A DNA stretch of 49,888 nucleotides, from the IMG/VR virus record IMGVR_UViG_3300022752_000109, positions 1-49,888 of that record. One strand, 5' to 3'. Positions 1 through 49,888 of this stretch are shown here, in pieces. How positions within the stretch are numbered: position 1 is the first letter of the stretch; the number at the start of each line of letters is the position of its first letter. This stretch comes from a virus. The notes under the pieces are model-generated. The model did not search any database, had not been told where the DNA came from, and was given only the letters and a program-made list of their open reading frames with translations. Made by a program: the position numbers and the translations under genes.

Positions 1-360
1 CCTGAAGTAGCAGTTACGATGCCTGAAGCACTAATGTTTGCAGCAGATACTGTAGCAAAGGTTGAGATTCCTGATGACTTAATATTACCTGTTACATCTC
101 CTGTAACTCCACCAACGAATCCTGAAGTAGCAGTTACGATGCCTGAAGCACTAATGTTTGCAGCAGATACTGTAGCAAAGGTTGAGATTCCTAAAGAATT
201 AATATTACCTGTTACGTTACCAGTTAAACCACCAACAAAACCAGATAATGCGGTTACAATGCCAGATACATCTGCATTTGATATGAATATTTTTGAAAAT
301 GTTGAAATTCCAGCAGAATTAATGTTGCCCGTTACATTTCCAGTTAATCCACCGATAAAT
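1..360 (-). repeat. 120-bp tandem repeat inside the fibre gene
   Basis: Bases 1-72 are identical to 121-192, and the period continues with divergence through 241-360. The unit encodes 40 residues. The perfect 72-base identity beside a diverged third copy indicates recent duplication or gene conversion. The array may extend past the left edge. Confidence 0.9.
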
Positions 361-545
361 CCGGCACTAGCTGTTACAATGCCAGTAAATTGTCCACTTC
401 CAACTACATCAAGTTTAGATGTTGGGTTTGTTTTGCCAATACCAACATTTGTGCTGGATTCACCAGAAGTAATTCCAATATAACTTGCTGCCGAATCTAA
501 AACTAAGTAACTTGCAAATTGAGATAACTCTCTGTTAAAAGCCAT
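1..545 (-). CDS. Tail-fibre-like repeat protein, truncated by window edge
   Basis: The reading frame starts at 545 with ATG, preceded by a strong Shine-Dalgarno (AAGGAGG, about 5 nt upstream), and runs off the left edge after about 181 codons. The N-terminus reads MAFNRELSQFASYLVLDSAA, followed by a SKLDVVG segment and then 40-residue repeats of the type GFVGG-TGNVTGNI-SxGISTF-xxISAxGIVTA. These Gly/Thr/Ser/Asn/Ile-rich repeats are typical of cyanophage fibre or whisker-like virion proteins and probably form a trimeric beta structure; that fold is inference. The gene follows other fibre-like genes in the gp16-gp17 interval, so host-surface contact is the most likely role. The C-terminus is not visible. 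Confidence 0.85.
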   Translation of the reverse strand, partial: MAFNRELSQFASYLVLDSAASYIGITSGESSTNVGIGKTNPTSKLDVVGSGQFTGIVTASAGFIGGLTGNVTGNINSAGISTFSKIFISNADVSGIVTALSGFVGGLTGNVTGNINSLGISTFATVSAANISASGIVTATSGFVGGVTGDVTGNIKSSGISTFATVSAANISASGIVTATS

Positions 546-624
546 GGGTCCTCCTTAAGGATTTTTTAAATGAGATATTAGCCGTCTTCGTTTGCACTAG
601 GCTTTATAATTTTATTTAGAAATT

Positions 625-1215
625 TTACCAGTTATCTAAATTTACTCTTTTCCAAGTATTTGGGGAAACACAAACATAAAAATATGATGAATCGTTTGCG
701 GTTTGTCCTGTCGATCCTGACGAATTTGATGTTTGTGGTGCTTGCACATGATTAACCAAATTATTTCCTGCGCTTACTGTATTATATGAAATAACATCAA
801 CAGTTTCTCCACCATAACACGATTCATTTACTGAAATCGTATTTCCATTACTTGCTGTAAATTCATCACTTGTTAATCGTACACCATTAATAAAAATATC
901 AACAAATCCCACATTATAATTTACATTAAACGTTGTTTGATTACTGGTTGCGACGAAAGTTGAAGAATTGCGAAGAGTTGGTAGACTGTTTCCTAAAGAT
1001 CCCCAAGTAACTCCAACACCCGTTGATTGTAAAAATTGTCCATTATTGCCAGTAGTATTTGCTGCACTAACAGACCCATAAACATCTAATGACGTAACAG
1101 AAGTTATTCCAGATATTTTGGCATTTCCAATTACATCCAGTATTTTTTTATTGTTTGTATAATTTCTTATGCCAATATTAACTTTTGGTTGGCGATTGCT
1201 TAAAATTTTCGGCAT
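625..1215 (-). CDS. Short tail-fibre-like structural protein
   Basis: A 196-residue protein. Residues about 20-75 resemble the SKISGITSVTSLDVYGSVSA type of fibre repeat. A central domain (about 85-150) carries the pattern TFVATSNQTTFNVNY...VDIFINGVRL, a small beta domain common in cyanophage fibre proteins. The C-terminus YFYVCVSPNTWKRVNLDNW is the kind of aromatic closing motif that ends many such proteins. It is separated from the next gene upstream by one base, so the two are probably co-translated. The exact virion location is not visible from sequence. Confidence 0.75.
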   Translation of the reverse strand: MPKILSNRQPKVNIGIRNYTNNKKILDVIGNAKISGITSVTSLDVYGSVSAANTTGNNGQFLQSTGVGVTWGSLGNSLPTLRNSSTFVATSNQTTFNVNYNVGFVDIFINGVRLTSDEFTASNGNTISVNESCYGGETVDVISYNTVSAGNNLVNHVQAPQTSNSSGSTGQTANDSSYFYVCVSPNTWKRVNLDNW

Positions 1216-1216
1216 T

Positions 1217-1546
1217 TTACTTCAATGTTTCCAAGATACTTGCAATTAATTTTAAATTTGAAGAATTGTTTGATGAAACGACCAAAGAATCACCAGATTC
1301 TAAAATTAATCTTCCATCCAAAAGACTTACTGTATCATTTTCGGGAATAACAAAATCTTTTACAATTTCAGTAGTTGTAGATGATCTTTTATGCGAAAAA
1401 GTAATTGTATATGCATCACTACTTACATTTGCAACTTGTGCAAGTAAAACAACTCCAGCATAACCAACAGGAGCAGTGTAAATTCCAACAGGATTTGTAG
1501 AAGCAATTGATGTTACAGTTTTAAATACGTTTAATGCTAATGCCAT
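1217..1546 (-). CDS. Small putative virion protein
   Basis: A 109-residue protein starting MALALNVFKTV. It is beta-rich in appearance, with a segment IVKDFVIPENDTVSLLDGRLILESGDSLVV suggestive of a jelly-roll or Ig-like fold; that is only an impression from alternating hydrophobics. It has no signal peptide or membrane segment. It sits between the beta-helix protein and the short fibre protein with 1-4 base gaps, so it is most likely a structural or fibre accessory protein. Its family is not recognised. Confidence 0.65.
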   Translation of the reverse strand: MALALNVFKTVTSIASTNPVGIYTAPVGYAGVVLLAQVANVSSDAYTITFSHKRSSTTTEIVKDFVIPENDTVSLLDGRLILESGDSLVVSSNNSSNLKLIASILETLK

Positions 1547-1550
1547 AATA

Positions 1551-3128
1551 TTAACCTCCTAACGCAAGAATAAATGGCGTTACATTTGAAAATAAACTTT
1601 TTACGTAAAAATTTCCAGAAATAGTTCCTGTTGATTGATCAATTAAAACACCATCCCCAATTCGATAGTTTCCTGCTTGATCTGTACTAGTATAAACAAC
1701 TAGACCACCATTTCTCATATCCACCTCATTTGCTTGTATCGGCACTCCTCCAGCACTGGGCAAAGATGATGGTAATGATGTGCCAGATCCAATATATTCA
1801 AAAGAATGCCCAGATCCTAAAATTCTACTTTGTTTAAAAAATGAAACTGTGCTTCCAATTCCAACAGAATATGGAATTTGTTCTGATAAAGTCACAGTGC
1901 AAATTCCAGAAGCGGGTTGAGTAGAATTTTCTATGATATAATATTTTTGAATCATTGCTGCACTTGCTGTTGCTGTGCTAATTCCAGAATTGGGTGAAGA
2001 TATTGTAATTATTGGTGCATTTAAATATCCCCTACCATTTGATACCATTTCAATATCAACAACAGACCCATTTTTAACTGTAGCAACAGCTTGAGCACTA
2101 ACTCCCCAATCAGATTCTGGAGAAGAAATTGTAACTATTGGTGCATCAGAATATCCAGTTCCTCCAAATCCAACGGAAATAGACTTGACTTCATAGTAAA
2201 GTTTGTCCAAGTAAATAACTTGTCCATTGTATGGTCTATTTGTTCCAATACCAGAAATTGTAAAAATATTATCACCTGCTTCTATATTTGCAGTAACTAT
2301 TCCAACATATTTCAAATTACTTACTCCATCAGCAACTAACCCATAGTTGCCAAAAGATGAATTTGAGTTTGTAAGATCACATGCACCACCAGATCCACAA
2401 TAAATTGCAGTATCGCAGCAAATTGTAAAAAGTGAAACTAGTTGAGCATACCCTTCATTTGTAATTGAAACTCCTATTCCACCAGGATTAAACTGAGTGA
2501 AGGAATCTGTAACCATACTTTTTAAATATCCAGAAGCATGATTACCGTTTATTTTCATTCCAATACTATTTGGAATGAAATTGGTGCAATTTCTTACATA
2601 TGGAGATTGTGTAATTTGAGTTATGTTATTTGGATTAAATGCTACAATACCACACCCCGGATTTGATGGTCCAGTAAAAGAAATATTTTCAATATAATCT
2701 CCAGAAGAAACGTAAAATAAATCACCCTGATTTTGTGGAATTATTGATACTTCTCTTAAACTTTCACCAATAATACTGATTTGCTCTGGCAAAACTATAG
2801 GGTTATCCTCTATATAGTTTCCAGCAGCAATTTTAATAATAGATCCTGTTGTTGCAATCGCAACTGCTCCTCCGATAGTTGCTTTTGCGTCTCCGAGTTT
2901 GAGTCCTGTGTTTGTGTCGCTTCCGTCTTTTGTGACATAGATTATATTTGTAACAGATGGTCCAGAGCCAAGTCTTACGACATCAGTACCTATACCACTT
3001 CTTTCTCTAATTGTGTATAGTTCTGCATCGAATGTATTAAGACCTAATTCTCCTAATAATAGTTGAGCAGTTGTTGGTTTTCTTCCGGCAACAGAAGATC
3101 GTTTAATTCGTACTAATGGATCAGTCAT
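1551..3128 (-). CDS. Tailspike/fibre protein with beta-helix-like repeats
   Basis: A 525-residue protein. The N-terminus (MTDPLVRIKRSSVAGRKPTTAQLLLGELGLNT) matches the adaptor-like start seen in cyanophage fibre proteins. Residues about 65-260 look like a right-handed beta-helix (pectate-lyase fold): a DGSDTNTG entry, ATIGGAVA, then short hydrophobic/Asn-Gly rungs. Residues about 300-400 carry two SVGFGGTGYSDAPIVTISSP-type modules shared with other structural proteins in this window. It could be a depolymerising spike or a passive fibre; no catalytic residues can be assigned. It lies downstream of a T4-type late promoter box at 3185-3192. Confidence 0.75.
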   Translation of the reverse strand: MTDPLVRIKRSSVAGRKPTTAQLLLGELGLNTFDAELYTIRERSGIGTDVVRLGSGPSVTNIIYVTKDGSDTNTGLKLGDAKATIGGAVAIATTGSIIKIAAGNYIEDNPIVLPEQISIIGESLREVSIIPQNQGDLFYVSSGDYIENISFTGPSNPGCGIVAFNPNNITQITQSPYVRNCTNFIPNSIGMKINGNHASGYLKSMVTDSFTQFNPGGIGVSITNEGYAQLVSLFTICCDTAIYCGSGGACDLTNSNSSFGNYGLVADGVSNLKYVGIVTANIEAGDNIFTISGIGTNRPYNGQVIYLDKLYYEVKSISVGFGGTGYSDAPIVTISSPESDWGVSAQAVATVKNGSVVDIEMVSNGRGYLNAPIITISSPNSGISTATASAAMIQKYYIIENSTQPASGICTVTLSEQIPYSVGIGSTVSFFKQSRILGSGHSFEYIGSGTSLPSSLPSAGGVPIQANEVDMRNGGLVVYTSTDQAGNYRIGDGVLIDQSTGTISGNFYVKSLFSNVTPFILALGG

Positions 3129-3183
3129 TTAATTCATGTTTGGTATATACCGAAAAAATCTGATATGTATCAGAATATTTTAC

Positions 3184-3342
3184 TTATTTATAATCTTCAT
3201 ACTTAGACAGTTTTTCCAATAACTCCTCATTTTTTGTTTGGAGTTGTTTAATTTGAGTTTCAAGAACTATATTTTGATTAAAGAGCTCAAAAGTTTTCTT
3301 TTGATACGCTGCTATTATTTCTTTTAAATCAGAGTCTGTCAT
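3184..3342 (-). CDS. Small coiled-coil protein (52 aa)
   Basis: ATG at 3340-3342 (minus strand) opens a 52-codon frame, MTDSDLKEIIAAYQKKTFEL and onward, ending KYEDYK. It is highly charged with a heptad-like pattern through most of its length (LFNQNIVLETQIKQLQ...LLEKL), so a coiled coil is expected. Similar very short coiled-coil proteins occur among cyanophage structural genes; the role is unknown. It lies between a terminator hairpin upstream and a late promoter that overlaps its stop codon. Confidence 0.7.
   Translation of the reverse strand: MTDSDLKEIIAAYQKKTFELFNQNIVLETQIKQLQTKNEELLEKLSKYEDYK
3185..3192 (-). promoter_or_regulatory. T4-type late promoter TATAAATA
   Basis: The minus strand reads TATAAATA, the exact T4 late consensus, 57 nt upstream of the ATG of the beta-helix fibre gene and overlapping the stop codon of the 52-aa gene. 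In T4-like phages this box is read by the phage late sigma factor gp55. Assignment is by consensus match only. Confidence 0.55.
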
Positions 3343-3354
3343 AAAGTTTCAAAT

Positions 3355-3380
3355 AAAAAGGAGGATTTCTCCTCCTAAAA
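3355..3380 (-). terminator. Rho-independent terminator
   Basis: A perfect 7-bp stem, AGGAGGA/TCCTCCT (3359-3365 with 3370-3376), closes a GAAA tetraloop on the minus strand and is followed by five T residues. It also has a U-run on the other strand. It lies directly after the fibre gene at 3408-4532 and before the 52-aa gene. The AGGAGGA arm also looks like a Shine-Dalgarno but sits 17 nt or more from the next ATG. Confidence 0.75.
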
Positions 3381-3407
3381 AAGATATTTAGTTGTTTATT
3401 TACACAC

Positions 3408-4532
3408 TCAGAATGTGCCGCAATCAATAGTTATATTTGTTAAATTTCTAACGCCATTTGTGCAACTAATTACTTGAGATTGTCCGGCACAATCATTAAC
3501 CCATAAAGATCCAATCTCAATTGGAGAATATGTTGCAACTGTTAATTGTGGATTTGAAGTTCCTTTATTGTCGGAATCAGGATCTAATGCTTCTGCAAAG
3601 GTAAATCTTTTATTTGTAGATTCAAAAATAACAGCAGATTTTCTTGCAGTTCCAGAATCTCCATAATTGAATAAAACGCCCAAATCCCAAGTTGTTGTAG
3701 TGGTTGCAGTTCCTGCAACTCTTCCAAGCTCTATTGTGCGATCTTCTACAGAAATTGAAGTCGTATTAACTTGAGTTGTCGATCCATTAACAAATAAATT
3801 TCCAGAAACTGTTAAATTGCTACTAATTCCAACGTTTCCTGTAGAATTTTCAATTGTAATCGCCGCAGTGCCATCGCTTGCCTTAACATTTTGTGCTTTA
3901 ATATTATCAACGCCTAAGGTATTTGTATTTGGATTATATAACAGCTCAGAGTCAACTCCCAAAGTTTTTCCAATTCCTGATCCGGCAGAAAAAATAACAT
4001 TATAGTTTTGATTATCTGCAATTCCAACAGTATCAACTAAAACAGATCTAGATGCCGTTGAAATAGTTCCAGTAATTGATTGATTGAATGTTGCAATTCC
4101 TGTAACTAATGTATCTGCCGTAATATTTAAAAATCCAGAAATGGTGGAAATTCCACTAAAACTTCCATTTGTAAATGTAGCTGCATCTGTGACTGTTTCC
4201 CAAGTTAAATTTCCAGATGCATTAGTTTTAAGAAAGTAACCGTTAATTGGAGTTTCTGGAAGAACATAAGTTGTAATTCCAGATAAAGTATTTGGAGATT
4301 TTAATTGTATCTTATTAATTCCACTTTTATCTACAAAATTAAATCCAAGAGAAGTTGTACCATCTTCTCTTGTCCAATATCTATGAGATCCAAAAAATTT
4401 ATTACTATTTGTAGTGCTGTCAATGCCAACAAAAAGATCATAAGAATCTGTTGTAAATCCTGGTTCTCCAACTCTAAGACCAGGAAGATCTACAAATAGA
4501 CCCCTTTTAAACTGAATAATTGGCGCTGACAT
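3408..4532 (-). CDS. Tail-fibre-like structural protein
   Basis: A 374-residue protein. The N-terminus MSAPIIQFKRGLFVDLPGLR...GEPGFTTDSYDLFVGID is a recurrent cyanophage fibre start, probably the virion-attachment part. The middle contains SGITTYVLPETPINGYFLKT and repeat-like segments (NGSFSGISTISGFLNITADTLVTGIATF). The C-terminal third has an IELGRVAGTATTTTTWDLGVLFNYGD...RKSAVIFE block, also typical of this family. A late-promoter-like box lies 23 nt upstream of the ATG and a strong terminator lies just downstream, so it may be its own transcription unit. Confidence 0.8.
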   Translation of the reverse strand: MSAPIIQFKRGLFVDLPGLRVGEPGFTTDSYDLFVGIDSTTNSNKFFGSHRYWTREDGTTSLGFNFVDKSGINKIQLKSPNTLSGITTYVLPETPINGYFLKTNASGNLTWETVTDAATFTNGSFSGISTISGFLNITADTLVTGIATFNQSITGTISTASRSVLVDTVGIADNQNYNVIFSAGSGIGKTLGVDSELLYNPNTNTLGVDNIKAQNVKASDGTAAITIENSTGNVGISSNLTVSGNLFVNGSTTQVNTTSISVEDRTIELGRVAGTATTTTTWDLGVLFNYGDSGTARKSAVIFESTNKRFTFAEALDPDSDNKGTSNPQLTVATYSPIEIGSLWVNDCAGQSQVISCTNGVRNLTNITIDCGTF

Positions 4533-4554
4533 GATTTTTTTTATTAATATAATT

Positions 4555-4562
4555 TATTTATT
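4555..4562 (-). promoter_or_regulatory. Late promoter-like box AATAAATA
   Basis: AATAAATA on the minus strand, 23 nt upstream of the ATG at 4532; one base from the T4 late consensus TATAAATA. The spacing matches the other late boxes in this window (22-23 nt). Confidence 0.4.
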
Positions 4563-4851
4563 AAAATTGTCCAGCATCAACGTCAATTTGATTGTCAAGA
4601 TCTGTTTCTAATTGGGTTACAAATTCTGGTGGTAAAGAAGAATCATCTACTGCAACTTGCAACACGGTGTCTGCAGGCACCAAAATATACCTTTGAAGTG
4701 TTGCATCGTATGTTAATACATACTTATCTTTTTGGGGCAGATTTGGAACAGAAACATCTGCTAAGTCTGAAAGATTCTGTGCCACTACGGTTCTTTCTGA
4801 AACTACTTTATAATTTTTATTTGAGCTGACCCTAACAGTAAATTCTGCCAT
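4561..4851 (-). CDS. Small conserved-looking structural protein
   Basis: A 96-residue protein, MAEFTVRVSSNKNYKVVSER. The segment LSDLADVSVPNLPQKDKYVLTYDATLQRYILVPAD resembles the 'LxDVxxxxxxxGxVLxYD...W' element of many phage fibre proteins, which supports a virion role. The C-terminus is acidic (DDSSLPPEFVTQLETDLDNQIDVDAGQF). It lies between two other small structural-type genes, each with its own late box. Confidence 0.65.
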   Translation of the reverse strand: MAEFTVRVSSNKNYKVVSERTVVAQNLSDLADVSVPNLPQKDKYVLTYDATLQRYILVPADTVLQVAVDDSSLPPEFVTQLETDLDNQIDVDAGQF

Positions 4852-4873
4852 GGCATTCTAGGTCATACAAACT

Positions 4874-4881
4874 TATTTATG
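4874..4881 (-). promoter_or_regulatory. Late promoter-like box CATAAATA
   Basis: CATAAATA on the minus strand, 23 nt upstream of the ATG at 4851, overlapping the stop codon of the preceding gene. Confidence 0.45.
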
Positions 4882-5206
4882 ATATAGAAGCAGTCACCAG
4901 GGCCATTCCCTCAATTACTCTCGATTTAAGTCCAGTATTATTGGTAACAACAACATCATAATAATATCTTCCTGGAGAGATTTGACTAGTTATACTGTTT
5001 GCCATAGAAACTGTTATTTGCCCAGTAGCAACAGTAATTGTCGTTGAAAATGAATATGATGTTGTTGAGGAAGGAAATTTTTTTAATGTAGAAACAGCAC
5101 TACTACTCAATAAATTATAAACAGTTTCGTCGCTGTTTGTTATAGTAAAAGTAGTTGAAAAATCTGTTCCTTGCTCAATTGCAATATTGACTGCTGGTAC
5201 TGCCAT
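4877..5206 (-). CDS. Small putative structural protein
   Basis: A 109-residue protein, MAVPAVNIAIEQGTDFSTTF. Alternating Thr/Ser/Val strands and the segment ISPGRYYYDVVVTNNTGLKSRVIEGMALVTASI suggest an Ig-like or fibronectin-like beta sandwich. The start 'IEQGTDFSTTFTI' resembles the short beta-sandwich proteins found next to neck genes in tailed phages. It lies directly downstream of the small terminase gene. Family not recognised with certainty. Confidence 0.65.
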   Translation of the reverse strand: MAVPAVNIAIEQGTDFSTTFTITNSDETVYNLLSSSAVSTLKKFPSSTTSYSFSTTITVATGQITVSMANSITSQISPGRYYYDVVVTNNTGLKSRVIEGMALVTASIS

Positions 5207-5214
5207 TTTTTGAA

Positions 5215-5661
5215 TTATTTATCTTGATTGATTTGTTTTGTTTTTAATAATTTAGATAATTCTGCTGTCGATCCGACAAATAGTGCATTTGTGACGTTTG
5301 TAGGAGATTTTATATCTCTTCCTTCAACATCTTTCAAAGTTTTTTGAAGCGCCATTAACTTATCTGCAACATCTCCAACGTTTTTAATTAATTGTCCAGC
5401 AACTTCATATGCTCTTGGCATTTCACTCTCTTGAGCTAATTCCAAAATTCCATTAATTGCTTGTTGTCCTTTTTCAATTAAAGAGTAAAGATTTCCTCTC
5501 GTATAATTATAATCTTTTAAAATCTGATCTTCAATATTACTAATAACCTCGCTCTCATTAGAATCAATTATTTCCGATGCTTTTACATCAATAATTTTTT
5601 CCTTTGTTGATTCTTCGTCAACTTCAAAAGATTCGTTTAATTTTTTGTATTTCTCTTTCAT
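5215..5661 (-). CDS. 16: Small terminase subunit gp16
   Basis: The small terminase of T4-like phages, which regulates the gp17 motor during DNA packaging. The protein is 148 residues from ATG 5661; a GTG two codons upstream overlaps the gp15 stop and is an alternative start. The diagnostic part is the central helical hairpin (about residues 45-110): DYNYTRGNLYSLIEKGQQAI, then LAQESEMPRAYEVAGQLIKN, then a LMALQKTL coiled segment. T4 gp16 is 164 residues, so the length fits. The N-terminus is acidic. It follows gp15 directly, as in T4, but the expected gp17 is not the next gene. Confidence 0.9.
   Translation of the reverse strand: MKEKYKKLNESFEVDEESTKEKIIDVKASEIIDSNESEVISNIEDQILKDYNYTRGNLYSLIEKGQQAINGILELAQESEMPRAYEVAGQLIKNVGDVADKLMALQKTLKDVEGRDIKSPTNVTNALFVGSTAELSKLLKTKQINQDK
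5216..5223 (-). promoter_or_regulatory. Late promoter-like box GATAAATA
   Basis: GATAAATA on the minus strand overlaps the gp16 stop codon and ends 10 nt before the next ATG (5206). The short spacing would leave almost no leader, so this is a weaker candidate than the others. Confidence 0.3.
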
Positions 5662-5663
5662 AA

Positions 5664-6686
5664 TCACATATCTTCATTTTGAGAAGCACTATATTCTTTA
5701 AAATCCTGGAAAAATGTCGTAGTCTCATTGAATCCAAAATTATCTTCTGGATCTATTAATACATCGTCATTTGCTGTAATTAAATTAATTGAAGTTCCTG
5801 CCACATGTGCAGTAGATATACTATTTTCATATCCACGTATGACTACTAAATTATTTGCATTTACTGATTCAACATACATTTGCTCAGTATTTACATATAT
5901 TCTATTTCCTTTGGAAATTGATGTAGCATCTCCTACAGAAATATATTTCGTTAAATCATCAATATCTATTGATAATGTTGTTGTGGCGTCATTGTCATAG
6001 TCTTTAGTTGCTCTAGGAGTTACCGAATATCTTAATTCCCTCTTTTTGGAATTAACTCCAGACATATAATCCAAAGTTGCTTTTTTGATGATGTTGTTGG
6101 GTTCTGCAACTGGACCATAAAGATAAATTTTCGCAGTAAATCTTAAAGTATAAATTATTGCTCTTCTTTTTGTAAAATCTCCTTCGTATTCGTCTGTAAA
6201 AGTTACAGACTCTAAAGTTATTGGAATATCTTTTTTATCGTCAATTAAATCCGAAAGATCTAAAGTTAAGTTATAATTTGGTTGAAAGTATGGAAGAATT
6301 TGCTCAACAATTTGTAAAGCATCTTCATTTAATTTTGCAAGTATATTTAATTCAAATTGTATATTATATGGCGTCGGCATATAAACTCTTTTATTTGCAT
6401 TTGAAATAAAAGTTTGTATTGTTGTAGATTTTCGGGAAGAATCATAAGTTAATCCAATCATTTCAAATGACATTCTTGGCAAGGTCATTTTGATTGGTTT
6501 TAATGCAGTTGGATCCTGCTCAATTCTTGCCAGAAATTTTTGTATTGGACCATAAGCAAGCGGCACTTTCAAAACACTCACGGTTTTGTCGGATTCGTTT
6601 TTATGATGAATCTCAATTTGATTGAATATATTACCAAAAGAAATTATGGTTTTTTTGATAATTTCGTGATAAAAGTATCCAAACAT
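5664..6686 (-). CDS. 15: Proximal tail sheath stabiliser / tail completion protein gp15
   Basis: In T4, gp15 caps the tail and joins sheath and tube to the neck. This protein has 340 residues (T4: 272). The N-terminus MFGYFYHEIIKKTIISFGNIFNQIEIHH and the segment VPLAYGPIQKFLARIEQDP are the hallmarks of the family; MSFEMIGLTYDSSRK and MPTPYNIQFELNIL follow. A C-terminal extension (about 240-340) includes SVGDATSISKGNRIYVNTEQMYVESV and ends acidic. It lies between gp14 and gp16 as in T4. An AAGGATAA sequence before the ATG can serve as the ribosome site. Confidence 0.92.
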   Translation of the reverse strand: MFGYFYHEIIKKTIISFGNIFNQIEIHHKNESDKTVSVLKVPLAYGPIQKFLARIEQDPTALKPIKMTLPRMSFEMIGLTYDSSRKSTTIQTFISNANKRVYMPTPYNIQFELNILAKLNEDALQIVEQILPYFQPNYNLTLDLSDLIDDKKDIPITLESVTFTDEYEGDFTKRRAIIYTLRFTAKIYLYGPVAEPNNIIKKATLDYMSGVNSKKRELRYSVTPRATKDYDNDATTTLSIDIDDLTKYISVGDATSISKGNRIYVNTEQMYVESVNANNLVVIRGYENSISTAHVAGTSINLITANDDVLIDPEDNFGFNETTTFFQDFKEYSASQNEDM

Positions 6687-6719
6687 TTTTGTATTATCCT
6701 TTACTAATATTTAACAAAC

Positions 6720-8102
6720 TTATATCTCACCAAAAGGATTTTTTTCCGTAAAGTCTACGATTAAGTCACCTTCATTTTCTAAGACATCATTTTCCGCATA
6801 ACTGTCAACAACATTGAAAGTCTGCACATTGCTGATTGTGTATTTAGCTCCAGAAGAAGTGCCTGATATTGTTTGCCCAATGCCAAAGTATCCGGTTACA
6901 ATTCCAACTCTTAAAGTTGATGTTACCGCATTCCAATCTTTTACTCTTGCTGTTGTAGAATTTCCAGATCCAATAACAATTTCGTTAAAAATAAATGTTC
7001 CAATTCCAACTAAAGATGGCGGACTAATTATTATAGTTGGAGATTGTGTATATCCTACACCAGCATTAATTATTCTAATTTGAGAAATAGTTCCTGCCGC
7101 AGAAACAATCGGTATTCCAGTTGCCGTTACTGCATAAGAAACATTTGGTGGAGACGAGAAAGTAATTAATGGTGAGGTTGTATAACCAGACCCTTGATTA
7201 GTTATGGTTATAATGCCAATTGATCCAGAATAAGTAGAAATTCCAACAGTAGCAGCAGCACCAGCACCCCCACCGCCAAGAAAAACTATTGAAGGTGCAA
7301 ATGTATATCCAGATCCAGGATTAGTAATATAAACATTTGCAATAGAATATGCAGTCGTAAATCCAGATTTTGATCTTATCGTTGCAACAGCTGTTGCTGT
7401 TGTTCCTGCACCAGAGGGAGGAGAAATTTTAATCTGTGGAGCAGAAAGATATCCATTTCCATCATTCAATAATGTTATGGATTTAATTCCACCTGCAGAA
7501 ATTGATGTAAATGCTGTTGCTGTAGTGCCAATTCCTGTAAGAGTTAAAGTAGCAATATATCCTTCATTTTCCACCACCTCATCAATAATATCAACTCCAG
7601 TTTCAATAGTTTCATCTTCATATTCAAACAATTCACATCTTAATTCATAAGTATAATTTTTCCCCAATTGATAAAATGGTTTTTCAGTCTCTACAAACTT
7701 AATTTCAAATAATTTTCCTCCCAAAGGAAAGAAAATTAAATCACCTTCCTTAGGTCTCGTCACCAATTTTATCTTTTGGTGATCTTTTAAAAGAGCTTGA
7801 ATATACAGTTGATATCTTTCTTTAGAAATAATAAGTGTTAATTCATCTCCAGATGAAAATCCAAATTTTGATAATATATCCGAATTTTCCGCATATCCTT
7901 GATAATTTGCAACATAAGCTTCTATAGGAAATGCATGGTCAAATTTAGATTCAATGACTTCTTTTGTAATTGTTTTTTCTGTCAAATATCTTCTTGGCAT
8001 GTAAAAGACTTCAACTCCAAACATTCTTAAATGTTCGTTAATTAAATCTTGCACTAAATTTTGCTCAGAAGGAGATCCTTGAAGAAAAAATGGGTTTAGC
8101 AT
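6720..8102 (-). CDS. 14: Neck protein gp14 with repeat insertion
   Basis: A T4-type neck protein that, with gp13, links head and tail. The N-terminal 180 residues are clear family sequence (MLNPFFLQGSPSEQNLVQDL, FGVEVFYMPRRYLTEKTI, ISKERYQLYI, RPKEGDLIFFPLG, KPFYQLGKNYTYELRCELFEYEDE). Residues about 184-390 are an insertion of four or more copies of a beta module (ITLLNDGNGYLSAPQIKISP, then A/T/G-rich linkers). The C-terminus returns to a conserved tail, DYSAENDVLENEGDLIVDF-like. T4 gp14 has 256 residues against 460 here; the repeats explain the difference. Its start overlaps the gp13 stop (TAATG), indicating coupled translation. Confidence 0.92.
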   Translation of the reverse strand: MLNPFFLQGSPSEQNLVQDLINEHLRMFGVEVFYMPRRYLTEKTITKEVIESKFDHAFPIEAYVANYQGYAENSDILSKFGFSSGDELTLIISKERYQLYIQALLKDHQKIKLVTRPKEGDLIFFPLGGKLFEIKFVETEKPFYQLGKNYTYELRCELFEYEDETIETGVDIIDEVVENEGYIATLTLTGIGTTATAFTSISAGGIKSITLLNDGNGYLSAPQIKISPPSGAGTTATAVATIRSKSGFTTAYSIANVYITNPGSGYTFAPSIVFLGGGGAGAAATVGISTYSGSIGIITITNQGSGYTTSPLITFSSPPNVSYAVTATGIPIVSAAGTISQIRIINAGVGYTQSPTIIISPPSLVGIGTFIFNEIVIGSGNSTTARVKDWNAVTSTLRVGIVTGYFGIGQTISGTSSGAKYTISNVQTFNVVDSYAENDVLENEGDLIVDFTEKNPFGEI

Positions 8103-8944
8103 TATCCTATCATATCAAGAGGAGGAGTTTCAAATTCATTAATCATTCTCTTCTTAATATCTTCCAACTCATTTAAAGCATCTTCATATATTTCTCTTCC
8201 ATTTAATTCTACTCCACCAGGAAGTTTAACTCCCCTAAATTTAATTAAATTCTGTCCCCATTGCTTCTTAATTAATGAAGTCAGATACGGTTTTAAAAAT
8301 GAATCATTCCAAACTCTTGGAGCATCTGACGGATCTAAAACCCTATAACAATCAATAATTAAATATTGTCCAACCCTTACTCCCGACCAATCCATATCAA
8401 TGTATAATCGATCTTGCCTTTTATTAAATCGAATGTGTTTTTCTGGGCTTAATAAAAAACTAATATCCTCAAGATATCTTTTTACCATTGTATATGTTAA
8501 AAGCTCAACAGTATTGAAATAGTAAACATCATTAAGCATTAATTGATACTGTACATTAAACATATTTTGAGATATTGTATTATTGCCGTCTATTTTAAAA
8601 ATTTTGTTTACGCCAATAACTGCAGGTGGTATTTGAATATAATTTGAATTTTCTTGATAATTAAAAGTTACTGCAGTGCCAACTATAGTTGAAGTTGCGT
8701 TGGTGGTAGTAATCCCTGCCGCTCCAGTAGTTGCTGCTCTACCTCTATCAACATCCTGTTGAGTTATTTGATATTTCAAATACATTTGCATGACACCATC
8801 AAAGTGCCTTTCTTGAAAATATTGAATGGCATCATCAACTAGATCATCTATTTGCTCATCAGAGACATTAATCTCCAATACAGGATACCCCAACTTTCTT
8901 TTGCAGTAGTCTACTAATTGTTGTCGGGTTGTTGGTTGTGCCAT
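8102..8944 (-). CDS. 13: Neck protein gp13
   Basis: A T4-type neck protein of 280 residues (T4: 309). Family signatures are MAQPTTRQQLVDYCKRKLGY, PVLEINVSDEQIDDLVDDAI, QYFQERHFDG, and FFKIDGNN/NPVQYQLMLNDVYYF-like segments in the middle, then KQWGQNLIKFRGVKLPGGVE near the C-terminus. It forms the collar connection with gp14 after head filling. It is preceded by a late promoter-like box 22 nt upstream of the ATG, which would drive gp13-gp14-gp15-gp16. Confidence 0.92.
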   Translation of the reverse strand: MAQPTTRQQLVDYCKRKLGYPVLEINVSDEQIDDLVDDAIQYFQERHFDGVMQMYLKYQITQQDVDRGRAATTGAAGITTTNATSTIVGTAVTFNYQENSNYIQIPPAVIGVNKIFKIDGNNTISQNMFNVQYQLMLNDVYYFNTVELLTYTMVKRYLEDISFLLSPEKHIRFNKRQDRLYIDMDWSGVRVGQYLIIDCYRVLDPSDAPRVWNDSFLKPYLTSLIKKQWGQNLIKFRGVKLPGGVELNGREIYEDALNELEDIKKRMINEFETPPLDMIG

Positions 8945-8965
8945 ACACTAAACCTTTCGTAGAGA

Positions 8966-8973
8966 TATTTATG
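8966..8973 (-). promoter_or_regulatory. Late promoter-like box CATAAATA
   Basis: CATAAATA on the minus strand, 22 nt upstream of the gp13 ATG, overlapping the end of the 75-aa gene. One base from the T4 late consensus. Confidence 0.5.
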
Positions 8974-9196
8974 AAATCTTTATTAAATTTTTCAATAAGG
9001 ATTTAATTTCTCCAAGATCTTCATTTATTTGATTTACTTTATTTTCCAAAATTTCCATACGAATTTTTTGATTTTCCAAACTTTTTGTATGTTGAAGATG
9101 TTGTTTATAAGATAAATTATCAGTATTTACAATTGCTCCGCTACTCAAATCCCTATAAAGATTTGGTTTTCCTTCAACAGGTATTAAATTATTCAT
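8969..9196 (-). CDS. Small coiled-coil protein next to gp13
   Basis: A 75-residue protein. Its N-terminal half carries MNNLIPVEGKPNLYRDLSSGAIVN, a compact motif (VEGxxxLYRDxxSGAI) found in small cyanophage proteins of unknown function. The C-terminal half (about 40-75) has heptads (ILENKVNQINEDLGEIKSLL) and should form a coiled coil. It starts one base after the stop of the 2719-aa structural gene, so it is probably co-expressed with virion genes and may be a minor structural or scaffolding protein. Confidence 0.7.
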   Translation of the reverse strand: MNNLIPVEGKPNLYRDLSSGAIVNTDNLSYKQHLQHTKSLENQKIRMEILENKVNQINEDLGEIKSLLKNLIKIS

Positions 9197-9197
9197 A

Positions 9198-12100
9198 TTA
9201 TGCCAAAGAAATTGCTCTAAGTTCTTTAATAAGTGGAGATTTTGATTGATCAGTACCTGTCATTATAATTTTAATTACAAATCCATTAAATGGCGGTAAT
9301 TGATCAATGCTATATTCATAATCACTGAAAGAATTATCTATATTTGGATTTATTTGAATATCTGAGTTTCCTGTATTTCCAAAGGCGTTGATAACTTTTC
9401 CATCACCATCAATATTTTCATATCCTGGGAAAAATTCAAAATTTAAATTAGTATTATCAGAATCTTCTCTGTATACCTTATACATTACTCGAATGTCACA
9501 TCCATTTGGTTTGTATGCACCAAACAATACTTTTAATGAAGTTGAAGGATTTGTTAAATTAATTTTATTTGAGACATAAGTAGCACAATTTGGATCACCA
9601 GAAGATTTTCTCATGAAAGATGCCAATTCACTATCACCTGGCCATACAGTGATTGGGTTATTAATCCTATTAGAAGTAAGAATCATACTTATTCTCTCCA
9701 TGTCAATTACAGGAGAAACATTTGAATCTGAAGTAAATAAATCCATTGTTAAGGTAAAAGATTTGTTTCCAGGAAGATCAGTTAACTTACTATCCTCATT
9801 ATCTTTAGATGCAATCAATCTCAAAGAAGAGAGGTCATTAATATTATTAAGTTGAATCGACTCAAATCCCTGATCAATGAAAGAAGATTCATTTCCATCA
9901 ACACTAGTAGCAGAGACTGTTCTAATTCTAGACCCTATTCCTGTGCCCTTTGGTGTAAAGACATTTACGTTTGGTGTTATTGACGAAAATACAATATTTT
10001 GAGATGATATTATATAATCTCCCTCAGAATAATTGAAATTACTTCCAGATTTAGTTTCATTAAAATACAAATCTGGAATTCCGGAGTTATTATTACTTCT
10101 GGTTACACCAAACGTTGTGTCGCTCATATCAAGTTTAATATAAAGATCATCAATATCAATTGGATTTGGCACTGTTGCAAGTGGTGAAGTTAAATTGTGA
10201 ATTCTATTGATTCTTCTTAAAGAAACACCATTAAATTCATATTTTTCAACTAATTCTCCAGCATCATGTGAAGTTGTAATATCAAGACCTGTTCCCAAAA
10301 CTGAAGCATCAATACCCCTTGTAATTCCTGTAAGAGAAGATGTTGAAGTTGAAACTCCTGTATACTGAACCAATTCATTTTGAATTCTTACATATCCTGG
10401 ATTTGTAGTAGAAACTCCAACGTTTTCAAAACTTGAGAATATTGATATTGAATCCAAAAGAATATCTGCAGTTCCTTTATCAATATTTTTTGATAATTTT
10501 ACTGGTTTCAGATCACTTCTCATATTATTAATTCTAATCAAATTATTTGTAGAATACATACCATGATTTTGATTATTAATCATGAGATGAAGTCCATCAA
10601 AAGAATTATTTTGTTGGATGTAAGAAACAGTTGCTAATCCAATATAACTAGATACTCCAGAAATTGAAGTTGGTTGATAAGTAACTCTATTTCCAATGCA
10701 ATTATCATAATTTCCTTGGACATTATCCAATAATAATGTATTAAATGATCCTAAAGATTGTACTGATAATCGTGCTCCAGATCCAAAAGAAACTGTTGTT
10801 GGTATTCCAACAATATCGCCAACTCTGTATCCATATCCACCCTCTCTGACTGTTACTATTCCAGCACCAGCAACGTCAAGTTTTCCATCCACAAAATACG
10901 CATCTACAACCAATCCAGATCCTTCTCCAGTAATAGTTGTGAGTTGTAAATTGTCATATCTATATGTTGTGTATCCAAATCCAACTGAATATGAAGTAAG
11001 TCCAAATCCAGATACATTAATCGTTGATACTGATCCAGCAATTCCAATCAAGTTTCCAGATATAGATTTATTAGTAATTCCAATACTTACTCCAGGAACA
11101 ATTCCAACATAAATAACACTTGTGGATAATCCGATCTTAAGTTTATTAGATCTTGCATTTACAGTTTCTGGTTTAAGTTTTGCCAATGTATTATAATCCC
11201 CACCTTCTATTGGATTATAGAATGAATAAGATCCTGGGTTTGTTATAAACTCTGCCTTATATAAGGTAAATTTAAGATCTTCATATCCACTTGGTTCCCA
11301 AGTAGATCCATTTTGAGACTTAAATAAGGATCCAAGTGTTGGTTGTTTGGAAACAATTTTTTTAGTTGGTTGTGGAGAAGTTTTTGAGTTATTGATCGAC
11401 ACACTGCTGCCAGATCTTCCCCAATTTGAATCTGCTAATAAATTGCGTATTCTTCCGCCAAGAGCACCTTTCCAAACATTTTCTAGATAGTATCTAATAT
11501 CTGCATCCGTAAATCCCTCATTCAATGCCTTCACATAACTTCTTCCACCAAAGAAATCGGTTTGATTTGCTGCATTTCCTGTTTCAGTAATATTTAAAAA
11601 TACTCCTTGTTTTTCGGATGGGTCAATTTGGAAATCAACCATACTTCGTATTGAAGGAATCGAAGTAAAATATGAAAGTCTTCCAAAAGATGCCCCACTA
11701 ATAAGACTTTGCACTTCCCATCCAATTTGTCCTTTGTATTCGTTTTCTAAGTAGAAACGAATATCTGCATCTGAAAATCCTTCTCTTCTGGCTTCTGTAT
11801 AATCATAAGACCCAAACCAACCCGGAGCTCCCGGAGTATCATCAAATCCAGACATGCTCCTGAAAGAAAATTCTGGAATTGGATTATTAACTGATGGTAC
11901 CATTCCTGTAAGATCTTCTTCGCCCATTCTAGAGATCCAAACTTGATAATCTGTAGAATCTGAAAGTATTACAATAGCATATTCTTTTTTATTTTCTAAG
12001 AAAACTGGAGATTCAAAATAAACTACAGTTGCTAAAGTTGCATCTGATGAAGTTATGATATTAGATGGCAATAAATGCACCTCAGAAAATGGAATAACTT

Positions 12101-15100
12101 CGGTCGAAGGCACTCCAGATGTAACAGGTCTAATTTGTACAATGACCGGCAAATTTGTAGTTGGTTTAGAATAAAAGTAAAGATCTACTTTTGTTAAGAA
12201 AATTCCATTAGGCTCGCCTACAATAAACGTTTGTGCCAAAGGATCAGAATAAACCTCTCTATTTTCTGTAAATGTCGATGTGGATGTATTTGTTACGGTT
12301 ATTGATGATTGTGAAACAGATTGGTCTGAAGCCGTTAAAAGTCTTTCATCCGCAAAAGTTTCTTTTCTTACGTTTGCATTTCTAATTCCAAGATTTGTAT
12401 CTTGAGAAGTTTGTAAAAGACCTTGAGCATAAAAATCCTTTTCAGCAAAACTATTTGTTGTTCCCGGAATTGGAGTTTCAATACTGCTATTTGATAACTT
12501 AAATTGCTTTATTCCAGTTTCAAATGAAATTGTTGGAGTGTTTGGTACAAAGAATGATCCAATCAAAGTGCCAGTATCATCGGTAACCAATCTTAAATCC
12601 TTTACTTTTGCTCTTGCTCCACTAGTTTTTCCAATTAAAATTGATGTTTTTACAATTCTTCCATGGAAATTTCCAATTGCTGCCTCTTGTAATGATGCAG
12701 TATCAATATTTAAAATTGTTGATGATGAAGTATAATTGCTTTGTAATGTAACTTTTTCTGTTGAATATGGATTTATTGAATAAGTTTCAATTGGAGAATT
12801 GTATGGACCAGTTTTATGATTTGGTGCGGATAATCTAAACAATCCTGTAAAACTACCCTTTGAAGATTCAACAGCAGTTATAGTTTCTCCAACAATAAAT
12901 GTTCCTTCAAGCATACTGATTTCAATCAATTTTGGCATACAAAATCGACTTACGTCAACTTTATCAAAAAATGCATACATTTGTGAATAAGGTTTTAATT
13001 TACGAGAAATAAATTCAATATTTCTCGCTCTCATAAATTTTATAAATTCATTATTAACAATTCTTGCGCCAAGCATTTGACTATCAATCTGCTCAGTAAC
13101 ATTCCACCTAATACCTTCTCTATTTTGCGCTAATTTGGTGGTTACTGAAGTAGTTGCAGTATTTGATATTGTATTTGAAGATGTAGAAGTAGTTGCAAAA
13201 GTATCGTTAAAAACAGTTCTTATTCTTCCATCTTCAAAATTGCTAGAAATTTGTTTAGACGATGCTAATTCTCTTTCAGAAACAATCGTAGGACCTGCTC
13301 CAGATGTTGATGACAATGTGGAAGAAACCTCTACACCAATCCAATCAGTTTGCCACGCACCCCAATCAATTTGACTAAATCCAGTTTGTGGGTTTACATC
13401 CAACTGCTGTATTGTTGATTTGTAACTTCCCTCTATTGTTACTCTATTTGGAGCCAGTTTTCTTGTATCAACCCAAGTGTCAGAAGATGGATTTAAAGAT
13501 ATAATTCCAGTATATGAAGTTACTAAAAATGGAGTAACATTTTCAACTCTAGTTGCAAATGGATTGGTTACAAATTTTTTGTTGCTGTATTGAAGTGTAA
13601 TTATTTTTTTATTTCTTTTTATATTTTGTCCAATAATTATTTCGTCGTAATTATAGTCTAGTGCGGCATTTGCAGTAGTGCCAATTCCAATTACAGACGA
13701 TTGTCCAATCAAATCAATCGCTGTAGTATAATGTGGTGGTCTTAAATATCCTTTTGACTTATCTATACTTGCTTTAAATAATGGATTTGTTACATCATGA
13801 GCAGCATGAGATTTAAAATTGTCAACAAAGAAACCACACTTAAATCTATCAACTCCATTAGTTTTTATTGATAATGATTCTGTAGATACTTCTAACAATG
13901 AAAGTTGAGTATAATATTCTAAGTTGGCAATCCTAACCTCCAATCTAGAAATATCTTCCATTCGATATCTTTTATGTGTTGCATATGAAATGCTTACATC
14001 GTTGATATTATACAAATATGCGGGCAATGAAATTGTTGCTATTTCTAATAATCCATCGACATTTTTTGGAGCACTGGGAGAATCTACTGGGATTCCTCTT
14101 TGCAGTTGAAATACACCTTCTTTACTTAAAAATAATTTATCAATTCTTGGTAAATAATAAGAAAAACTTACCAAAAATGTTTCATTGGGAGAAATTTGAT
14201 AGTTTGATGCTTGTCCAGATCCGGTAAATATTCTGGATCTAAAATCAAACGGCGAATATATTGATGAGTTACTATAAGAAGAAACTCTAGGTCTTATGTC
14301 AATAATATCTGAAAGTCTTCTTTTTGTACCATTATTTGGATAGGGTAATTTTGAGTATTGATCAGTTGGATAACTATCAACAGTGTAAACATCTCCAACA
14401 TCAGAAGATTCCACATAATAATTTTCAAATATTATTTTCAGTTTTTTAGTTGGATTAAAATTAGAATCTATTTTTACGAGTCTTGAAAAATCGTAGTAAT
14501 TACTTCTATATCCACAATCTAATTTATACTTAGAAAGAATATTTTTATCACCAATAGTTATTGTGCTAATTGTTCCATTTATTTGAGATTCTTCAAATGA
14601 AACAATTTCTCCGGAAACAAATCTAGATTCATTTCTATATACAAACTCTATAGAATTTGTTGATTTTGAAATTACTGTCGCAACGGCATTGCTTTCAGAT
14701 CCAATTACAGATTCTCCAACAATAACATCAGTAGCCAATTTATTTGGACCAGTCAAAGAGGCTGAAACAAAATTCATTGTTGGAATGTTTGGCGAATTAG
14801 CATCAGAAGATTCAAATATTGCCAATACATTTGTCACTTCTGCATCATTCAAGCATATTTCTTTATCTTGAATTCTTGTGCCGTATATTGGAGAATATGA
14901 TAATCCATCATTTAATGTTGTATTTCCAACTCCAGAAGAATTTTTTGATGATCTGTCAATGAGAATCGAATTGATTCTATTGACCTTTTTAATTTTTTCT
15001 TTTACTTTATCTTTTTTAACACTTACAATTAAAGTTGCATTAGATCCACTAGCAATTGAAAGATTTTTAATCTGCAAATTTTTAAATCCATTTGTAAAAA

Positions 15101-17357
15101 TAAATTTATCTGCAGTAAGTGTTTCTACAAATCCATTGCTGTAAGTTAAAACATATCTTTGATTTGCATATGGTTGATATGTGTAATCAGTTTCAAGTGT
15201 TGGTGCTATGATTGAATTTGCGCTAAATGATGCTATATTATATTGTCTCTTCAATGAAATGTCGGTATTCTCAGTATCTATTGTTGAAACATTGGATTTT
15301 GAAAGGGGTGTTGTGAGGGATGGATCATCTGTATTTGTAATTTTGGAAAATCTAATTGACAATTCTGAAGTATTAATTTGAGAAGGAGTTGTATCTCCTT
15401 CACAAATTCCAGCAACTTTTGTAATTGCTGATAAACCAACACTTTTTCCGTCAGTAGATACTGAAGTAATTTTATTATATGTAATTGTTGAAAACCCTGC
15501 TCTAGTATAACTTATGATATTGCCTATCGTAGCAATTCCAATAAAGTTTGTAGTTGTTGAGGTAACAGTGCAAATTCCAGAATCAGGATCCTTTGCACTT
15601 ATTGTAAATGAGGGAACTGTTAAGGTAAGAGATTCATTTGGAATATTAAGTGTTGGTTGAGTTTGACCACTTAAATCTAAATCTGCATTAAATCCTGCTG
15701 TATTAGTTGCTGTAGATCTATATGAATAGACAGAATAAACATCAGATAATTTATAGTCTCTAATAGACTTTACAACTTGCCCATAAGTAGAAATTCCACT
15801 TACAACAATTCCCTCATCTTTAACAAATCTACCAGAAACATCTTGAAGTATTAATGATGTTGAATTTGACACTGAGGACCTTAAAAATCCTTTTGCTCCA
15901 CTGGTTTTCCCTTCAATTAAGGCAGATATCGGAAGAGTAATATTTGTACTCAATCCAACAGAAGTAAATGTTTGAATATCAAATACTCTTAATTCATAAG
16001 TTGTTGTAATTCCAGTGCTGCTAACTATACTATAGTCGTATGCTTTTGCAATTCCAATTTCATTACCAGCAGGAATTGTTTTGTCTGCTGACATTCTAGA
16101 ATCTCTTAAACTTATATAATTTGTAATTGCGATGCCCACATCTGGCTGCCCATAAGCATTGTTTACAAACAATGATGGACCACAATTAAATGATACACCC
16201 TCCAATTCAACATTATTCGTTGATCTTGGCTTATCAATATCAATAAATGTTTGAGAATCTTTAGTTACTTCAAATCCTCTAATATACGCCTTTCCTGGAG
16301 AAATTTTATACGTTAATAAATTATCTGAAGGTGTATTTCCAGATGGAGTCAGTTGACTTTCTACAAAAAGACCATTATTTCCTATTCTGTCATTTAATGA
16401 ATTTCTTGGATAAACATCAAATGGAGTAATATAATAATCTCCAGATTCATCATAAGTTCTTCTAGCTAATTCATCTGCAATAATACTATATTCCGTTTTA
16501 TCTACAACCTTCTCAACAACACCATTATTAATTCTTAAAACTTCAATAAAATTTGCATCATCATAATTATCTAAGGATTTTTTAATAAGAGATGTTGATA
16601 TTTTTAATCTATCTGCCCCAGGCGCAGCATAGTTAGAAAATCCGTTTGCATTATCATAAAGACTTTCATCTACATCTGCATTAACAATTTCTTCAGTTAT
16701 ATAAAGTCCAACTCTATAAGATGGTTTAGTGCCAAAGTTATCTAAAACAAGAGTTTCCGAAGAGACTCTTACAAAATATCCACGAATAAAATAGATTCCT
16801 TCCGAAATAAACGCGGCAGATCCAATATTCGTTGAATTTGAGTTTATTGCTTTTGCAAAATCTTCTCCTGCAGGAATTATATTAGAAATTCCAAAACTAA
16901 TATCTGATAAAGTTGTTAGATTTTCATTGTCCCTAAAAATATTTTCTTGAAAATTGGTGCCAGATTCTTTATAGTCAATAAAAAGAATAACATTTCCAGT
17001 ATCTGTATTTGTTGCAACATCTTTGATTTTTGCTGTAACTCCACTGACAGACCCCTTTATTTCTTTTCCAACTAATCTTGTTTGATAAAGATTGAGTGGC
17101 AACCCAGAAAATTCTGGCTCTACTTGCACACTTCTATAATTTAAAGTGTGCGTTATTGCTCCAGGAATAACTCTAGATCCTTCTTTAAAAAAATGTCTTC
17201 CAAATTTTTCAATTTGGTTTTGAAGAATTGATTGTAAAGTAGTTAATTCTCTTGCTTGTATTGAATACCCAGGCTTAAAAAGAACTTTATGAAAATCTTT
17301 TTTGGCATCAAAGTCATCAAAATATGGGGTTCTGTTTAAATTAGTTTCCTGTGGCAT
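9198..17357 (-). CDS. Giant baseplate/tail-fibre structural protein (DUF4815-like)
   Basis: A 2719-residue virion protein. The N-terminus MPQETNLNRTPYFDDFDAKK...FHKVLFKPGYSIQARELTTLQSILQNQIEKFGRHFF is the DUF4815-type start found on large cyanophage structural proteins. A collagen-free, beta-rich body follows. A long central region contains alpha-helical MEDISRLEVRIANLEYYTQLSLLE (about 1140). Two copies of a DADIRxYLEN motif occur near residues 1862 and 1959. The C-terminal part has Gly/Tyr-rich beta modules and ends GTDQSKSPLIKELRAISLA. It follows gp8, where T4 carries gp9-gp12 (baseplate pins and short fibres), so a baseplate periphery or fibre role is inferred. No T4 homologue is evident by eye. 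Confidence 0.85.
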   Translation of the reverse strand: MPQETNLNRTPYFDDFDAKKDFHKVLFKPGYSIQARELTTLQSILQNQIEKFGRHFFKEGSRVIPGAITHTLNYRSVQVEPEFSGLPLNLYQTRLVGKEIKGSVSGVTAKIKDVATNTDTGNVILFIDYKESGTNFQENIFRDNENLTTLSDISFGISNIIPAGEDFAKAINSNSTNIGSAAFISEGIYFIRGYFVRVSSETLVLDNFGTKPSYRVGLYITEEIVNADVDESLYDNANGFSNYAAPGADRLKISTSLIKKSLDNYDDANFIEVLRINNGVVEKVVDKTEYSIIADELARRTYDESGDYYITPFDVYPRNSLNDRIGNNGLFVESQLTPSGNTPSDNLLTYKISPGKAYIRGFEVTKDSQTFIDIDKPRSTNNVELEGVSFNCGPSLFVNNAYGQPDVGIAITNYISLRDSRMSADKTIPAGNEIGIAKAYDYSIVSSTGITTTYELRVFDIQTFTSVGLSTNITLPISALIEGKTSGAKGFLRSSVSNSTSLILQDVSGRFVKDEGIVVSGISTYGQVVKSIRDYKLSDVYSVYSYRSTATNTAGFNADLDLSGQTQPTLNIPNESLTLTVPSFTISAKDPDSGICTVTSTTTNFIGIATIGNIISYTRAGFSTITYNKITSVSTDGKSVGLSAITKVAGICEGDTTPSQINTSELSIRFSKITNTDDPSLTTPLSKSNVSTIDTENTDISLKRQYNIASFSANSIIAPTLETDYTYQPYANQRYVLTYSNGFVETLTADKFIFTNGFKNLQIKNLSIASGSNATLIVSVKKDKVKEKIKKVNRINSILIDRSSKNSSGVGNTTLNDGLSYSPIYGTRIQDKEICLNDAEVTNVLAIFESSDANSPNIPTMNFVSASLTGPNKLATDVIVGESVIGSESNAVATVISKSTNSIEFVYRNESRFVSGEIVSFEESQINGTISTITIGDKNILSKYKLDCGYRSNYYDFSRLVKIDSNFNPTKKLKIIFENYYVESSDVGDVYTVDSYPTDQYSKLPYPNNGTKRRLSDIIDIRPRVSSYSNSSIYSPFDFRSRIFTGSGQASNYQISPNETFLVSFSYYLPRIDKLFLSKEGVFQLQRGIPVDSPSAPKNVDGLLEIATISLPAYLYNINDVSISYATHKRYRMEDISRLEVRIANLEYYTQLSLLEVSTESLSIKTNGVDRFKCGFFVDNFKSHAAHDVTNPLFKASIDKSKGYLRPPHYTTAIDLIGQSSVIGIGTTANAALDYNYDEIIIGQNIKRNKKIITLQYSNKKFVTNPFATRVENVTPFLVTSYTGIISLNPSSDTWVDTRKLAPNRVTIEGSYKSTIQQLDVNPQTGFSQIDWGAWQTDWIGVEVSSTLSSTSGAGPTIVSERELASSKQISSNFEDGRIRTVFNDTFATTSTSSNTISNTATTSVTTKLAQNREGIRWNVTEQIDSQMLGARIVNNEFIKFMRARNIEFISRKLKPYSQMYAFFDKVDVSRFCMPKLIEISMLEGTFIVGETITAVESSKGSFTGLFRLSAPNHKTGPYNSPIETYSINPYSTEKVTLQSNYTSSSTILNIDTASLQEAAIGNFHGRIVKTSILIGKTSGARAKVKDLRLVTDDTGTLIGSFFVPNTPTISFETGIKQFKLSNSSIETPIPGTTNSFAEKDFYAQGLLQTSQDTNLGIRNANVRKETFADERLLTASDQSVSQSSITVTNTSTSTFTENREVYSDPLAQTFIVGEPNGIFLTKVDLYFYSKPTTNLPVIVQIRPVTSGVPSTEVIPFSEVHLLPSNIITSSDATLATVVYFESPVFLENKKEYAIVILSDSTDYQVWISRMGEEDLTGMVPSVNNPIPEFSFRSMSGFDDTPGAPGWFGSYDYTEARREGFSDADIRFYLENEYKGQIGWEVQSLISGASFGRLSYFTSIPSIRSMVDFQIDPSEKQGVFLNITETGNAANQTDFFGGRSYVKALNEGFTDADIRYYLENVWKGALGGRIRNLLADSNWGRSGSSVSINNSKTSPQPTKKIVSKQPTLGSLFKSQNGSTWEPSGYEDLKFTLYKAEFITNPGSYSFYNPIEGGDYNTLAKLKPETVNARSNKLKIGLSTSVIYVGIVPGVSIGITNKSISGNLIGIAGSVSTINVSGFGLTSYSVGFGYTTYRYDNLQLTTITGEGSGLVVDAYFVDGKLDVAGAGIVTVREGGYGYRVGDIVGIPTTVSFGSGARLSVQSLGSFNTLLLDNVQGNYDNCIGNRVTYQPTSISGVSSYIGLATVSYIQQNNSFDGLHLMINNQNHGMYSTNNLIRINNMRSDLKPVKLSKNIDKGTADILLDSISIFSSFENVGVSTTNPGYVRIQNELVQYTGVSTSTSSLTGITRGIDASVLGTGLDITTSHDAGELVEKYEFNGVSLRRINRIHNLTSPLATVPNPIDIDDLYIKLDMSDTTFGVTRSNNNSGIPDLYFNETKSGSNFNYSEGDYIISSQNIVFSSITPNVNVFTPKGTGIGSRIRTVSATSVDGNESSFIDQGFESIQLNNINDLSSLRLIASKDNEDSKLTDLPGNKSFTLTMDLFTSDSNVSPVIDMERISMILTSNRINNPITVWPGDSELASFMRKSSGDPNCATYVSNKINLTNPSTSLKVLFGAYKPNGCDIRVMYKVYREDSDNTNLNFEFFPGYENIDGDGKVINAFGNTGNSDIQINPNIDNSFSDYEYSIDQLPPFNGFVIKIIMTGTDQSKSPLIKELRAISLA

Positions 17358-17362
17358 GGTGA

Positions 17363-18937
17363 TTAAAATTGCAATATAACTTTGATATCTTCTTTTTGAT
17401 TTGAAGATCTGATTACAGAAGGTCTGTTGTCAATATAAAGAATATTTCCAGAATACTTTTGTACTTCTGGATTTGATATTCCTTTAATAAAAGTTTGTCC
17501 CAAAAAGTAAGTAGTGTTATTTATTACTGTAGATACTCCAGGATTATTTGTTGTGCCAAAGGTATCTTGAATCAATAAATTATTACTACCACCATAAATT
17601 GTTAAAGATCCTCCAGTATCTGGAATTGAAGTAAAAGATTTTAATTCATATCCATATTTTGGAGGTATTGGATTATTATATGCATCTCTTCTACTAGAAA
17701 TTCCAAGAGATTTTTGTTGCCAATATTTTAAAACTCCAGTTACTTTATCCCAACTAGCAACTTTTCCAACTGCTGTTGATCCAATTCCAATTGTTTGTGT
17801 AATTTGAGAATCTAAAATGTATGTGGTAGATGTTGTAAGTCCAGTTAATTTTAAAGCATATAATGCGCTTGCTTTTTGTTTTGTTAAAATAGATGTAGAA
17901 TCATAAAATGTTGGATCTTTAATAATACCAATTCTGGCAAATTGATTTCCTGTTATAAAATCTGGATCTAAAGAATCATTTTCAAACCTAGAATAAATTA
18001 AAACTTTATCTGCTCCCAATTCCTTGTAAATATTGAATCCATGCCCGCCAGGAGGCGGAATAATGACATCAAATTCTGCGTCTTTATCTGAAGATCCATT
18101 TACAACTCCAGCTGCTTCTAAGTCAACAGTTGCATATGTATAGTTTTTTCCACCATTTGTGACAGAAACTGAAGAAACTTTTTGATCCTCTCCAACTATA
18201 ACTGTGCAAAGACCATCTCTACCATTTCCTCTAAGGGGCACATTATTATAAGTATTGGGAGTATATCCCTCTCCCCTATTAGTAATAACAATGGTTTTTA
18301 TTTGTTTGCTTGTTAAAGTATTATCTCTAACCGAAGCTGCATCTGAGTTTGTTTGCCAATTTTTTGGCACAGAAACATATTCAGTAGAATCAAATTTTAC
18401 TAATTCTGATGGTTTTATCGTATACAAATATTTCCAAAGATATCCATCAGCACTAACCCCTGCTGGTCTTGGTTCTAAATCAATGAAAGTTGGTTCATCT
18501 AAAGATGGTTTTCCATTAACATTTTCTGGATTTGCTCCATTATTAATACAGATATAAACTCTATAGTCGCTATTTATTACGTAAAAATTAGAATTGTAAA
18601 GATTTGTTGCTCCGCTGTTTGGCGCGGGATTGGAGGCAGAATAGTCATGCCTATACATATCATAAGTTGTGCCTGATGACCAAGTAATCTTTCTAATTAC
18701 TTTTGAAATATCTGAAGGATTTAATTTTTTAACCGCAATTATTGTATCCCAAATATCATTATATTGATCAAAATTATCGACCGGACTTGGAGTTGCAGTA
18801 TCCCAATTACTATCAACTTCTGTTGGGTTTGGGAGACCCAAAAATACATAATAACTGCTTGAATTCGTTGATGCTATTCCTGTCAACAAATTATCAGAAT
18901 TTAATATTCTAAACTGGTTTGTAATTATCGCAGACAT
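17363..18937 (-). CDS. 8: Baseplate wedge subunit gp8
   Basis: A T4 gp8-type wedge protein, which dimerises and connects the gp6/gp7/gp10 wedge. Key similarities: SAIITNQFRILN at the start (T4: AIVTSKFRTEK), a WDTIIAVKKLNPSDISKVIRKITW segment, YRVYICINN, then ADGYLWKYLYTIKPSELVKFDSTEYVSVP, matching the T4 'DGYVWEYLFEIPP...EYIVVP' stretch. The protein has 524 residues against 334 in T4; the excess is a C-terminal region with Gly/Tyr beta modules (IVITNRGEGYTPNTYNNVPL) and VLIYSRFENDS. A late box lies 16 nt upstream. Confidence 0.9.
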   Translation of the reverse strand: MSAIITNQFRILNSDNLLTGIASTNSSSYYVFLGLPNPTEVDSNWDTATPSPVDNFDQYNDIWDTIIAVKKLNPSDISKVIRKITWSSGTTYDMYRHDYSASNPAPNSGATNLYNSNFYVINSDYRVYICINNGANPENVNGKPSLDEPTFIDLEPRPAGVSADGYLWKYLYTIKPSELVKFDSTEYVSVPKNWQTNSDAASVRDNTLTSKQIKTIVITNRGEGYTPNTYNNVPLRGNGRDGLCTVIVGEDQKVSSVSVTNGGKNYTYATVDLEAAGVVNGSSDKDAEFDVIIPPPGGHGFNIYKELGADKVLIYSRFENDSLDPDFITGNQFARIGIIKDPTFYDSTSILTKQKASALYALKLTGLTTSTTYILDSQITQTIGIGSTAVGKVASWDKVTGVLKYWQQKSLGISSRRDAYNNPIPPKYGYELKSFTSIPDTGGSLTIYGGSNNLLIQDTFGTTNNPGVSTVINNTTYFLGQTFIKGISNPEVQKYSGNILYIDNRPSVIRSSNQKEDIKVILQF

Positions 18938-18952
18938 TTAAAGTTTTTTATT

Positions 18953-18960
18953 TATTTATG
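18953..18960 (-). promoter_or_regulatory. Late promoter-like box CATAAATA
   Basis: CATAAATA followed by AATA on the minus strand, 16 nt before the gp8 ATG; it overlaps the end of the preceding giant gene. Confidence 0.4.
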
Positions 18961-21900
18961 TGGTATATAATGATCTCATTGGCGTAGATCTGATAATTAG
19001 TGGCGCTGTAGAGATTCCTGACAATCCATTTTCCAAATTCACAGAAAAACTTTTTGGATTTGCTCCCCTATTAAAATTGAATAATCTTCCCCAACTAAAA
19101 TATCCAAAAAATTGACTATTACCAATTCCACTAAGATTATTATATGATTTTACACTTGTCGTAACTCTAATCAATTCAGTAGTATTGCCAATACCCACAG
19201 CATTACCAGAAATTGCTTTTACTGAAAATGCTTGATATACATTGTCAATATAAGTAGACCCAATACCAAGAACACTAGTGTTGTCATTAATTGATGTTAA
19301 ACCATTTCCAACTGTAGAATCATAAACAACAAAATAATATCCAGTTTGAATGCCACTAATTGTTAAAGATGTACCAACTTGAGTTGAATCTCTAAATATC
19401 GAATCTTTTGGAATGTAAAAATCAAAAGTAATTCCTGTCGAAACGCCAGCAATTGAAGTAGTGCCAATACCACTAATTATTCCAAAATCTCCTTCATAAT
19501 TTACTCCAGTAATATCTTCATATGTAACTGCTGGAGTGCTGATTAATACCTGAGGTGGATTGCTAGATGTATATCCAAATCCGGAAGTTAATATGTTAAT
19601 TGAAGAAATTGTACCAACACCACTAATATTACACGTTGCAATACTTGAAGATCCAAAAGATGAAAGAGAAATTATTATTGCTGGAGAAGTAGAAAATCCT
19701 ATTCCACCATCCAATACTAAAATTTGAGAAATTGTTCCCGCAGCAGAAACAATTGCTGTAGCAATCGCTGATCTTGCATCTGATTGATCCAATATTCTTA
19801 TATTTTGCTTTCCTGGGGGGAGAATTTCTGGAGTATAGTTAAATAATGGCCTTACATTTTGAACAAAAATTGAAGTGCTTGCAATACCAATAGGTCTAAT
19901 CAAATTAGATACTGGGAATATGTTTGCACTCAATTCTGGTCTACTTTTAGAAATTAAAACTTCATCAATATAAAAATCATCTTTTTGTTTGCACCATTCT
20001 ACAGTTCTTATGATTGATGCATCTGAAGTAATTCCTGGACCGAAATATTGAGTTGTATAAACAGAATCTACTACAGAAACTTCTGTGACAATTCTTTCGT
20101 TTTCTGTATAAGAATTCTTTATTGATCTTAGTTGATCAACTAATTTTAAAGAATCTCCGATTTTAATTGTTGGAGATACAGAAACTTCTCTGACATCAGA
20201 ATCAGATCCTTTATAAAATACGGATTTAACAGTATCTCCTGATTTTGGAGCTTCTAAAAACTCAATTTGAGATCCGCCATCAAATTTATAAGATTCCCCC
20301 GGTACTTGTAAAGTATCATTGACAAATATCAACAAATTTCTATCCAATTGAATTGGAGATCCACCCTTGACAACAAAATTCGAAACCACACCATTTTCTT
20401 TAAGACTGAATATCTTTTTAAATCCATCAAAATCATTACTAAAATCATCTAAAACAACAAATTGTCCAGGATACCAACAATTAAATTGATCTGTAAATGT
20501 TTCTAATACTGAAATTTGGAATGGAGAGTATGCTATGCTGGTATTAGTGGGAATTCCTGTAGATCCCCCAATTTTAAAGGTTAAAGTATCACCAACACTA
20601 TATCCGTATCCACTATTTGTTATGTTAAATTGCAATACGCTATTTCCATATCCTACCACAATATCAACTGCTGCTTCAGTGCCTATTCCACTATTGGAAG
20701 AATCATACACTAATGGAATATTTTCATAGTTTAATGGCGAATCAATAACAACCTTTGGTGGATTTGATGTTGTATATCCAGATCCAACGAATGTGACTGC
20801 AATTGATACAATATTTCCATTTAATGCTGTTGCTGTGCCTATGGATAAATTTCCTCCACTTGTTGCTATGGAAACAACAATTGAAGTTTGAATTCCAGAT
20901 CTATATCCAGACCCACTATTGCCGATAGAAATTGATTGTATAGTTCCTGCTGCAGATACAATTGCAGTACCTCCAGCAGATACTAAAGGTTGAAATCCTA
21001 TTCCTTGAGTAGATCCAACAGATACAATAATTCCACCTCTAGGAATTCCTGCACTATTTACATCAAATTTCATTGGACCTGTTATATTATTGGTAGTTAA
21101 TCCAACGGGATTTCCACTAAATACGACGCTAGAAATTCCAGCATTTTCAATAACTTCATAAGTAAAGGTTTGTCCAACTCCTGTTGCAGGATATTTTGGT
21201 TTTTGGAATATATTATTGATTAAAAGAATTCCAGCTGAAACAGAATTTGAAGATACTATTCCAGATATATTCATGTCAGAAGCTTTGAGTGTAAAAGTTG
21301 ACTTTTTGCCATCAAACTTCTCAGAAATGTCATCAAAAATATTATTTTCATAATATGCACTGACACCAGCTCCTGTAGGTTGCGATCTTAAAAATATTCT
21401 TCCATGAAAATGCGAAGTATTTTCATTTATTGTTCCATCAGAATCTCCATGCGGCGCAGAAACAAAATAAATTATATCATCAACAATATTATAATTTCCA
21501 CTGTATTTTGTTATTATAGATCCGGTGGTATGGATTAACGATTGTGTGCCAAGTTGAGCCCTTCTACATGCAATTTTATTTGTTCCTCCGATTCCAACAT
21601 CTGTTACTATAACAAATTCATCATCAATTTTCAATAAATCTGTAGCATAAAATTCTTTTGGATTATTTACCTCAAATATTGATGTCGTATTTACATCATC
21701 CGAATTTGAAATCAAGTATGTTGTTTTTGCAGTTGCTACTATTGGACTTTGAATTATATTATCTACTGTGATGAGTGATTTGCTGTTTGATTTGTAATTA
21801 GATTTAAAAATATGCGAACTACCTATACCGACAGAAGTAATATCAAATACTTCTGGATTAAATCTAAGAGCTTTTTCTGGGGTTTCTGCAAATTTTACTA

Positions 21901-24900
21901 AGTTATCACTAATTTTTACAGCATACAGTGTTTCTGGTAATTGAGTTGTATTACCAATTCCAGTAATTGTAGTTGTCGCTATGCCAATCCTAGATCCATT
22001 ATTATCTACGGAATATTCTATTTTTTCTCCGGTAATAAAGAAATGATTTGGTATACTTACAGTGTTATTGCTTATGTCAATATTAATAGAAGAAGATCCA
22101 TCAATAATTTTTTTGAAAATTGGGGCCCCTCTATGTTTTAGATTAAAGTCTTTTTTTAGAGAAAGTTGTGTACCCTCAAATCCTTGAAGATTTATATTTG
22201 ATTCAATAATAGAATTACCTAGATCTATTTTACCAAAAGTTTGTTTTGGAGTTATTTGTAAAGTTTTTTGAAATACTCTTGCTTCTACAGCAATATTTGG
22301 ATCTGGAGTAAATGTTAAGTATGTATGCGTAGATGTGCTTTCTGCACCAATATTTCCCAATAGACCATCTCTCGTTAACACTGCAAATTCTTCAATATGA
22401 GATTGATTGTCAGAATCATTAATTAAATTTATTTCAGAAAATCTTACTCGATTATTTGTGATATCAGTAATTTGCATATAATAAGTTGCAGCATCATGTT
22501 TATCAAATCCAGACGTGGTAAATCCGGCTATTCTATTTGCTATTGGAGAAGATGTTGATCCAATTGATGTGTAATGAGATGATAATTCTCCATAATAAAA
22601 AACTGTAGTTGCTACACCAACAGTAGATGTATTTCCAATCGAAATAGAAACAGAATTTACAGTTGCACTTACATTTGGAATTGGTGTAAATGTGATCAAT
22701 ATTCCATTTGATCCTGTTGCCACTCCAACTATTCCAACAGATCCTTCCCCATAAGTTGGCACAAAGGTGCCTGAATCTATTTCACCAAAAATAGTATATT
22801 CACATTCATTATTATTAGAAGTTACATTTACTTCAGATAGTTGTACTTCATTATTGTTTCCAACGGCAGAAACCAAAACTTTTGCGGACGATGCTATACT
22901 AGTTGATATTGATACAACAGTATTAGCAACTGGGGTCAAAGTTGCTGGTATGGAAATATTACTACTAGCAAAACTTACTACATCTCCAAGAAATATTGTT
23001 GTAATCCCAATATTTGTATTTGCAATACCGATGTAAGCGTTGCCAAAATTATAACTATTATATTCGTATTTTTTTGGATAAAATAAAATTTCTCCAAGGT
23101 TTCCAGATCTTCTAAAAGAAAAACTTCCCAAATCTTGAAGTGTTTTGTTTGCTGAATATGAAGTTAAATACGCATTATAGCCATCATAAATGACATTTAT
23201 TGTTACAATTTGTTTTTCACCAAAATATCTAGAATCTTTGATTAAAATATAAAATTGTCCGGCGTAAAAGTCAGTAACATCAAAATTTGATACTACTGCA
23301 TAATTAAAAATACTTGGAGTATCATCAAATTGATCACTAATATCATCAATACTTAAAACTCTATTTGTAACAAATTCGGTATAATCCAATAATCTCAAAG
23401 TATCAAATGAAATTTGATTGGAAACTAAATTTCTATCAAAAGAAATTGTGGATTCTTTTGCAAAAGCAAAATCTTCATAACAATCAAAATCTTTTCTTTC
23501 AATTAGATCAATAAGTACATTTGTATTTGAAGATACTATAGAGGCACCGGCACCATCAGCAGTAGAAGATTCGATTTGCAAATCTGAGAATTTTTTATAT
23601 CCCAGTGTATGAGTCAAAGCGTCTACAGAATTTGACCATTTGTCAATCGAAACTTTAGATTTTAATGAGTATGAAAAATTCTGATAATAATTGCCATCTT
23701 GCAATACTTGAGAATACGTATTAAGTTTTCCAACTTCTCCACTATAATCTTTTAATTTTTCATTTGTAGATCCAACAAAAAAATCTCCATATGATTTATA
23801 GTTGAATACTACCGTAGATCTATTGTCTGTGGATCCTCCTCGTAATATTTCTCCAGGTTTAATTTCTCTAGGCAAATTATTAATCTTTAAAAGATTAAAA
23901 GTTGGATCCCAAGATACTATTTTACCAACATTTTCATTTTCAACAAAAACATTTTCGCCTTCATTATAAGTAAATTCTCCAAATTTTATAGATGGATCAA
24001 ATTTTGGCAAATAACTTTCTGGTATAATTCTTCCATATGAGTTGCTTCCATTTTGTAAAGATGTTTGTTTTGAAAAAATTCCAGGATTTCCACCTCTGTC
24101 CAACTTATATTGCAAAACTCCTTTAGTGCCTCCTATCGCGCTCGTGACGCCAACAAGTGTAAACAATTCATATCCGTATTGTGATGAATTATATCCTGCG
24201 CCAGAGGATGAAATTCCTATGCCTTCTACTAAAATTTTACTTCCAACAGAAAATGGAAAATCACGGGCCGTACTAAATCCAGAAGCTAAGTTTAAAGTTA
24301 CTATCTTTGTCGATTGATTGTATGAAACACCAGTCACTCCAATTCCATTACTATTATTAATAGCTAACACTCTCGGAGTGCCATATAGCGTTTTGGTATT
24401 TTTGAGAATGTCTACTTTAGAAACTTTATTAGTTGTAACTTCTGCTTTTAAAATTACTTCATCTTTAATTTCATTTGTAACTGAATCTATTACAACAAAA
24501 TCTGGAGGAACCGAATAGTTTTTTCCACCAGAAGATAACCCAACAGAATTTATTGAATAAAGTTGCTTAACTAAAAGTCTTTGTGGTAATTGAGCAATTG
24601 GTTTTAATGTTTTATCATATGGATAGTTAAATCCTGGAGTTTGAATCGAAGATTTTAATATTTTACCTATTTGACTACTCTGTGCTGACAAAATTGCACC
24701 ATATCCAGATCCAGATCTAATCGATGTAATTCCCGGTGGACTAGAATATGCTTTACCACCAAACAAAACTTCAATCTTAGAAATAGATCCTAATGCTCCA
24801 ATTTGATTGGTTTTATATTTAATAACTGAATTCGAAGAATCGTATAATGAATATTCTGGATAAGAATTTAAATTAAATGTAAATGAAGTGCTTCCAATTC

Positions 24901-25204
24901 CGCTAATAACATAGTTGTCATTGTAGGCACTTTTTTTATAAGATATTTCATTAAATCCAATAACATCTTCATCGAGAATAATTTCAGATTTTTCTTTAGA
25001 CAAATAGGATTTGCCAATTAATGGAGTTAATTTATAATAAAGCTTATTTGGCAAAGCATCTGTTACCTTTAATGTAAGTTTTGCATCATTTGTTACTCCA
25101 ATAATTCCTGTTTTACTAACTTCAAAAGTTGGAGAAGATAAGCTGGTTATGAATTTGTCAGTAAATGTTGAATCAGTATATAAATCAAAATCAAATGATT
25201 GCAC
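18956..25204 (-). CDS. Giant structural protein, downstream part of an interrupted gene
   Basis: An open frame of 2082 codons from a GTG at 25204 (a GGTGGAG lies 5 nt before it). It is in the same frame as the 1856-codon gene upstream. The 63 codons between that gene's TAA and this GTG are open and read like the same protein (TVIFDLSDPTLSDVN... then FDFDLYTDSTF). So this is most simply the C-terminal half of one roughly 4,000-residue baseplate/fibre protein. The content is beta-rich, with many G-S-G-Y modules (VSAAGTISQILVLDGGIGFS) and TTFTLKASDMNIS/FSLKENG-type domains. It may be translated by reinitiation at the GTG, by readthrough, or not at all. Confidence 0.75.
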   Translation of the reverse strand: MQSFDFDLYTDSTFTDKFITSLSSPTFEVSKTGIIGVTNDAKLTLKVTDALPNKLYYKLTPLIGKSYLSKEKSEIILDEDVIGFNEISYKKSAYNDNYVISGIGSTSFTFNLNSYPEYSLYDSSNSVIKYKTNQIGALGSISKIEVLFGGKAYSSPPGITSIRSGSGYGAILSAQSSQIGKILKSSIQTPGFNYPYDKTLKPIAQLPQRLLVKQLYSINSVGLSSGGKNYSVPPDFVVIDSVTNEIKDEVILKAEVTTNKVSKVDILKNTKTLYGTPRVLAINNSNGIGVTGVSYNQSTKIVTLNLASGFSTARDFPFSVGSKILVEGIGISSSGAGYNSSQYGYELFTLVGVTSAIGGTKGVLQYKLDRGGNPGIFSKQTSLQNGSNSYGRIIPESYLPKFDPSIKFGEFTYNEGENVFVENENVGKIVSWDPTFNLLKINNLPREIKPGEILRGGSTDNRSTVVFNYKSYGDFFVGSTNEKLKDYSGEVGKLNTYSQVLQDGNYYQNFSYSLKSKVSIDKWSNSVDALTHTLGYKKFSDLQIESSTADGAGASIVSSNTNVLIDLIERKDFDCYEDFAFAKESTISFDRNLVSNQISFDTLRLLDYTEFVTNRVLSIDDISDQFDDTPSIFNYAVVSNFDVTDFYAGQFYILIKDSRYFGEKQIVTINVIYDGYNAYLTSYSANKTLQDLGSFSFRRSGNLGEILFYPKKYEYNSYNFGNAYIGIANTNIGITTIFLGDVVSFASSNISIPATLTPVANTVVSISTSIASSAKVLVSAVGNNNEVQLSEVNVTSNNNECEYTIFGEIDSGTFVPTYGEGSVGIVGVATGSNGILITFTPIPNVSATVNSVSISIGNTSTVGVATTVFYYGELSSHYTSIGSTSSPIANRIAGFTTSGFDKHDAATYYMQITDITNNRVRFSEINLINDSDNQSHIEEFAVLTRDGLLGNIGAESTSTHTYLTFTPDPNIAVEARVFQKTLQITPKQTFGKIDLGNSIIESNINLQGFEGTQLSLKKDFNLKHRGAPIFKKIIDGSSSINIDISNNTVSIPNHFFITGEKIEYSVDNNGSRIGIATTTITGIGNTTQLPETLYAVKISDNLVKFAETPEKALRFNPEVFDITSVGIGSSHIFKSNYKSNSKSLITVDNIIQSPIVATAKTTYLISNSDDVNTTSIFEVNNPKEFYATDLLKIDDEFVIVTDVGIGGTNKIACRRAQLGTQSLIHTTGSIITKYSGNYNIVDDIIYFVSAPHGDSDGTINENTSHFHGRIFLRSQPTGAGVSAYYENNIFDDISEKFDGKKSTFTLKASDMNISGIVSSNSVSAGILLINNIFQKPKYPATGVGQTFTYEVIENAGISSVVFSGNPVGLTTNNITGPMKFDVNSAGIPRGGIIVSVGSTQGIGFQPLVSAGGTAIVSAAGTIQSISIGNSGSGYRSGIQTSIVVSIATSGGNLSIGTATALNGNIVSIAVTFVGSGYTTSNPPKVVIDSPLNYENIPLVYDSSNSGIGTEAAVDIVVGYGNSVLQFNITNSGYGYSVGDTLTFKIGGSTGIPTNTSIAYSPFQISVLETFTDQFNCWYPGQFVVLDDFSNDFDGFKKIFSLKENGVVSNFVVKGGSPIQLDRNLLIFVNDTLQVPGESYKFDGGSQIEFLEAPKSGDTVKSVFYKGSDSDVREVSVSPTIKIGDSLKLVDQLRSIKNSYTENERIVTEVSVVDSVYTTQYFGPGITSDASIIRTVEWCKQKDDFYIDEVLISKSRPELSANIFPVSNLIRPIGIASTSIFVQNVRPLFNYTPEILPPGKQNIRILDQSDARSAIATAIVSAAGTISQILVLDGGIGFSTSPAIIISLSSFGSSSIATCNISGVGTISSINILTSGFGYTSSNPPQVLISTPAVTYEDITGVNYEGDFGIISGIGTTSIAGVSTGITFDFYIPKDSIFRDSTQVGTSLTISGIQTGYYFVVYDSTVGNGLTSINDNTSVLGIGSTYIDNVYQAFSVKAISGNAVGIGNTTELIRVTTSVKSYNNLSGIGNSQFFGYFSWGRLFNFNRGANPKSFSVNLENGLSGISTAPLIIRSTPMRSLYTT

Positions 25205-25393
25205 TTTAACTCCACCATTAACATCAGATAATGTAGGGTCTGATAGGTCAAAAATAACCGTATTCCCATTAACAATATCAATTGGTGGATTGACTGATGA
25301 TATCTGATGATCCGATCCACTACTTCCAATACTTACATATTGTGGATTGGGTATTGTGGTTTGATATAATGCTTCTGTTAACTTGATTTTATC

Positions 25394-25396
25394 TTA
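25394..25396 (-). other. In-frame TAA interrupting the giant baseplate ORF
   Basis: Reading the minus strand, ...YYIFKVD-TAA-DKIKLTEALYQ continues in one frame for another 2,145 codons. The same repeat inside this protein elsewhere reads VKKIDKDSINLAL and VIKIDDNKFRLAS. A lysine codon AAA at the stop position would therefore restore the repeat with one base change. Confidence 0.85.
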
Positions 25397-28300
25397 ATCA
25401 ACTTTAAAGATATAATAAATTTGATTATTTTTTAATCCATTAGCTGGATTGGTGGATGAATATATTACTTTATCGCCGGTTTTATAGTTATGGTTATTAA
25501 TTGTAATTGTAGAGTTGCTTGTTGAAATTCCAGAAGTACTAAAATATTTTGTATTTGCTACTAATCTTCTATTTTCAGGATTATATTTTATCAAAATGGT
25601 AGTTGTGATTCCTGATAATACATCTAGAGAAATTGAATTACCTACTTTCAAATCATGAGAATTTTGGCATGTTATTATTCCGATATTTTTTTCAACAAAT
25701 CCTGTTATGATTTCGTCTTGCGTAGTAAATTTGTGATAAACTCCAGACCCATATGAATGAAAATATAAAATCTGAGAATCTGTGCCAATCCCACTAAATC
25801 CTCCAGTAGATCCTATCGCCAATGGCAAAGTGGATAATCCAATTAAATTGTCATTGTATTTTGCAATATACAATATAGAATTATTTTGTATTGGTGCGCT
25901 ATTAATTCCATTTGAAGATCCTATGATAGAATTACCGCCTTCATTAGAATATAATACTTTTTGATTTGTAGATAATTTATGATTTTCAATATAAATTGAT
26001 TGCAATCTAATGAATTTAGATTCTGATGAAGATCCAACTGAATATGTAATGGTTACCCCAGATCCAACTGTTCCAATAGCAACAGATTCATTAGGATTGA
26101 AGTATATTAATTTTTTTGTTTTTTCGGATTTTTCTGTAGAAATTCCACTTTCATACGTAAATCTTCTAGGATCGTCTTGAATAGTTGAAAATGCGGAATA
26201 ACCATATCCCACAGTGCCATTATGCTCTCTCTTTACTCTAATTCTATTAAATACTGGATCTATACTTAAAACAAGAAGTTTTTCTGTACCAATTCCTGGA
26301 TTTGTTATCTTTAAAACATCATCTGGTTGAAGCAGATCTTTATTGATTGTGCCAAGAATATTAATATTAGTAACTATTCCCGTAATTCCAGTTGTGCCAA
26401 TTCCGGTTGAAATTACATATTGGTTTTCTGTAACATTGATTTTTTTATTCCCTGCAAATTTTATAAAAAATTCACTAGAAATTCCAGAAATATTGACAGT
26501 ATCTAAATTTTTTAACCCATGTGGTATGGATGATATTCCTTCTACTATTCCATTTTGAGAAATAATTGAAAATTCTACATTGTCAACTTTGGTGGAATAT
26601 GCACTTAATGAAGAAATTCTGGACTCAAAAACTTCACTAATTCTTGCAGAAGCTCCATCTCCAAAAGTGCCTTCATTATTAAATACGACGATATCTCCTA
26701 CTTTATAGTTATATCCAGCACTAGTTATCCCAACAGATTCAACAGATCCCCTATAACTAGAGTCAATTATTGCGCGTTGGTTTACTCTCTTTTGTGGTTG
26801 AAAAATTGATTCATATTCGCATTCGGCATCATTTAATTTATATGGATATGTATTTCTAATATAATTATCAGATAATAAATCAAAATCATTTTGGTTTGAA
26901 GATGGTAAAAAATTAAATTCAATTGGAGACGATTTATAAGTATTTCCTATTACATATGGAAAAGATGGTCTTCGATAATTTGAATATGTCTGATCGAATC
27001 CACTTTCATTTCCATTGATTGTGCAAAAATATGCGTATGTGCCGTTCGGAAAATCTGGTGTTTTGCAAAATCTACCATTATGCTGATCAAGATCTCCAAC
27101 ATTAGTAAAGGCATAATCATCAACAAAGAATCCAAGAGAAAACCCGGATGGTCGGTCAGGATTTGAAACTATTTCATATCCCGAAGATAGTGCTTTAATT
27201 TGACTTCCATCGATAGTTTCATATCCATACGGACCATAAATTGGATTTCCATCGTAAGCCCATCCAATTATTGGCGAATGGTTATTTGAAAGAGATTCTA
27301 CGTTACTAAAAATTAAATCTGAAGCAGAATAGTTGTTTGATCCATCAATATTTTTTGATGGCAGTTGTTTTCTAAGATTTCTTGGTGCAAAAAGATTTAC
27401 ATATTGTAAATCACTTCTTATTCCAGAAACAATAATTCCATCATCATCACTTTGGGAAAAAACATCTTTATATTTTTCAACTAAATTTACGGTCCACTTT
27501 TTAATATTTGCTCTTAATCTTGCAGAAGATTTTCCGCTAGATTCTACAATTATTTGATCTGTCCCTGTAGTAAATCCAACCCCACCATTTATGACTTTAA
27601 CCGAAATAAGTTTTCCGTTTTCTATAATTGGTGTTAACTGAGCTCTAGATCCAAAACCTTCAAAATTAAAAGATGGTAAAGAATTATAATCATTTCCAGA
27701 ATTTAATACTATAATTTCCGAAATTTTTTGATTCTTTATAATTGGAGCGATTACTGCATTTTCTCCAGTTTTTAAAGATATTTTTGGTTGCTTATCAAAA
27801 TTAATAATGTCGGTGGATCCATATCCAGACCCGCCATTTGTGACTTGAATAGACGAAATTTTTCCTCTAAACACTGGAATTATTTTAGATTCATATTTTG
27901 ATGAATCCGTTCTAGAAACTCCAATTTTTCCAGATATTGTCACGGAAATTTCTGGATAATTAAATTGATGCTCACCAGATCCAATTGAAGATATATTTAC
28001 ATATTGATTAGTCAAATAATTAAAATTGGAAAACGTTGTGCCGATTCCAGCAGATGCTAATCTAAATTTATTATCATCTATTTTGATTACATAATAATTT
28101 TCTGTAGTGCTTAGTCCAGAGATTACACTTCCAGAAGTTTTGTAGGTAATGATTTCTCCAGTTTTATAGTCATGGTTTTTGATATTAATTGTGTTATTTG
28201 AAGTGTTAATGCCTGTTGGGATAGCGATTCTTTTTTTATTTTCATATCCATTTCCAGAATTAATAATGTTTATTGAAGTTATAATATTTTTCTTTCTTGT

Positions 28301-30964
28301 CGATCTAAATCTCTGAATTCCTTCACCAACAGAAGTTAAATTTATTTCATTAATCTTTGCGACTGCACTTTCAACATCTTTATGTAATTTTATTTTTGTG
28401 TCATTAACAATAGAAACATAATATGCAGAATCATTCTGCAGATAATCTTTTGTAGAAGAATCTCCTGCTGTTGATCCAATACCAATTTTTAACCTATCAA
28501 TTGAGTTATATAAAATCTCTTCTCCAAGATTTAATTTGTGCTCTGTGTTAAACCCAATAATATTGGATGAAATATCAATAAATCCACCTAAAGCAGTAGC
28601 TACACCTGTGGCATTAAAATAAATGTCATGATTAATTTTTGTGATTTTTACTTCCGCTTTTGCTCCAACTCCATTTCCGCCAGAAATTGAAATAGTTGGA
28701 ACGTCAATATAATCAAAACCACCATCAACAATTTTTATTTCCTGCAAAGATCCTATGACAGCACAGTTTCCGGTAGCTCCAACTCCAGTAGAATCTTCTA
28801 TTGATATGATTGGAGGATTAATTACGTCATAGTCATATCCACCATCAAAAACATCTATAGATTCAATTGGTCCATGATATACACATTCTTTTGATTTATA
28901 ATTTAAAATTTCAACACCATTAATTAAAATTCCTAATCTGCGCCCAGGAATAGTTTTAATATTTTTTTCCAAAGATTCTGTAGGATTTTTTGGAATTTTT
29001 CTAACAAGTTTTTGTGTTTTTAGATATCTTTCACTTGTTTCTATAGGAGAAATAGATATGACCGAAACATTTTGATTTTGGTTATAGAAATCCTCATAGA
29101 TGTAATTATCAATATTTGAATTACTGAGTGCAAGATTAATTGAATCTTTATCTATTTTTTTGACAAAGTATGTTTTAACTTTATTTGAAAAATTATTTTC
29201 ATCAAAATCAAGTTTAACTAAATCACCACTATAAAATCCATGATTTTGAATATTCAAAATTTTTGTTGTTGTCAGTCCAACAACAGCAGCAGATTTTGTC
29301 CTGTTGGTGGCAGAAATTTGATATGATGGAATAGAAGGAGATATTACAAAAGCATCTTGATTTAAATCATATACATTTTGTACGTCCGTTGTATATGATT
29401 GATCCGATTCGTATGTCTTTAGCAATCTTTTGACATAATATTTCAATTCCAAATTGTTTTCATTGCGGTTTAAATCTGCCGAGACTTTAAATTTTGTATC
29501 TGAAATAATTTTTTCAACTCTACCAAAAATAATCGCATTTGAATTTTTATCAATAAATTGTAAGTCGTCGTTTACAAATAGTAAATGGTCATTGGTTGTT
29601 GTAACAATAAAATATTGCCCATCAAATGTTATTGATTTTGGATTATATTTTATTGATGTATTAAATTTCCAAGAATTAAATCTTGAGTCTGATTTGTCTT
29701 TGATGATTCCTAAACTTTTTATTAAAACTGGATCTCCATCAGAAAAATAATTGAAATCAACAACTTCTTGATTTAATTTTTCTAATATAGAAACTACTTC
29801 AACATCGATTCTTTTTCCATTTTTATCAAACCCATATGTGACTGTAGATGTTGATGTTACATCAGCATTTGTTGAAAATGATCCTATTCCTACGCATTGA
29901 AGAAATTGATTTGCAGTTTTATCGTTATAATATACAATATTATTTTCGACAATCAAACTTCCAGTTTGTGCAAACCCCAAAGTTGAATCGACAATTAATG
30001 TTGAATTTCCAATTCCAATAAGTTTTGTTTTTGGGTGGGGCACAAATTTTCCGAAAATAGTGCCAAAAATTCTAATGTCTCTATTATACCCATAGTCTAT
30101 ATCTAATTGATAATACGAATCAGTAATCACTTCAACATTTGATATCGACCCATAATTGGTTTTAATTCCACTATCAGACTCTACTTCTTGAAACAGGCTA
30201 TTCCCTATTAACTTTAATGGATCTCCAACAATTGGTTTAATAACAATCTGTTTTACTAATCGATAATCATTTGCTGAAGGTTTTAACAAATAATCTTGTG
30301 GTTTAATAGTTTTGCACTCCTCTCCATACAATGCTTTGAATAATATATTATTTGAATCTGAAGTGCCTTTTGATGAATAAAAATCTTTTGCTTGCCTTAT
30401 CAAATTTTGTTGATTGATAGTGGAATTTAAATCAAAGTTTTCAAATCCTGGAAGAATTTGATATTTTAATTTTTTATAAAATTGTTGAAGAAAAATTACA
30501 CTTAAATTTTCAACTTTGGATCCCACTTCATGAGTATCTAATTCTGTGCTTTCATATGAAACATTTTTATTATAAAAACTATACGTTGTAATTCCACTGA
30601 ATCCTCTTATACATCCACTAAAAAAAGTGCTTCCTAAAGATGTATATGTGATAATTTCATCATCAATTTTTAATAATCCATATTTGCTTGGCCACGTTGC
30701 AGTGCTTTCAACATAGATTGTTGTATCTGTGTAGTCTACCGGTTGAGTTACCGTAGTAAATCCTACATTAATAATTTCTGAGGTATATGTGCCAACCTTT
30801 AATAACTGATCAATATTTTTTACAATATTGATTGGAGACGAGAAATGTGCTTCCGACTCATAATATTGTTTTAAGAAAGGTCCAAATAAAGGATACTCCT
30901 CTTGCATAAAAAGAGGAATTTGTCCTTGTACGACTGTTTTTGCAGAAACTCTTGTCTCAATCAT
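25394..30964 (-). CDS. Giant structural protein with YHYH domain, upstream part
   Basis: A 1856-residue protein starting MIETRVSAKTVVQGQIPLFM, QEEYPLFGPFLKQYYESEAH, a recurrent start of the large structural protein lying between gp6 and gp8 in cyanomyoviruses. A YHYH-type domain is visible near residues 1228-1250 (SPIIGWAYDGNPIYGPYGYE, with HNGRFC and GTYAYFCTING downstream). Several copies of a 'NHDYKTGEIITYKTSG...YYVIKIDDNKFRLA' repeat occur, and one lies at the very end, cut by the stop codon. The gene starts one base after the gp6 stop. The role is probably baseplate periphery or fibre attachment; this is inferred from position. The complete protein would extend to 18956. Confidence 0.82.
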   Translation of the reverse strand: MIETRVSAKTVVQGQIPLFMQEEYPLFGPFLKQYYESEAHFSSPINIVKNIDQLLKVGTYTSEIINVGFTTVTQPVDYTDTTIYVESTATWPSKYGLLKIDDEIITYTSLGSTFFSGCIRGFSGITTYSFYNKNVSYESTELDTHEVGSKVENLSVIFLQQFYKKLKYQILPGFENFDLNSTINQQNLIRQAKDFYSSKGTSDSNNILFKALYGEECKTIKPQDYLLKPSANDYRLVKQIVIKPIVGDPLKLIGNSLFQEVESDSGIKTNYGSISNVEVITDSYYQLDIDYGYNRDIRIFGTIFGKFVPHPKTKLIGIGNSTLIVDSTLGFAQTGSLIVENNIVYYNDKTANQFLQCVGIGSFSTNADVTSTSTVTYGFDKNGKRIDVEVVSILEKLNQEVVDFNYFSDGDPVLIKSLGIIKDKSDSRFNSWKFNTSIKYNPKSITFDGQYFIVTTTNDHLLFVNDDLQFIDKNSNAIIFGRVEKIISDTKFKVSADLNRNENNLELKYYVKRLLKTYESDQSYTTDVQNVYDLNQDAFVISPSIPSYQISATNRTKSAAVVGLTTTKILNIQNHGFYSGDLVKLDFDENNFSNKVKTYFVKKIDKDSINLALSNSNIDNYIYEDFYNQNQNVSVISISPIETSERYLKTQKLVRKIPKNPTESLEKNIKTIPGRRLGILINGVEILNYKSKECVYHGPIESIDVFDGGYDYDVINPPIISIEDSTGVGATGNCAVIGSLQEIKIVDGGFDYIDVPTISISGGNGVGAKAEVKITKINHDIYFNATGVATALGGFIDISSNIIGFNTEHKLNLGEEILYNSIDRLKIGIGSTAGDSSTKDYLQNDSAYYVSIVNDTKIKLHKDVESAVAKINEINLTSVGEGIQRFRSTRKKNIITSINIINSGNGYENKKRIAIPTGINTSNNTINIKNHDYKTGEIITYKTSGSVISGLSTTENYYVIKIDDNKFRLASAGIGTTFSNFNYLTNQYVNISSIGSGEHQFNYPEISVTISGKIGVSRTDSSKYESKIIPVFRGKISSIQVTNGGSGYGSTDIINFDKQPKISLKTGENAVIAPIIKNQKISEIIVLNSGNDYNSLPSFNFEGFGSRAQLTPIIENGKLISVKVINGGVGFTTGTDQIIVESSGKSSARLRANIKKWTVNLVEKYKDVFSQSDDDGIIVSGIRSDLQYVNLFAPRNLRKQLPSKNIDGSNNYSASDLIFSNVESLSNNHSPIIGWAYDGNPIYGPYGYETIDGSQIKALSSGYEIVSNPDRPSGFSLGFFVDDYAFTNVGDLDQHNGRFCKTPDFPNGTYAYFCTINGNESGFDQTYSNYRRPSFPYVIGNTYKSSPIEFNFLPSSNQNDFDLLSDNYIRNTYPYKLNDAECEYESIFQPQKRVNQRAIIDSSYRGSVESVGITSAGYNYKVGDIVVFNNEGTFGDGASARISEVFESRISSLSAYSTKVDNVEFSIISQNGIVEGISSIPHGLKNLDTVNISGISSEFFIKFAGNKKINVTENQYVISTGIGTTGITGIVTNINILGTINKDLLQPDDVLKITNPGIGTEKLLVLSIDPVFNRIRVKREHNGTVGYGYSAFSTIQDDPRRFTYESGISTEKSEKTKKLIYFNPNESVAIGTVGSGVTITYSVGSSSESKFIRLQSIYIENHKLSTNQKVLYSNEGGNSIIGSSNGINSAPIQNNSILYIAKYNDNLIGLSTLPLAIGSTGGFSGIGTDSQILYFHSYGSGVYHKFTTQDEIITGFVEKNIGIITCQNSHDLKVGNSISLDVLSGITTTILIKYNPENRRLVANTKYFSTSGISTSNSTITINNHNYKTGDKVIYSSTNPANGLKNNQIYYIFKVD

Positions 30965-30965
30965 A

Positions 30966-32882
30966 TTATCTACTTATTGTTCCGTTAGAATAGCTAGAAG
31001 TTCTTGTATATGAATATCCAGAAGTATCGCTTTCTGAGGAGATAGTATCTGGAATTAAATTAATGTTGAAACTATTTACATCAATTTGTAAGAATAAGTC
31101 TTGAAGACCTATGACATCATTTGAATCTGGTATAGATTCAATTTCAATAATGCTTTCTGGAGTTTTTAATTCAGTACCTACTATATTTAATGCATTCAAA
31201 ATAATCTCACCTTTTGAATAATCAACTTTGCCCGCATTATTTTTTACAATCTCATATCCAAAATCCGAAGTTTTTCTGAATAAAAATATAGATCCTGTAA
31301 GTCCGTTTTGCTCTGGAATATCTGAAAGGTAAATGTCTCCAGCAATTCCATTTACCTGAAATCCGGTGGATTTAATATTAAAGGAAGTTTTTTGTCCAGA
31401 TGCATCATATTTAAGATGAAATGGATTTCCAAAACATATTTCATAGTCTGAGAAGACTCCGATAGCTGGTCTCAAATCTCTTCTCATTTTTATTTTTGTA
31501 ATGTTTGAAGTGATTGCTATATCAACTTCATCAATAATTTTTAGTAATTTGCTATATTTTAATCTGCTTCCAAATCGATTTACATCAGAAGAATTTGCGA
31601 AAGTAGTCAAAGATGAAATTACATTTGTTTTCAAATCTTCAATAGATTTAGTTAAGTTTGAATTATAATAAACAGAAGAAGTAACTTCAACAAAGAGATA
31701 TTTTAAATCGATGATTTCTGGAAGTATTCCTGCAACGGAATACTTTTTAAGATCTTTAATTATTTTTCTCTTTGAAATGTCGGAAATATAATTATATCCT
31801 CTGGGTTTAATCGCAAGAAATACTTTTCCATATTGTGGTGGAGTTAAATCTTCACCACCAAAAGCAGTTACAGCATCTGTTTCGGGGAAAATCTTAGCAA
31901 CAAGAGTTTCATAATCCGATGCTGTAACTGCTCGATTTTGAGAGGAATAAATCCTAGGCGCATATTTACGAATTGAATTCGTAGATTCGATATTATCTCC
32001 ACCCGCAGAAGATGAATTTGTAATTACGTTTGCAATTCCAATTGAAATTGTTTGCCCATTGTTATCAACTAATTTACCAGAAAAATTAAATACAGAAATT
32101 CCATTTGCTGCCTTTCCCGAAGTTACAACATAAGTAACTGTGATAATATTTCTATTTTCAAGTTTTTTGCCAAATACTCCATCACCAAACAGAATTTCAT
32201 AACGCTCATCTTCAATTTCTTGTAAGAGAAAAATTTTACTTGACGAAGATACTTTAGTGATTGTATCAACAAGATTATATGTATTTGATGATGGATCTGT
32301 AAGACTATTTGCTACAGTGACTTTAATTGTCGATGTATCAATTCCACCGTTGTTTAGAATATATCTTTGATTGTATTGTGAATTGTTGACAGTAAATGTT
32401 TGAGTAATAAATGTTCCTTCGTAGATTGGAATATTTTCAAACGAAGCGATATTATTTTTAACAGGTATCGTTACATCTTCTGTTGTGCAAAATACATAAC
32501 TTTCGGATCCAAAATTAGTAGAAGTTACAACAGGACCTTTTTTAAGAGTAATTGTGCTTGGAGGAACAAAATATGATGAAGTGTCTACTCTGAAAGAAAT
32601 TTCTGCTTTTGCTGCTGCGATAGATCTTGGAATGTATCCAATGTTTCTTGCGAGAGATACGACATTTTCTCTTAAGGTAGCACTATCAATAAAGACCTCA
32701 TTCGCAATCATATTTGCATTGAATGAGTTTAAGTATGTATTATATGCCAGGATGTCAATTAAAGTTGACAGGTTGGATCCCTCATAATCAAAGTCGGTAA
32801 AATTTGAATCGGCTCTTAGGTAGTCTTTGATGTTAGATTTAATCTGATCAAAGTCTAAATTTGAAAAATTGATTTGTGGCAT
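30966..32882 (-). CDS. 6: Baseplate wedge subunit gp6
   Basis: A T4 gp6 homologue (baseplate J-like), which forms the inner ring of the baseplate wedge. It has 638 residues (T4: 660). Signatures: MPQINFSNLDFDQIKSNIKD, YLRADSNFTDFDYEGSNLSTLIDILAYNTYLNSFNANMIANEVFID, and SLARNIGYIPRS. Then a central GKAANGISVFNF/IRKYAPRIYSSQNRAVTASDYETLV block, the conserved J-family segment. It is followed by SSVYYNSNLTKSIEDLKTNV. It starts one base from the gp25 stop, giving the T4-like pair gp25-gp6. Confidence 0.95.
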   Translation of the reverse strand: MPQINFSNLDFDQIKSNIKDYLRADSNFTDFDYEGSNLSTLIDILAYNTYLNSFNANMIANEVFIDSATLRENVVSLARNIGYIPRSIAAAKAEISFRVDTSSYFVPPSTITLKKGPVVTSTNFGSESYVFCTTEDVTIPVKNNIASFENIPIYEGTFITQTFTVNNSQYNQRYILNNGGIDTSTIKVTVANSLTDPSSNTYNLVDTITKVSSSSKIFLLQEIEDERYEILFGDGVFGKKLENRNIITVTYVVTSGKAANGISVFNFSGKLVDNNGQTISIGIANVITNSSSAGGDNIESTNSIRKYAPRIYSSQNRAVTASDYETLVAKIFPETDAVTAFGGEDLTPPQYGKVFLAIKPRGYNYISDISKRKIIKDLKKYSVAGILPEIIDLKYLFVEVTSSVYYNSNLTKSIEDLKTNVISSLTTFANSSDVNRFGSRLKYSKLLKIIDEVDIAITSNITKIKMRRDLRPAIGVFSDYEICFGNPFHLKYDASGQKTSFNIKSTGFQVNGIAGDIYLSDIPEQNGLTGSIFLFRKTSDFGYEIVKNNAGKVDYSKGEIILNALNIVGTELKTPESIIEIESIPDSNDVIGLQDLFLQIDVNSFNINLIPDTISSESDTSGYSYTRTSSYSNGTISR

Positions 32883-33284
32883 CTATCGAATTGTTTGAAG
32901 TATGAAACTAGTCTGTTGTGGAGGAAACTGAGATCCAACAATCTTATAATCGACCAAAACTTGATATCCGTTTGAATCATAATCTGGTGTAACATTTACC
33001 GATCTTAAGGATACTCTTGGCTCAAAGTTTTTAATTACGCTTCTGATTTCTGATTCAATGTCTGAAGTTACACGAGGATCAAGAATTTCAAACAAACTTT
33101 GACTAATTTGTGTGCCAAGAAGACCATTAAATGGCCTTTCTCCATTCAGAGTCAAAACTAAATTTTTCAATGATCTATTGATGGAAGTGACATCAACGAT
33201 GGGTAAAAGGTCATACGTGATGGGATGTGCCTTAAAAGTAAGACTAATGTCCTTAAAACCACGTTTGACGTTTTCTACGGGCAC
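32883..33284 (-). CDS. 25: Baseplate wedge subunit gp25
   Basis: A GPW/gp25-family wedge protein of 133 residues (T4: 132). Signatures: KRGFKDISLTFKAHPITYDL, an N-R-S-L-K-N-L segment, GERPFNGLLGTQISQSLFE and the C-terminal beta part FEPRVSLRSVNVTPDYDSNG. In T4 it clamps the wedge core together with gp6 and gp53. It is the first gene of the late cluster with a perfect late promoter 22 nt upstream. Confidence 0.95.
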   Translation of the reverse strand: MPVENVKRGFKDISLTFKAHPITYDLLPIVDVTSINRSLKNLVLTLNGERPFNGLLGTQISQSLFEILDPRVTSDIESEIRSVIKNFEPRVSLRSVNVTPDYDSNGYQVLVDYKIVGSQFPPQQTSFILQTIR

Positions 33285-33305
33285 ATGCTTAAAGAAATAC
33301 TGACT

Positions 33306-33313
33306 TATTTATA
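33306..33313 (-). promoter_or_regulatory. T4-type late promoter TATAAATA
   Basis: Exact T4 late consensus TATAAATA on the minus strand, 22 nt upstream of the gp25 ATG; likely start of the gp25-gp6-giant gene transcript. Confidence 0.7.
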
Positions 33314-33332
33314 TCAAAAATCTTAAACTATA

Positions 33333-33554
33333 TCACCATTTTGTGCCAAGAATTGGCTCTGTGCCATACTCCCAATCATCATAATCGTCATCGTTTCGAA
33401 TTTTTTGGTGAATTTCTTTTTGAAACTGAAAATTGTGCTTTTGAAATCTCAAATTCGAGTTTAAAATCCTTTCGGATCCTACATCAGTGATTAAACAAAC
33501 AGTTCCCCACTGATTTTTCATGTAGTTTTTATCTCTATCGACTGGTTTTCTCAT
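33333..33554 (-). CDS. Small hypothetical protein upstream of gp25
   Basis: A 73-residue, basic and aromatic protein (MRKPVDRDKNYMKNQWGTVC...NFQFQKEIHQKIRND). The C-terminus is acidic, then EYGTEPILGTKW. No membrane segment or known domain is seen. Its start overlaps the end of the 175-aa gene by 20 nt, so the two are co-transcribed. Function not recognised. Confidence 0.65.
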   Translation of the reverse strand: MRKPVDRDKNYMKNQWGTVCLITDVGSERILNSNLRFQKHNFQFQKEIHQKIRNDDDYDDWEYGTEPILGTKW

Positions 33555-34062
33555 GATTTTCTCCTGATTTTGGTAAATCAGAACTTTTTACGGGGTTTCT
33601 ATCCCGATTTTTCATTAAATCGATGTCATCTTGAAGAATTTCTTTCAAATAATTTTCATCCCACAAGTCATAATAGTCTGTTTTTGCTAATTTCTCACGA
33701 AATTTTCTTAATTTTTGTGTAGGTTGAGCTAAAATTAGATTATATTCGGGATTGCTTGTCTGAATTCCATTAATATATGTGACATTTGACGAGCAATCTT
33801 CAAAAAATTTCCATTCACGGTGAATTTTGTTGTGATGATCAACCCACTGCTGCACTTCCTCTAGAGAAAAGTGGTCTTCTATGGCATAAATGATCACATC
33901 ATACCCATCAATCGGGTAAATGTCTTCTGCTCGGCACTCAACAATCTTATATTTTGACTTGGCAGCAAAAGGACAGATTGCATGTCCTTTCAATTCGGGT
34001 CTAAGTTTAGACACACTATCTATCCAAGATAAAATAGTTCTCTCCGTTTTTGTTTTTTTCAT
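33535..34062 (-). CDS. Hypothetical protein (175 aa)
   Basis: The N-terminus MKKTKTERTILSWIDSVSKL, then a CPFA motif (HAICPFAAKSKYKIVE) and a middle segment with HFSLEEVQQWVDHHNK. The C-terminal third is charged (KTDYYDLWDENYLKEILQDD). No catalytic motif can be assigned. It lies between a terminator upstream and the gp25 cluster downstream, so it may be transcribed from its own promoter, which I could not identify. Confidence 0.65.
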   Translation of the reverse strand: MKKTKTERTILSWIDSVSKLRPELKGHAICPFAAKSKYKIVECRAEDIYPIDGYDVIIYAIEDHFSLEEVQQWVDHHNKIHREWKFFEDCSSNVTYINGIQTSNPEYNLILAQPTQKLRKFREKLAKTDYYDLWDENYLKEILQDDIDLMKNRDRNPVKSSDLPKSGENHEKTSR

Positions 34063-34125
34063 TTTTCGAGGGTTTTTAGAGAGAAGCGCGGGCGGTTTCC
34101 GGCGATTTTATATAAGTATTTAATT

Positions 34126-34157
34126 AAAAAGCACTCAGAGAAACTCCAAGTGCTTGA
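34126..34157 (-). terminator. Rho-independent terminator
   Basis: On the minus strand AAGCACT...AGTGCTT forms a 7-bp outer stem, with an inner GGAG/CTC helix, followed by TTTTAATTAAA. It lies 6 nt after the stop of the 47-aa gene. Confidence 0.7.
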
Positions 34158-34162
34158 AAGAA

Positions 34163-34306
34163 TTATTTACCTTGTCCTCGATAAGGTTTTCGTGCCTTAT
34201 TTCTGCTGGTTGCAGCGTATTTTGTGCTTTTCCCCGTTCCCTGTCGTGTATTCTTGGGATAAGATTCAATTTGTGCTGATCCGCTCAGAGACTTTCGACC
34301 TGCCAT
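34163..34306 (-). CDS. Small basic protein (47 aa)
   Basis: ATG at 34304-34306 opens MAGRKSLSGSAQIESYPKNT and ends RNKARKPYRGQGK. The protein is strongly basic (many K and R) with low complexity, as expected of a small nucleic-acid or ribosome-binding protein. The sequence pattern SGSxQIESxPKxTRQGxG...YAATSRNKARKxYRGQG recurs as a small protein of unknown function in cyanomyoviruses, from memory. It sits 8 nt after the glycosyltransferase stop and before a terminator. An AGGTAA sequence precedes the ATG. Confidence 0.75.
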   Translation of the reverse strand: MAGRKSLSGSAQIESYPKNTRQGTGKSTKYAATSRNKARKPYRGQGK

Positions 34307-34314
34307 CGTTTACC

Positions 34315-35064
34315 TCAAATAATACGTGTCTTCTCGTGACCCACACGAATCACTGGATCGCACCAAATTTCATAACCTTTCTCTTTTGCATCCAGACAGA
34401 ATGAAACATCTTCGCCACACATGTCCTGAACTTTGCCAGATTCGAATCTTTGCATCTTAGGAGCAAACCAAGGATACTCAAGAGATTCAAATACACCATT
34501 TTTAATTAAGACCCAACCAAAACCAGTGTAGTCAACAGTGAAGGGTTTTTTCTTATTCTTCATTGTCTCAAGAGTTTCATGATTCATGACTCCACCATTC
34601 TTGGAGAAGTTTTCTTCATCCAACCAATGTGCAACAGAAGTTGTCATACCATCCTCGGTGCAATACCATCCTGACACAATATCCTTGTCATGATAGACGA
34701 GACGATAGAATTTCTCGGTATCGAAAACAATATCAGAATCGATCCACAACTGATAATCATATTCAAGTTTTCCATCCCAAGGTTTTTGATCTGGTCCTCT
34801 TAGTACGTTTGCACCAAGACACTTGCATCGTGCAAAGTTGACCATTGAAGAATAGTCTTGAGAGATTTGAATACTTGCACCTGCTTGCACAAGATCAAAA
34901 CACAACTGCACAAAGTTTTTGAGAAAGATGTAAGAGCAACCACGACCAGGAAGACAAAAGACAACAGACTTGCCTTTGATCATCTCTTTTGCTTTTTCAA
35001 CATCAAACTCATCTTTACTCTTTTCTTTTGGAGTATTTGCAATTACCGAAAATCCTTTAGCCAT
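34315..35064 (-). CDS. Glycosyltransferase-like protein (GT-A type)
   Basis: A 249-residue protein. Features: LPGRGCSYIFLKNFVQL (about 38-54), SIQISQDYSSMVNFARCKCL (65-83), then an LWIDSDIVF segment (107-114) with the D109-S-D111 metal/nucleotide-sugar motif. GFGWVLIKNGVFE (181-193) and CGEDVSFCLDAKEKGYEIWC (216-235) follow, where the E-D is the usual acceptor-side acid. This arrangement is typical of family-2-like GT-A enzymes. The acceptor (phage DNA, host lipopolysaccharide or virion protein) cannot be told from sequence. No membrane segment is seen. Confidence 0.8.
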   Translation of the reverse strand: MAKGFSVIANTPKEKSKDEFDVEKAKEMIKGKSVVFCLPGRGCSYIFLKNFVQLCFDLVQAGASIQISQDYSSMVNFARCKCLGANVLRGPDQKPWDGKLEYDYQLWIDSDIVFDTEKFYRLVYHDKDIVSGWYCTEDGMTTSVAHWLDEENFSKNGGVMNHETLETMKNKKKPFTVDYTGFGWVLIKNGVFESLEYPWFAPKMQRFESGKVQDMCGEDVSFCLDAKEKGYEIWCDPVIRVGHEKTRII

Positions 35065-35111
35065 AAAATTTCAGAATGTTTTGTTAATTTTAACGTCTTA
35101 TTTAGAAGATG

Positions 35112-35294
35112 TCAATACGAAGGATCCATGATATAAGTATCTTGTTTCAATTCCAAAATATCAACATGATGAAGATTAATCTCTTCTTTCTTCACCTTTT
35201 CAATCAATTCATCGAAAGATAAACTGTGAGCAACTGGTGAAGAATTTTTTGAAAACTTATCGTAGACATGATAGATCGAATCTTTTGCAGTCAT
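35112..35294 (-). CDS. Small hypothetical protein (60 aa)
   Basis: MTAKDSIYHVYDKFSKNSSP with a middle LSFDELIEKVKKEEINLHHVDILEL and an aromatic end. The N-terminal 'KDSIYHVYDK' pattern is seen in other small cyanophage proteins. It has no membrane segment, and no function is recognised. It lies just downstream of the AbrB-like gene. Confidence 0.65.
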   Translation of the reverse strand: MTAKDSIYHVYDKFSKNSSPVAHSLSFDELIEKVKKEEINLHHVDILELKQDTYIMDPSY

Positions 35295-35316
35295 TTTTTA
35301 TTTCCGGGAAATTTTT

Positions 35317-35475
35317 TTACAGGGAAATTTTTTTGATGAGAATTCCTTCATCATGCAATTTATAATCGAGCACATCTCCTTCTTCCCACCCTAAACTTTC
35401 TTGTACTTCAGAGGGAATGTGAATATAATATTCTTCCGACTTTTCATCGTACATTACGTCTGCCGTATAAATCAT
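35317..35475 (-). CDS. AbrB/SpoVT-like small DNA-binding protein
   Basis: ATG at 35473-35475 gives 52 residues: MIYTADVMYDEKSEEYYIHI, PSEVQESLGWEEGDVLDYKL and an IKKISL end. The pattern 'IxxPxEVxExLGWEEGDVLxxxxxxxGIxIKK' is that of the swapped-hairpin AbrB fold found in antitoxins (MazE, PrlF) and transcription regulators. No toxin partner is seen next to it; the neighbours are a 48-aa membrane protein and a 60-aa protein. It may tune transcription of host or phage genes. A promoter with -10 TATAAT lies 22 nt upstream. Confidence 0.7.
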   Translation of the reverse strand: MIYTADVMYDEKSEEYYIHIPSEVQESLGWEEGDVLDYKLHDEGILIKKISL

Positions 35476-35496
35476 GACATTTGAGTTGCAACATCA

Positions 35497-35525
35497 ATTA
35501 TATAGTCAATTCAAAATTCTAACAA
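35497..35525 (-). promoter_or_regulatory. Sigma70-like promoter for the AbrB-like gene
   Basis: Minus strand TTGTTA, 17 nt, TATAAT (-10 at 35497-35502), 22 nt before the ATG at 35475. It overlaps the end of the small membrane gene. Confidence 0.5.
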
Positions 35526-35652
35526 CGATAATTCCAATAATGATGAGAAAAAAATTGAAGATCTGTTTTGGATATCTGAGAATAACCCCAACTAAAAGGA
35601 CCTTCCAGAAATTCCAATATGGTCCGGATTTTTTTATTTTATAGGGAGTCAT
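35506..35652 (-). CDS. Small membrane protein (48 aa)
   Basis: ATG at 35650-35652 opens MTPYKIKKSGPYWNFWKVLL and continues to FNFFLIIIGIIVVRILN. The C-terminal half (about residues 29-47) is one hydrophobic segment; residues 17-26 are a second, weaker one. The basic N-terminus suggests a cytoplasmic N-end. It probably localises to the host inner membrane. The role is unknown. Confidence 0.65.
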   Translation of the reverse strand: MTPYKIKKSGPYWNFWKVLLVGVILRYPKQIFNFFLIIIGIIVVRILN

Positions 35653-35765
35653 ATTGAGCTCGCGTTTTCAAAGTTTTATAGCTTAGAAGGACCCATTATT
35701 TTATGAACGCATCGCCCGCCGCCGATATCACAAACCCGCCGCAAATCACTGCCATCACGGTGATA

Positions 35766-35936
35766 TCACGGATCAGCAATTTCAGCAATCACTGCATCAA
35801 AACTCAGATCATCAAAGTAATCTCTTTCATAGACTCTTGTATTATACTCGATGCCGCACTGATTGTCAACCTCACACAAACTTTCATAGACTGTGATATC
35901 ACAAATTGGAATTGATACGAATACACCTTTACTCAC
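35766..35936 (-). CDS. Small acidic hypothetical protein, GTG start
   Basis: A GTG at 35934-35936 with a good ribosome site (TTTGGAGG, 6 nt upstream) opens 56 codons: MSKGVFVSIPICDITVYESL...FDDLSFDAVIAEIADP. The protein is acidic and has three cysteines. It starts 3 nt after the stop of the 66-aa gene. The frame contains a perfect TTGACA-N17-TATAAT promoter sequence, so part of the open frame could also be regulatory DNA. Function unknown. Confidence 0.55.
   Translation of the reverse strand: MSKGVFVSIPICDITVYESLCEVDNQCGIEYNTRVYERDYFDDLSFDAVIAEIADP
35841..35869 (-). promoter_or_regulatory. Perfect consensus sigma70 promoter sequence
   Basis: Minus strand TTGACA (35864-35869), a 17-nt spacer and TATAAT (35841-35846). 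It would start transcription near 35834 toward the 48-aa membrane gene and the AbrB-like gene. It lies inside the 56-aa reading frame. Confidence 0.6.
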
Positions 35937-35938
35937 AA

Positions 35939-36139
35939 TTAGACCTCCAAAGTGTTAAGATAGGACAGAAACTTGTTGAGAATGTGCCGACCCTTTTCTG
36001 GGGGTAGATGATCAACACGCTCCAACACTGATACTAACTGATCGACATAATACTCAGGCACACGTATTCTAACTGTTTTGCCTGGTGTTTGATACTTAGA
36101 AACGAATCCCATAGATACACTTTTCCACAAGTTTTTCAC
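35939..36139 (-). CDS. Small possible ribbon-helix-helix-type protein (66 aa)
   Basis: MKNLWKSVSMGFVSKYQTPG, then KTVRIRVPEYYVDQLVSVLERVDHLPPEKG and a helical C-terminus. A short strand 'TVRIRVP' followed by two helices is the arrangement of ribbon-helix-helix DNA-binding proteins (Arc/CopG type), but I see no exact family match. If so, the inverted-repeat region just upstream (36121-36233) could be its operator. Its leader contains two DnaA-box-like sequences. Moderate confidence in the gene, low in the fold. Confidence 0.65.
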   Translation of the reverse strand: MKNLWKSVSMGFVSKYQTPGKTVRIRVPEYYVDQLVSVLERVDHLPPEKGRHILNKFLSYLNTLEV

Positions 36140-36233
36140 AGATTAATGTATAGTTTTCCACAGGCAATTTGTGTTACTTTGCGCGATAGACTGCGATTTC
36201 ACTTATACCTGTGGAAAACTTATCTGTGAAAAA
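36121..36233 (-). promoter_or_regulatory. Inverted repeat with five DnaA-box-like sequences over a promoter
   Basis: The plus strand has TTTTCCACA at 36121-36129 and 36154-36162 and TTTTTCACA at 36132-36140. The inverted copies are TGTGGAAAA at 36210-36218 and TGTGAAAAA at 36225-36233. The two arms form an imperfect inverted repeat with an 8-nt insertion in one arm. TTTTCCACA is close to the DnaA box used in cyanobacteria. On the minus strand TTCACA-N17-TATAAG (36225-36230 and 36202-36207) could be a promoter for the 66-aa gene, overlapped by the boxes. Confidence 0.55.
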
Positions 36234-36236
36234 CTA

Positions 36237-36479
36237 TTAGAGACTTAGCTCATAGTAGATATCACGCAACTCACGCAGTTTCTCCTCAGAGTATACCACT
36301 AACTGTGTGAGATCATGACGACTTAGCGTGATGGGATTCTCTCCTGCCCATTGCACAAGATCGCGCAGGCATACACTCTCTGCTACCTTATCACCTCTGA
36401 AGATATCATCAAGCAGAAACGCTGATTCTTCTTCAACTGTCGAAATCTGATGAGAAACCATGGCTGATGACTGTTGCAT
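36237..36479 (-). CDS. Small acidic hypothetical protein (80 aa)
   Basis: MQQSSAMVSHQISTVEEESA with a helical, acidic body (FLLDDIFRGDKVAESVCLRD; LTQLVVYSEEKLRELRDIYY). AAGAGG lies 6 nt before the ATG and a strong promoter just upstream, so expression from the early promoter is likely. No domain is recognised. A second ATG at codon 7 is possible but lacks its own ribosome site. Confidence 0.7.
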   Translation of the reverse strand: MQQSSAMVSHQISTVEEESAFLLDDIFRGDKVAESVCLRDLVQWAGENPITLSRHDLTQLVVYSEEKLRELRDIYYELSL

Positions 36480-36491
36480 TGTGACCTCTTA

Positions 36492-36520
36492 AGTATAGTT
36501 GAAAGTGGGGCGAATGTCAA
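36492..36520 (-). promoter_or_regulatory. Sigma70-like promoter
   Basis: Minus strand TTGACA (36515-36520), 17-nt spacer, TATACT (36492-36497), placed directly before the ribosome site of the 80-aa gene. Five of six matches at -10 and six of six at -35. Confidence 0.7.
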
Positions 36521-36567
36521 TCATCTGGGAGAGTGCATGTGCGGTCTCCGGAGTGTCTCTGAGGGTC

Positions 36568-36596
36568 TTGACAATTTCGGAGATGTGTGATAGACT
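36568..36596 (+). promoter_or_regulatory. Possible plus-strand promoter in the 36.5-kb gap
   Basis: TTGACA (36568-36573), 17 nt, TAGACT (36591-36596). It would read away from the 80-aa gene, antisense to the 114-aa gene. No plus-strand gene follows. The rest of the gap 36480-36681 holds nothing else I recognise. Confidence 0.25.
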
Positions 36597-36681
36597 GCGG
36601 GCTTAGATCACAACCTCTCAGCACATTTCCAACACCATTTCAACAGCAATTCAGAGACACTTAAATCCACAACATTCCCCA

Positions 36682-37026
36682 CTATTTAACACTCACAACA
36701 CTATTTTTTAATACATTTTTATTATACACTTTTTCCACAACTTTTTCCACAAATGCACTTTCAAGAGGTGTTAGATTTGGTTTTCGCATACCACTATAAG
36801 GTGTCGTTGTTGTGATATCATCAATCACATCTCCCATGTCCTTGTAATTAATTGGACGATAGAGTTTTCCTGTCTTTTGATGAAAGAATCCCCAAACGGT
36901 TTTTGTTGATTTGCCGAGATTATAATCAAACTTGCGATTACAAAAGAGCACAATACGAAGCACATTGCGTTTATATTCTTCTGTGCCATAGTAACAACCT
37001 TCAGGTGCAACATGTGGAAACTTCAT
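36682..37026 (-). CDS. Hypothetical protein (114 aa)
   Basis: MKFPHVAPEGCYYGTEEYKR, then a basic stretch with CNRKFDYNLGKSTKTVWGFFHQKTGKLYRP and a C-terminal helical part (LTPLESAFVEKVVEKVYNKN). The pattern 'TVWGFFHQKTGKLYRPINYKDMGDVI' suggests a compact beta-containing domain, but no family is recognised. Its ATG overlaps the stop of the 57-aa gene (ATGA). Two TTTTCCACA sequences lie in its 3' part, where they encode VEKVVEKV. Confidence 0.65.
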   Translation of the reverse strand: MKFPHVAPEGCYYGTEEYKRNVLRIVLFCNRKFDYNLGKSTKTVWGFFHQKTGKLYRPINYKDMGDVIDDITTTTPYSGMRKPNLTPLESAFVEKVVEKVYNKNVLKNSVVSVK

Positions 37027-37196
37027 GTAATAGAAAGACCGATCACTTCACACGGGCAAGAGTCATCAAACCATTCATGAAACTCACAGGCGATTGCCGC
37101 TGCGGTATCACAATCTCCTGTCTGTAGATGATACTCAATTCGCTCATCAATGTAATTCTTAATTGAATTAATCAATTCCAAATGTGTAGTTTTCAT
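37023..37196 (-). CDS. Small hypothetical protein (57 aa)
   Basis: ATG at 37194-37196: MKTTHLELINSIKNYIDERI, then EYHLQTGDCDTAAAIACEFHEWFDD and CPCEVIGLSIT. It is a helical protein with three cysteines near the C-terminus (C-x-C) that could bind a metal, which is speculative. Its stop overlaps the next ATG and its start follows the 56-aa gene stop by 2 nt. It is clearly part of a dense microgene operon. Confidence 0.65.
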   Translation of the reverse strand: MKTTHLELINSIKNYIDERIEYHLQTGDCDTAAAIACEFHEWFDDSCPCEVIGLSIT

Positions 37197-37198
37197 AA

Positions 37199-37369
37199 TC
37201 AAAACTCAATATTGTGAAGATTGGAAATACCAAGAATTGATTCAATCATGGGCGATTCGATATAATGAAAATCGCTCACATGATCGGCAGCAAGAGTATC
37301 GAGAATTGAAAGAATCTCATTACCGTTGTTACCTTGTGCCAACAGAGAAAGAATCACAGACTTAGACAT
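37199..37369 (-). CDS. Small helical hypothetical protein (56 aa)
   Basis: ATG at 37367-37369: MSKSVILSLLAQGNNGNEIL, SILDTLAADHVSDFHYIESP and an IESILGISNLHNIEF end. The opening 'ILSLLAQGNxGxEILSILD' is a recurring small-protein pattern in cyanobacterial viruses and hosts (from memory), of unknown function. No strong promoter is seen in the 76-nt gap upstream; a TATAAAG is present there. Confidence 0.65.
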   Translation of the reverse strand: MSKSVILSLLAQGNNGNEILSILDTLAADHVSDFHYIESPMIESILGISNLHNIEF

Positions 37370-37445
37370 AATAACAAAGAAAGAGAGTTTGTGTGTGAAT
37401 GATGAGTGTCTTTATAGAGGCGCATCTCATTCCTCTTGTGATACC

Positions 37446-37625
37446 TTACAGGAGTTCGGGGAAGGTATCAGAAACTTCAGAGATTAACTGCTCGTCGCTG
37501 ATGTCTTCTAGATCAGATTCCATCAGTCCGTATAACAGTTCCTCCTTCTCAGTAAGTGATAGACTGTCGATGAACTTGTTGATATAGGTCTCAACTAGTT
37601 GGTCACGATTAGCGAGCATTGTCAT
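37446..37625 (-). CDS. Small acidic protein (59 aa)
   Basis: Starting at ATG 37625, which overlaps the preceding stop (TGATG): MTMLANRDQLVETYINKFID, then SLTEKEELLYGLMESDLEDI and SEVSDTFPELL. A longer frame opens upstream but would run into the preceding gene, so I prefer the overlap start. The pattern 'NRDQLVExYIxxxIDSL...ISDEELIxEVxxxFPELL' is common in cyanophage small proteins. Function is unknown. Confidence 0.7.
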   Translation of the reverse strand: MTMLANRDQLVETYINKFIDSLSLTEKEELLYGLMESDLEDISDEQLISEVSDTFPELL

Positions 37626-37813
37626 CAGTAACGAACGATGTGGTTGATGTAGTTTAGGCCCCAACAGTAAGCATCATCGGGGTCCTTCAATGTTTGCTTG
37701 ACGGTATACTTGTAACCGTCTTCAGTTTCATACTGATAGACCCACACATTCCATCTGCCAGACTTTGCTTGTTGAACGAAGAATGGACGGGTTTCAGTGT
37801 TAGAAACTAGCAT
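37625..37813 (-). CDS. Small hypothetical protein (62 aa)
   Basis: MLVSNTETRPFFVQQAKSGR then WNVWVYQYETEDGYKYTVKQ and a DDAYCWGLNYINHIVRY end. A single small beta-sheet domain with an aromatic surface is likely (predicted by eye). It starts after a region with a GAGAGTTTGTGTG element that also occurs upstream of the 56-aa gene. Function unknown. Confidence 0.65.
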   Translation of the reverse strand: MLVSNTETRPFFVQQAKSGRWNVWVYQYETEDGYKYTVKQTLKDPDDAYCWGLNYINHIVRY

Positions 37814-37839
37814 GAACTTGTAAGGAGAGAGTTTGTGTG

Positions 37840-37874
37840 CTGGACTGAGTATATTTAATGACCCCTCAGTCCAG
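37840..37874. other. Long-stem hairpin between genes
   Basis: Perfect 10-bp inverted repeat CTGGACTGAG (37840-37849) with CTCAGTCCAG (37865-37874), 15-nt loop containing a TATACT sequence on the minus strand. There is no U-run, so it is not a classical terminator; it may be an mRNA-processing or stability element. Confidence 0.6.
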
Positions 37875-37892
37875 CGGGTCGGTGTGACTTAA

Positions 37893-38207
37893 TCAGGCAA
37901 GTCTCATGCCTGAGAAGAAAGGAATCGGTGCGCCATCGTATTGCACAAACCACTGAAAGTTTTTCGCAAAGATACGCTCACCTTCCATACCAAATGCAGA
38001 AAGAATTGCATTTAGGCGGGACTTTGTGGTCTTTGTTTGATAACCACCATCAAACAATTCCATCCAGGTTTCACCAATGCGAGCAATCAGATGACCATGT
38101 AGATAGACATCAGAAACATTGGTACAAGAGATAACCTCAGTGTTGGCAAGTTTGAAGTCCTGATTGTTTTGAATTGCGGCGATCATTTGAGATTCGATCT
38201 TACGCAT
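37893..38207 (-). CDS. Conserved hypothetical protein (104 aa)
   Basis: MRKIESQMIAAIQNNQDFKL, then NTEVISCTNVSDVYLHGHLIARIGETWMELFDGGYQTKTT, SRLNAILSAFGMEGERIFAKNFQWFVQYDG. The pattern 'VYLHGxxIA...TKTTxSRLNAILSAF' recurs in small proteins of cyanobacteria and their phages (from memory), function unknown; the basic 'TKTTKSRLNAIL' could bind nucleic acid. Cassette A provides a promoter 31 nt upstream. Confidence 0.75.
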   Translation of the reverse strand: MRKIESQMIAAIQNNQDFKLANTEVISCTNVSDVYLHGHLIARIGETWMELFDGGYQTKTTKSRLNAILSAFGMEGERIFAKNFQWFVQYDGAPIPFFSGMRLA

Positions 38208-38214
38208 GGAAGAG

Positions 38215-38296
38215 GTCCGTTTCGTTTGGTATGCTTTAGTATTGCACGAATCCGGGGGATTCGCAAGGGGGGTTGTGCCACTTTCTCAACTGTCAC
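38215..38296 (-). promoter_or_regulatory. Promoter/stem-loop cassette, copy A
   Basis: Minus strand: an imperfect GTGACA...TGGCAC hairpin (38275-38296), then TTGCGA (38261-38266), 17 nt, extended -10 TGC-AATACT (38238-38243), then the leader AAAGCATACCAAACGAAACG. Drives the 104-aa gene. Confidence 0.65.
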
Positions 38297-38460
38297 TCGT
38301 TGGTAGGGTGATTTACAATTTGATCTTCAATTTGATTCGCAAGTTCTTCCATAAACTCACGATCTTCGCCATCTTCAAACTGTGCATTGTTTCGCACAAT
38401 TCGCATCAGAAAGTCAATTTGTTCGTCAGTGAAATGATACTCTTTGAGTGTGTCAGTCAT
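38293..38460 (-). CDS. Small acidic helical protein (55 aa)
   Basis: ATG at 38458-38460: MTDTLKEYHFTDEQIDFLMR, IVRNNAQFEDGEDREFMEEL, ANQIEDQIVNHPTNE. It is strongly acidic. The pattern 'YxFTDEQIDFLMRIVRN' resembles a small helical domain in other cyanophage proteins. Start and stop are tightly placed: the next gene upstream ends 3 nt away and the cassette hairpin overlaps the stop. Function unknown. Confidence 0.7.
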   Translation of the reverse strand: MTDTLKEYHFTDEQIDFLMRIVRNNAQFEDGEDREFMEELANQIEDQIVNHPTNE

Positions 38461-38462
38461 AA

Positions 38463-38642
38463 TCAGAAACGAATGATGGGATGATTAACATCGAGGACAT
38501 CACATTCCTCAGTCGCAAACACAAACTCTACAGATGCTTGAAATACCTCATCGGGTTCATCTTCAGAGCAGATAGCAACATCTTGATTGAGTTGCTCTTC
38601 GTTGAGTTGTTGAAGTTGTTGCAGAAGTTCTTTGTAAGTCAT
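38463..38642 (-). CDS. Small hypothetical protein (59 aa)
   Basis: Start chosen at ATG 38642, overlapping the stop of the 88-aa gene (TGATG): MTYKELLQQLQQLNEEQLNQ, then DVAICSEDEPDEVFQASVEF and VLDVNHPIIRF. The N-terminal helix plus acidic middle and the end 'DVLDxNHPxI' are a recurrent cyanophage small-protein pattern. Function unknown. A longer reading from 38657 would run into the upstream gene. Confidence 0.7.
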   Translation of the reverse strand: MTYKELLQQLQQLNEEQLNQDVAICSEDEPDEVFQASVEFVFATEECDVLDVNHPIIRF

Positions 38643-38908
38643 CAGACTGCACCCCACATAGGATTGGCAATTTGCGGTAAAGTGTGAAATTGAGTAACTT
38701 CATAACCCATACCAATTCTCTCCTCACATTCTTGCTCAAATTGCTTTTTTGTGATCACTTTTTTGCTCATCGTTTCAGTGCCTTGAAAGGAAAGAATCTT
38801 GAGCATATAATTCGGAGAAACATCAGCATCAGCAGAAACTTTGATGGGATAGTAATCAACAACCATCGAAGGTTTGCCGTCAATTTGTGAAAAAGTGGAG
38901 AGTTGCAT
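38642..38908 (-). CDS. Hypothetical protein (88 aa)
   Basis: Start chosen at ATG 38908 because the frame upstream lies in promoter cassette B: MQLSTFSQIDGKPSMVVDYY, IKVSADADVSPNYMLKILSF, then a basic/acidic KKQFEQECEERIGMGYEVTQ. No recognised domain. Its product is probably small and soluble. It is the first gene behind cassette B; the 59-aa gene follows by overlap. Confidence 0.65.
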   Translation of the reverse strand: MQLSTFSQIDGKPSMVVDYYPIKVSADADVSPNYMLKILSFQGTETMSKKVITKKQFEQECEERIGMGYEVTQFHTLPQIANPMWGAV

Positions 38909-38910
38909 CT

Positions 38911-38975
38911 CGTTTCGTTTGGTATGCTTTAGTATTGCACGAATCCGGGGGAAAGTCAACCCCCCAGACCATCAG
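38911..38975 (-). promoter_or_regulatory. Promoter cassette, copy B
   Basis: Minus strand: TTGACT (38954-38959), 17 nt, extended -10 TGC-AATACT (38931-38936), then the same leader as copy A. A GGGGG...CCCCC hairpin flanks the -35. The usual GTGCCA/TGGCAC stem is missing. Confidence 0.65.
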
Positions 38976-38981
38976 CGTTGC

Positions 38982-39188
38982 TTATGGGTCACATAAAAGA
39001 AGTTTATGGCAACGATCTGCTTCAGATAGTGTATCATCATCAAGGCGATCCCATTCTACCCAATCATAGGCAGAATAAGTCGTTTCGTATGATCCATCAG
39101 ACAGCAGCGGAGCATACATCAAGACTTGCTGATTGTCTGGATCAAGTGTATAGGTGCAGTGATTTTTTTGTGAGATGAGAAATACCAT
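38982..39188 (-). CDS. Small hypothetical protein (68 aa)
   Basis: MVFLISQKNHCTYTLDPDNQ, LMYAPLLSDGSYETTYSAYD, WVEWDRLDDDTLSEADRCHK. A small beta-type start with an acidic tail; no family recognised. The ATG overlaps the preceding stop (TGATG). Both are driven from cassette C. Confidence 0.65.
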   Translation of the reverse strand: MVFLISQKNHCTYTLDPDNQQVLMYAPLLSDGSYETTYSAYDWVEWDRLDDDTLSEADRCHKLLLCDP

Positions 39189-39412
39189 CAGAAGTGTGCC
39201 TCAGAGTAATCGACTTTGGCAGAGTATTTTGCAAGGTTATCATAACATTTCTTTTTCATGTTCTCATCGTTTTCGTAATCTTTCAAAAACTCGAAGCAGT
39301 ATTTAATACGTTCCTCAGGATGAGAAAGAATACGTTGACGCTCATTGTATGCTGCATTGTATGCAAACATCTCACGATCTTCAATGCTGACGATGTGAAA
39401 CTTGCGATCCAT
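39188..39412 (-). CDS. Small hypothetical protein (74 aa)
   Basis: MDRKFHIVSIEDREMFAYNA, AYNERQRILSHPEERIKYCF, EFLKDYENDENMKKKCYDNL. It is helical and highly charged. An AAAGGGAA ribosome site lies before the ATG. It is the first gene after cassette C, and its stop overlaps the next start. Function unknown. Confidence 0.65.
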   Translation of the reverse strand: MDRKFHIVSIEDREMFAYNAAYNERQRILSHPEERIKYCFEFLKDYENDENMKKKCYDNLAKYSAKVDYSEAHF

Positions 39413-39414
39413 TG

Positions 39415-39496
39415 ATTCCCTTTGTTTGGTATGCTTTAGTATTGCACGGATTCCAGCAGACTACAAGGGGTCTTGTGCCAGTTTGTTGACTGGCAC
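39415..39496 (-). promoter_or_regulatory. Promoter/stem-loop cassette, copy C
   Basis: Minus strand: perfect 8-bp hairpin GTGCCAGT/ACTGGCAC (39475-39496), TTGTAG (39461-39466), 17 nt, TGC-AATACT (39438-39443), leader AAAGCATACCAAAC. Nearly identical to copy D over the promoter. Confidence 0.75.
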
Positions 39497-39511
39497 AGGG
39501 ATTGTTTAGGT

Positions 39512-39652
39512 TCAGAAAGATGCTGTAACGTGTACAACTTTCGCGGTAGGATTTCGTGCCAATGCTGTTTCTCTGGCGTCAGACATGCTGTTGGCGTAGA
39601 CTTCTTCGGTGAAAACTTTGCCCGCAACGTAGAGTTGAACTTTGTATTTCAT
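39512..39652 (-). CDS. Small hypothetical protein (46 aa)
   Basis: ATG at 39650-39652: MKYKVQLYVAGKVFTEEVYA, NSMSDARETALARNPTAKVV, HVTASF. It is a small beta-alpha-beta-like peptide with the pattern 'YVAGKxFxExVxAxxxxDARxxALARNPxAKV', a recurring cyanophage small protein (from memory). It follows the 84-aa gene stop by 2 nt. Function unknown. Confidence 0.7.
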   Translation of the reverse strand: MKYKVQLYVAGKVFTEEVYANSMSDARETALARNPTAKVVHVTASF

Positions 39653-39654
39653 GA

Positions 39655-39909
39655 TTACCAAGTACCTCGTTGAATGTGGATTTTTCGGATTTCAGTATAA
39701 ATGAAGCGACGAAGTTTAGAGTCTGTGGTGTTATCAAAAGCATAATGTAGACGATTCAGGTATTCATCTTGATCAATGCCAATGTTACCATTCCCACCAA
39801 GGTCATTGAGTGAAGAACCTGCCTTTGATTTCGGTCGTCCAAAGTTACCTGTCACATTGCCAGATGTTCTCAATTTGGGACGAATCTTTGAGAGATTGGA
39901 GTAAGTCAT
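39655..39909 (-). CDS. Small basic hypothetical protein (84 aa)
   Basis: MTYSNLSKIRPKLRTSGNVT with a Gly/Asn/Ser-rich middle (SKAGSSLNDLGGNGNIGIDQ), then a helical end (YLNRLHYAFDNTTDSKLRRF). The basic N-terminus could contact nucleic acid. It overlaps the preceding gene by 4 nt. No family recognised. Confidence 0.6.
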   Translation of the reverse strand: MTYSNLSKIRPKLRTSGNVTGNFGRPKSKAGSSLNDLGGNGNIGIDQDEYLNRLHYAFDNTTDSKLRRFIYTEIRKIHIQRGTW

Positions 39910-40142
39910 CGTGCAATAATGTCCAGAGACTCCAGCAGCATCATTGCAAGTTCCATACGATTGTCTTCGTCAACCACAGGAATGTTTGCTTCTACAAACT
40001 CACTTGCAAGTTGATGCAAAAGTTCAGTCATTCGCACGTCATCATAAACAAACGCTGCAAAATCACTCTTGAAACCATTACACAGAAGTCGCAAGGACTT
40101 TTTGACAGTCAGGTCTTTAATTTCTTGTTGATAGTCAGTCAT
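39906..40142 (-). CDS. Small helical protein (78 aa)
   Basis: From ATG 40142: MTDYQQEIKDLTVKKSLRLL, CNGFKSDFAAFVYDDVRMTE, LLHQLASEFVEANIPVVDED. An ATG two codons earlier (40148) overlaps the preceding stop and is an alternative start. The pattern 'FKSDFAAFVYDDxRMxELLHQLAxEFVEANIPVVDExNRxELA' is a distinctive small-protein family in cyanomyoviruses (from memory); function unknown. The sequence suggests an all-helical fold. Confidence 0.7.
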   Translation of the reverse strand: MTDYQQEIKDLTVKKSLRLLCNGFKSDFAAFVYDDVRMTELLHQLASEFVEANIPVVDEDNRMELAMMLLESLDIIAR

Positions 40143-40144
40143 AA

Positions 40145-40573
40145 TCATTTTGCGTAGAGATAACCACCAGACCAGTCAGCATTTTCAAGCAACCATTCAC
40201 GATCAGCAATCAATCGCAGATCATAACGTACACCTTTTGCGGGAGACTTCCACGATGCAGATTTGTACACTTCACCAGTTTGTTTATCAATGAAGCAGTG
40301 AACAGAGCGAGAAAACCCACTGGTAATCATAATGACTTTATGATACTTTTTGCCAGTTTCAATCTCATAATCAACATCAGTTTTACCATTCTTAAGTTCA
40401 TCAATACAGCGCAGATGATACTCTACACTCTCACCACGCTCTGCGAAACGATGATGTCCACGAATAGCATACTGACGATAGTTGTCTTTGAGTGCTTCAA
40501 TCAGTGCCAGAGCATGATGATACACATTCTCTGCAATAGATTGTTGTGCTTGAGATTGAAGAGTCGCAGTCAT
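40145..40573 (-). CDS. Hypothetical protein, conserved-looking (142 aa)
   Basis: MTATLQSQAQQSIAENVYHH, then GKKYHKVIMITSGFSRSVHC, FIDKQTGEVYKSASWKSPAK, GVRYDLRLIADREWLLENAD. 'SVHCFIDKxTGEVYKxASWKxPAKGVRYxL' is a recognisable pattern of a protein family in cyanobacteria and their phages, with no established function. It is preceded by cassette D and followed by the 78-aa gene with ATGA-type overlap. Confidence 0.75.
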   Translation of the reverse strand: MTATLQSQAQQSIAENVYHHALALIEALKDNYRQYAIRGHHRFAERGESVEYHLRCIDELKNGKTDVDYEIETGKKYHKVIMITSGFSRSVHCFIDKQTGEVYKSASWKSPAKGVRYDLRLIADREWLLENADWSGGYLYAK

Positions 40574-40575
40574 TG

Positions 40576-40654
40576 CGTTTCGTTTGGTATGCTTTAGTAT
40601 TGCACGGATTCCAGCAGACTACAAGAGGTTTTGTGTCAGTTTCTGGACTGGCAC
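40576..40654 (-). promoter_or_regulatory. Promoter/stem-loop cassette, copy D
   Basis: Minus strand: hairpin GTGCCAGT/ACTGACAC with one G-T pair (40633-40654), TTGTAG (40619-40624), 17 nt, TGC-AATACT (40596-40601), leader AAAGCATACCAAACGAAACG as in A and B. Confidence 0.75.
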
Positions 40655-40658
40655 ATGG

Positions 40659-41573
40659 TCACCACTTTTTGGGTAAAGTGAAGTTGTAGAATGAAAATCT
40701 TTGCCGATTCACCAACTTAAATGCGCCATACTTGTTAGACATCACGAAACCCTCATGATTGACTGCTTCGTAGTCAACACCAAGATCAATGATTGTATCA
40801 ACCTCTTCAACGGATTTCAGACCTTCCATGATTATTTCCTTTGCTTGAGTGATGAGATTAAACAGCAGCAAAAGATTTCCAGAGATGCAATCAACAGGAC
40901 GATTATCACGAATACATTTGTTAATTAAGATTTGCAGTTTTGCTACTTCTTTCGCATCAGGGTACTTAACAAAATTGCTAACCACACTTGCAAGACCAAG
41001 AATGTAATCAACTCTACGACGACGGGAGGTAATGATTGCATCAGTATTTACGAAATAAGTTGCCATGAAATTGTGCTTGAGATACTCTGGCACACCAAAA
41101 GATGCTTCCAAAGTCTTCATCGTCTTGCCAACATAACTGGTGTGACATGCAAATACGATGGAAGAGTTAATCACACTGCAATCCGGATCAGTAAAGGTGT
41201 AAGTGATAGTATTTGGGGTGAATTGATTGGTGCCACCAAATCCGATAAAATCACCCTGATAAACACCATCAAGGCGAGGCAATGTCTCAAGGCAAGTGTG
41301 AAGAATCGCAGCAACTTTCGGATTGTTGCCGTGATTCTTCTCGATGTCGGCGTGAGTATAATTGATTTTGACTTTTACTTTGTTGAATATACTTTTCGTG
41401 CCAACAAAAAACTTACCATTCTCGGGATTTGTCCCAAATACGATTGCAGGTGCCCCATCCCATTTCACCGTGACAGTAGAATTGCGATCACGAAGGAAAT
41501 TGATAACATTCTGCACAGATTGCTTGCCCAGCAATACAGAATCTTCGGGATGTTCGAGGTGTGTGTTTTTCAT
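40659..41573 (-). CDS. Ligase-like covalent nucleotidyltransferase
   Basis: A 304-residue protein. N-terminal 'MKNTHLEHPEDSVL' matches a cyanophage family without established role. Motifs of the RNA/DNA ligase and capping-enzyme superfamily are visible in order: motif I V-K37-W-D-G-A-P (nucleotidyl lysine), a YQGDFIG stretch (105-111) in motif III position, motif IV E274-G-F-V (with M-S-N-K281), and motif V K286-L-V. This predicts AMP transfer via Lys37. Possible roles are repair of RNA or DNA nicks, or countering host tRNA cleavage as T4 Rnl1 does; function is inferred. The ATG overlaps the predicted start of transcription of cassette E, so the mRNA may be leaderless. Confidence 0.75.
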   Translation of the reverse strand: MKNTHLEHPEDSVLLGKQSVQNVINFLRDRNSTVTVKWDGAPAIVFGTNPENGKFFVGTKSIFNKVKVKINYTHADIEKNHGNNPKVAAILHTCLETLPRLDGVYQGDFIGFGGTNQFTPNTITYTFTDPDCSVINSSIVFACHTSYVGKTMKTLEASFGVPEYLKHNFMATYFVNTDAIITSRRRRVDYILGLASVVSNFVKYPDAKEVAKLQILINKCIRDNRPVDCISGNLLLLFNLITQAKEIIMEGLKSVEEVDTIIDLGVDYEAVNHEGFVMSNKYGAFKLVNRQRFSFYNFTLPKKW

Positions 41574-41608
41574 GCTTTTAGTATGGCACAGAATCTAGCA
41601 AAAGTCAA
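41574..41608 (-). promoter_or_regulatory. Promoter cassette, copy E (no stem-loop)
   Basis: Minus strand: TTGACT, 17 nt, extended -10 TGC-CATACT (41580-41585), then AAAAGC before the ATG at 41573. Transcription would begin at or beside the A of the start codon. The rest of the gap up to 41740 holds no convincing gene. Confidence 0.6.
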
Positions 41609-41740
41609 GACCCAAAGCATCAACATCTTTTATGAGTCAAATATGTTTTCATAAGTTATACTATGGAAAAAATCGTTGACTTGTCTGCGGTGGATGACCT
41701 ATAACACCTGTCAGGTAGAATTGCCAAAAAATCCGGTTTT

Positions 41741-41763
41741 GACCCCAGTGGTAGACTGGGGTC
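41741..41763. other. Hairpin downstream of the helicase gene
   Basis: Perfect 9-bp stem GACCCCAGT (41741-41749) with ACTGGGGTC (41755-41763), 5-nt loop. It lies just past the helicase stop. On the minus strand it is followed by AAAACCGGATTTTTT, which may make it a transcription terminator although the T-run is 9 nt away. Confidence 0.55.
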
Positions 41764-41773
41764 TCAGTGAGAC

Positions 41774-42958
41774 TCATCTACGAACCACGCTGATAGCAGG
41801 TTCGCCCTTCTCAAAGATAGTATCAACAACTGCCTGCACAGAGCGAGCAGTGGAGATGCCAACTTTATCATAGACAGGCACACAAACCAGACCAAACTTC
41901 TTGGATTCATCGCCCAGACGAATGACCCGACCGATAGTCTGTGAGATGCCAATGTAGTCCATGTTACGCATAAACAAGACTGCTTCCAATCCTGACACGT
42001 TGATGCCCTCAGATAGGATGCTATGATGTATCACAACAAACCGCTTGCTGCTATCCTTACCCCACGCATTGAGAGTATCAAAGAACTTCTCACGATCGAC
42101 CTTCTCGCCGTCAATCACCGCGCCAGTCTTGGATGTAATCATCATCCAAGAATAACCACGCTGTTGAAGTTGCAAGCAGAAGTCAGATTCTGATACCAAA
42201 CCAACAATTTGTTTGGTAGTGCGAGCACAAATTAGGATCTTTTTGATGCCCTGATCATCAATGGTCTCCAGCAGATTCTCAGCATCACGCTCAAAAACTA
42301 CCTGACGATCCTTGACCATAGGCAACTGCTTGACCACAACTTTCGGGGGTAGAATGTAACCACCTTTCACCAATTCGGGTGCAGAAACCTTGCAAATCAC
42401 CTGACCATAAATCTCAGAAATATTCATTCCTGGTTTACCCACAGCAAGCGAATGTTTCGGAGTTGCAGTGAAGAAATAGCAACGCTTTGCGTTAGCAGAA
42501 AAGTACTCAGTTGCAGGAAAAAAGTTACGTTTGACGCTGTTATGTGCCTCATCAAAGTAAATCGTATCCACATCAATCTCTGCCTTTTGCAGGCGATTCA
42601 GAGAGTTGTAAGTAGTGAAGATTAGTTGATGACGCTCAGCAGCAAGACATGCATCAGTGTGAACTGCAATCTGATCAGGATTGGTGGTAGATTCGTGATG
42701 TGTTTCGCCACTATGAACGTGCAAAACTTCAGCGTTAGTGATAAACTCTAGAAACTCGCTAGAAAGTTGCTCAGCAAGCAAAATACGCGGTGCAACAACA
42801 ACAATCGTCTGCGGAGTTTCAGACTCAAACTGTCGCAGAGCATCCACAATCATCTTCAGCGTTTTACCACCGCCAGTAGGAACAATGACTTGACCTTTGC
42901 AATACTTTTGCATTGCATCAATTCCACGTTGCTGAGATGGGCGAAGAGTTGGAATCAT
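41774..42958 (-). CDS. SF2 DEAD-like helicase
   Basis: A 394-residue protein from ATG 42958; a longer TTG-started frame to 42991 is less likely. Motifs in order: Q-like LRPSQQRGIDAM, Walker A PTGGGKT (27-33), Ia APRILLAEQL, DEAH (136-139), TAT (164-166), SEGINV (316-321) and QTIGRVIR (340-347). These are the motifs of a type III-restriction/UvsW-like branch. In T4, UvsW unwinds R-loops and branched DNA to switch replication mode. It may be the UvsW counterpart, but it is shorter (T4 UvsW is about 503) and I cannot exclude a separate helicase. It is cotranscribed with a 199-aa protein and small genes from cassette F. Confidence 0.88.
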   Translation of the reverse strand: MIPTLRPSQQRGIDAMQKYCKGQVIVPTGGGKTLKMIVDALRQFESETPQTIVVVAPRILLAEQLSSEFLEFITNAEVLHVHSGETHHESTTNPDQIAVHTDACLAAERHQLIFTTYNSLNRLQKAEIDVDTIYFDEAHNSVKRNFFPATEYFSANAKRCYFFTATPKHSLAVGKPGMNISEIYGQVICKVSAPELVKGGYILPPKVVVKQLPMVKDRQVVFERDAENLLETIDDQGIKKILICARTTKQIVGLVSESDFCLQLQQRGYSWMMITSKTGAVIDGEKVDREKFFDTLNAWGKDSSKRFVVIHHSILSEGINVSGLEAVLFMRNMDYIGISQTIGRVIRLGDESKKFGLVCVPVYDKVGISTARSVQAVVDTIFEKGEPAISVVRR

Positions 42959-42990
42959 GTGTTTTGTGAAGACCTGTTCATAATAGACCA

Positions 42991-43016
42991 ACCACCTGCC
43001 GATTAAAGCAGGTGGT
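42991..43016. other. Hairpin between the 199-aa gene and the helicase
   Basis: Perfect 9-bp stem ACCACCTGC (42991-42999) with GCAGGTGGT (43008-43016), 8-nt loop. It is at the end of the 199-aa gene. There is no U-run, so it may be an RNA stability or attenuator element. Confidence 0.5.
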
Positions 43017-43036
43017 GGACAGTTTGCAAATTGACT

Positions 43037-43636
43037 TCAGTTGGAGCGAGTTTCGTATACTGTATGCAACCACTTTTGTTTGGCAACAACATTACCATAG
43101 ATGACATGTACGGCAGCAGCGTCATCCTTGTGAACAGAAAGTTGAGAGAATCCGTTGTTGTTTTTGCCAGTCTTTGTAACGCCATCAGAGAATCCAGAAT
43201 CAGGATTCTTAAACTTGGAGCAGTCAACAAGAAAGGCAGAAATAGCGGGGAAATAGTTACCAACATTCTGCACCTTGACACAAAACACCAGAGGCACCTT
43301 TACCTTGCTGTGATTGTTGCCAGTGGCGAAAGATGATGGAGTTGATGTCAGCGTAAGCTTGTCTTCAATCTTTTGAAAAAAGATGACATTATCGTATCCA
43401 TTTGTCTCTTCTCGCACATACTCTGGAGTCTCTCTACTAGCAACAACTTCCAGAGATTTGGCAAAAACAGGAGCAATAAGTTTGCTCTTCTCCGCAGTAT
43501 CATTCGTCATTTCGTCGATGTTATCGTATCCAAAAAGATCAGGCATGTGACGATTCAAACGAGTAGTCGTTTCATCAAGAACTTCAGGCAGAATCTTCTT
43601 GAGGAGATTGATCGTATTTTGAAGATTGTCAGTCAT
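43037..43636 (-). CDS. Hypothetical protein upstream of the helicase (199 aa)
   Basis: MTDNLQNTINLLKKILPEVL with helical N-terminal half, then beta-rich C-terminal half (VKVPLVFCVKVQNVGNYFPA, ISAFLVDCSKFKNPDSGFSD, SVHKDDAAAVHVIYGNVVAK). It has no membrane segments. No domain is recognised. Context: it is immediately upstream of the SF2 helicase and just downstream of a 43-aa membrane protein by overlap (ATGA), so the three may work together. The function is unknown, and an anti-restriction or DNA-processing role is only a guess. Confidence 0.7.
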   Translation of the reverse strand: MTDNLQNTINLLKKILPEVLDETTTRLNRHMPDLFGYDNIDEMTNDTAEKSKLIAPVFAKSLEVVASRETPEYVREETNGYDNVIFFQKIEDKLTLTSTPSSFATGNNHSKVKVPLVFCVKVQNVGNYFPAISAFLVDCSKFKNPDSGFSDGVTKTGKNNNGFSQLSVHKDDAAAVHVIYGNVVAKQKWLHTVYETRSN

Positions 43637-43764
43637 TTGCGAAGAGGTGAGTTGTAGTAGCGACGAAAAACAGTAACGAGAATAATGAGAGTGGAAATTA
43701 CACCAATGAAACCGAGATAAGTTACGGAATCACCGACGAAGTTAAGAGTTTCAGGCGTAGTCAT
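43633..43764 (-). CDS. Small membrane protein (43 aa)
   Basis: ATG at 43762-43764: MTTPETLNFVGDSVTYLGFI, GVISTLIILVTVFRRYYNSP, ends RK. One hydrophobic segment (about residues 13-32) flanked by basic C-terminal residues predicts a single-span protein with C-end inside. Start overlaps the 43-aa acidic gene by 14 nt, stop overlaps the 199-aa gene (ATGA). Confidence 0.65.
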   Translation of the reverse strand: MTTPETLNFVGDSVTYLGFIGVISTLIILVTVFRRYYNSPLRK

Positions 43765-43882
43765 AATTAGCAGCAAGGTAACCATCAAAATCGAAATCTT
43801 TTTCATCCAGAAGTTCTGGGATGTCGAAGATCTCTCCAGCAGAATCTTGAATCTCAGACCAGAAATCGGTGTCGAAGTCCAT
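43751..43882 (-). CDS. Small acidic protein (43 aa)
   Basis: Start at ATG 43882 (a longer frame reaches into cassette F): MDFDTDFWSEIQDSAGEIFD, IPELLDEKDFDFDGYLAANYDYA. Extremely acidic, with no K-rich region. Acidic mini-proteins of this sort occur as DNA mimics or inhibitors in phages, but no specific match is seen. It is first behind cassette F. Confidence 0.6.
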   Translation of the reverse strand: MDFDTDFWSEIQDSAGEIFDIPELLDEKDFDFDGYLAANYDYA

Positions 43883-43884
43883 AG

Positions 43885-43969
43885 TTGTGTGTTTTTTTGA
43901 CTCTTTTAGTATTGCATGGATTCCAGCAAACCACAAGGGGGGTGTGCCAGTTTTTTCACTGGCACACCC
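43885..43969 (-). promoter_or_regulatory. Promoter/stem-loop cassette, copy F
   Basis: Minus strand: 10-bp (12-bp with flanks) stem GTGTGCCAGT/ACTGGCACAC (43942-43967), TTGTGG (43931-43936), 17 nt, TGC-AATACT (43908-43913), leader AAAAGAGTCAAAAAAACAC. Second sub-type with copy G. Confidence 0.75.
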
Positions 43970-43975
43970 TGCGAT

Positions 43976-44209
43976 TCATGTTAAAAATCTTTCAACAATA
44001 CGAGATTCTTCATTATCTACAAGGGCAAATCTTTGTGCTTTGATGACATTTGCACGAAGATTGCCATAATATTCTGAATAAGATTCGTTGTCATCTAACA
44101 CAATCAAATCAAAACATTCATCATCATTTTCTGCGATAACATTCCACACTCCTCCATATTCAGATTGCGGAAACTTGATGAAGTGATCTACGACGTAAAA
44201 GTGTTTCAT
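43976..44209 (-). CDS. Hypothetical protein (77 aa)
   Basis: MKHFYVVDHFIKFPQSEYGG, VWNVIAENDDECFDLIVLDD, YGNLRANVIKAQRFALVDNE. The pattern 'VWNVIAENDDECFDLI' is that of a small mixed alpha/beta protein seen in cyanomyoviruses; function unknown. A strong promoter lies upstream at 44233-44261, giving a transcription unit separate from the cassettes. Confidence 0.7.
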   Translation of the reverse strand: MKHFYVVDHFIKFPQSEYGGVWNVIAENDDECFDLIVLDDNESYSEYYGNLRANVIKAQRFALVDNEESRIVERFLT

Positions 44210-44232
44210 TAAACCTTGAAAATTACCTCTTA

Positions 44233-44261
44233 ATTATAGTGGGATTTGTTTTTTTCGTCAA
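44233..44261 (-). promoter_or_regulatory. Sigma70-like promoter
   Basis: Minus strand TTGACG (44256-44261), 17-nt spacer, TATAAT (44233-44238); only one base from consensus. Leads into the 77-aa gene. Confidence 0.7.
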
Positions 44262-44283
44262 GAATGTGTGGGATAAAATACTG

Positions 44284-44409
44284 TCATACAAACTCTGCAA
44301 GATAGTAGTCTACAGTGATTTCAAGTTCTGCTGCTTTTCGCTCTACATCCTCATCATGTTGGCAGAACAAATCAAGAGTAGACTCAGACAGACAATTTTC
44401 TTCATTCAT
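44284..44409 (-). CDS. Small acidic protein (41 aa)
   Basis: ATG at 44407-44409: MNEENCLSESTLDLFCQHDE, DVERKAAELEITVDYYLAEF, V. It is helical and acidic, with two cysteines. Its start overlaps the end of the 43-aa membrane protein gene. Function unknown. Confidence 0.6.
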   Translation of the reverse strand: MNEENCLSESTLDLFCQHDEDVERKAAELEITVDYYLAEFV

Positions 44410-44533
44410 GGTGTTGATTTGCTTGGTGATAATACGCTTCAAACATTTTTGCATCTCGCTGGATTAGAAAGACATTCCAACCAATTATGGTAGCAATACC
44501 AATTAATCCAGCGATAACATACTTACGACTCAT
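44402..44533 (-). CDS. Small membrane protein (43 aa)
   Basis: ATG at 44531-44533: MSRKYVIAGLIGIATIIGWN, VFLIQRDAKMFEAYYHQANQ, HHE. One hydrophobic segment (about 5-24) after a short basic N-terminus predicts an inner-membrane anchor with a His-rich tail. The start overlaps the preceding stop (ATGA). Confidence 0.65.
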   Translation of the reverse strand: MSRKYVIAGLIGIATIIGWNVFLIQRDAKMFEAYYHQANQHHE

Positions 44534-44937
44534 ACTGCAAGTGCTCCAGAGGGGATTTCCTGACTTTCAAGATAAGTTTCGTGCCAGTCACAGGTATCAT
44601 AGCACAACCAACCTTCTTTTTGAGTATAAACGTATGCAAACTCTTCGGCATCTTGAGTCAAATACTCTTGCAGGTTGGCATCAAGACGAGGAGGGCAATA
44701 TTCACCACGTTGAGAGTAGTAAAGTGGACCTTGTGCAACAGTTTCATTGTTAAAACCAGCATTAGTCCAAGCAGAACTCATATCACCGCCATCAATCAGT
44801 TCGGCGGCAAGTTCTTTGCTATTATAGTGAGTTTTAAGAATACGACCCAACCACTCAGGATAACCATCCCAGTGATGATAGGCAGACAAAATGCTGCCAT
44901 CTTTCAATTCGATACCAATGCGAGAGCGGGTTGCCAT
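44530..44937 (-). CDS. Conserved hypothetical protein (135 aa)
   Basis: Start at ATG 44937 (upstream codons fall in cassette G): MATRSRIGIELKDGSILSAY, HHWDGYPEWLGRILKTHYNS, then GLLCYD/EGWLCYDTCDWHETYL. 'MATRSRIGIExxDGSIxSxYHHWDGYPExLG' is a well-defined family found in bacteria, archaea and phages without established function. It has several Trp/Tyr/His that suggest a ligand-binding site. First gene behind cassette G. Confidence 0.82.
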   Translation of the reverse strand: MATRSRIGIELKDGSILSAYHHWDGYPEWLGRILKTHYNSKELAAELIDGGDMSSAWTNAGFNNETVAQGPLYYSQRGEYCPPRLDANLQEYLTQDAEEFAYVYTQKEGWLCYDTCDWHETYLESQEIPSGALAV

Positions 44938-44939
44938 TC

Positions 44940-45021
44940 GTCGTGTTTCTTTGACTCTTTTAGTATTGCACGAAATCCAGCAGACCACAAGGGGTCTTGT
45001 GCCACTTCCTCAATTGGCACA
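44940..45021 (-). promoter_or_regulatory. Promoter/stem-loop cassette, copy G
   Basis: Minus strand: hairpin TGTGCCA/TGGCACA (44998-45021), TTGTGG (44985-44990), 17 nt, TGC-AATACT (44962-44967), leader AAAAGAGTCAAAGAAACAC as in copy F. Confidence 0.7.
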
Positions 45022-45414
45022 CCCTTTTGGTTTTCTCTTTTTTTTCACTGATTTTACTTCTTGAATGTCTTTTTCATAGACCAGATAATCACTCTTTTTA
45101 AGTTTACTTCGAGTCACATACTTTTCCATGTTGATCTTAGAATCGAAGAAACATATTTTCTTATCCTTGAGATCTTTTCCTTCCATATGTTCCAATCTAA
45201 TTGGAAACATCGAATGAGGAAACTCTGGATTAGGATTTGCCTTCATTTTGAGTGCCATTGGTTTCACCATCTTCATTCCCAGTATAACGTATTTTCCTCG
45301 GACTGTAAAGTCCAGGCCAAGTATTCCTAATGATTTCTGCAAGTTTATGGGGAGTTTCGGATTTAATATTTCACAGATTGAAAGAATCCATTCTTTTCTA
45401 CGATTGCAGAGCAC
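45010..45414 (-). CDS. Hypothetical protein, start uncertain
   Basis: An open frame of up to 134 codons from a GTG at 45414 that overlaps the phosphoesterase gene by 52 nt; no in-frame ATG occurs until about 45276. A start near the end of the phosphoesterase gene is possible. Content: LGILGLDFTVRGKYVILGMK and HSMFPIRLEHMEGKDLKDKK, then a very basic C-terminus (KSVKKKRKPK). The basic tail suggests nucleic-acid or membrane contact. Hairpin and cassette G follow the stop. Confidence 0.5.
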   Translation of the reverse strand: MLCNRRKEWILSICEILNPKLPINLQKSLGILGLDFTVRGKYVILGMKMVKPMALKMKANPNPEFPHSMFPIRLEHMEGKDLKDKKICFFDSKINMEKYVTRSKLKKSDYLVYEKDIQEVKSVKKKRKPKGCAN

Positions 45415-46064
45415 GTATCAACAAAATCTCCGCAGCACATATACTCAATTTTACCAAACTTTCTCATATTATTGTGATGAATGTGACCACAGATAATACC
45501 CTTATAATCACCTTTCTGAGCACAATAGTTTGCTATATCAGTTTCATACTGATTGATATAGTTTTTGCCTTTAATTGTATTCTTTAGGGCATACACTAAT
45601 GAAAATCTAAAAATCTTTTCGAGAAATAAACTCAGCGGAGTGATAAACTCATATCCCCAATTAAAACAAAGTTGTTTCCAAGAGCCAGAAGAAAACTCAG
45701 AATGTTGATCTCCATGTGTGCAAAGATACTTATCACCATCTTTGGTCTTATACACATACTCTTCAACCATTTTGAAGTTTTCGTGGTCAAATGAACAATA
45801 TCTTCTCAACATTCCTTCGTGATTTCCAGGAATATAAACGATTTCTACACCTTTCTTTGCAAGATTTAGAATTTGATGCACACATTCGGTATGTTCTTTC
45901 TTCCAGTGTGTATTATATTTCTCCATACAATACACATCAATAATATCACCGACCAACACTAACTTCTTGGTTTTGATTTCTTTCAAAAACTTATAAAACT
46001 TTTTTACATTACACCGTGTCGTGCCAAGGTGTACATCTGAAACAAATACTGCATCGAAAGTCAT
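45363..46064 (-). CDS. LpxH-like calcineurin-type metallophosphoesterase
   Basis: A 233-residue protein with the metal-binding motifs in order: D10-V-H12 (VSDVHLGT), G-D40-x-x-D43 (LVGDIID), G-N81-H-E (IPGNHEGM), H117-G-D-x-H121 (THGDQH) and G-H194-I-H196-H (CGHIHHN). This is the pattern of UDP-2,3-diacylglucosamine hydrolases and related phosphoesterases. An amphipathic, hydrophobic segment (LFLEKIFRFSLVYAL, about 146-160) fits the membrane-associated cap. The substrate in a phage is unknown; lipid A precursor, nucleotide or peptide-linked phosphate are possible. Confidence 0.85.
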   Translation of the reverse strand: MTFDAVFVSDVHLGTTRCNVKKFYKFLKEIKTKKLVLVGDIIDVYCMEKYNTHWKKEHTECVHQILNLAKKGVEIVYIPGNHEGMLRRYCSFDHENFKMVEEYVYKTKDGDKYLCTHGDQHSEFSSGSWKQLCFNWGYEFITPLSLFLEKIFRFSLVYALKNTIKGKNYINQYETDIANYCAQKGDYKGIICGHIHHNNMRKFGKIEYMCCGDFVDTCSAIVEKNGFFQSVKY

Positions 46065-46068
46065 AAAA

Positions 46069-46464
46069 TTATCTTCCCGTCACATCTTCGTAGTCTTGTA
46101 GTATACCATGCCTGAAGTGTAAACACAAGCGGGGCCAATCTTCCCATGCACCTTTCCATCCTTCGGGATGAATTTCAATATACTTTGTGATTTCATGGAG
46201 TTTGAATTTTCCATGTTTACCTGTTGGTATCCATTCGAAGTTTAGAAATCCATGTTTTTCGTTGTATCGTTCATCATCTTTGGCAATCTCTTCAAATGTA
46301 TGAGTGTCATGATATTGTGGGCACCACAATCTACCTGCTGGATCTAACCAGTAGTCAGTCATTGTGCCACCGATACCTTCTTCAATATCTTTGGTTTGGC
46401 ACACCACATTTGTAAACTGTTCTCCAAGATTATATGAAGAACGTAGATAGTCAAACATTCCCAT
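46069..46464 (-). CDS. Hypothetical protein (131 aa)
   Basis: MGMFDYLRSSYNLGEQFTNV, VCQTKDIEEGIGGTMTDYWL, DPAGRLWCPQYHDTHTFEEI, then PEGWKGAWEDWPRLCLHFRH and DVTGR. The pattern 'FDYLRSSYxLGExFTxVxCQTKDIEEG-GGTMTxYWLDPxGxL' is a recurring cyanomyovirus protein (from memory), function unknown. It has possible metal ligands C28, C52, H55. It ends 4 nt before the phosphoesterase start. Confidence 0.75.
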   Translation of the reverse strand: MGMFDYLRSSYNLGEQFTNVVCQTKDIEEGIGGTMTDYWLDPAGRLWCPQYHDTHTFEEIAKDDERYNEKHGFLNFEWIPTGKHGKFKLHEITKYIEIHPEGWKGAWEDWPRLCLHFRHGILQDYEDVTGR

Positions 46465-46466
46465 TG

Positions 46467-46703
46467 TTATACCTCCAAATTATCAACAAGAATAGAGTTT
46501 GCGTCTTTTTTACGAATAAACATTTCAGTCATTCCTATTCTAATATGAATTGGACGAAACCATCCATTTCGTAACACTTCTACTTCATTTCCTTCAATTA
46601 TACCAAGGCTTTTTAATTTATTTCGAAATCCTTGATTGCAAGATGAGATTGCGACTATTTTAGATTTTGTATGTGATTTGAGATTACTCAAAGTCTTCAT
46701 CAT
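46467..46703 (-). CDS. FeoA-domain protein
   Basis: A 78-residue protein (or 77 from the second ATG). The core 'RNKLKSLGIIEGNEVEVLRNGWFRPIHIRIGMTEMFIRKKDANSILVD' fits the FeoA fold: an SH3-like barrel with the signature L-x-x-L-G-I-x-x-G-x-E-V-E-V and the closing 'RKxxAxxIxV'. In bacteria FeoA is a cytosolic partner of the iron transporter FeoB; no FeoB is present here. It may be a regulatory protein or an iron-acquisition gene taken from a host. Its start overlaps the upstream gene by 20 nt. The fold assignment is based on pattern only. Confidence 0.7.
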   Translation of the reverse strand: MMKTLSNLKSHTKSKIVAISSCNQGFRNKLKSLGIIEGNEVEVLRNGWFRPIHIRIGMTEMFIRKKDANSILVDNLEV

Positions 46704-47031
46704 TTAACTCCACACCATCAGTAAGTTCTTTGATTCTATCAAAGAAATCTTCATCCAGTGGATAGACTTTTTCTTCACCACGATCAATCTTATCGCACAG
46801 TTCCATCAGGTATTCTAGAAATTCTTTGGGATAAGTTTCATCCATATTGATACTTGCCCAAAACCATTCATAACACTCTTGATATGGATCATCCTCTTTC
46901 AGTAGAGCATAATTCTCATAGTTTCCACTGATGAGATCTCTCCACATCTTAAAGTTATTCCACATCTCTCTCCAACCAGTTTGGAAACAGTGCCCGAAAT
47001 AATACTCAAACCAGTTCAGTTTGGTTTTCAT
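46684..47031 (-). CDS. Hypothetical protein (115 aa)
   Basis: Start at ATG 47031, preceded by GAGAGGAA: MKTKLNWFEYYFGHCFQTGW, REMWNNFKMWRDLISGNYEN, then acidic YQECYEWFWASINMDETYPK and ELTDGVELNDEDFE. Trp- and Tyr-rich, helical. No family recognised. It overlaps the FeoA gene by 20 nt, so they are co-translated. Confidence 0.65.
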   Translation of the reverse strand: MKTKLNWFEYYFGHCFQTGWREMWNNFKMWRDLISGNYENYALLKEDDPYQECYEWFWASINMDETYPKEFLEYLMELCDKIDRGEEKVYPLDEDFFDRIKELTDGVELNDEDFE

Positions 47032-47056
47032 TGTTGCTGTTCCTCTCACAGGTGTG

Positions 47057-47203
47057 CTAAACATTTACAATTTTCTCAAGATCTTCTTGAATGGCGCGAA
47101 TAAAATCTTCTTCAGTCCAAGTATTTAACATACTTTCTACTGGATCATTTTCATCCCAGGTAATTTTAAAAGTATTCTCTTCAGTTTCTTTTACATCAAT
47201 CAT
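47057..47203 (-). CDS. Small acidic protein (48 aa)
   Basis: ATG at 47201-47203: MIDVKETEENTFKITWDEND, PVESMLNTWTEEDFIRAIQE, DLEKIVNV. The pattern 'FKITWDENDPVESMLNxWTEEDF' is a small-protein pattern seen repeatedly in cyanomyoviruses (from memory). The start overlaps the preceding stop (ATGA). Function unknown. Confidence 0.7.
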   Translation of the reverse strand: MIDVKETEENTFKITWDENDPVESMLNTWTEEDFIRAIQEDLEKIVNV

Positions 47204-47418
47204 TTGAACCCCTTTACCTCTTGTTTTCTATCTAGAACTTCAATGTGACTCAAAAAGTTCCCACTACGGTTCCACCATAATAGTTGAGCATCTTCATAAT
47301 TGTCAAATACTTGATAAGTGCCGTCACTATACACTACCTTATAATCGTGACGAAGATAAGGTTCATTTGATGTTTGCTTGAAGTATTGTGGTGATGATGG
47401 ATCAATAAGTTGAGTCAT
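47200..47418 (-). CDS. Small hypothetical protein (72 aa)
   Basis: Start at ATG 47418, which overlaps the stop of the membrane protein gene (ATGA): MTQLIDPSSPQYFKQTSNEP, YLRHDYKVVYSDGTYQVFDN, YEDAQLLWWNRSGNFLSHIE. A small beta-type domain of 'YKVVYSDGTYQVFDNYEDAQLLWWN'. The frame continues upstream but would overlap the membrane gene by 140 nt, which I reject. Confidence 0.68.
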   Translation of the reverse strand: MTQLIDPSSPQYFKQTSNEPYLRHDYKVVYSDGTYQVFDNYEDAQLLWWNRSGNFLSHIEVLDRKQEVKGFK

Positions 47419-47618
47419 TTTCTGCAATCCAGGAAATATTGATATCGTGCTGCATTTGTAGGAGAATATTCTACTACATTGCACTCTTCGTAGACATCCA
47501 CGATACGAAACTTTTGCTCTACTGGGGTTGGTTGCATTTCTAACCAGTTTGCAGCACAATTCATAGCAAATGCAACTACTCCAAGTCCAACAATAAAAAT
47601 AACAACTCCCTTAGTCAT
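47415..47618 (-). CDS. Small membrane protein (67 aa)
   Basis: MTKGVVIFIVGLGVVAFAMN, CAANWLEMQPTPVEQKFRIV, DVYEECNVVEYSPTNAARYQYFLDCRK. One hydrophobic segment (about 4-24) ending at a Cys-containing boundary, then an extramembrane domain with four conserved-looking Cys (C21, C46, C65). It could be a secreted or periplasmic small protein; a lipobox is not clear. The neighbours overlap at both ends. Confidence 0.68.
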   Translation of the reverse strand: MTKGVVIFIVGLGVVAFAMNCAANWLEMQPTPVEQKFRIVDVYEECNVVEYSPTNAARYQYFLDCRK

Positions 47619-47815
47619 TCTTTTACCTCAATTGTGGGGACATCAATCCATTTACCATTTTCAAGAGATTGAAGTTTATATGACATACGAGTGTAAGTAA
47701 TCTCCTTGTCTCTAAAAGGTGGAATAACTCTCAACCAGTGTAGAAACTTCGGCATATCTTCGCAAGTTTCAACCATTTTGTATTTTGTTTCAGTTTTTAG
47801 GTATCGTAATTTCAT
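47615..47815 (-). CDS. Small basic hypothetical protein (66 aa)
   Basis: Start at ATG 47815, 2 nt after the preceding stop: MKLRYLKTETKYKMVETCED, MPKFLHWLRVIPPFRDKEIT, YTRMSYKLQSLENGKWIDVP. It is basic and beta-rich. No family recognised. A longer frame to 47857 would overlap the 152-aa gene. Confidence 0.62.
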   Translation of the reverse strand: MKLRYLKTETKYKMVETCEDMPKFLHWLRVIPPFRDKEITYTRMSYKLQSLENGKWIDVPTIEVKE

Positions 47816-47817
47816 AG

Positions 47818-48276
47818 TTACCACCCAGTAAAACCAAAAATATATCCTAGTCCCCATTCTAATGTATGAGGTGGCAATTCGTCAATATGATTAAAAGCAG
47901 TTTGTCGTGCCAATAGAATGCGTTCTTTACCCACAGCAAGTAGATTTGCCTTGGATGCTTTAAGAAACTCGTTGTAATCTTCTGTGTTATTATTCTTTGC
48001 TCCACTAATGTATAACCGACGAACTTCTTTAAATAATTCTGCTGTTTCAGGGGCAAATGTGACTACATTCTCACCCAAAGGAATACTCATCGTTTTCATA
48101 CATCCCATAGAAAACTTCATTGCATCTCTGGTTTCTTCTACTGACAAAGCATCCTCATCTTCAGATCTAAACATATGTTGAATCACTCCATTGGTGCATT
48201 CAATCACACGCAACAGAGCAATCTTATCCTTCTCCACATCAGGAAGAGATTCAAATAGTGTATCCCAGTCAGTCAT
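47818..48276 (-). CDS. Hypothetical helical protein (152 aa)
   Basis: MTDWDTLFESLPDVEKDKIA, LLRVIECTNGVIQHMFRSED, then MKTMSIPLGENVVTFAPETA, ELFKEVRRLYISGAKNNNTE and a glycine-ended C-terminus (WGLGYIFGFTGW). It is mostly helical. Start overlaps the preceding gene by 8 nt. Function unknown. Confidence 0.68.
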   Translation of the reverse strand: MTDWDTLFESLPDVEKDKIALLRVIECTNGVIQHMFRSEDEDALSVEETRDAMKFSMGCMKTMSIPLGENVVTFAPETAELFKEVRRLYISGAKNNNTEDYNEFLKASKANLLAVGKERILLARQTAFNHIDELPPHTLEWGLGYIFGFTGW

Positions 48277-48604
48277 TTTTCAGTTTCTCTCTGAGTTGTT
48301 CTTCTGTAAATGTAGTTTCACTAATCATATGTCCCAAAACTTCTTTGGAAGGATTTTTTGTATCGTAATCGCAGACATATTTGTTATGAGCGTCCCTAAA
48401 ATATACCTTTCCATTTTTATCTTTTAGGTAGTTAATGTTTCCGTAATAACAAGAATCATCAATACTTCTTAAATAACTTTTTGGTGCATTGTCTAAAAAC
48501 TTTACTGTTTCATTAACCAAAGAATATTCTTCTTTTTGTTCTTCTTGTTTGGGAACTACTTGAAGTTTAGACTTTGAAAGTAGTTTGTTGAGTAAGTTAA
48601 TCAT
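48269..48604 (-). CDS. Hypothetical protein, downstream part of a frameshift fusion
   Basis: The frame has an internal ATG at 48604 (MINLLNKLLSKSKLQVVPKQ) that looks like the true start of a separate gene of about 111 residues: EYSLVNETVKFLDNAPKSYL, DSCYYGNINYLKDKNGKVYF, RDAHNKYVCDYDTKNPSKEV. The annotated long frame begins at 48952 and reads through it. See the frameshift finding. Function unknown; a small beta domain is likely. Confidence 0.55.
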   Translation of the reverse strand: MINLLNKLLSKSKLQVVPKQEEQKEEYSLVNETVKFLDNAPKSYLRSIDDSCYYGNINYLKDKNGKVYFRDAHNKYVCDYDTKNPSKEVLGHMISETTFTEEQLREKLKND

Positions 48605-48952
48605 AATCATTATCAAAAGGGGGGCTTTACGATTCATTATTTCTTTAATCCTCTCCACCACAGCAGGATTTTGTGGTTGATTTAGTCTCTCTACAAGTTC
48701 ATCATATGCTTCTGCGGATAGAATAATTTTTTTTGGTTCTTGTGCTAATCTCAACCTGCGTTCTGGGGAAATACTTAACCTGTAAGGGTCGTCATAAGGA
48801 TAGATGTATTCTTGAAACCAACCAATACACAAACTCTCCCAGAATTCATCATATCCCCACTCATCACCGTCATTATAACAGTCAAGAATATACAGGACAT
48901 TACGAAATCCATCAAGAAAAAGTTCCCATTTTGTTGGATTTTCAAATCTCAT
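48605..48952 (-). pseudogene. Antitoxin-like (DUF1778-type) gene with a possible 1-nt deletion
   Basis: Begins MRFENPTKWELFLDGFRNVL, then a segment LSISPERRLRLAQEPKKIIL, SAEAYDELVERLNQPQNPAV, VERIKEIMNRKAPL. The part 'IxLSAEAYDELVERLxxP...P-V-MxRKAPxD' matches DUF1778-type antitoxins and related small proteins. At 48619-48624 a C6 run (minus strand) is followed by the next gene. One more C would end this protein at KAPPFDNDYD and overlap the next start; in the given sequence the frame instead fuses with the downstream gene. A disrupted gene or a sequencing error cannot be told apart here. Confidence 0.55.
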
Positions 48953-49245
48953 TTTAACATCTCATCAACATCAACAGCATCATAATCATCAATACCAAGT
49001 TTCAATCTTACAAAATCAGTAAAATCTGTAGCATCTCGTTCATAGACACAATATCCACCATTATTATCACTTTCTGTGTAGTTGGAGAAATAATCATCAA
49101 ACACTACCATAATTGCAAGTGCTCTGGATTTATCGTGCTCCGTCAAGTTCTTATGAGGATGTGCTACAATTTTTGTAATACACTCAAAGAGTTCTTCACG
49201 AGTATATGAGAATGCTTTTGCTTCTTGGTTGAGTTCGTATGTCAT
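48949..49245 (-). CDS. Hypothetical protein (98 aa)
   Basis: MTYELNQEAKAFSYTREELF, ECITKIVAHPHKNLTEHDKS, RALAIMVVFDDYFSNYTESD, then DYDAVDVDEMLK. An acidic, helical protein. No family recognised. It overlaps the next gene by 4 nt. Confidence 0.68.
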   Translation of the reverse strand: MTYELNQEAKAFSYTREELFECITKIVAHPHKNLTEHDKSRALAIMVVFDDYFSNYTESDNNGGYCVYERDATDFTDFVRLKLGIDDYDAVDVDEMLK

Positions 49246-49442
49246 ACAGTCTCATCCCATTCCTCGTATCTGGTATTGATTCTACCAGCATTATTGAAAA
49301 TATTCAAGTGTCCTATGCGACCATCCTCAAAATAAAATGCCATCCACACATGATGCCCTTCATCCATCACCTCATAATGATAGGATTTGATGTTGTCAAG
49401 TAGAAACTCGTCTGGGTTGAATAGTGTTTTATCATCAGTCAT
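49242..49442 (-). CDS. Small hypothetical protein (66 aa)
   Basis: MTDDKTLFNPDEFLLDNIKS, YHYEVMDEGHHVWMAFYFED, GRIGHLNIFNNAGRINTRYE. A small domain with 'YEVMDEGHHVWMAFYFEDGRIGHLNIF', possibly a beta sheet. Overlaps neighbours by 4 nt at both ends. Function unknown. Confidence 0.65.
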   Translation of the reverse strand: MTDDKTLFNPDEFLLDNIKSYHYEVMDEGHHVWMAFYFEDGRIGHLNIFNNAGRINTRYEEWDETV

Positions 49443-49720
49443 TTCAGTTCTCCATAAAGTTCCAAAATCCTTTTTGCGATCACTATAGCAAGTTGTTTGT
49501 TGCCGATAGACATATCTTCGGTAATGTTTTTAGAACCTTCTTCGTGTCCCTTTTCACTGGACTTAATGTAAACTCCACCATTATCAGCATTGAGTTCTAC
49601 ACGATAAGTCATTCCCTCTGCTTCATCACAGAGTTCATAAACATCAGTCAAACTATGAAGAATCTCAGTTCCAGGAACAATGTTGTAGGGTTGGAAAGTC
49701 ATTTGATGTTCAGCATCCAT
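49439..49720 (-). CDS. Small hypothetical protein (93 aa)
   Basis: MDAEHQMTFQPYNIVPGTEI, LHSLTDVYELCDEAEGMTYR, VELNADNGGVYIKSSEKGHE, NKQLAIVIAKRILELYGELK. A soluble, mixed alpha/beta protein. M7 is a possible later start. Overlaps neighbours. Function unknown. Confidence 0.65.
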   Translation of the reverse strand: MDAEHQMTFQPYNIVPGTEILHSLTDVYELCDEAEGMTYRVELNADNGGVYIKSSEKGHEEGSKNITEDMSIGNKQLAIVIAKRILELYGELK

Positions 49721-49888
49721 TATTCAAGACCTCAATAATATTCAGTATATCACGAACATTTACCAAAATCAATTCGTCCTTCACATAAGCACATTCTTCT
49801 ACAAGTGCCAGAAGAATTGCACCATATTCATAACGAACACGAACACTCATAGGGTCTTTATCTTCCAAACGAATAAGTTTTCCAACAG
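49710..49888 (-). CDS. Hypothetical protein, 5' end beyond the window
   Basis: The frame is open from the right edge: VGKLIRLEDKDPMSVRVRYE, YGAILLALVEECAYVKDELI, LVNVRDILNIIEVLNNGC, ending at TGA 49710-49712, which overlaps the next start. It is a helical C-terminal fragment of unknown function. Confidence 0.6.
   Translation of the reverse strand, partial: VGKLIRLEDKDPMSVRVRYEYGAILLALVEECAYVKDELILVNVRDILNIIEVLNNGC

Follow-up and report, generated by a model that had tools for sequence, protein, structure and literature searches.

Composite promoter cassettes with an upstream inverted repeat in front of accessory genes of T4-like cyanophages

Near-identical promoter segments recur between small genes in one part of a phage contig, most of them preceded by an inverted repeat (IR) that might be read either as an RNA stem or as a DNA site. 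This raises the question of what the repeat does for the adjoining promoter, and whether the segments take part in the exchange of the genes that they separate. The reading favored here, with a probability of about 0.72, is that they constitute a composite promoter cassette, present in several copies and placed before accessory genes, that the IR would serve as a DNA site, and that recombination would occur between the copies.

Cassettes of the window and their distribution

The window, which is the whole stretch of DNA analyzed and corresponds to an IMG/VR record in full (49,888 bp), is derived from a T4-like cyanophage. It carries T4-like head, neck, and baseplate genes (matches to phrog_460, 211, 227, 438, and 219), neck, sheath-stabilizer, and baseplate families being matched, and the closest named DNA is that of Synechococcus and Prochlorococcus phages. 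Structural genes predominate left of ~34 kb; from 37.8 to 45 kb, small genes, the function of which is mostly not known, form a block on the minus strand. In the first-pass annotation a seven-copy promoter family was proposed for this block, and seven sigma70-type promoters are indeed found on the minus strand between 38.2 and 45.0 kb, the number of accessory genes of the window with a sigma70-like promoter directly upstream being likewise seven. The promoters follow the pattern TTG-N17-TGnAATACT, with CATACT in one copy. The spacer of 17 nt given previously is retained, and the placement of TGC behind it is not; counted to AATACT, the spacer includes the TGC. Near-identity of the blocks is borne out by pairwise comparison, with 42 of 42 nt in common between the copies at 38.2 and 38.9 kb, and 44 of 45 and 40 of 45 nt in common between the cores at 39.4 and 40.6 kb and at 43.9 and 45.0 kb, respectively. 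The sequence GTGCCA...TGGCAC, reported upstream of most copies, is present in five of the seven as part of an imperfect 24-bp IR, TGTGMCASTT-N4-AASTGKCACA. The copies at 38939 and 41588 possess no IR and a different upstream module. As had been stated, there are two types of leaders, the exception being the 41588 copy with 6 nt before the ATG. In the following list, class A denotes cassettes with and class B cassettes without the IR; the first coordinate of each extended -10 element is the start of its TGn, and the gene named is the one that the cassette would drive.

38238..38297, minus strand: cassette 1, class A; IR 38274-38297; -35 box TTGCGA 38266-38261; TGC-AATACT 38246-38238; leader AAAGCATACCAAACGAAACG; gene 37893-38207 (phrog_554)
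38931..38988, minus strand: cassette 2, class B, no IR; upstream module CCCATAAGCAACGCTGATG 38988-38970; -35 box TTGACT 38959-38954; TGC-AATACT 38939-38931; possible hairpin GGGGG-GTTGACTTT-CCCCC with the -35 box in the loop and no U-run; gene 38642-38908 (phrog_500)
39438..39497, minus strand: cassette 3, class A; IR 39474-39497 with perfect arms; -35 box TTGTAG 39466-39461; TGC-AATACT 39446-39438; gene 39188-39412 (phrog_15469)
40596..40655, minus strand: cassette 4, class A; IR 40632-40655; -35 box TTGTAG 40624-40619; TGC-AATACT 40604-40596; gene 40145-40573 (phrog_818)
41580..41637, minus strand: cassette 5, class B, no IR; upstream sequence GACTCATAAAAGATGTTGATG ~41637-41618; -35 box TTGACT 41608-41603; TGC-CATACT 41588-41580; 6 nt to the ATG of gene 40659-41573 (phrog_455)
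43908..43966, minus strand: cassette 6, class A; IR 43943-43966 with matched arms; -35 box TTGTGG 43936-43931; TGC-AATACT 43916-43908; leader AAAAGAGTCAAA; gene 43751-43882
44962..45021, minus strand: cassette 7, class A; IR 44998-45021, within which the upstream ORF 45010-45414 has its stop codon; -35 box TTGTGG 44990-44985; TGC-AATACT 44970-44962; leader AAAAGAGTCAAAG; gene 44530-44937 (phrog_1987)

Often, the upstream gene ends inside the IR, with TGA or TAG as its stop codon within TGTGACAG or the central 4 nt (examples are 45010 and 38293 of the window and 42240 and 45084 of ACG-2014f). The phrog_455 gene (MKNTHLEHPED...) starts 6 nt past the -10 element in most contigs examined, behind cassettes of both classes, and its mRNA is therefore probably leaderless. 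A helicase gene of the window (41774-42991) is without a cassette in front; its relatives in other cyanophages have one.

A plain promoter scan of this region yielded 32 matches versus 24.7 ± 5.3 in shuffled sequences, which is not above chance, and a generic scan for promoters plus terminators was rejected as a signal for not exceeding the shuffles. The above-chance signal is the repeated composite, not the promoter alone.

The family had been considered lineage-specific. This is contradicted by the occurrence of the same architecture in many IMG/VR contigs and in six T4-like cyanophage isolates, namely, S-CRM01 from freshwater and ACG-2014f, S-M1, Syn9, S-PM2, and P-SSM2 from marine habitats. 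Exact searches with cores or composites retrieved ~80 IMG/VR contigs, and a search of IMG/VR with the IR only retrieved at least 120 stretches. A matrix of the IR was built from 61 training sequences of freshwater contigs, including the window copies and leaving out the isolates; it detects five sites in the 49.9-kb window, none of them in the structural-gene part, and none in the reversed window. Because the window copies are among the training sequences, the independent test is that on the six isolates, where 108 sites were found (ACG-2014f, 35; S-CRM01, 22; S-PM2, 19; P-SSM2, 17; Syn9, 8; S-M1, 7) versus none in the reversed genomes. Those of ACG-2014f are on a single strand, mostly at 27–57 kb, and Syn9 contains several such cassettes at 44–52 kb. 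A blast search with one ACG-2014f-type cassette returned 1,022 places in 49 records, all of them Synechococcus phages. At up to two mismatches, no IR was found in T4, RB49, KVP40, or the pelagiphage HTVC008M. A scan for exact matches in one-per-species cellular genomes gave 21 stretches, none with a convincing promoter link except perhaps the marine MAG contig L285, which is possibly viral; the idea of a host regulon was abandoned on these grounds, and, judged by exact matches, the IR is unlikely to be a host site.

Related contigs without the IR contain a module of the class B type, which is roughly CTCATAAGCAACACTGATS followed after ~10 nt by TTGACTT. With a matrix from 19 such sites outside the window, no place in the window scored higher than the copy at 38939 (19.5, versus 15.3 for the reversed control), the match of which is displaced by one base from the fixed place; the copy at 41588 obtained a moderate score of 12.3, exactly at the fixed place. 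The class A copy at 38246 and the class B copy at 38939 are identical in 41 of 45 core positions and in 6 of 45 upstream positions, and look as if distinct upstream modules had been joined onto one core. Several IR sites of S-CRM01, among them 127441, 134497, and 149101, are followed by another conserved core and leader, TTATGCTAGCTAAGTGGTC; some of these lie close to tRNA genes.

Nature of the inverted repeat

The IR is located at a fixed distance from the promoter. In the window and the six isolates, the best match to TGnTATAAT lies 25–28 nt past the IR in 86 of 113 cases (~5% expected for a range of that width), and among the IR-only matches listed in IMG/VR a -10 element is found at this distance in 107 of 178 places, palindromic sites being counted on both strands. 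This spacing could partly be inherited from one ancestral cassette. The IR is further associated with a poorer -35 box: TTGAC is present in 15 of the 108 promoters with IR and TTG versus 27 of 41 without IR (Fisher test, 1.5e-9), a comparison that is imperfectly matched, since the sites without IR were chosen by their TTG and -10 elements.

According to the classical view of promoter early stem-loop (PeSL) cassettes, GTGCCA...TGGCAC would be an RNA stem-loop at which transcription of the upstream gene ends, and a strong early promoter would act independently behind it. In ACG-2014f as well as in the window, the element is indeed found at, or overlapping, the upstream stop codon; the arms are perfect in some copies, and a real terminator follows just past the element in a subset of the relatives. 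An RNA stem, however, would need matched changes in both arms. Over the 108 unique IRs of the isolates, which were found by the matrix and not picked by a fixed GCACA, pairing exceeds the shuffles at no position; position 5 is A.G in 60 and position 8 is G.G or C.C in 50 of them. For individual phages, pairing at position 8 is below chance in ACG-2014f (8 versus 14.2, P=0.011), and a weak excess is seen at position 5 in S-CRM01 (16 versus 11.5, P=0.041). The changes in the two arms not being matched, the IR is not conserved as a stem, and the earlier description as a stem-loop cannot be upheld in this sense; the RNA hairpin was discarded as an explanation of the element. In two of the five IRs of the window, the arms match completely, and such a hairpin could form there. 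Nor does the element function as a terminator in the window as judged by sequence, where none of the seven cassettes contains a terminator or a U-run between the upstream element and the -10 box. Together with the fixed distance to the -10 element, which a terminator does not need, this makes the classical PeSL interpretation unlikely.

Predicted terminators are found in relatives, though at another place. In the pooled set, 37 of 200 cassettes with IR (2.1 expected) and 7 of 41 without IR (0.8 expected) contain, between upstream element and -10 box, a G/C-rich hairpin that has a U-run, which corresponds to an enrichment over shuffles of ~17-fold and ~9-fold, respectively. The loop holds the -35 position in 41 of these 44 cases, and the annotated S-CRM01 terminators 146122 and 150748 fall between the IR and the -10 element. 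Contig L131 reads GTCCCC-TTGACA-GGGGAC-TTTTTTT and then TGCAATACT, and contig L012 reads GGGGGG-TTGACG-CCCCCC-TTTTTTT and then TGCCATACT. In these two as well as in L061, L081, L086, ACG-2014f (31967), and others, the loop is the -35 box and the U-run abuts the extended -10 element; termination and initiation would thus occur within a common 30 bp.

The fixed distance to the -10 element and the weaker -35 box in the presence of the IR suggest that the IR is a DNA control site. We infer a putative IR-binding protein that would help the polymerase at promoters with a weak -35 box; possible candidates are an activator supplied by the host, a protein carried in the virion, or one made early by the phage. 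A DNA site might also be the operator of a host or phage repressor, by which the genes would be turned off later in infection. Inverted half-sites at a fixed place would be in line with this, and any dimer that binds DNA would be compatible with the data on spacing and covariation, but the IR is centered near -54, upstream of the polymerase, a position more usual for activators than for repressors. Considering that the link to a weak -35 box also favors activation, a repressor is given a low probability.

Gene exchange at the cassettes

The cassettes had been thought to organize the accessory genes as mobile units, and a comparison of gene content in relatives had been proposed. This part of the proposal stands for marine relatives, not the close kin of the window, in which genes are gained, lost, and replaced at cassettes. 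Nine ACG-2014f isolates were compared, and differences, hand-picked from one alignment, were counted per event. In four of the nine listed differences, both ends are located in cassettes, the exact repeats there being 3, 36, 31, and 0 nt long; random segments of the same lengths ended in cassettes on both sides in 1.6% of trials. Gene gains, losses, and replacements in ACG-2014f are thus bounded by cassettes more often than expected by chance. C7 and C12 are without a 3.5-kb block, the two ends of which lie in cassettes; US37 has a 258-bp gene unit absent and another unit of 300 bp present, both bounded by cassettes, the exact repeats being those of 36 and 31 nt; between the same two cassettes, US24 and US36 contain other sequence. 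In three further differences, a cassette is present at one end only. In US3, a segment of 227 bp flanked by 25-nt repeats is lost, one repeat being within a cassette leader. One more of the nine differences is an exact 95-bp tandem cassette copy, which C90 (KJ019059) carries at ~38213–38395 and which is absent in the other isolates compared. The segment of 36.3–39.8 kb between two cassettes, deleted in C7 and C12 and replaced in US24 and US36, is a local hot spot of gene exchange.

Genes common to the window and other phages are found there in other orders and with other cassette classes or leaders. Leaders within a genome have a similarity of 0.661; when leaders are shuffled among orthologues, the value is 0.503 ± 0.023 (0 of 1000). 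Between orthologous genes of different phages, it is 0.544 versus a background of 0.449. By sequence similarity, the type of leader is tied more closely to the genome than to the gene.

Host polymerase is able to transcribe from promoters of the extended -10 type with no additional factor. It is nevertheless very unlikely that the cassettes are ordinary host-like sigma70 promoters, alike by descent, with IRs and cores devoid of a role and gene changes that are merely intergenic, for, while host polymerase would suffice and orthologues keep somewhat similar leaders, the isolates contain IR sites in numbers not seen in their reversed genomes, orthologous genes swap upstream modules and leaders, and the 36- and 31-nt repeats at indel ends as well as one tandem copy lie inside cassettes.

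Under the favored reading of a composite cassette, a class A unit would consist, from 5' to 3', of the stop codon that ends the upstream gene, the 24-bp IR centered near -54, a G/C-rich stretch with the weak -35 box, and the extended -10 element, which would be read, presumably early in infection, by host sigma70-type RNA polymerase from predicted starts at the first-transcribed stretch CATACCAAA or AAGAGTCAAAG, followed by the ATG. The IR would be bound by a protein aiding the polymerase at the weak -35 box; in some relatives, the G/C-rich stretch would be an intrinsic terminator with the -35 box in its loop. Class B would combine another upstream module with a good -35 box (TTGAC). Owing to the likeness of the copies, homologous recombination would delete, insert, duplicate, or replace the intervening gene units, and it would keep the copies alike within one genome. 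More tentatively, and with the odds somewhat against it, T4-like cyanophages may share a dedicated activator for which the IR near -54 would mark an accessory-gene regulon, the -35 zone being freed for the terminator of the upstream gene, so that each cassette would be a movable stop-and-start unit.

Relation to known phage promoters

PeSL cassettes of T4-type phages were reportedly described by Arbiol 2010 and Comeau 2014. The present cassettes are a cyanophage variant of these with an extra upstream element. Common to both are units of promoter and hairpin between accessory genes and the shuffling of genes by recombination. The cyanophage cassettes differ in the addition of an upstream IR that is not conserved as a stem, in a terminator that, if present, surrounds the -35 box, and in the conservation of the first-transcribed stretch. 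The combination of such cassettes with -35-threaded terminators and evidence of recombination was not found in the literature examined. A novel element controlling early genes of Syn9 and conserved in T4-like cyanophages is said to have been found by Doron et al. 2016, and it may be part of these cassettes. If it equals the IR or the leader, that part is already known, and the novelty of either is uncertain.

The MotA-dependent middle promoters of T4 combine an extended -10 element and a weak -35 box with a site for an extra protein, and the cassettes may work in a similar way. A MotA box near -30 was not found in the cassettes, the conserved upstream element of which lies at about -66 to -42. 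Marine T4-like cyanophages are without T4-like middle promoters and without motA and/or asiA (PMC5780444). With the early promoters of T4, the cassettes have in common the many copies before novel or accessory genes and the sigma70-type -10 element (PMC1524935). T4 early promoters, however, have a GTTTAC -35 box and an A-rich stretch at -40 to -44 (PMC1524935), whereas the cassettes have TTGYG or no -35 box, the IR at about -66 to -42, and an extended -10 element.

The cassettes provide a defined sequence rule for many promoters of abundant cyanophages, together with a route by which hypervariable blocks of cyanophage genes are rearranged. They also indicate a missing regulator, for which the known DNA site could serve as bait. 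For S-PM2, the density of PeSLs was judged too low to explain gene acquisition (PMC4503421); this verdict of sparsity is to be set against up to 35 IR sites per genome and gene changes that end there.
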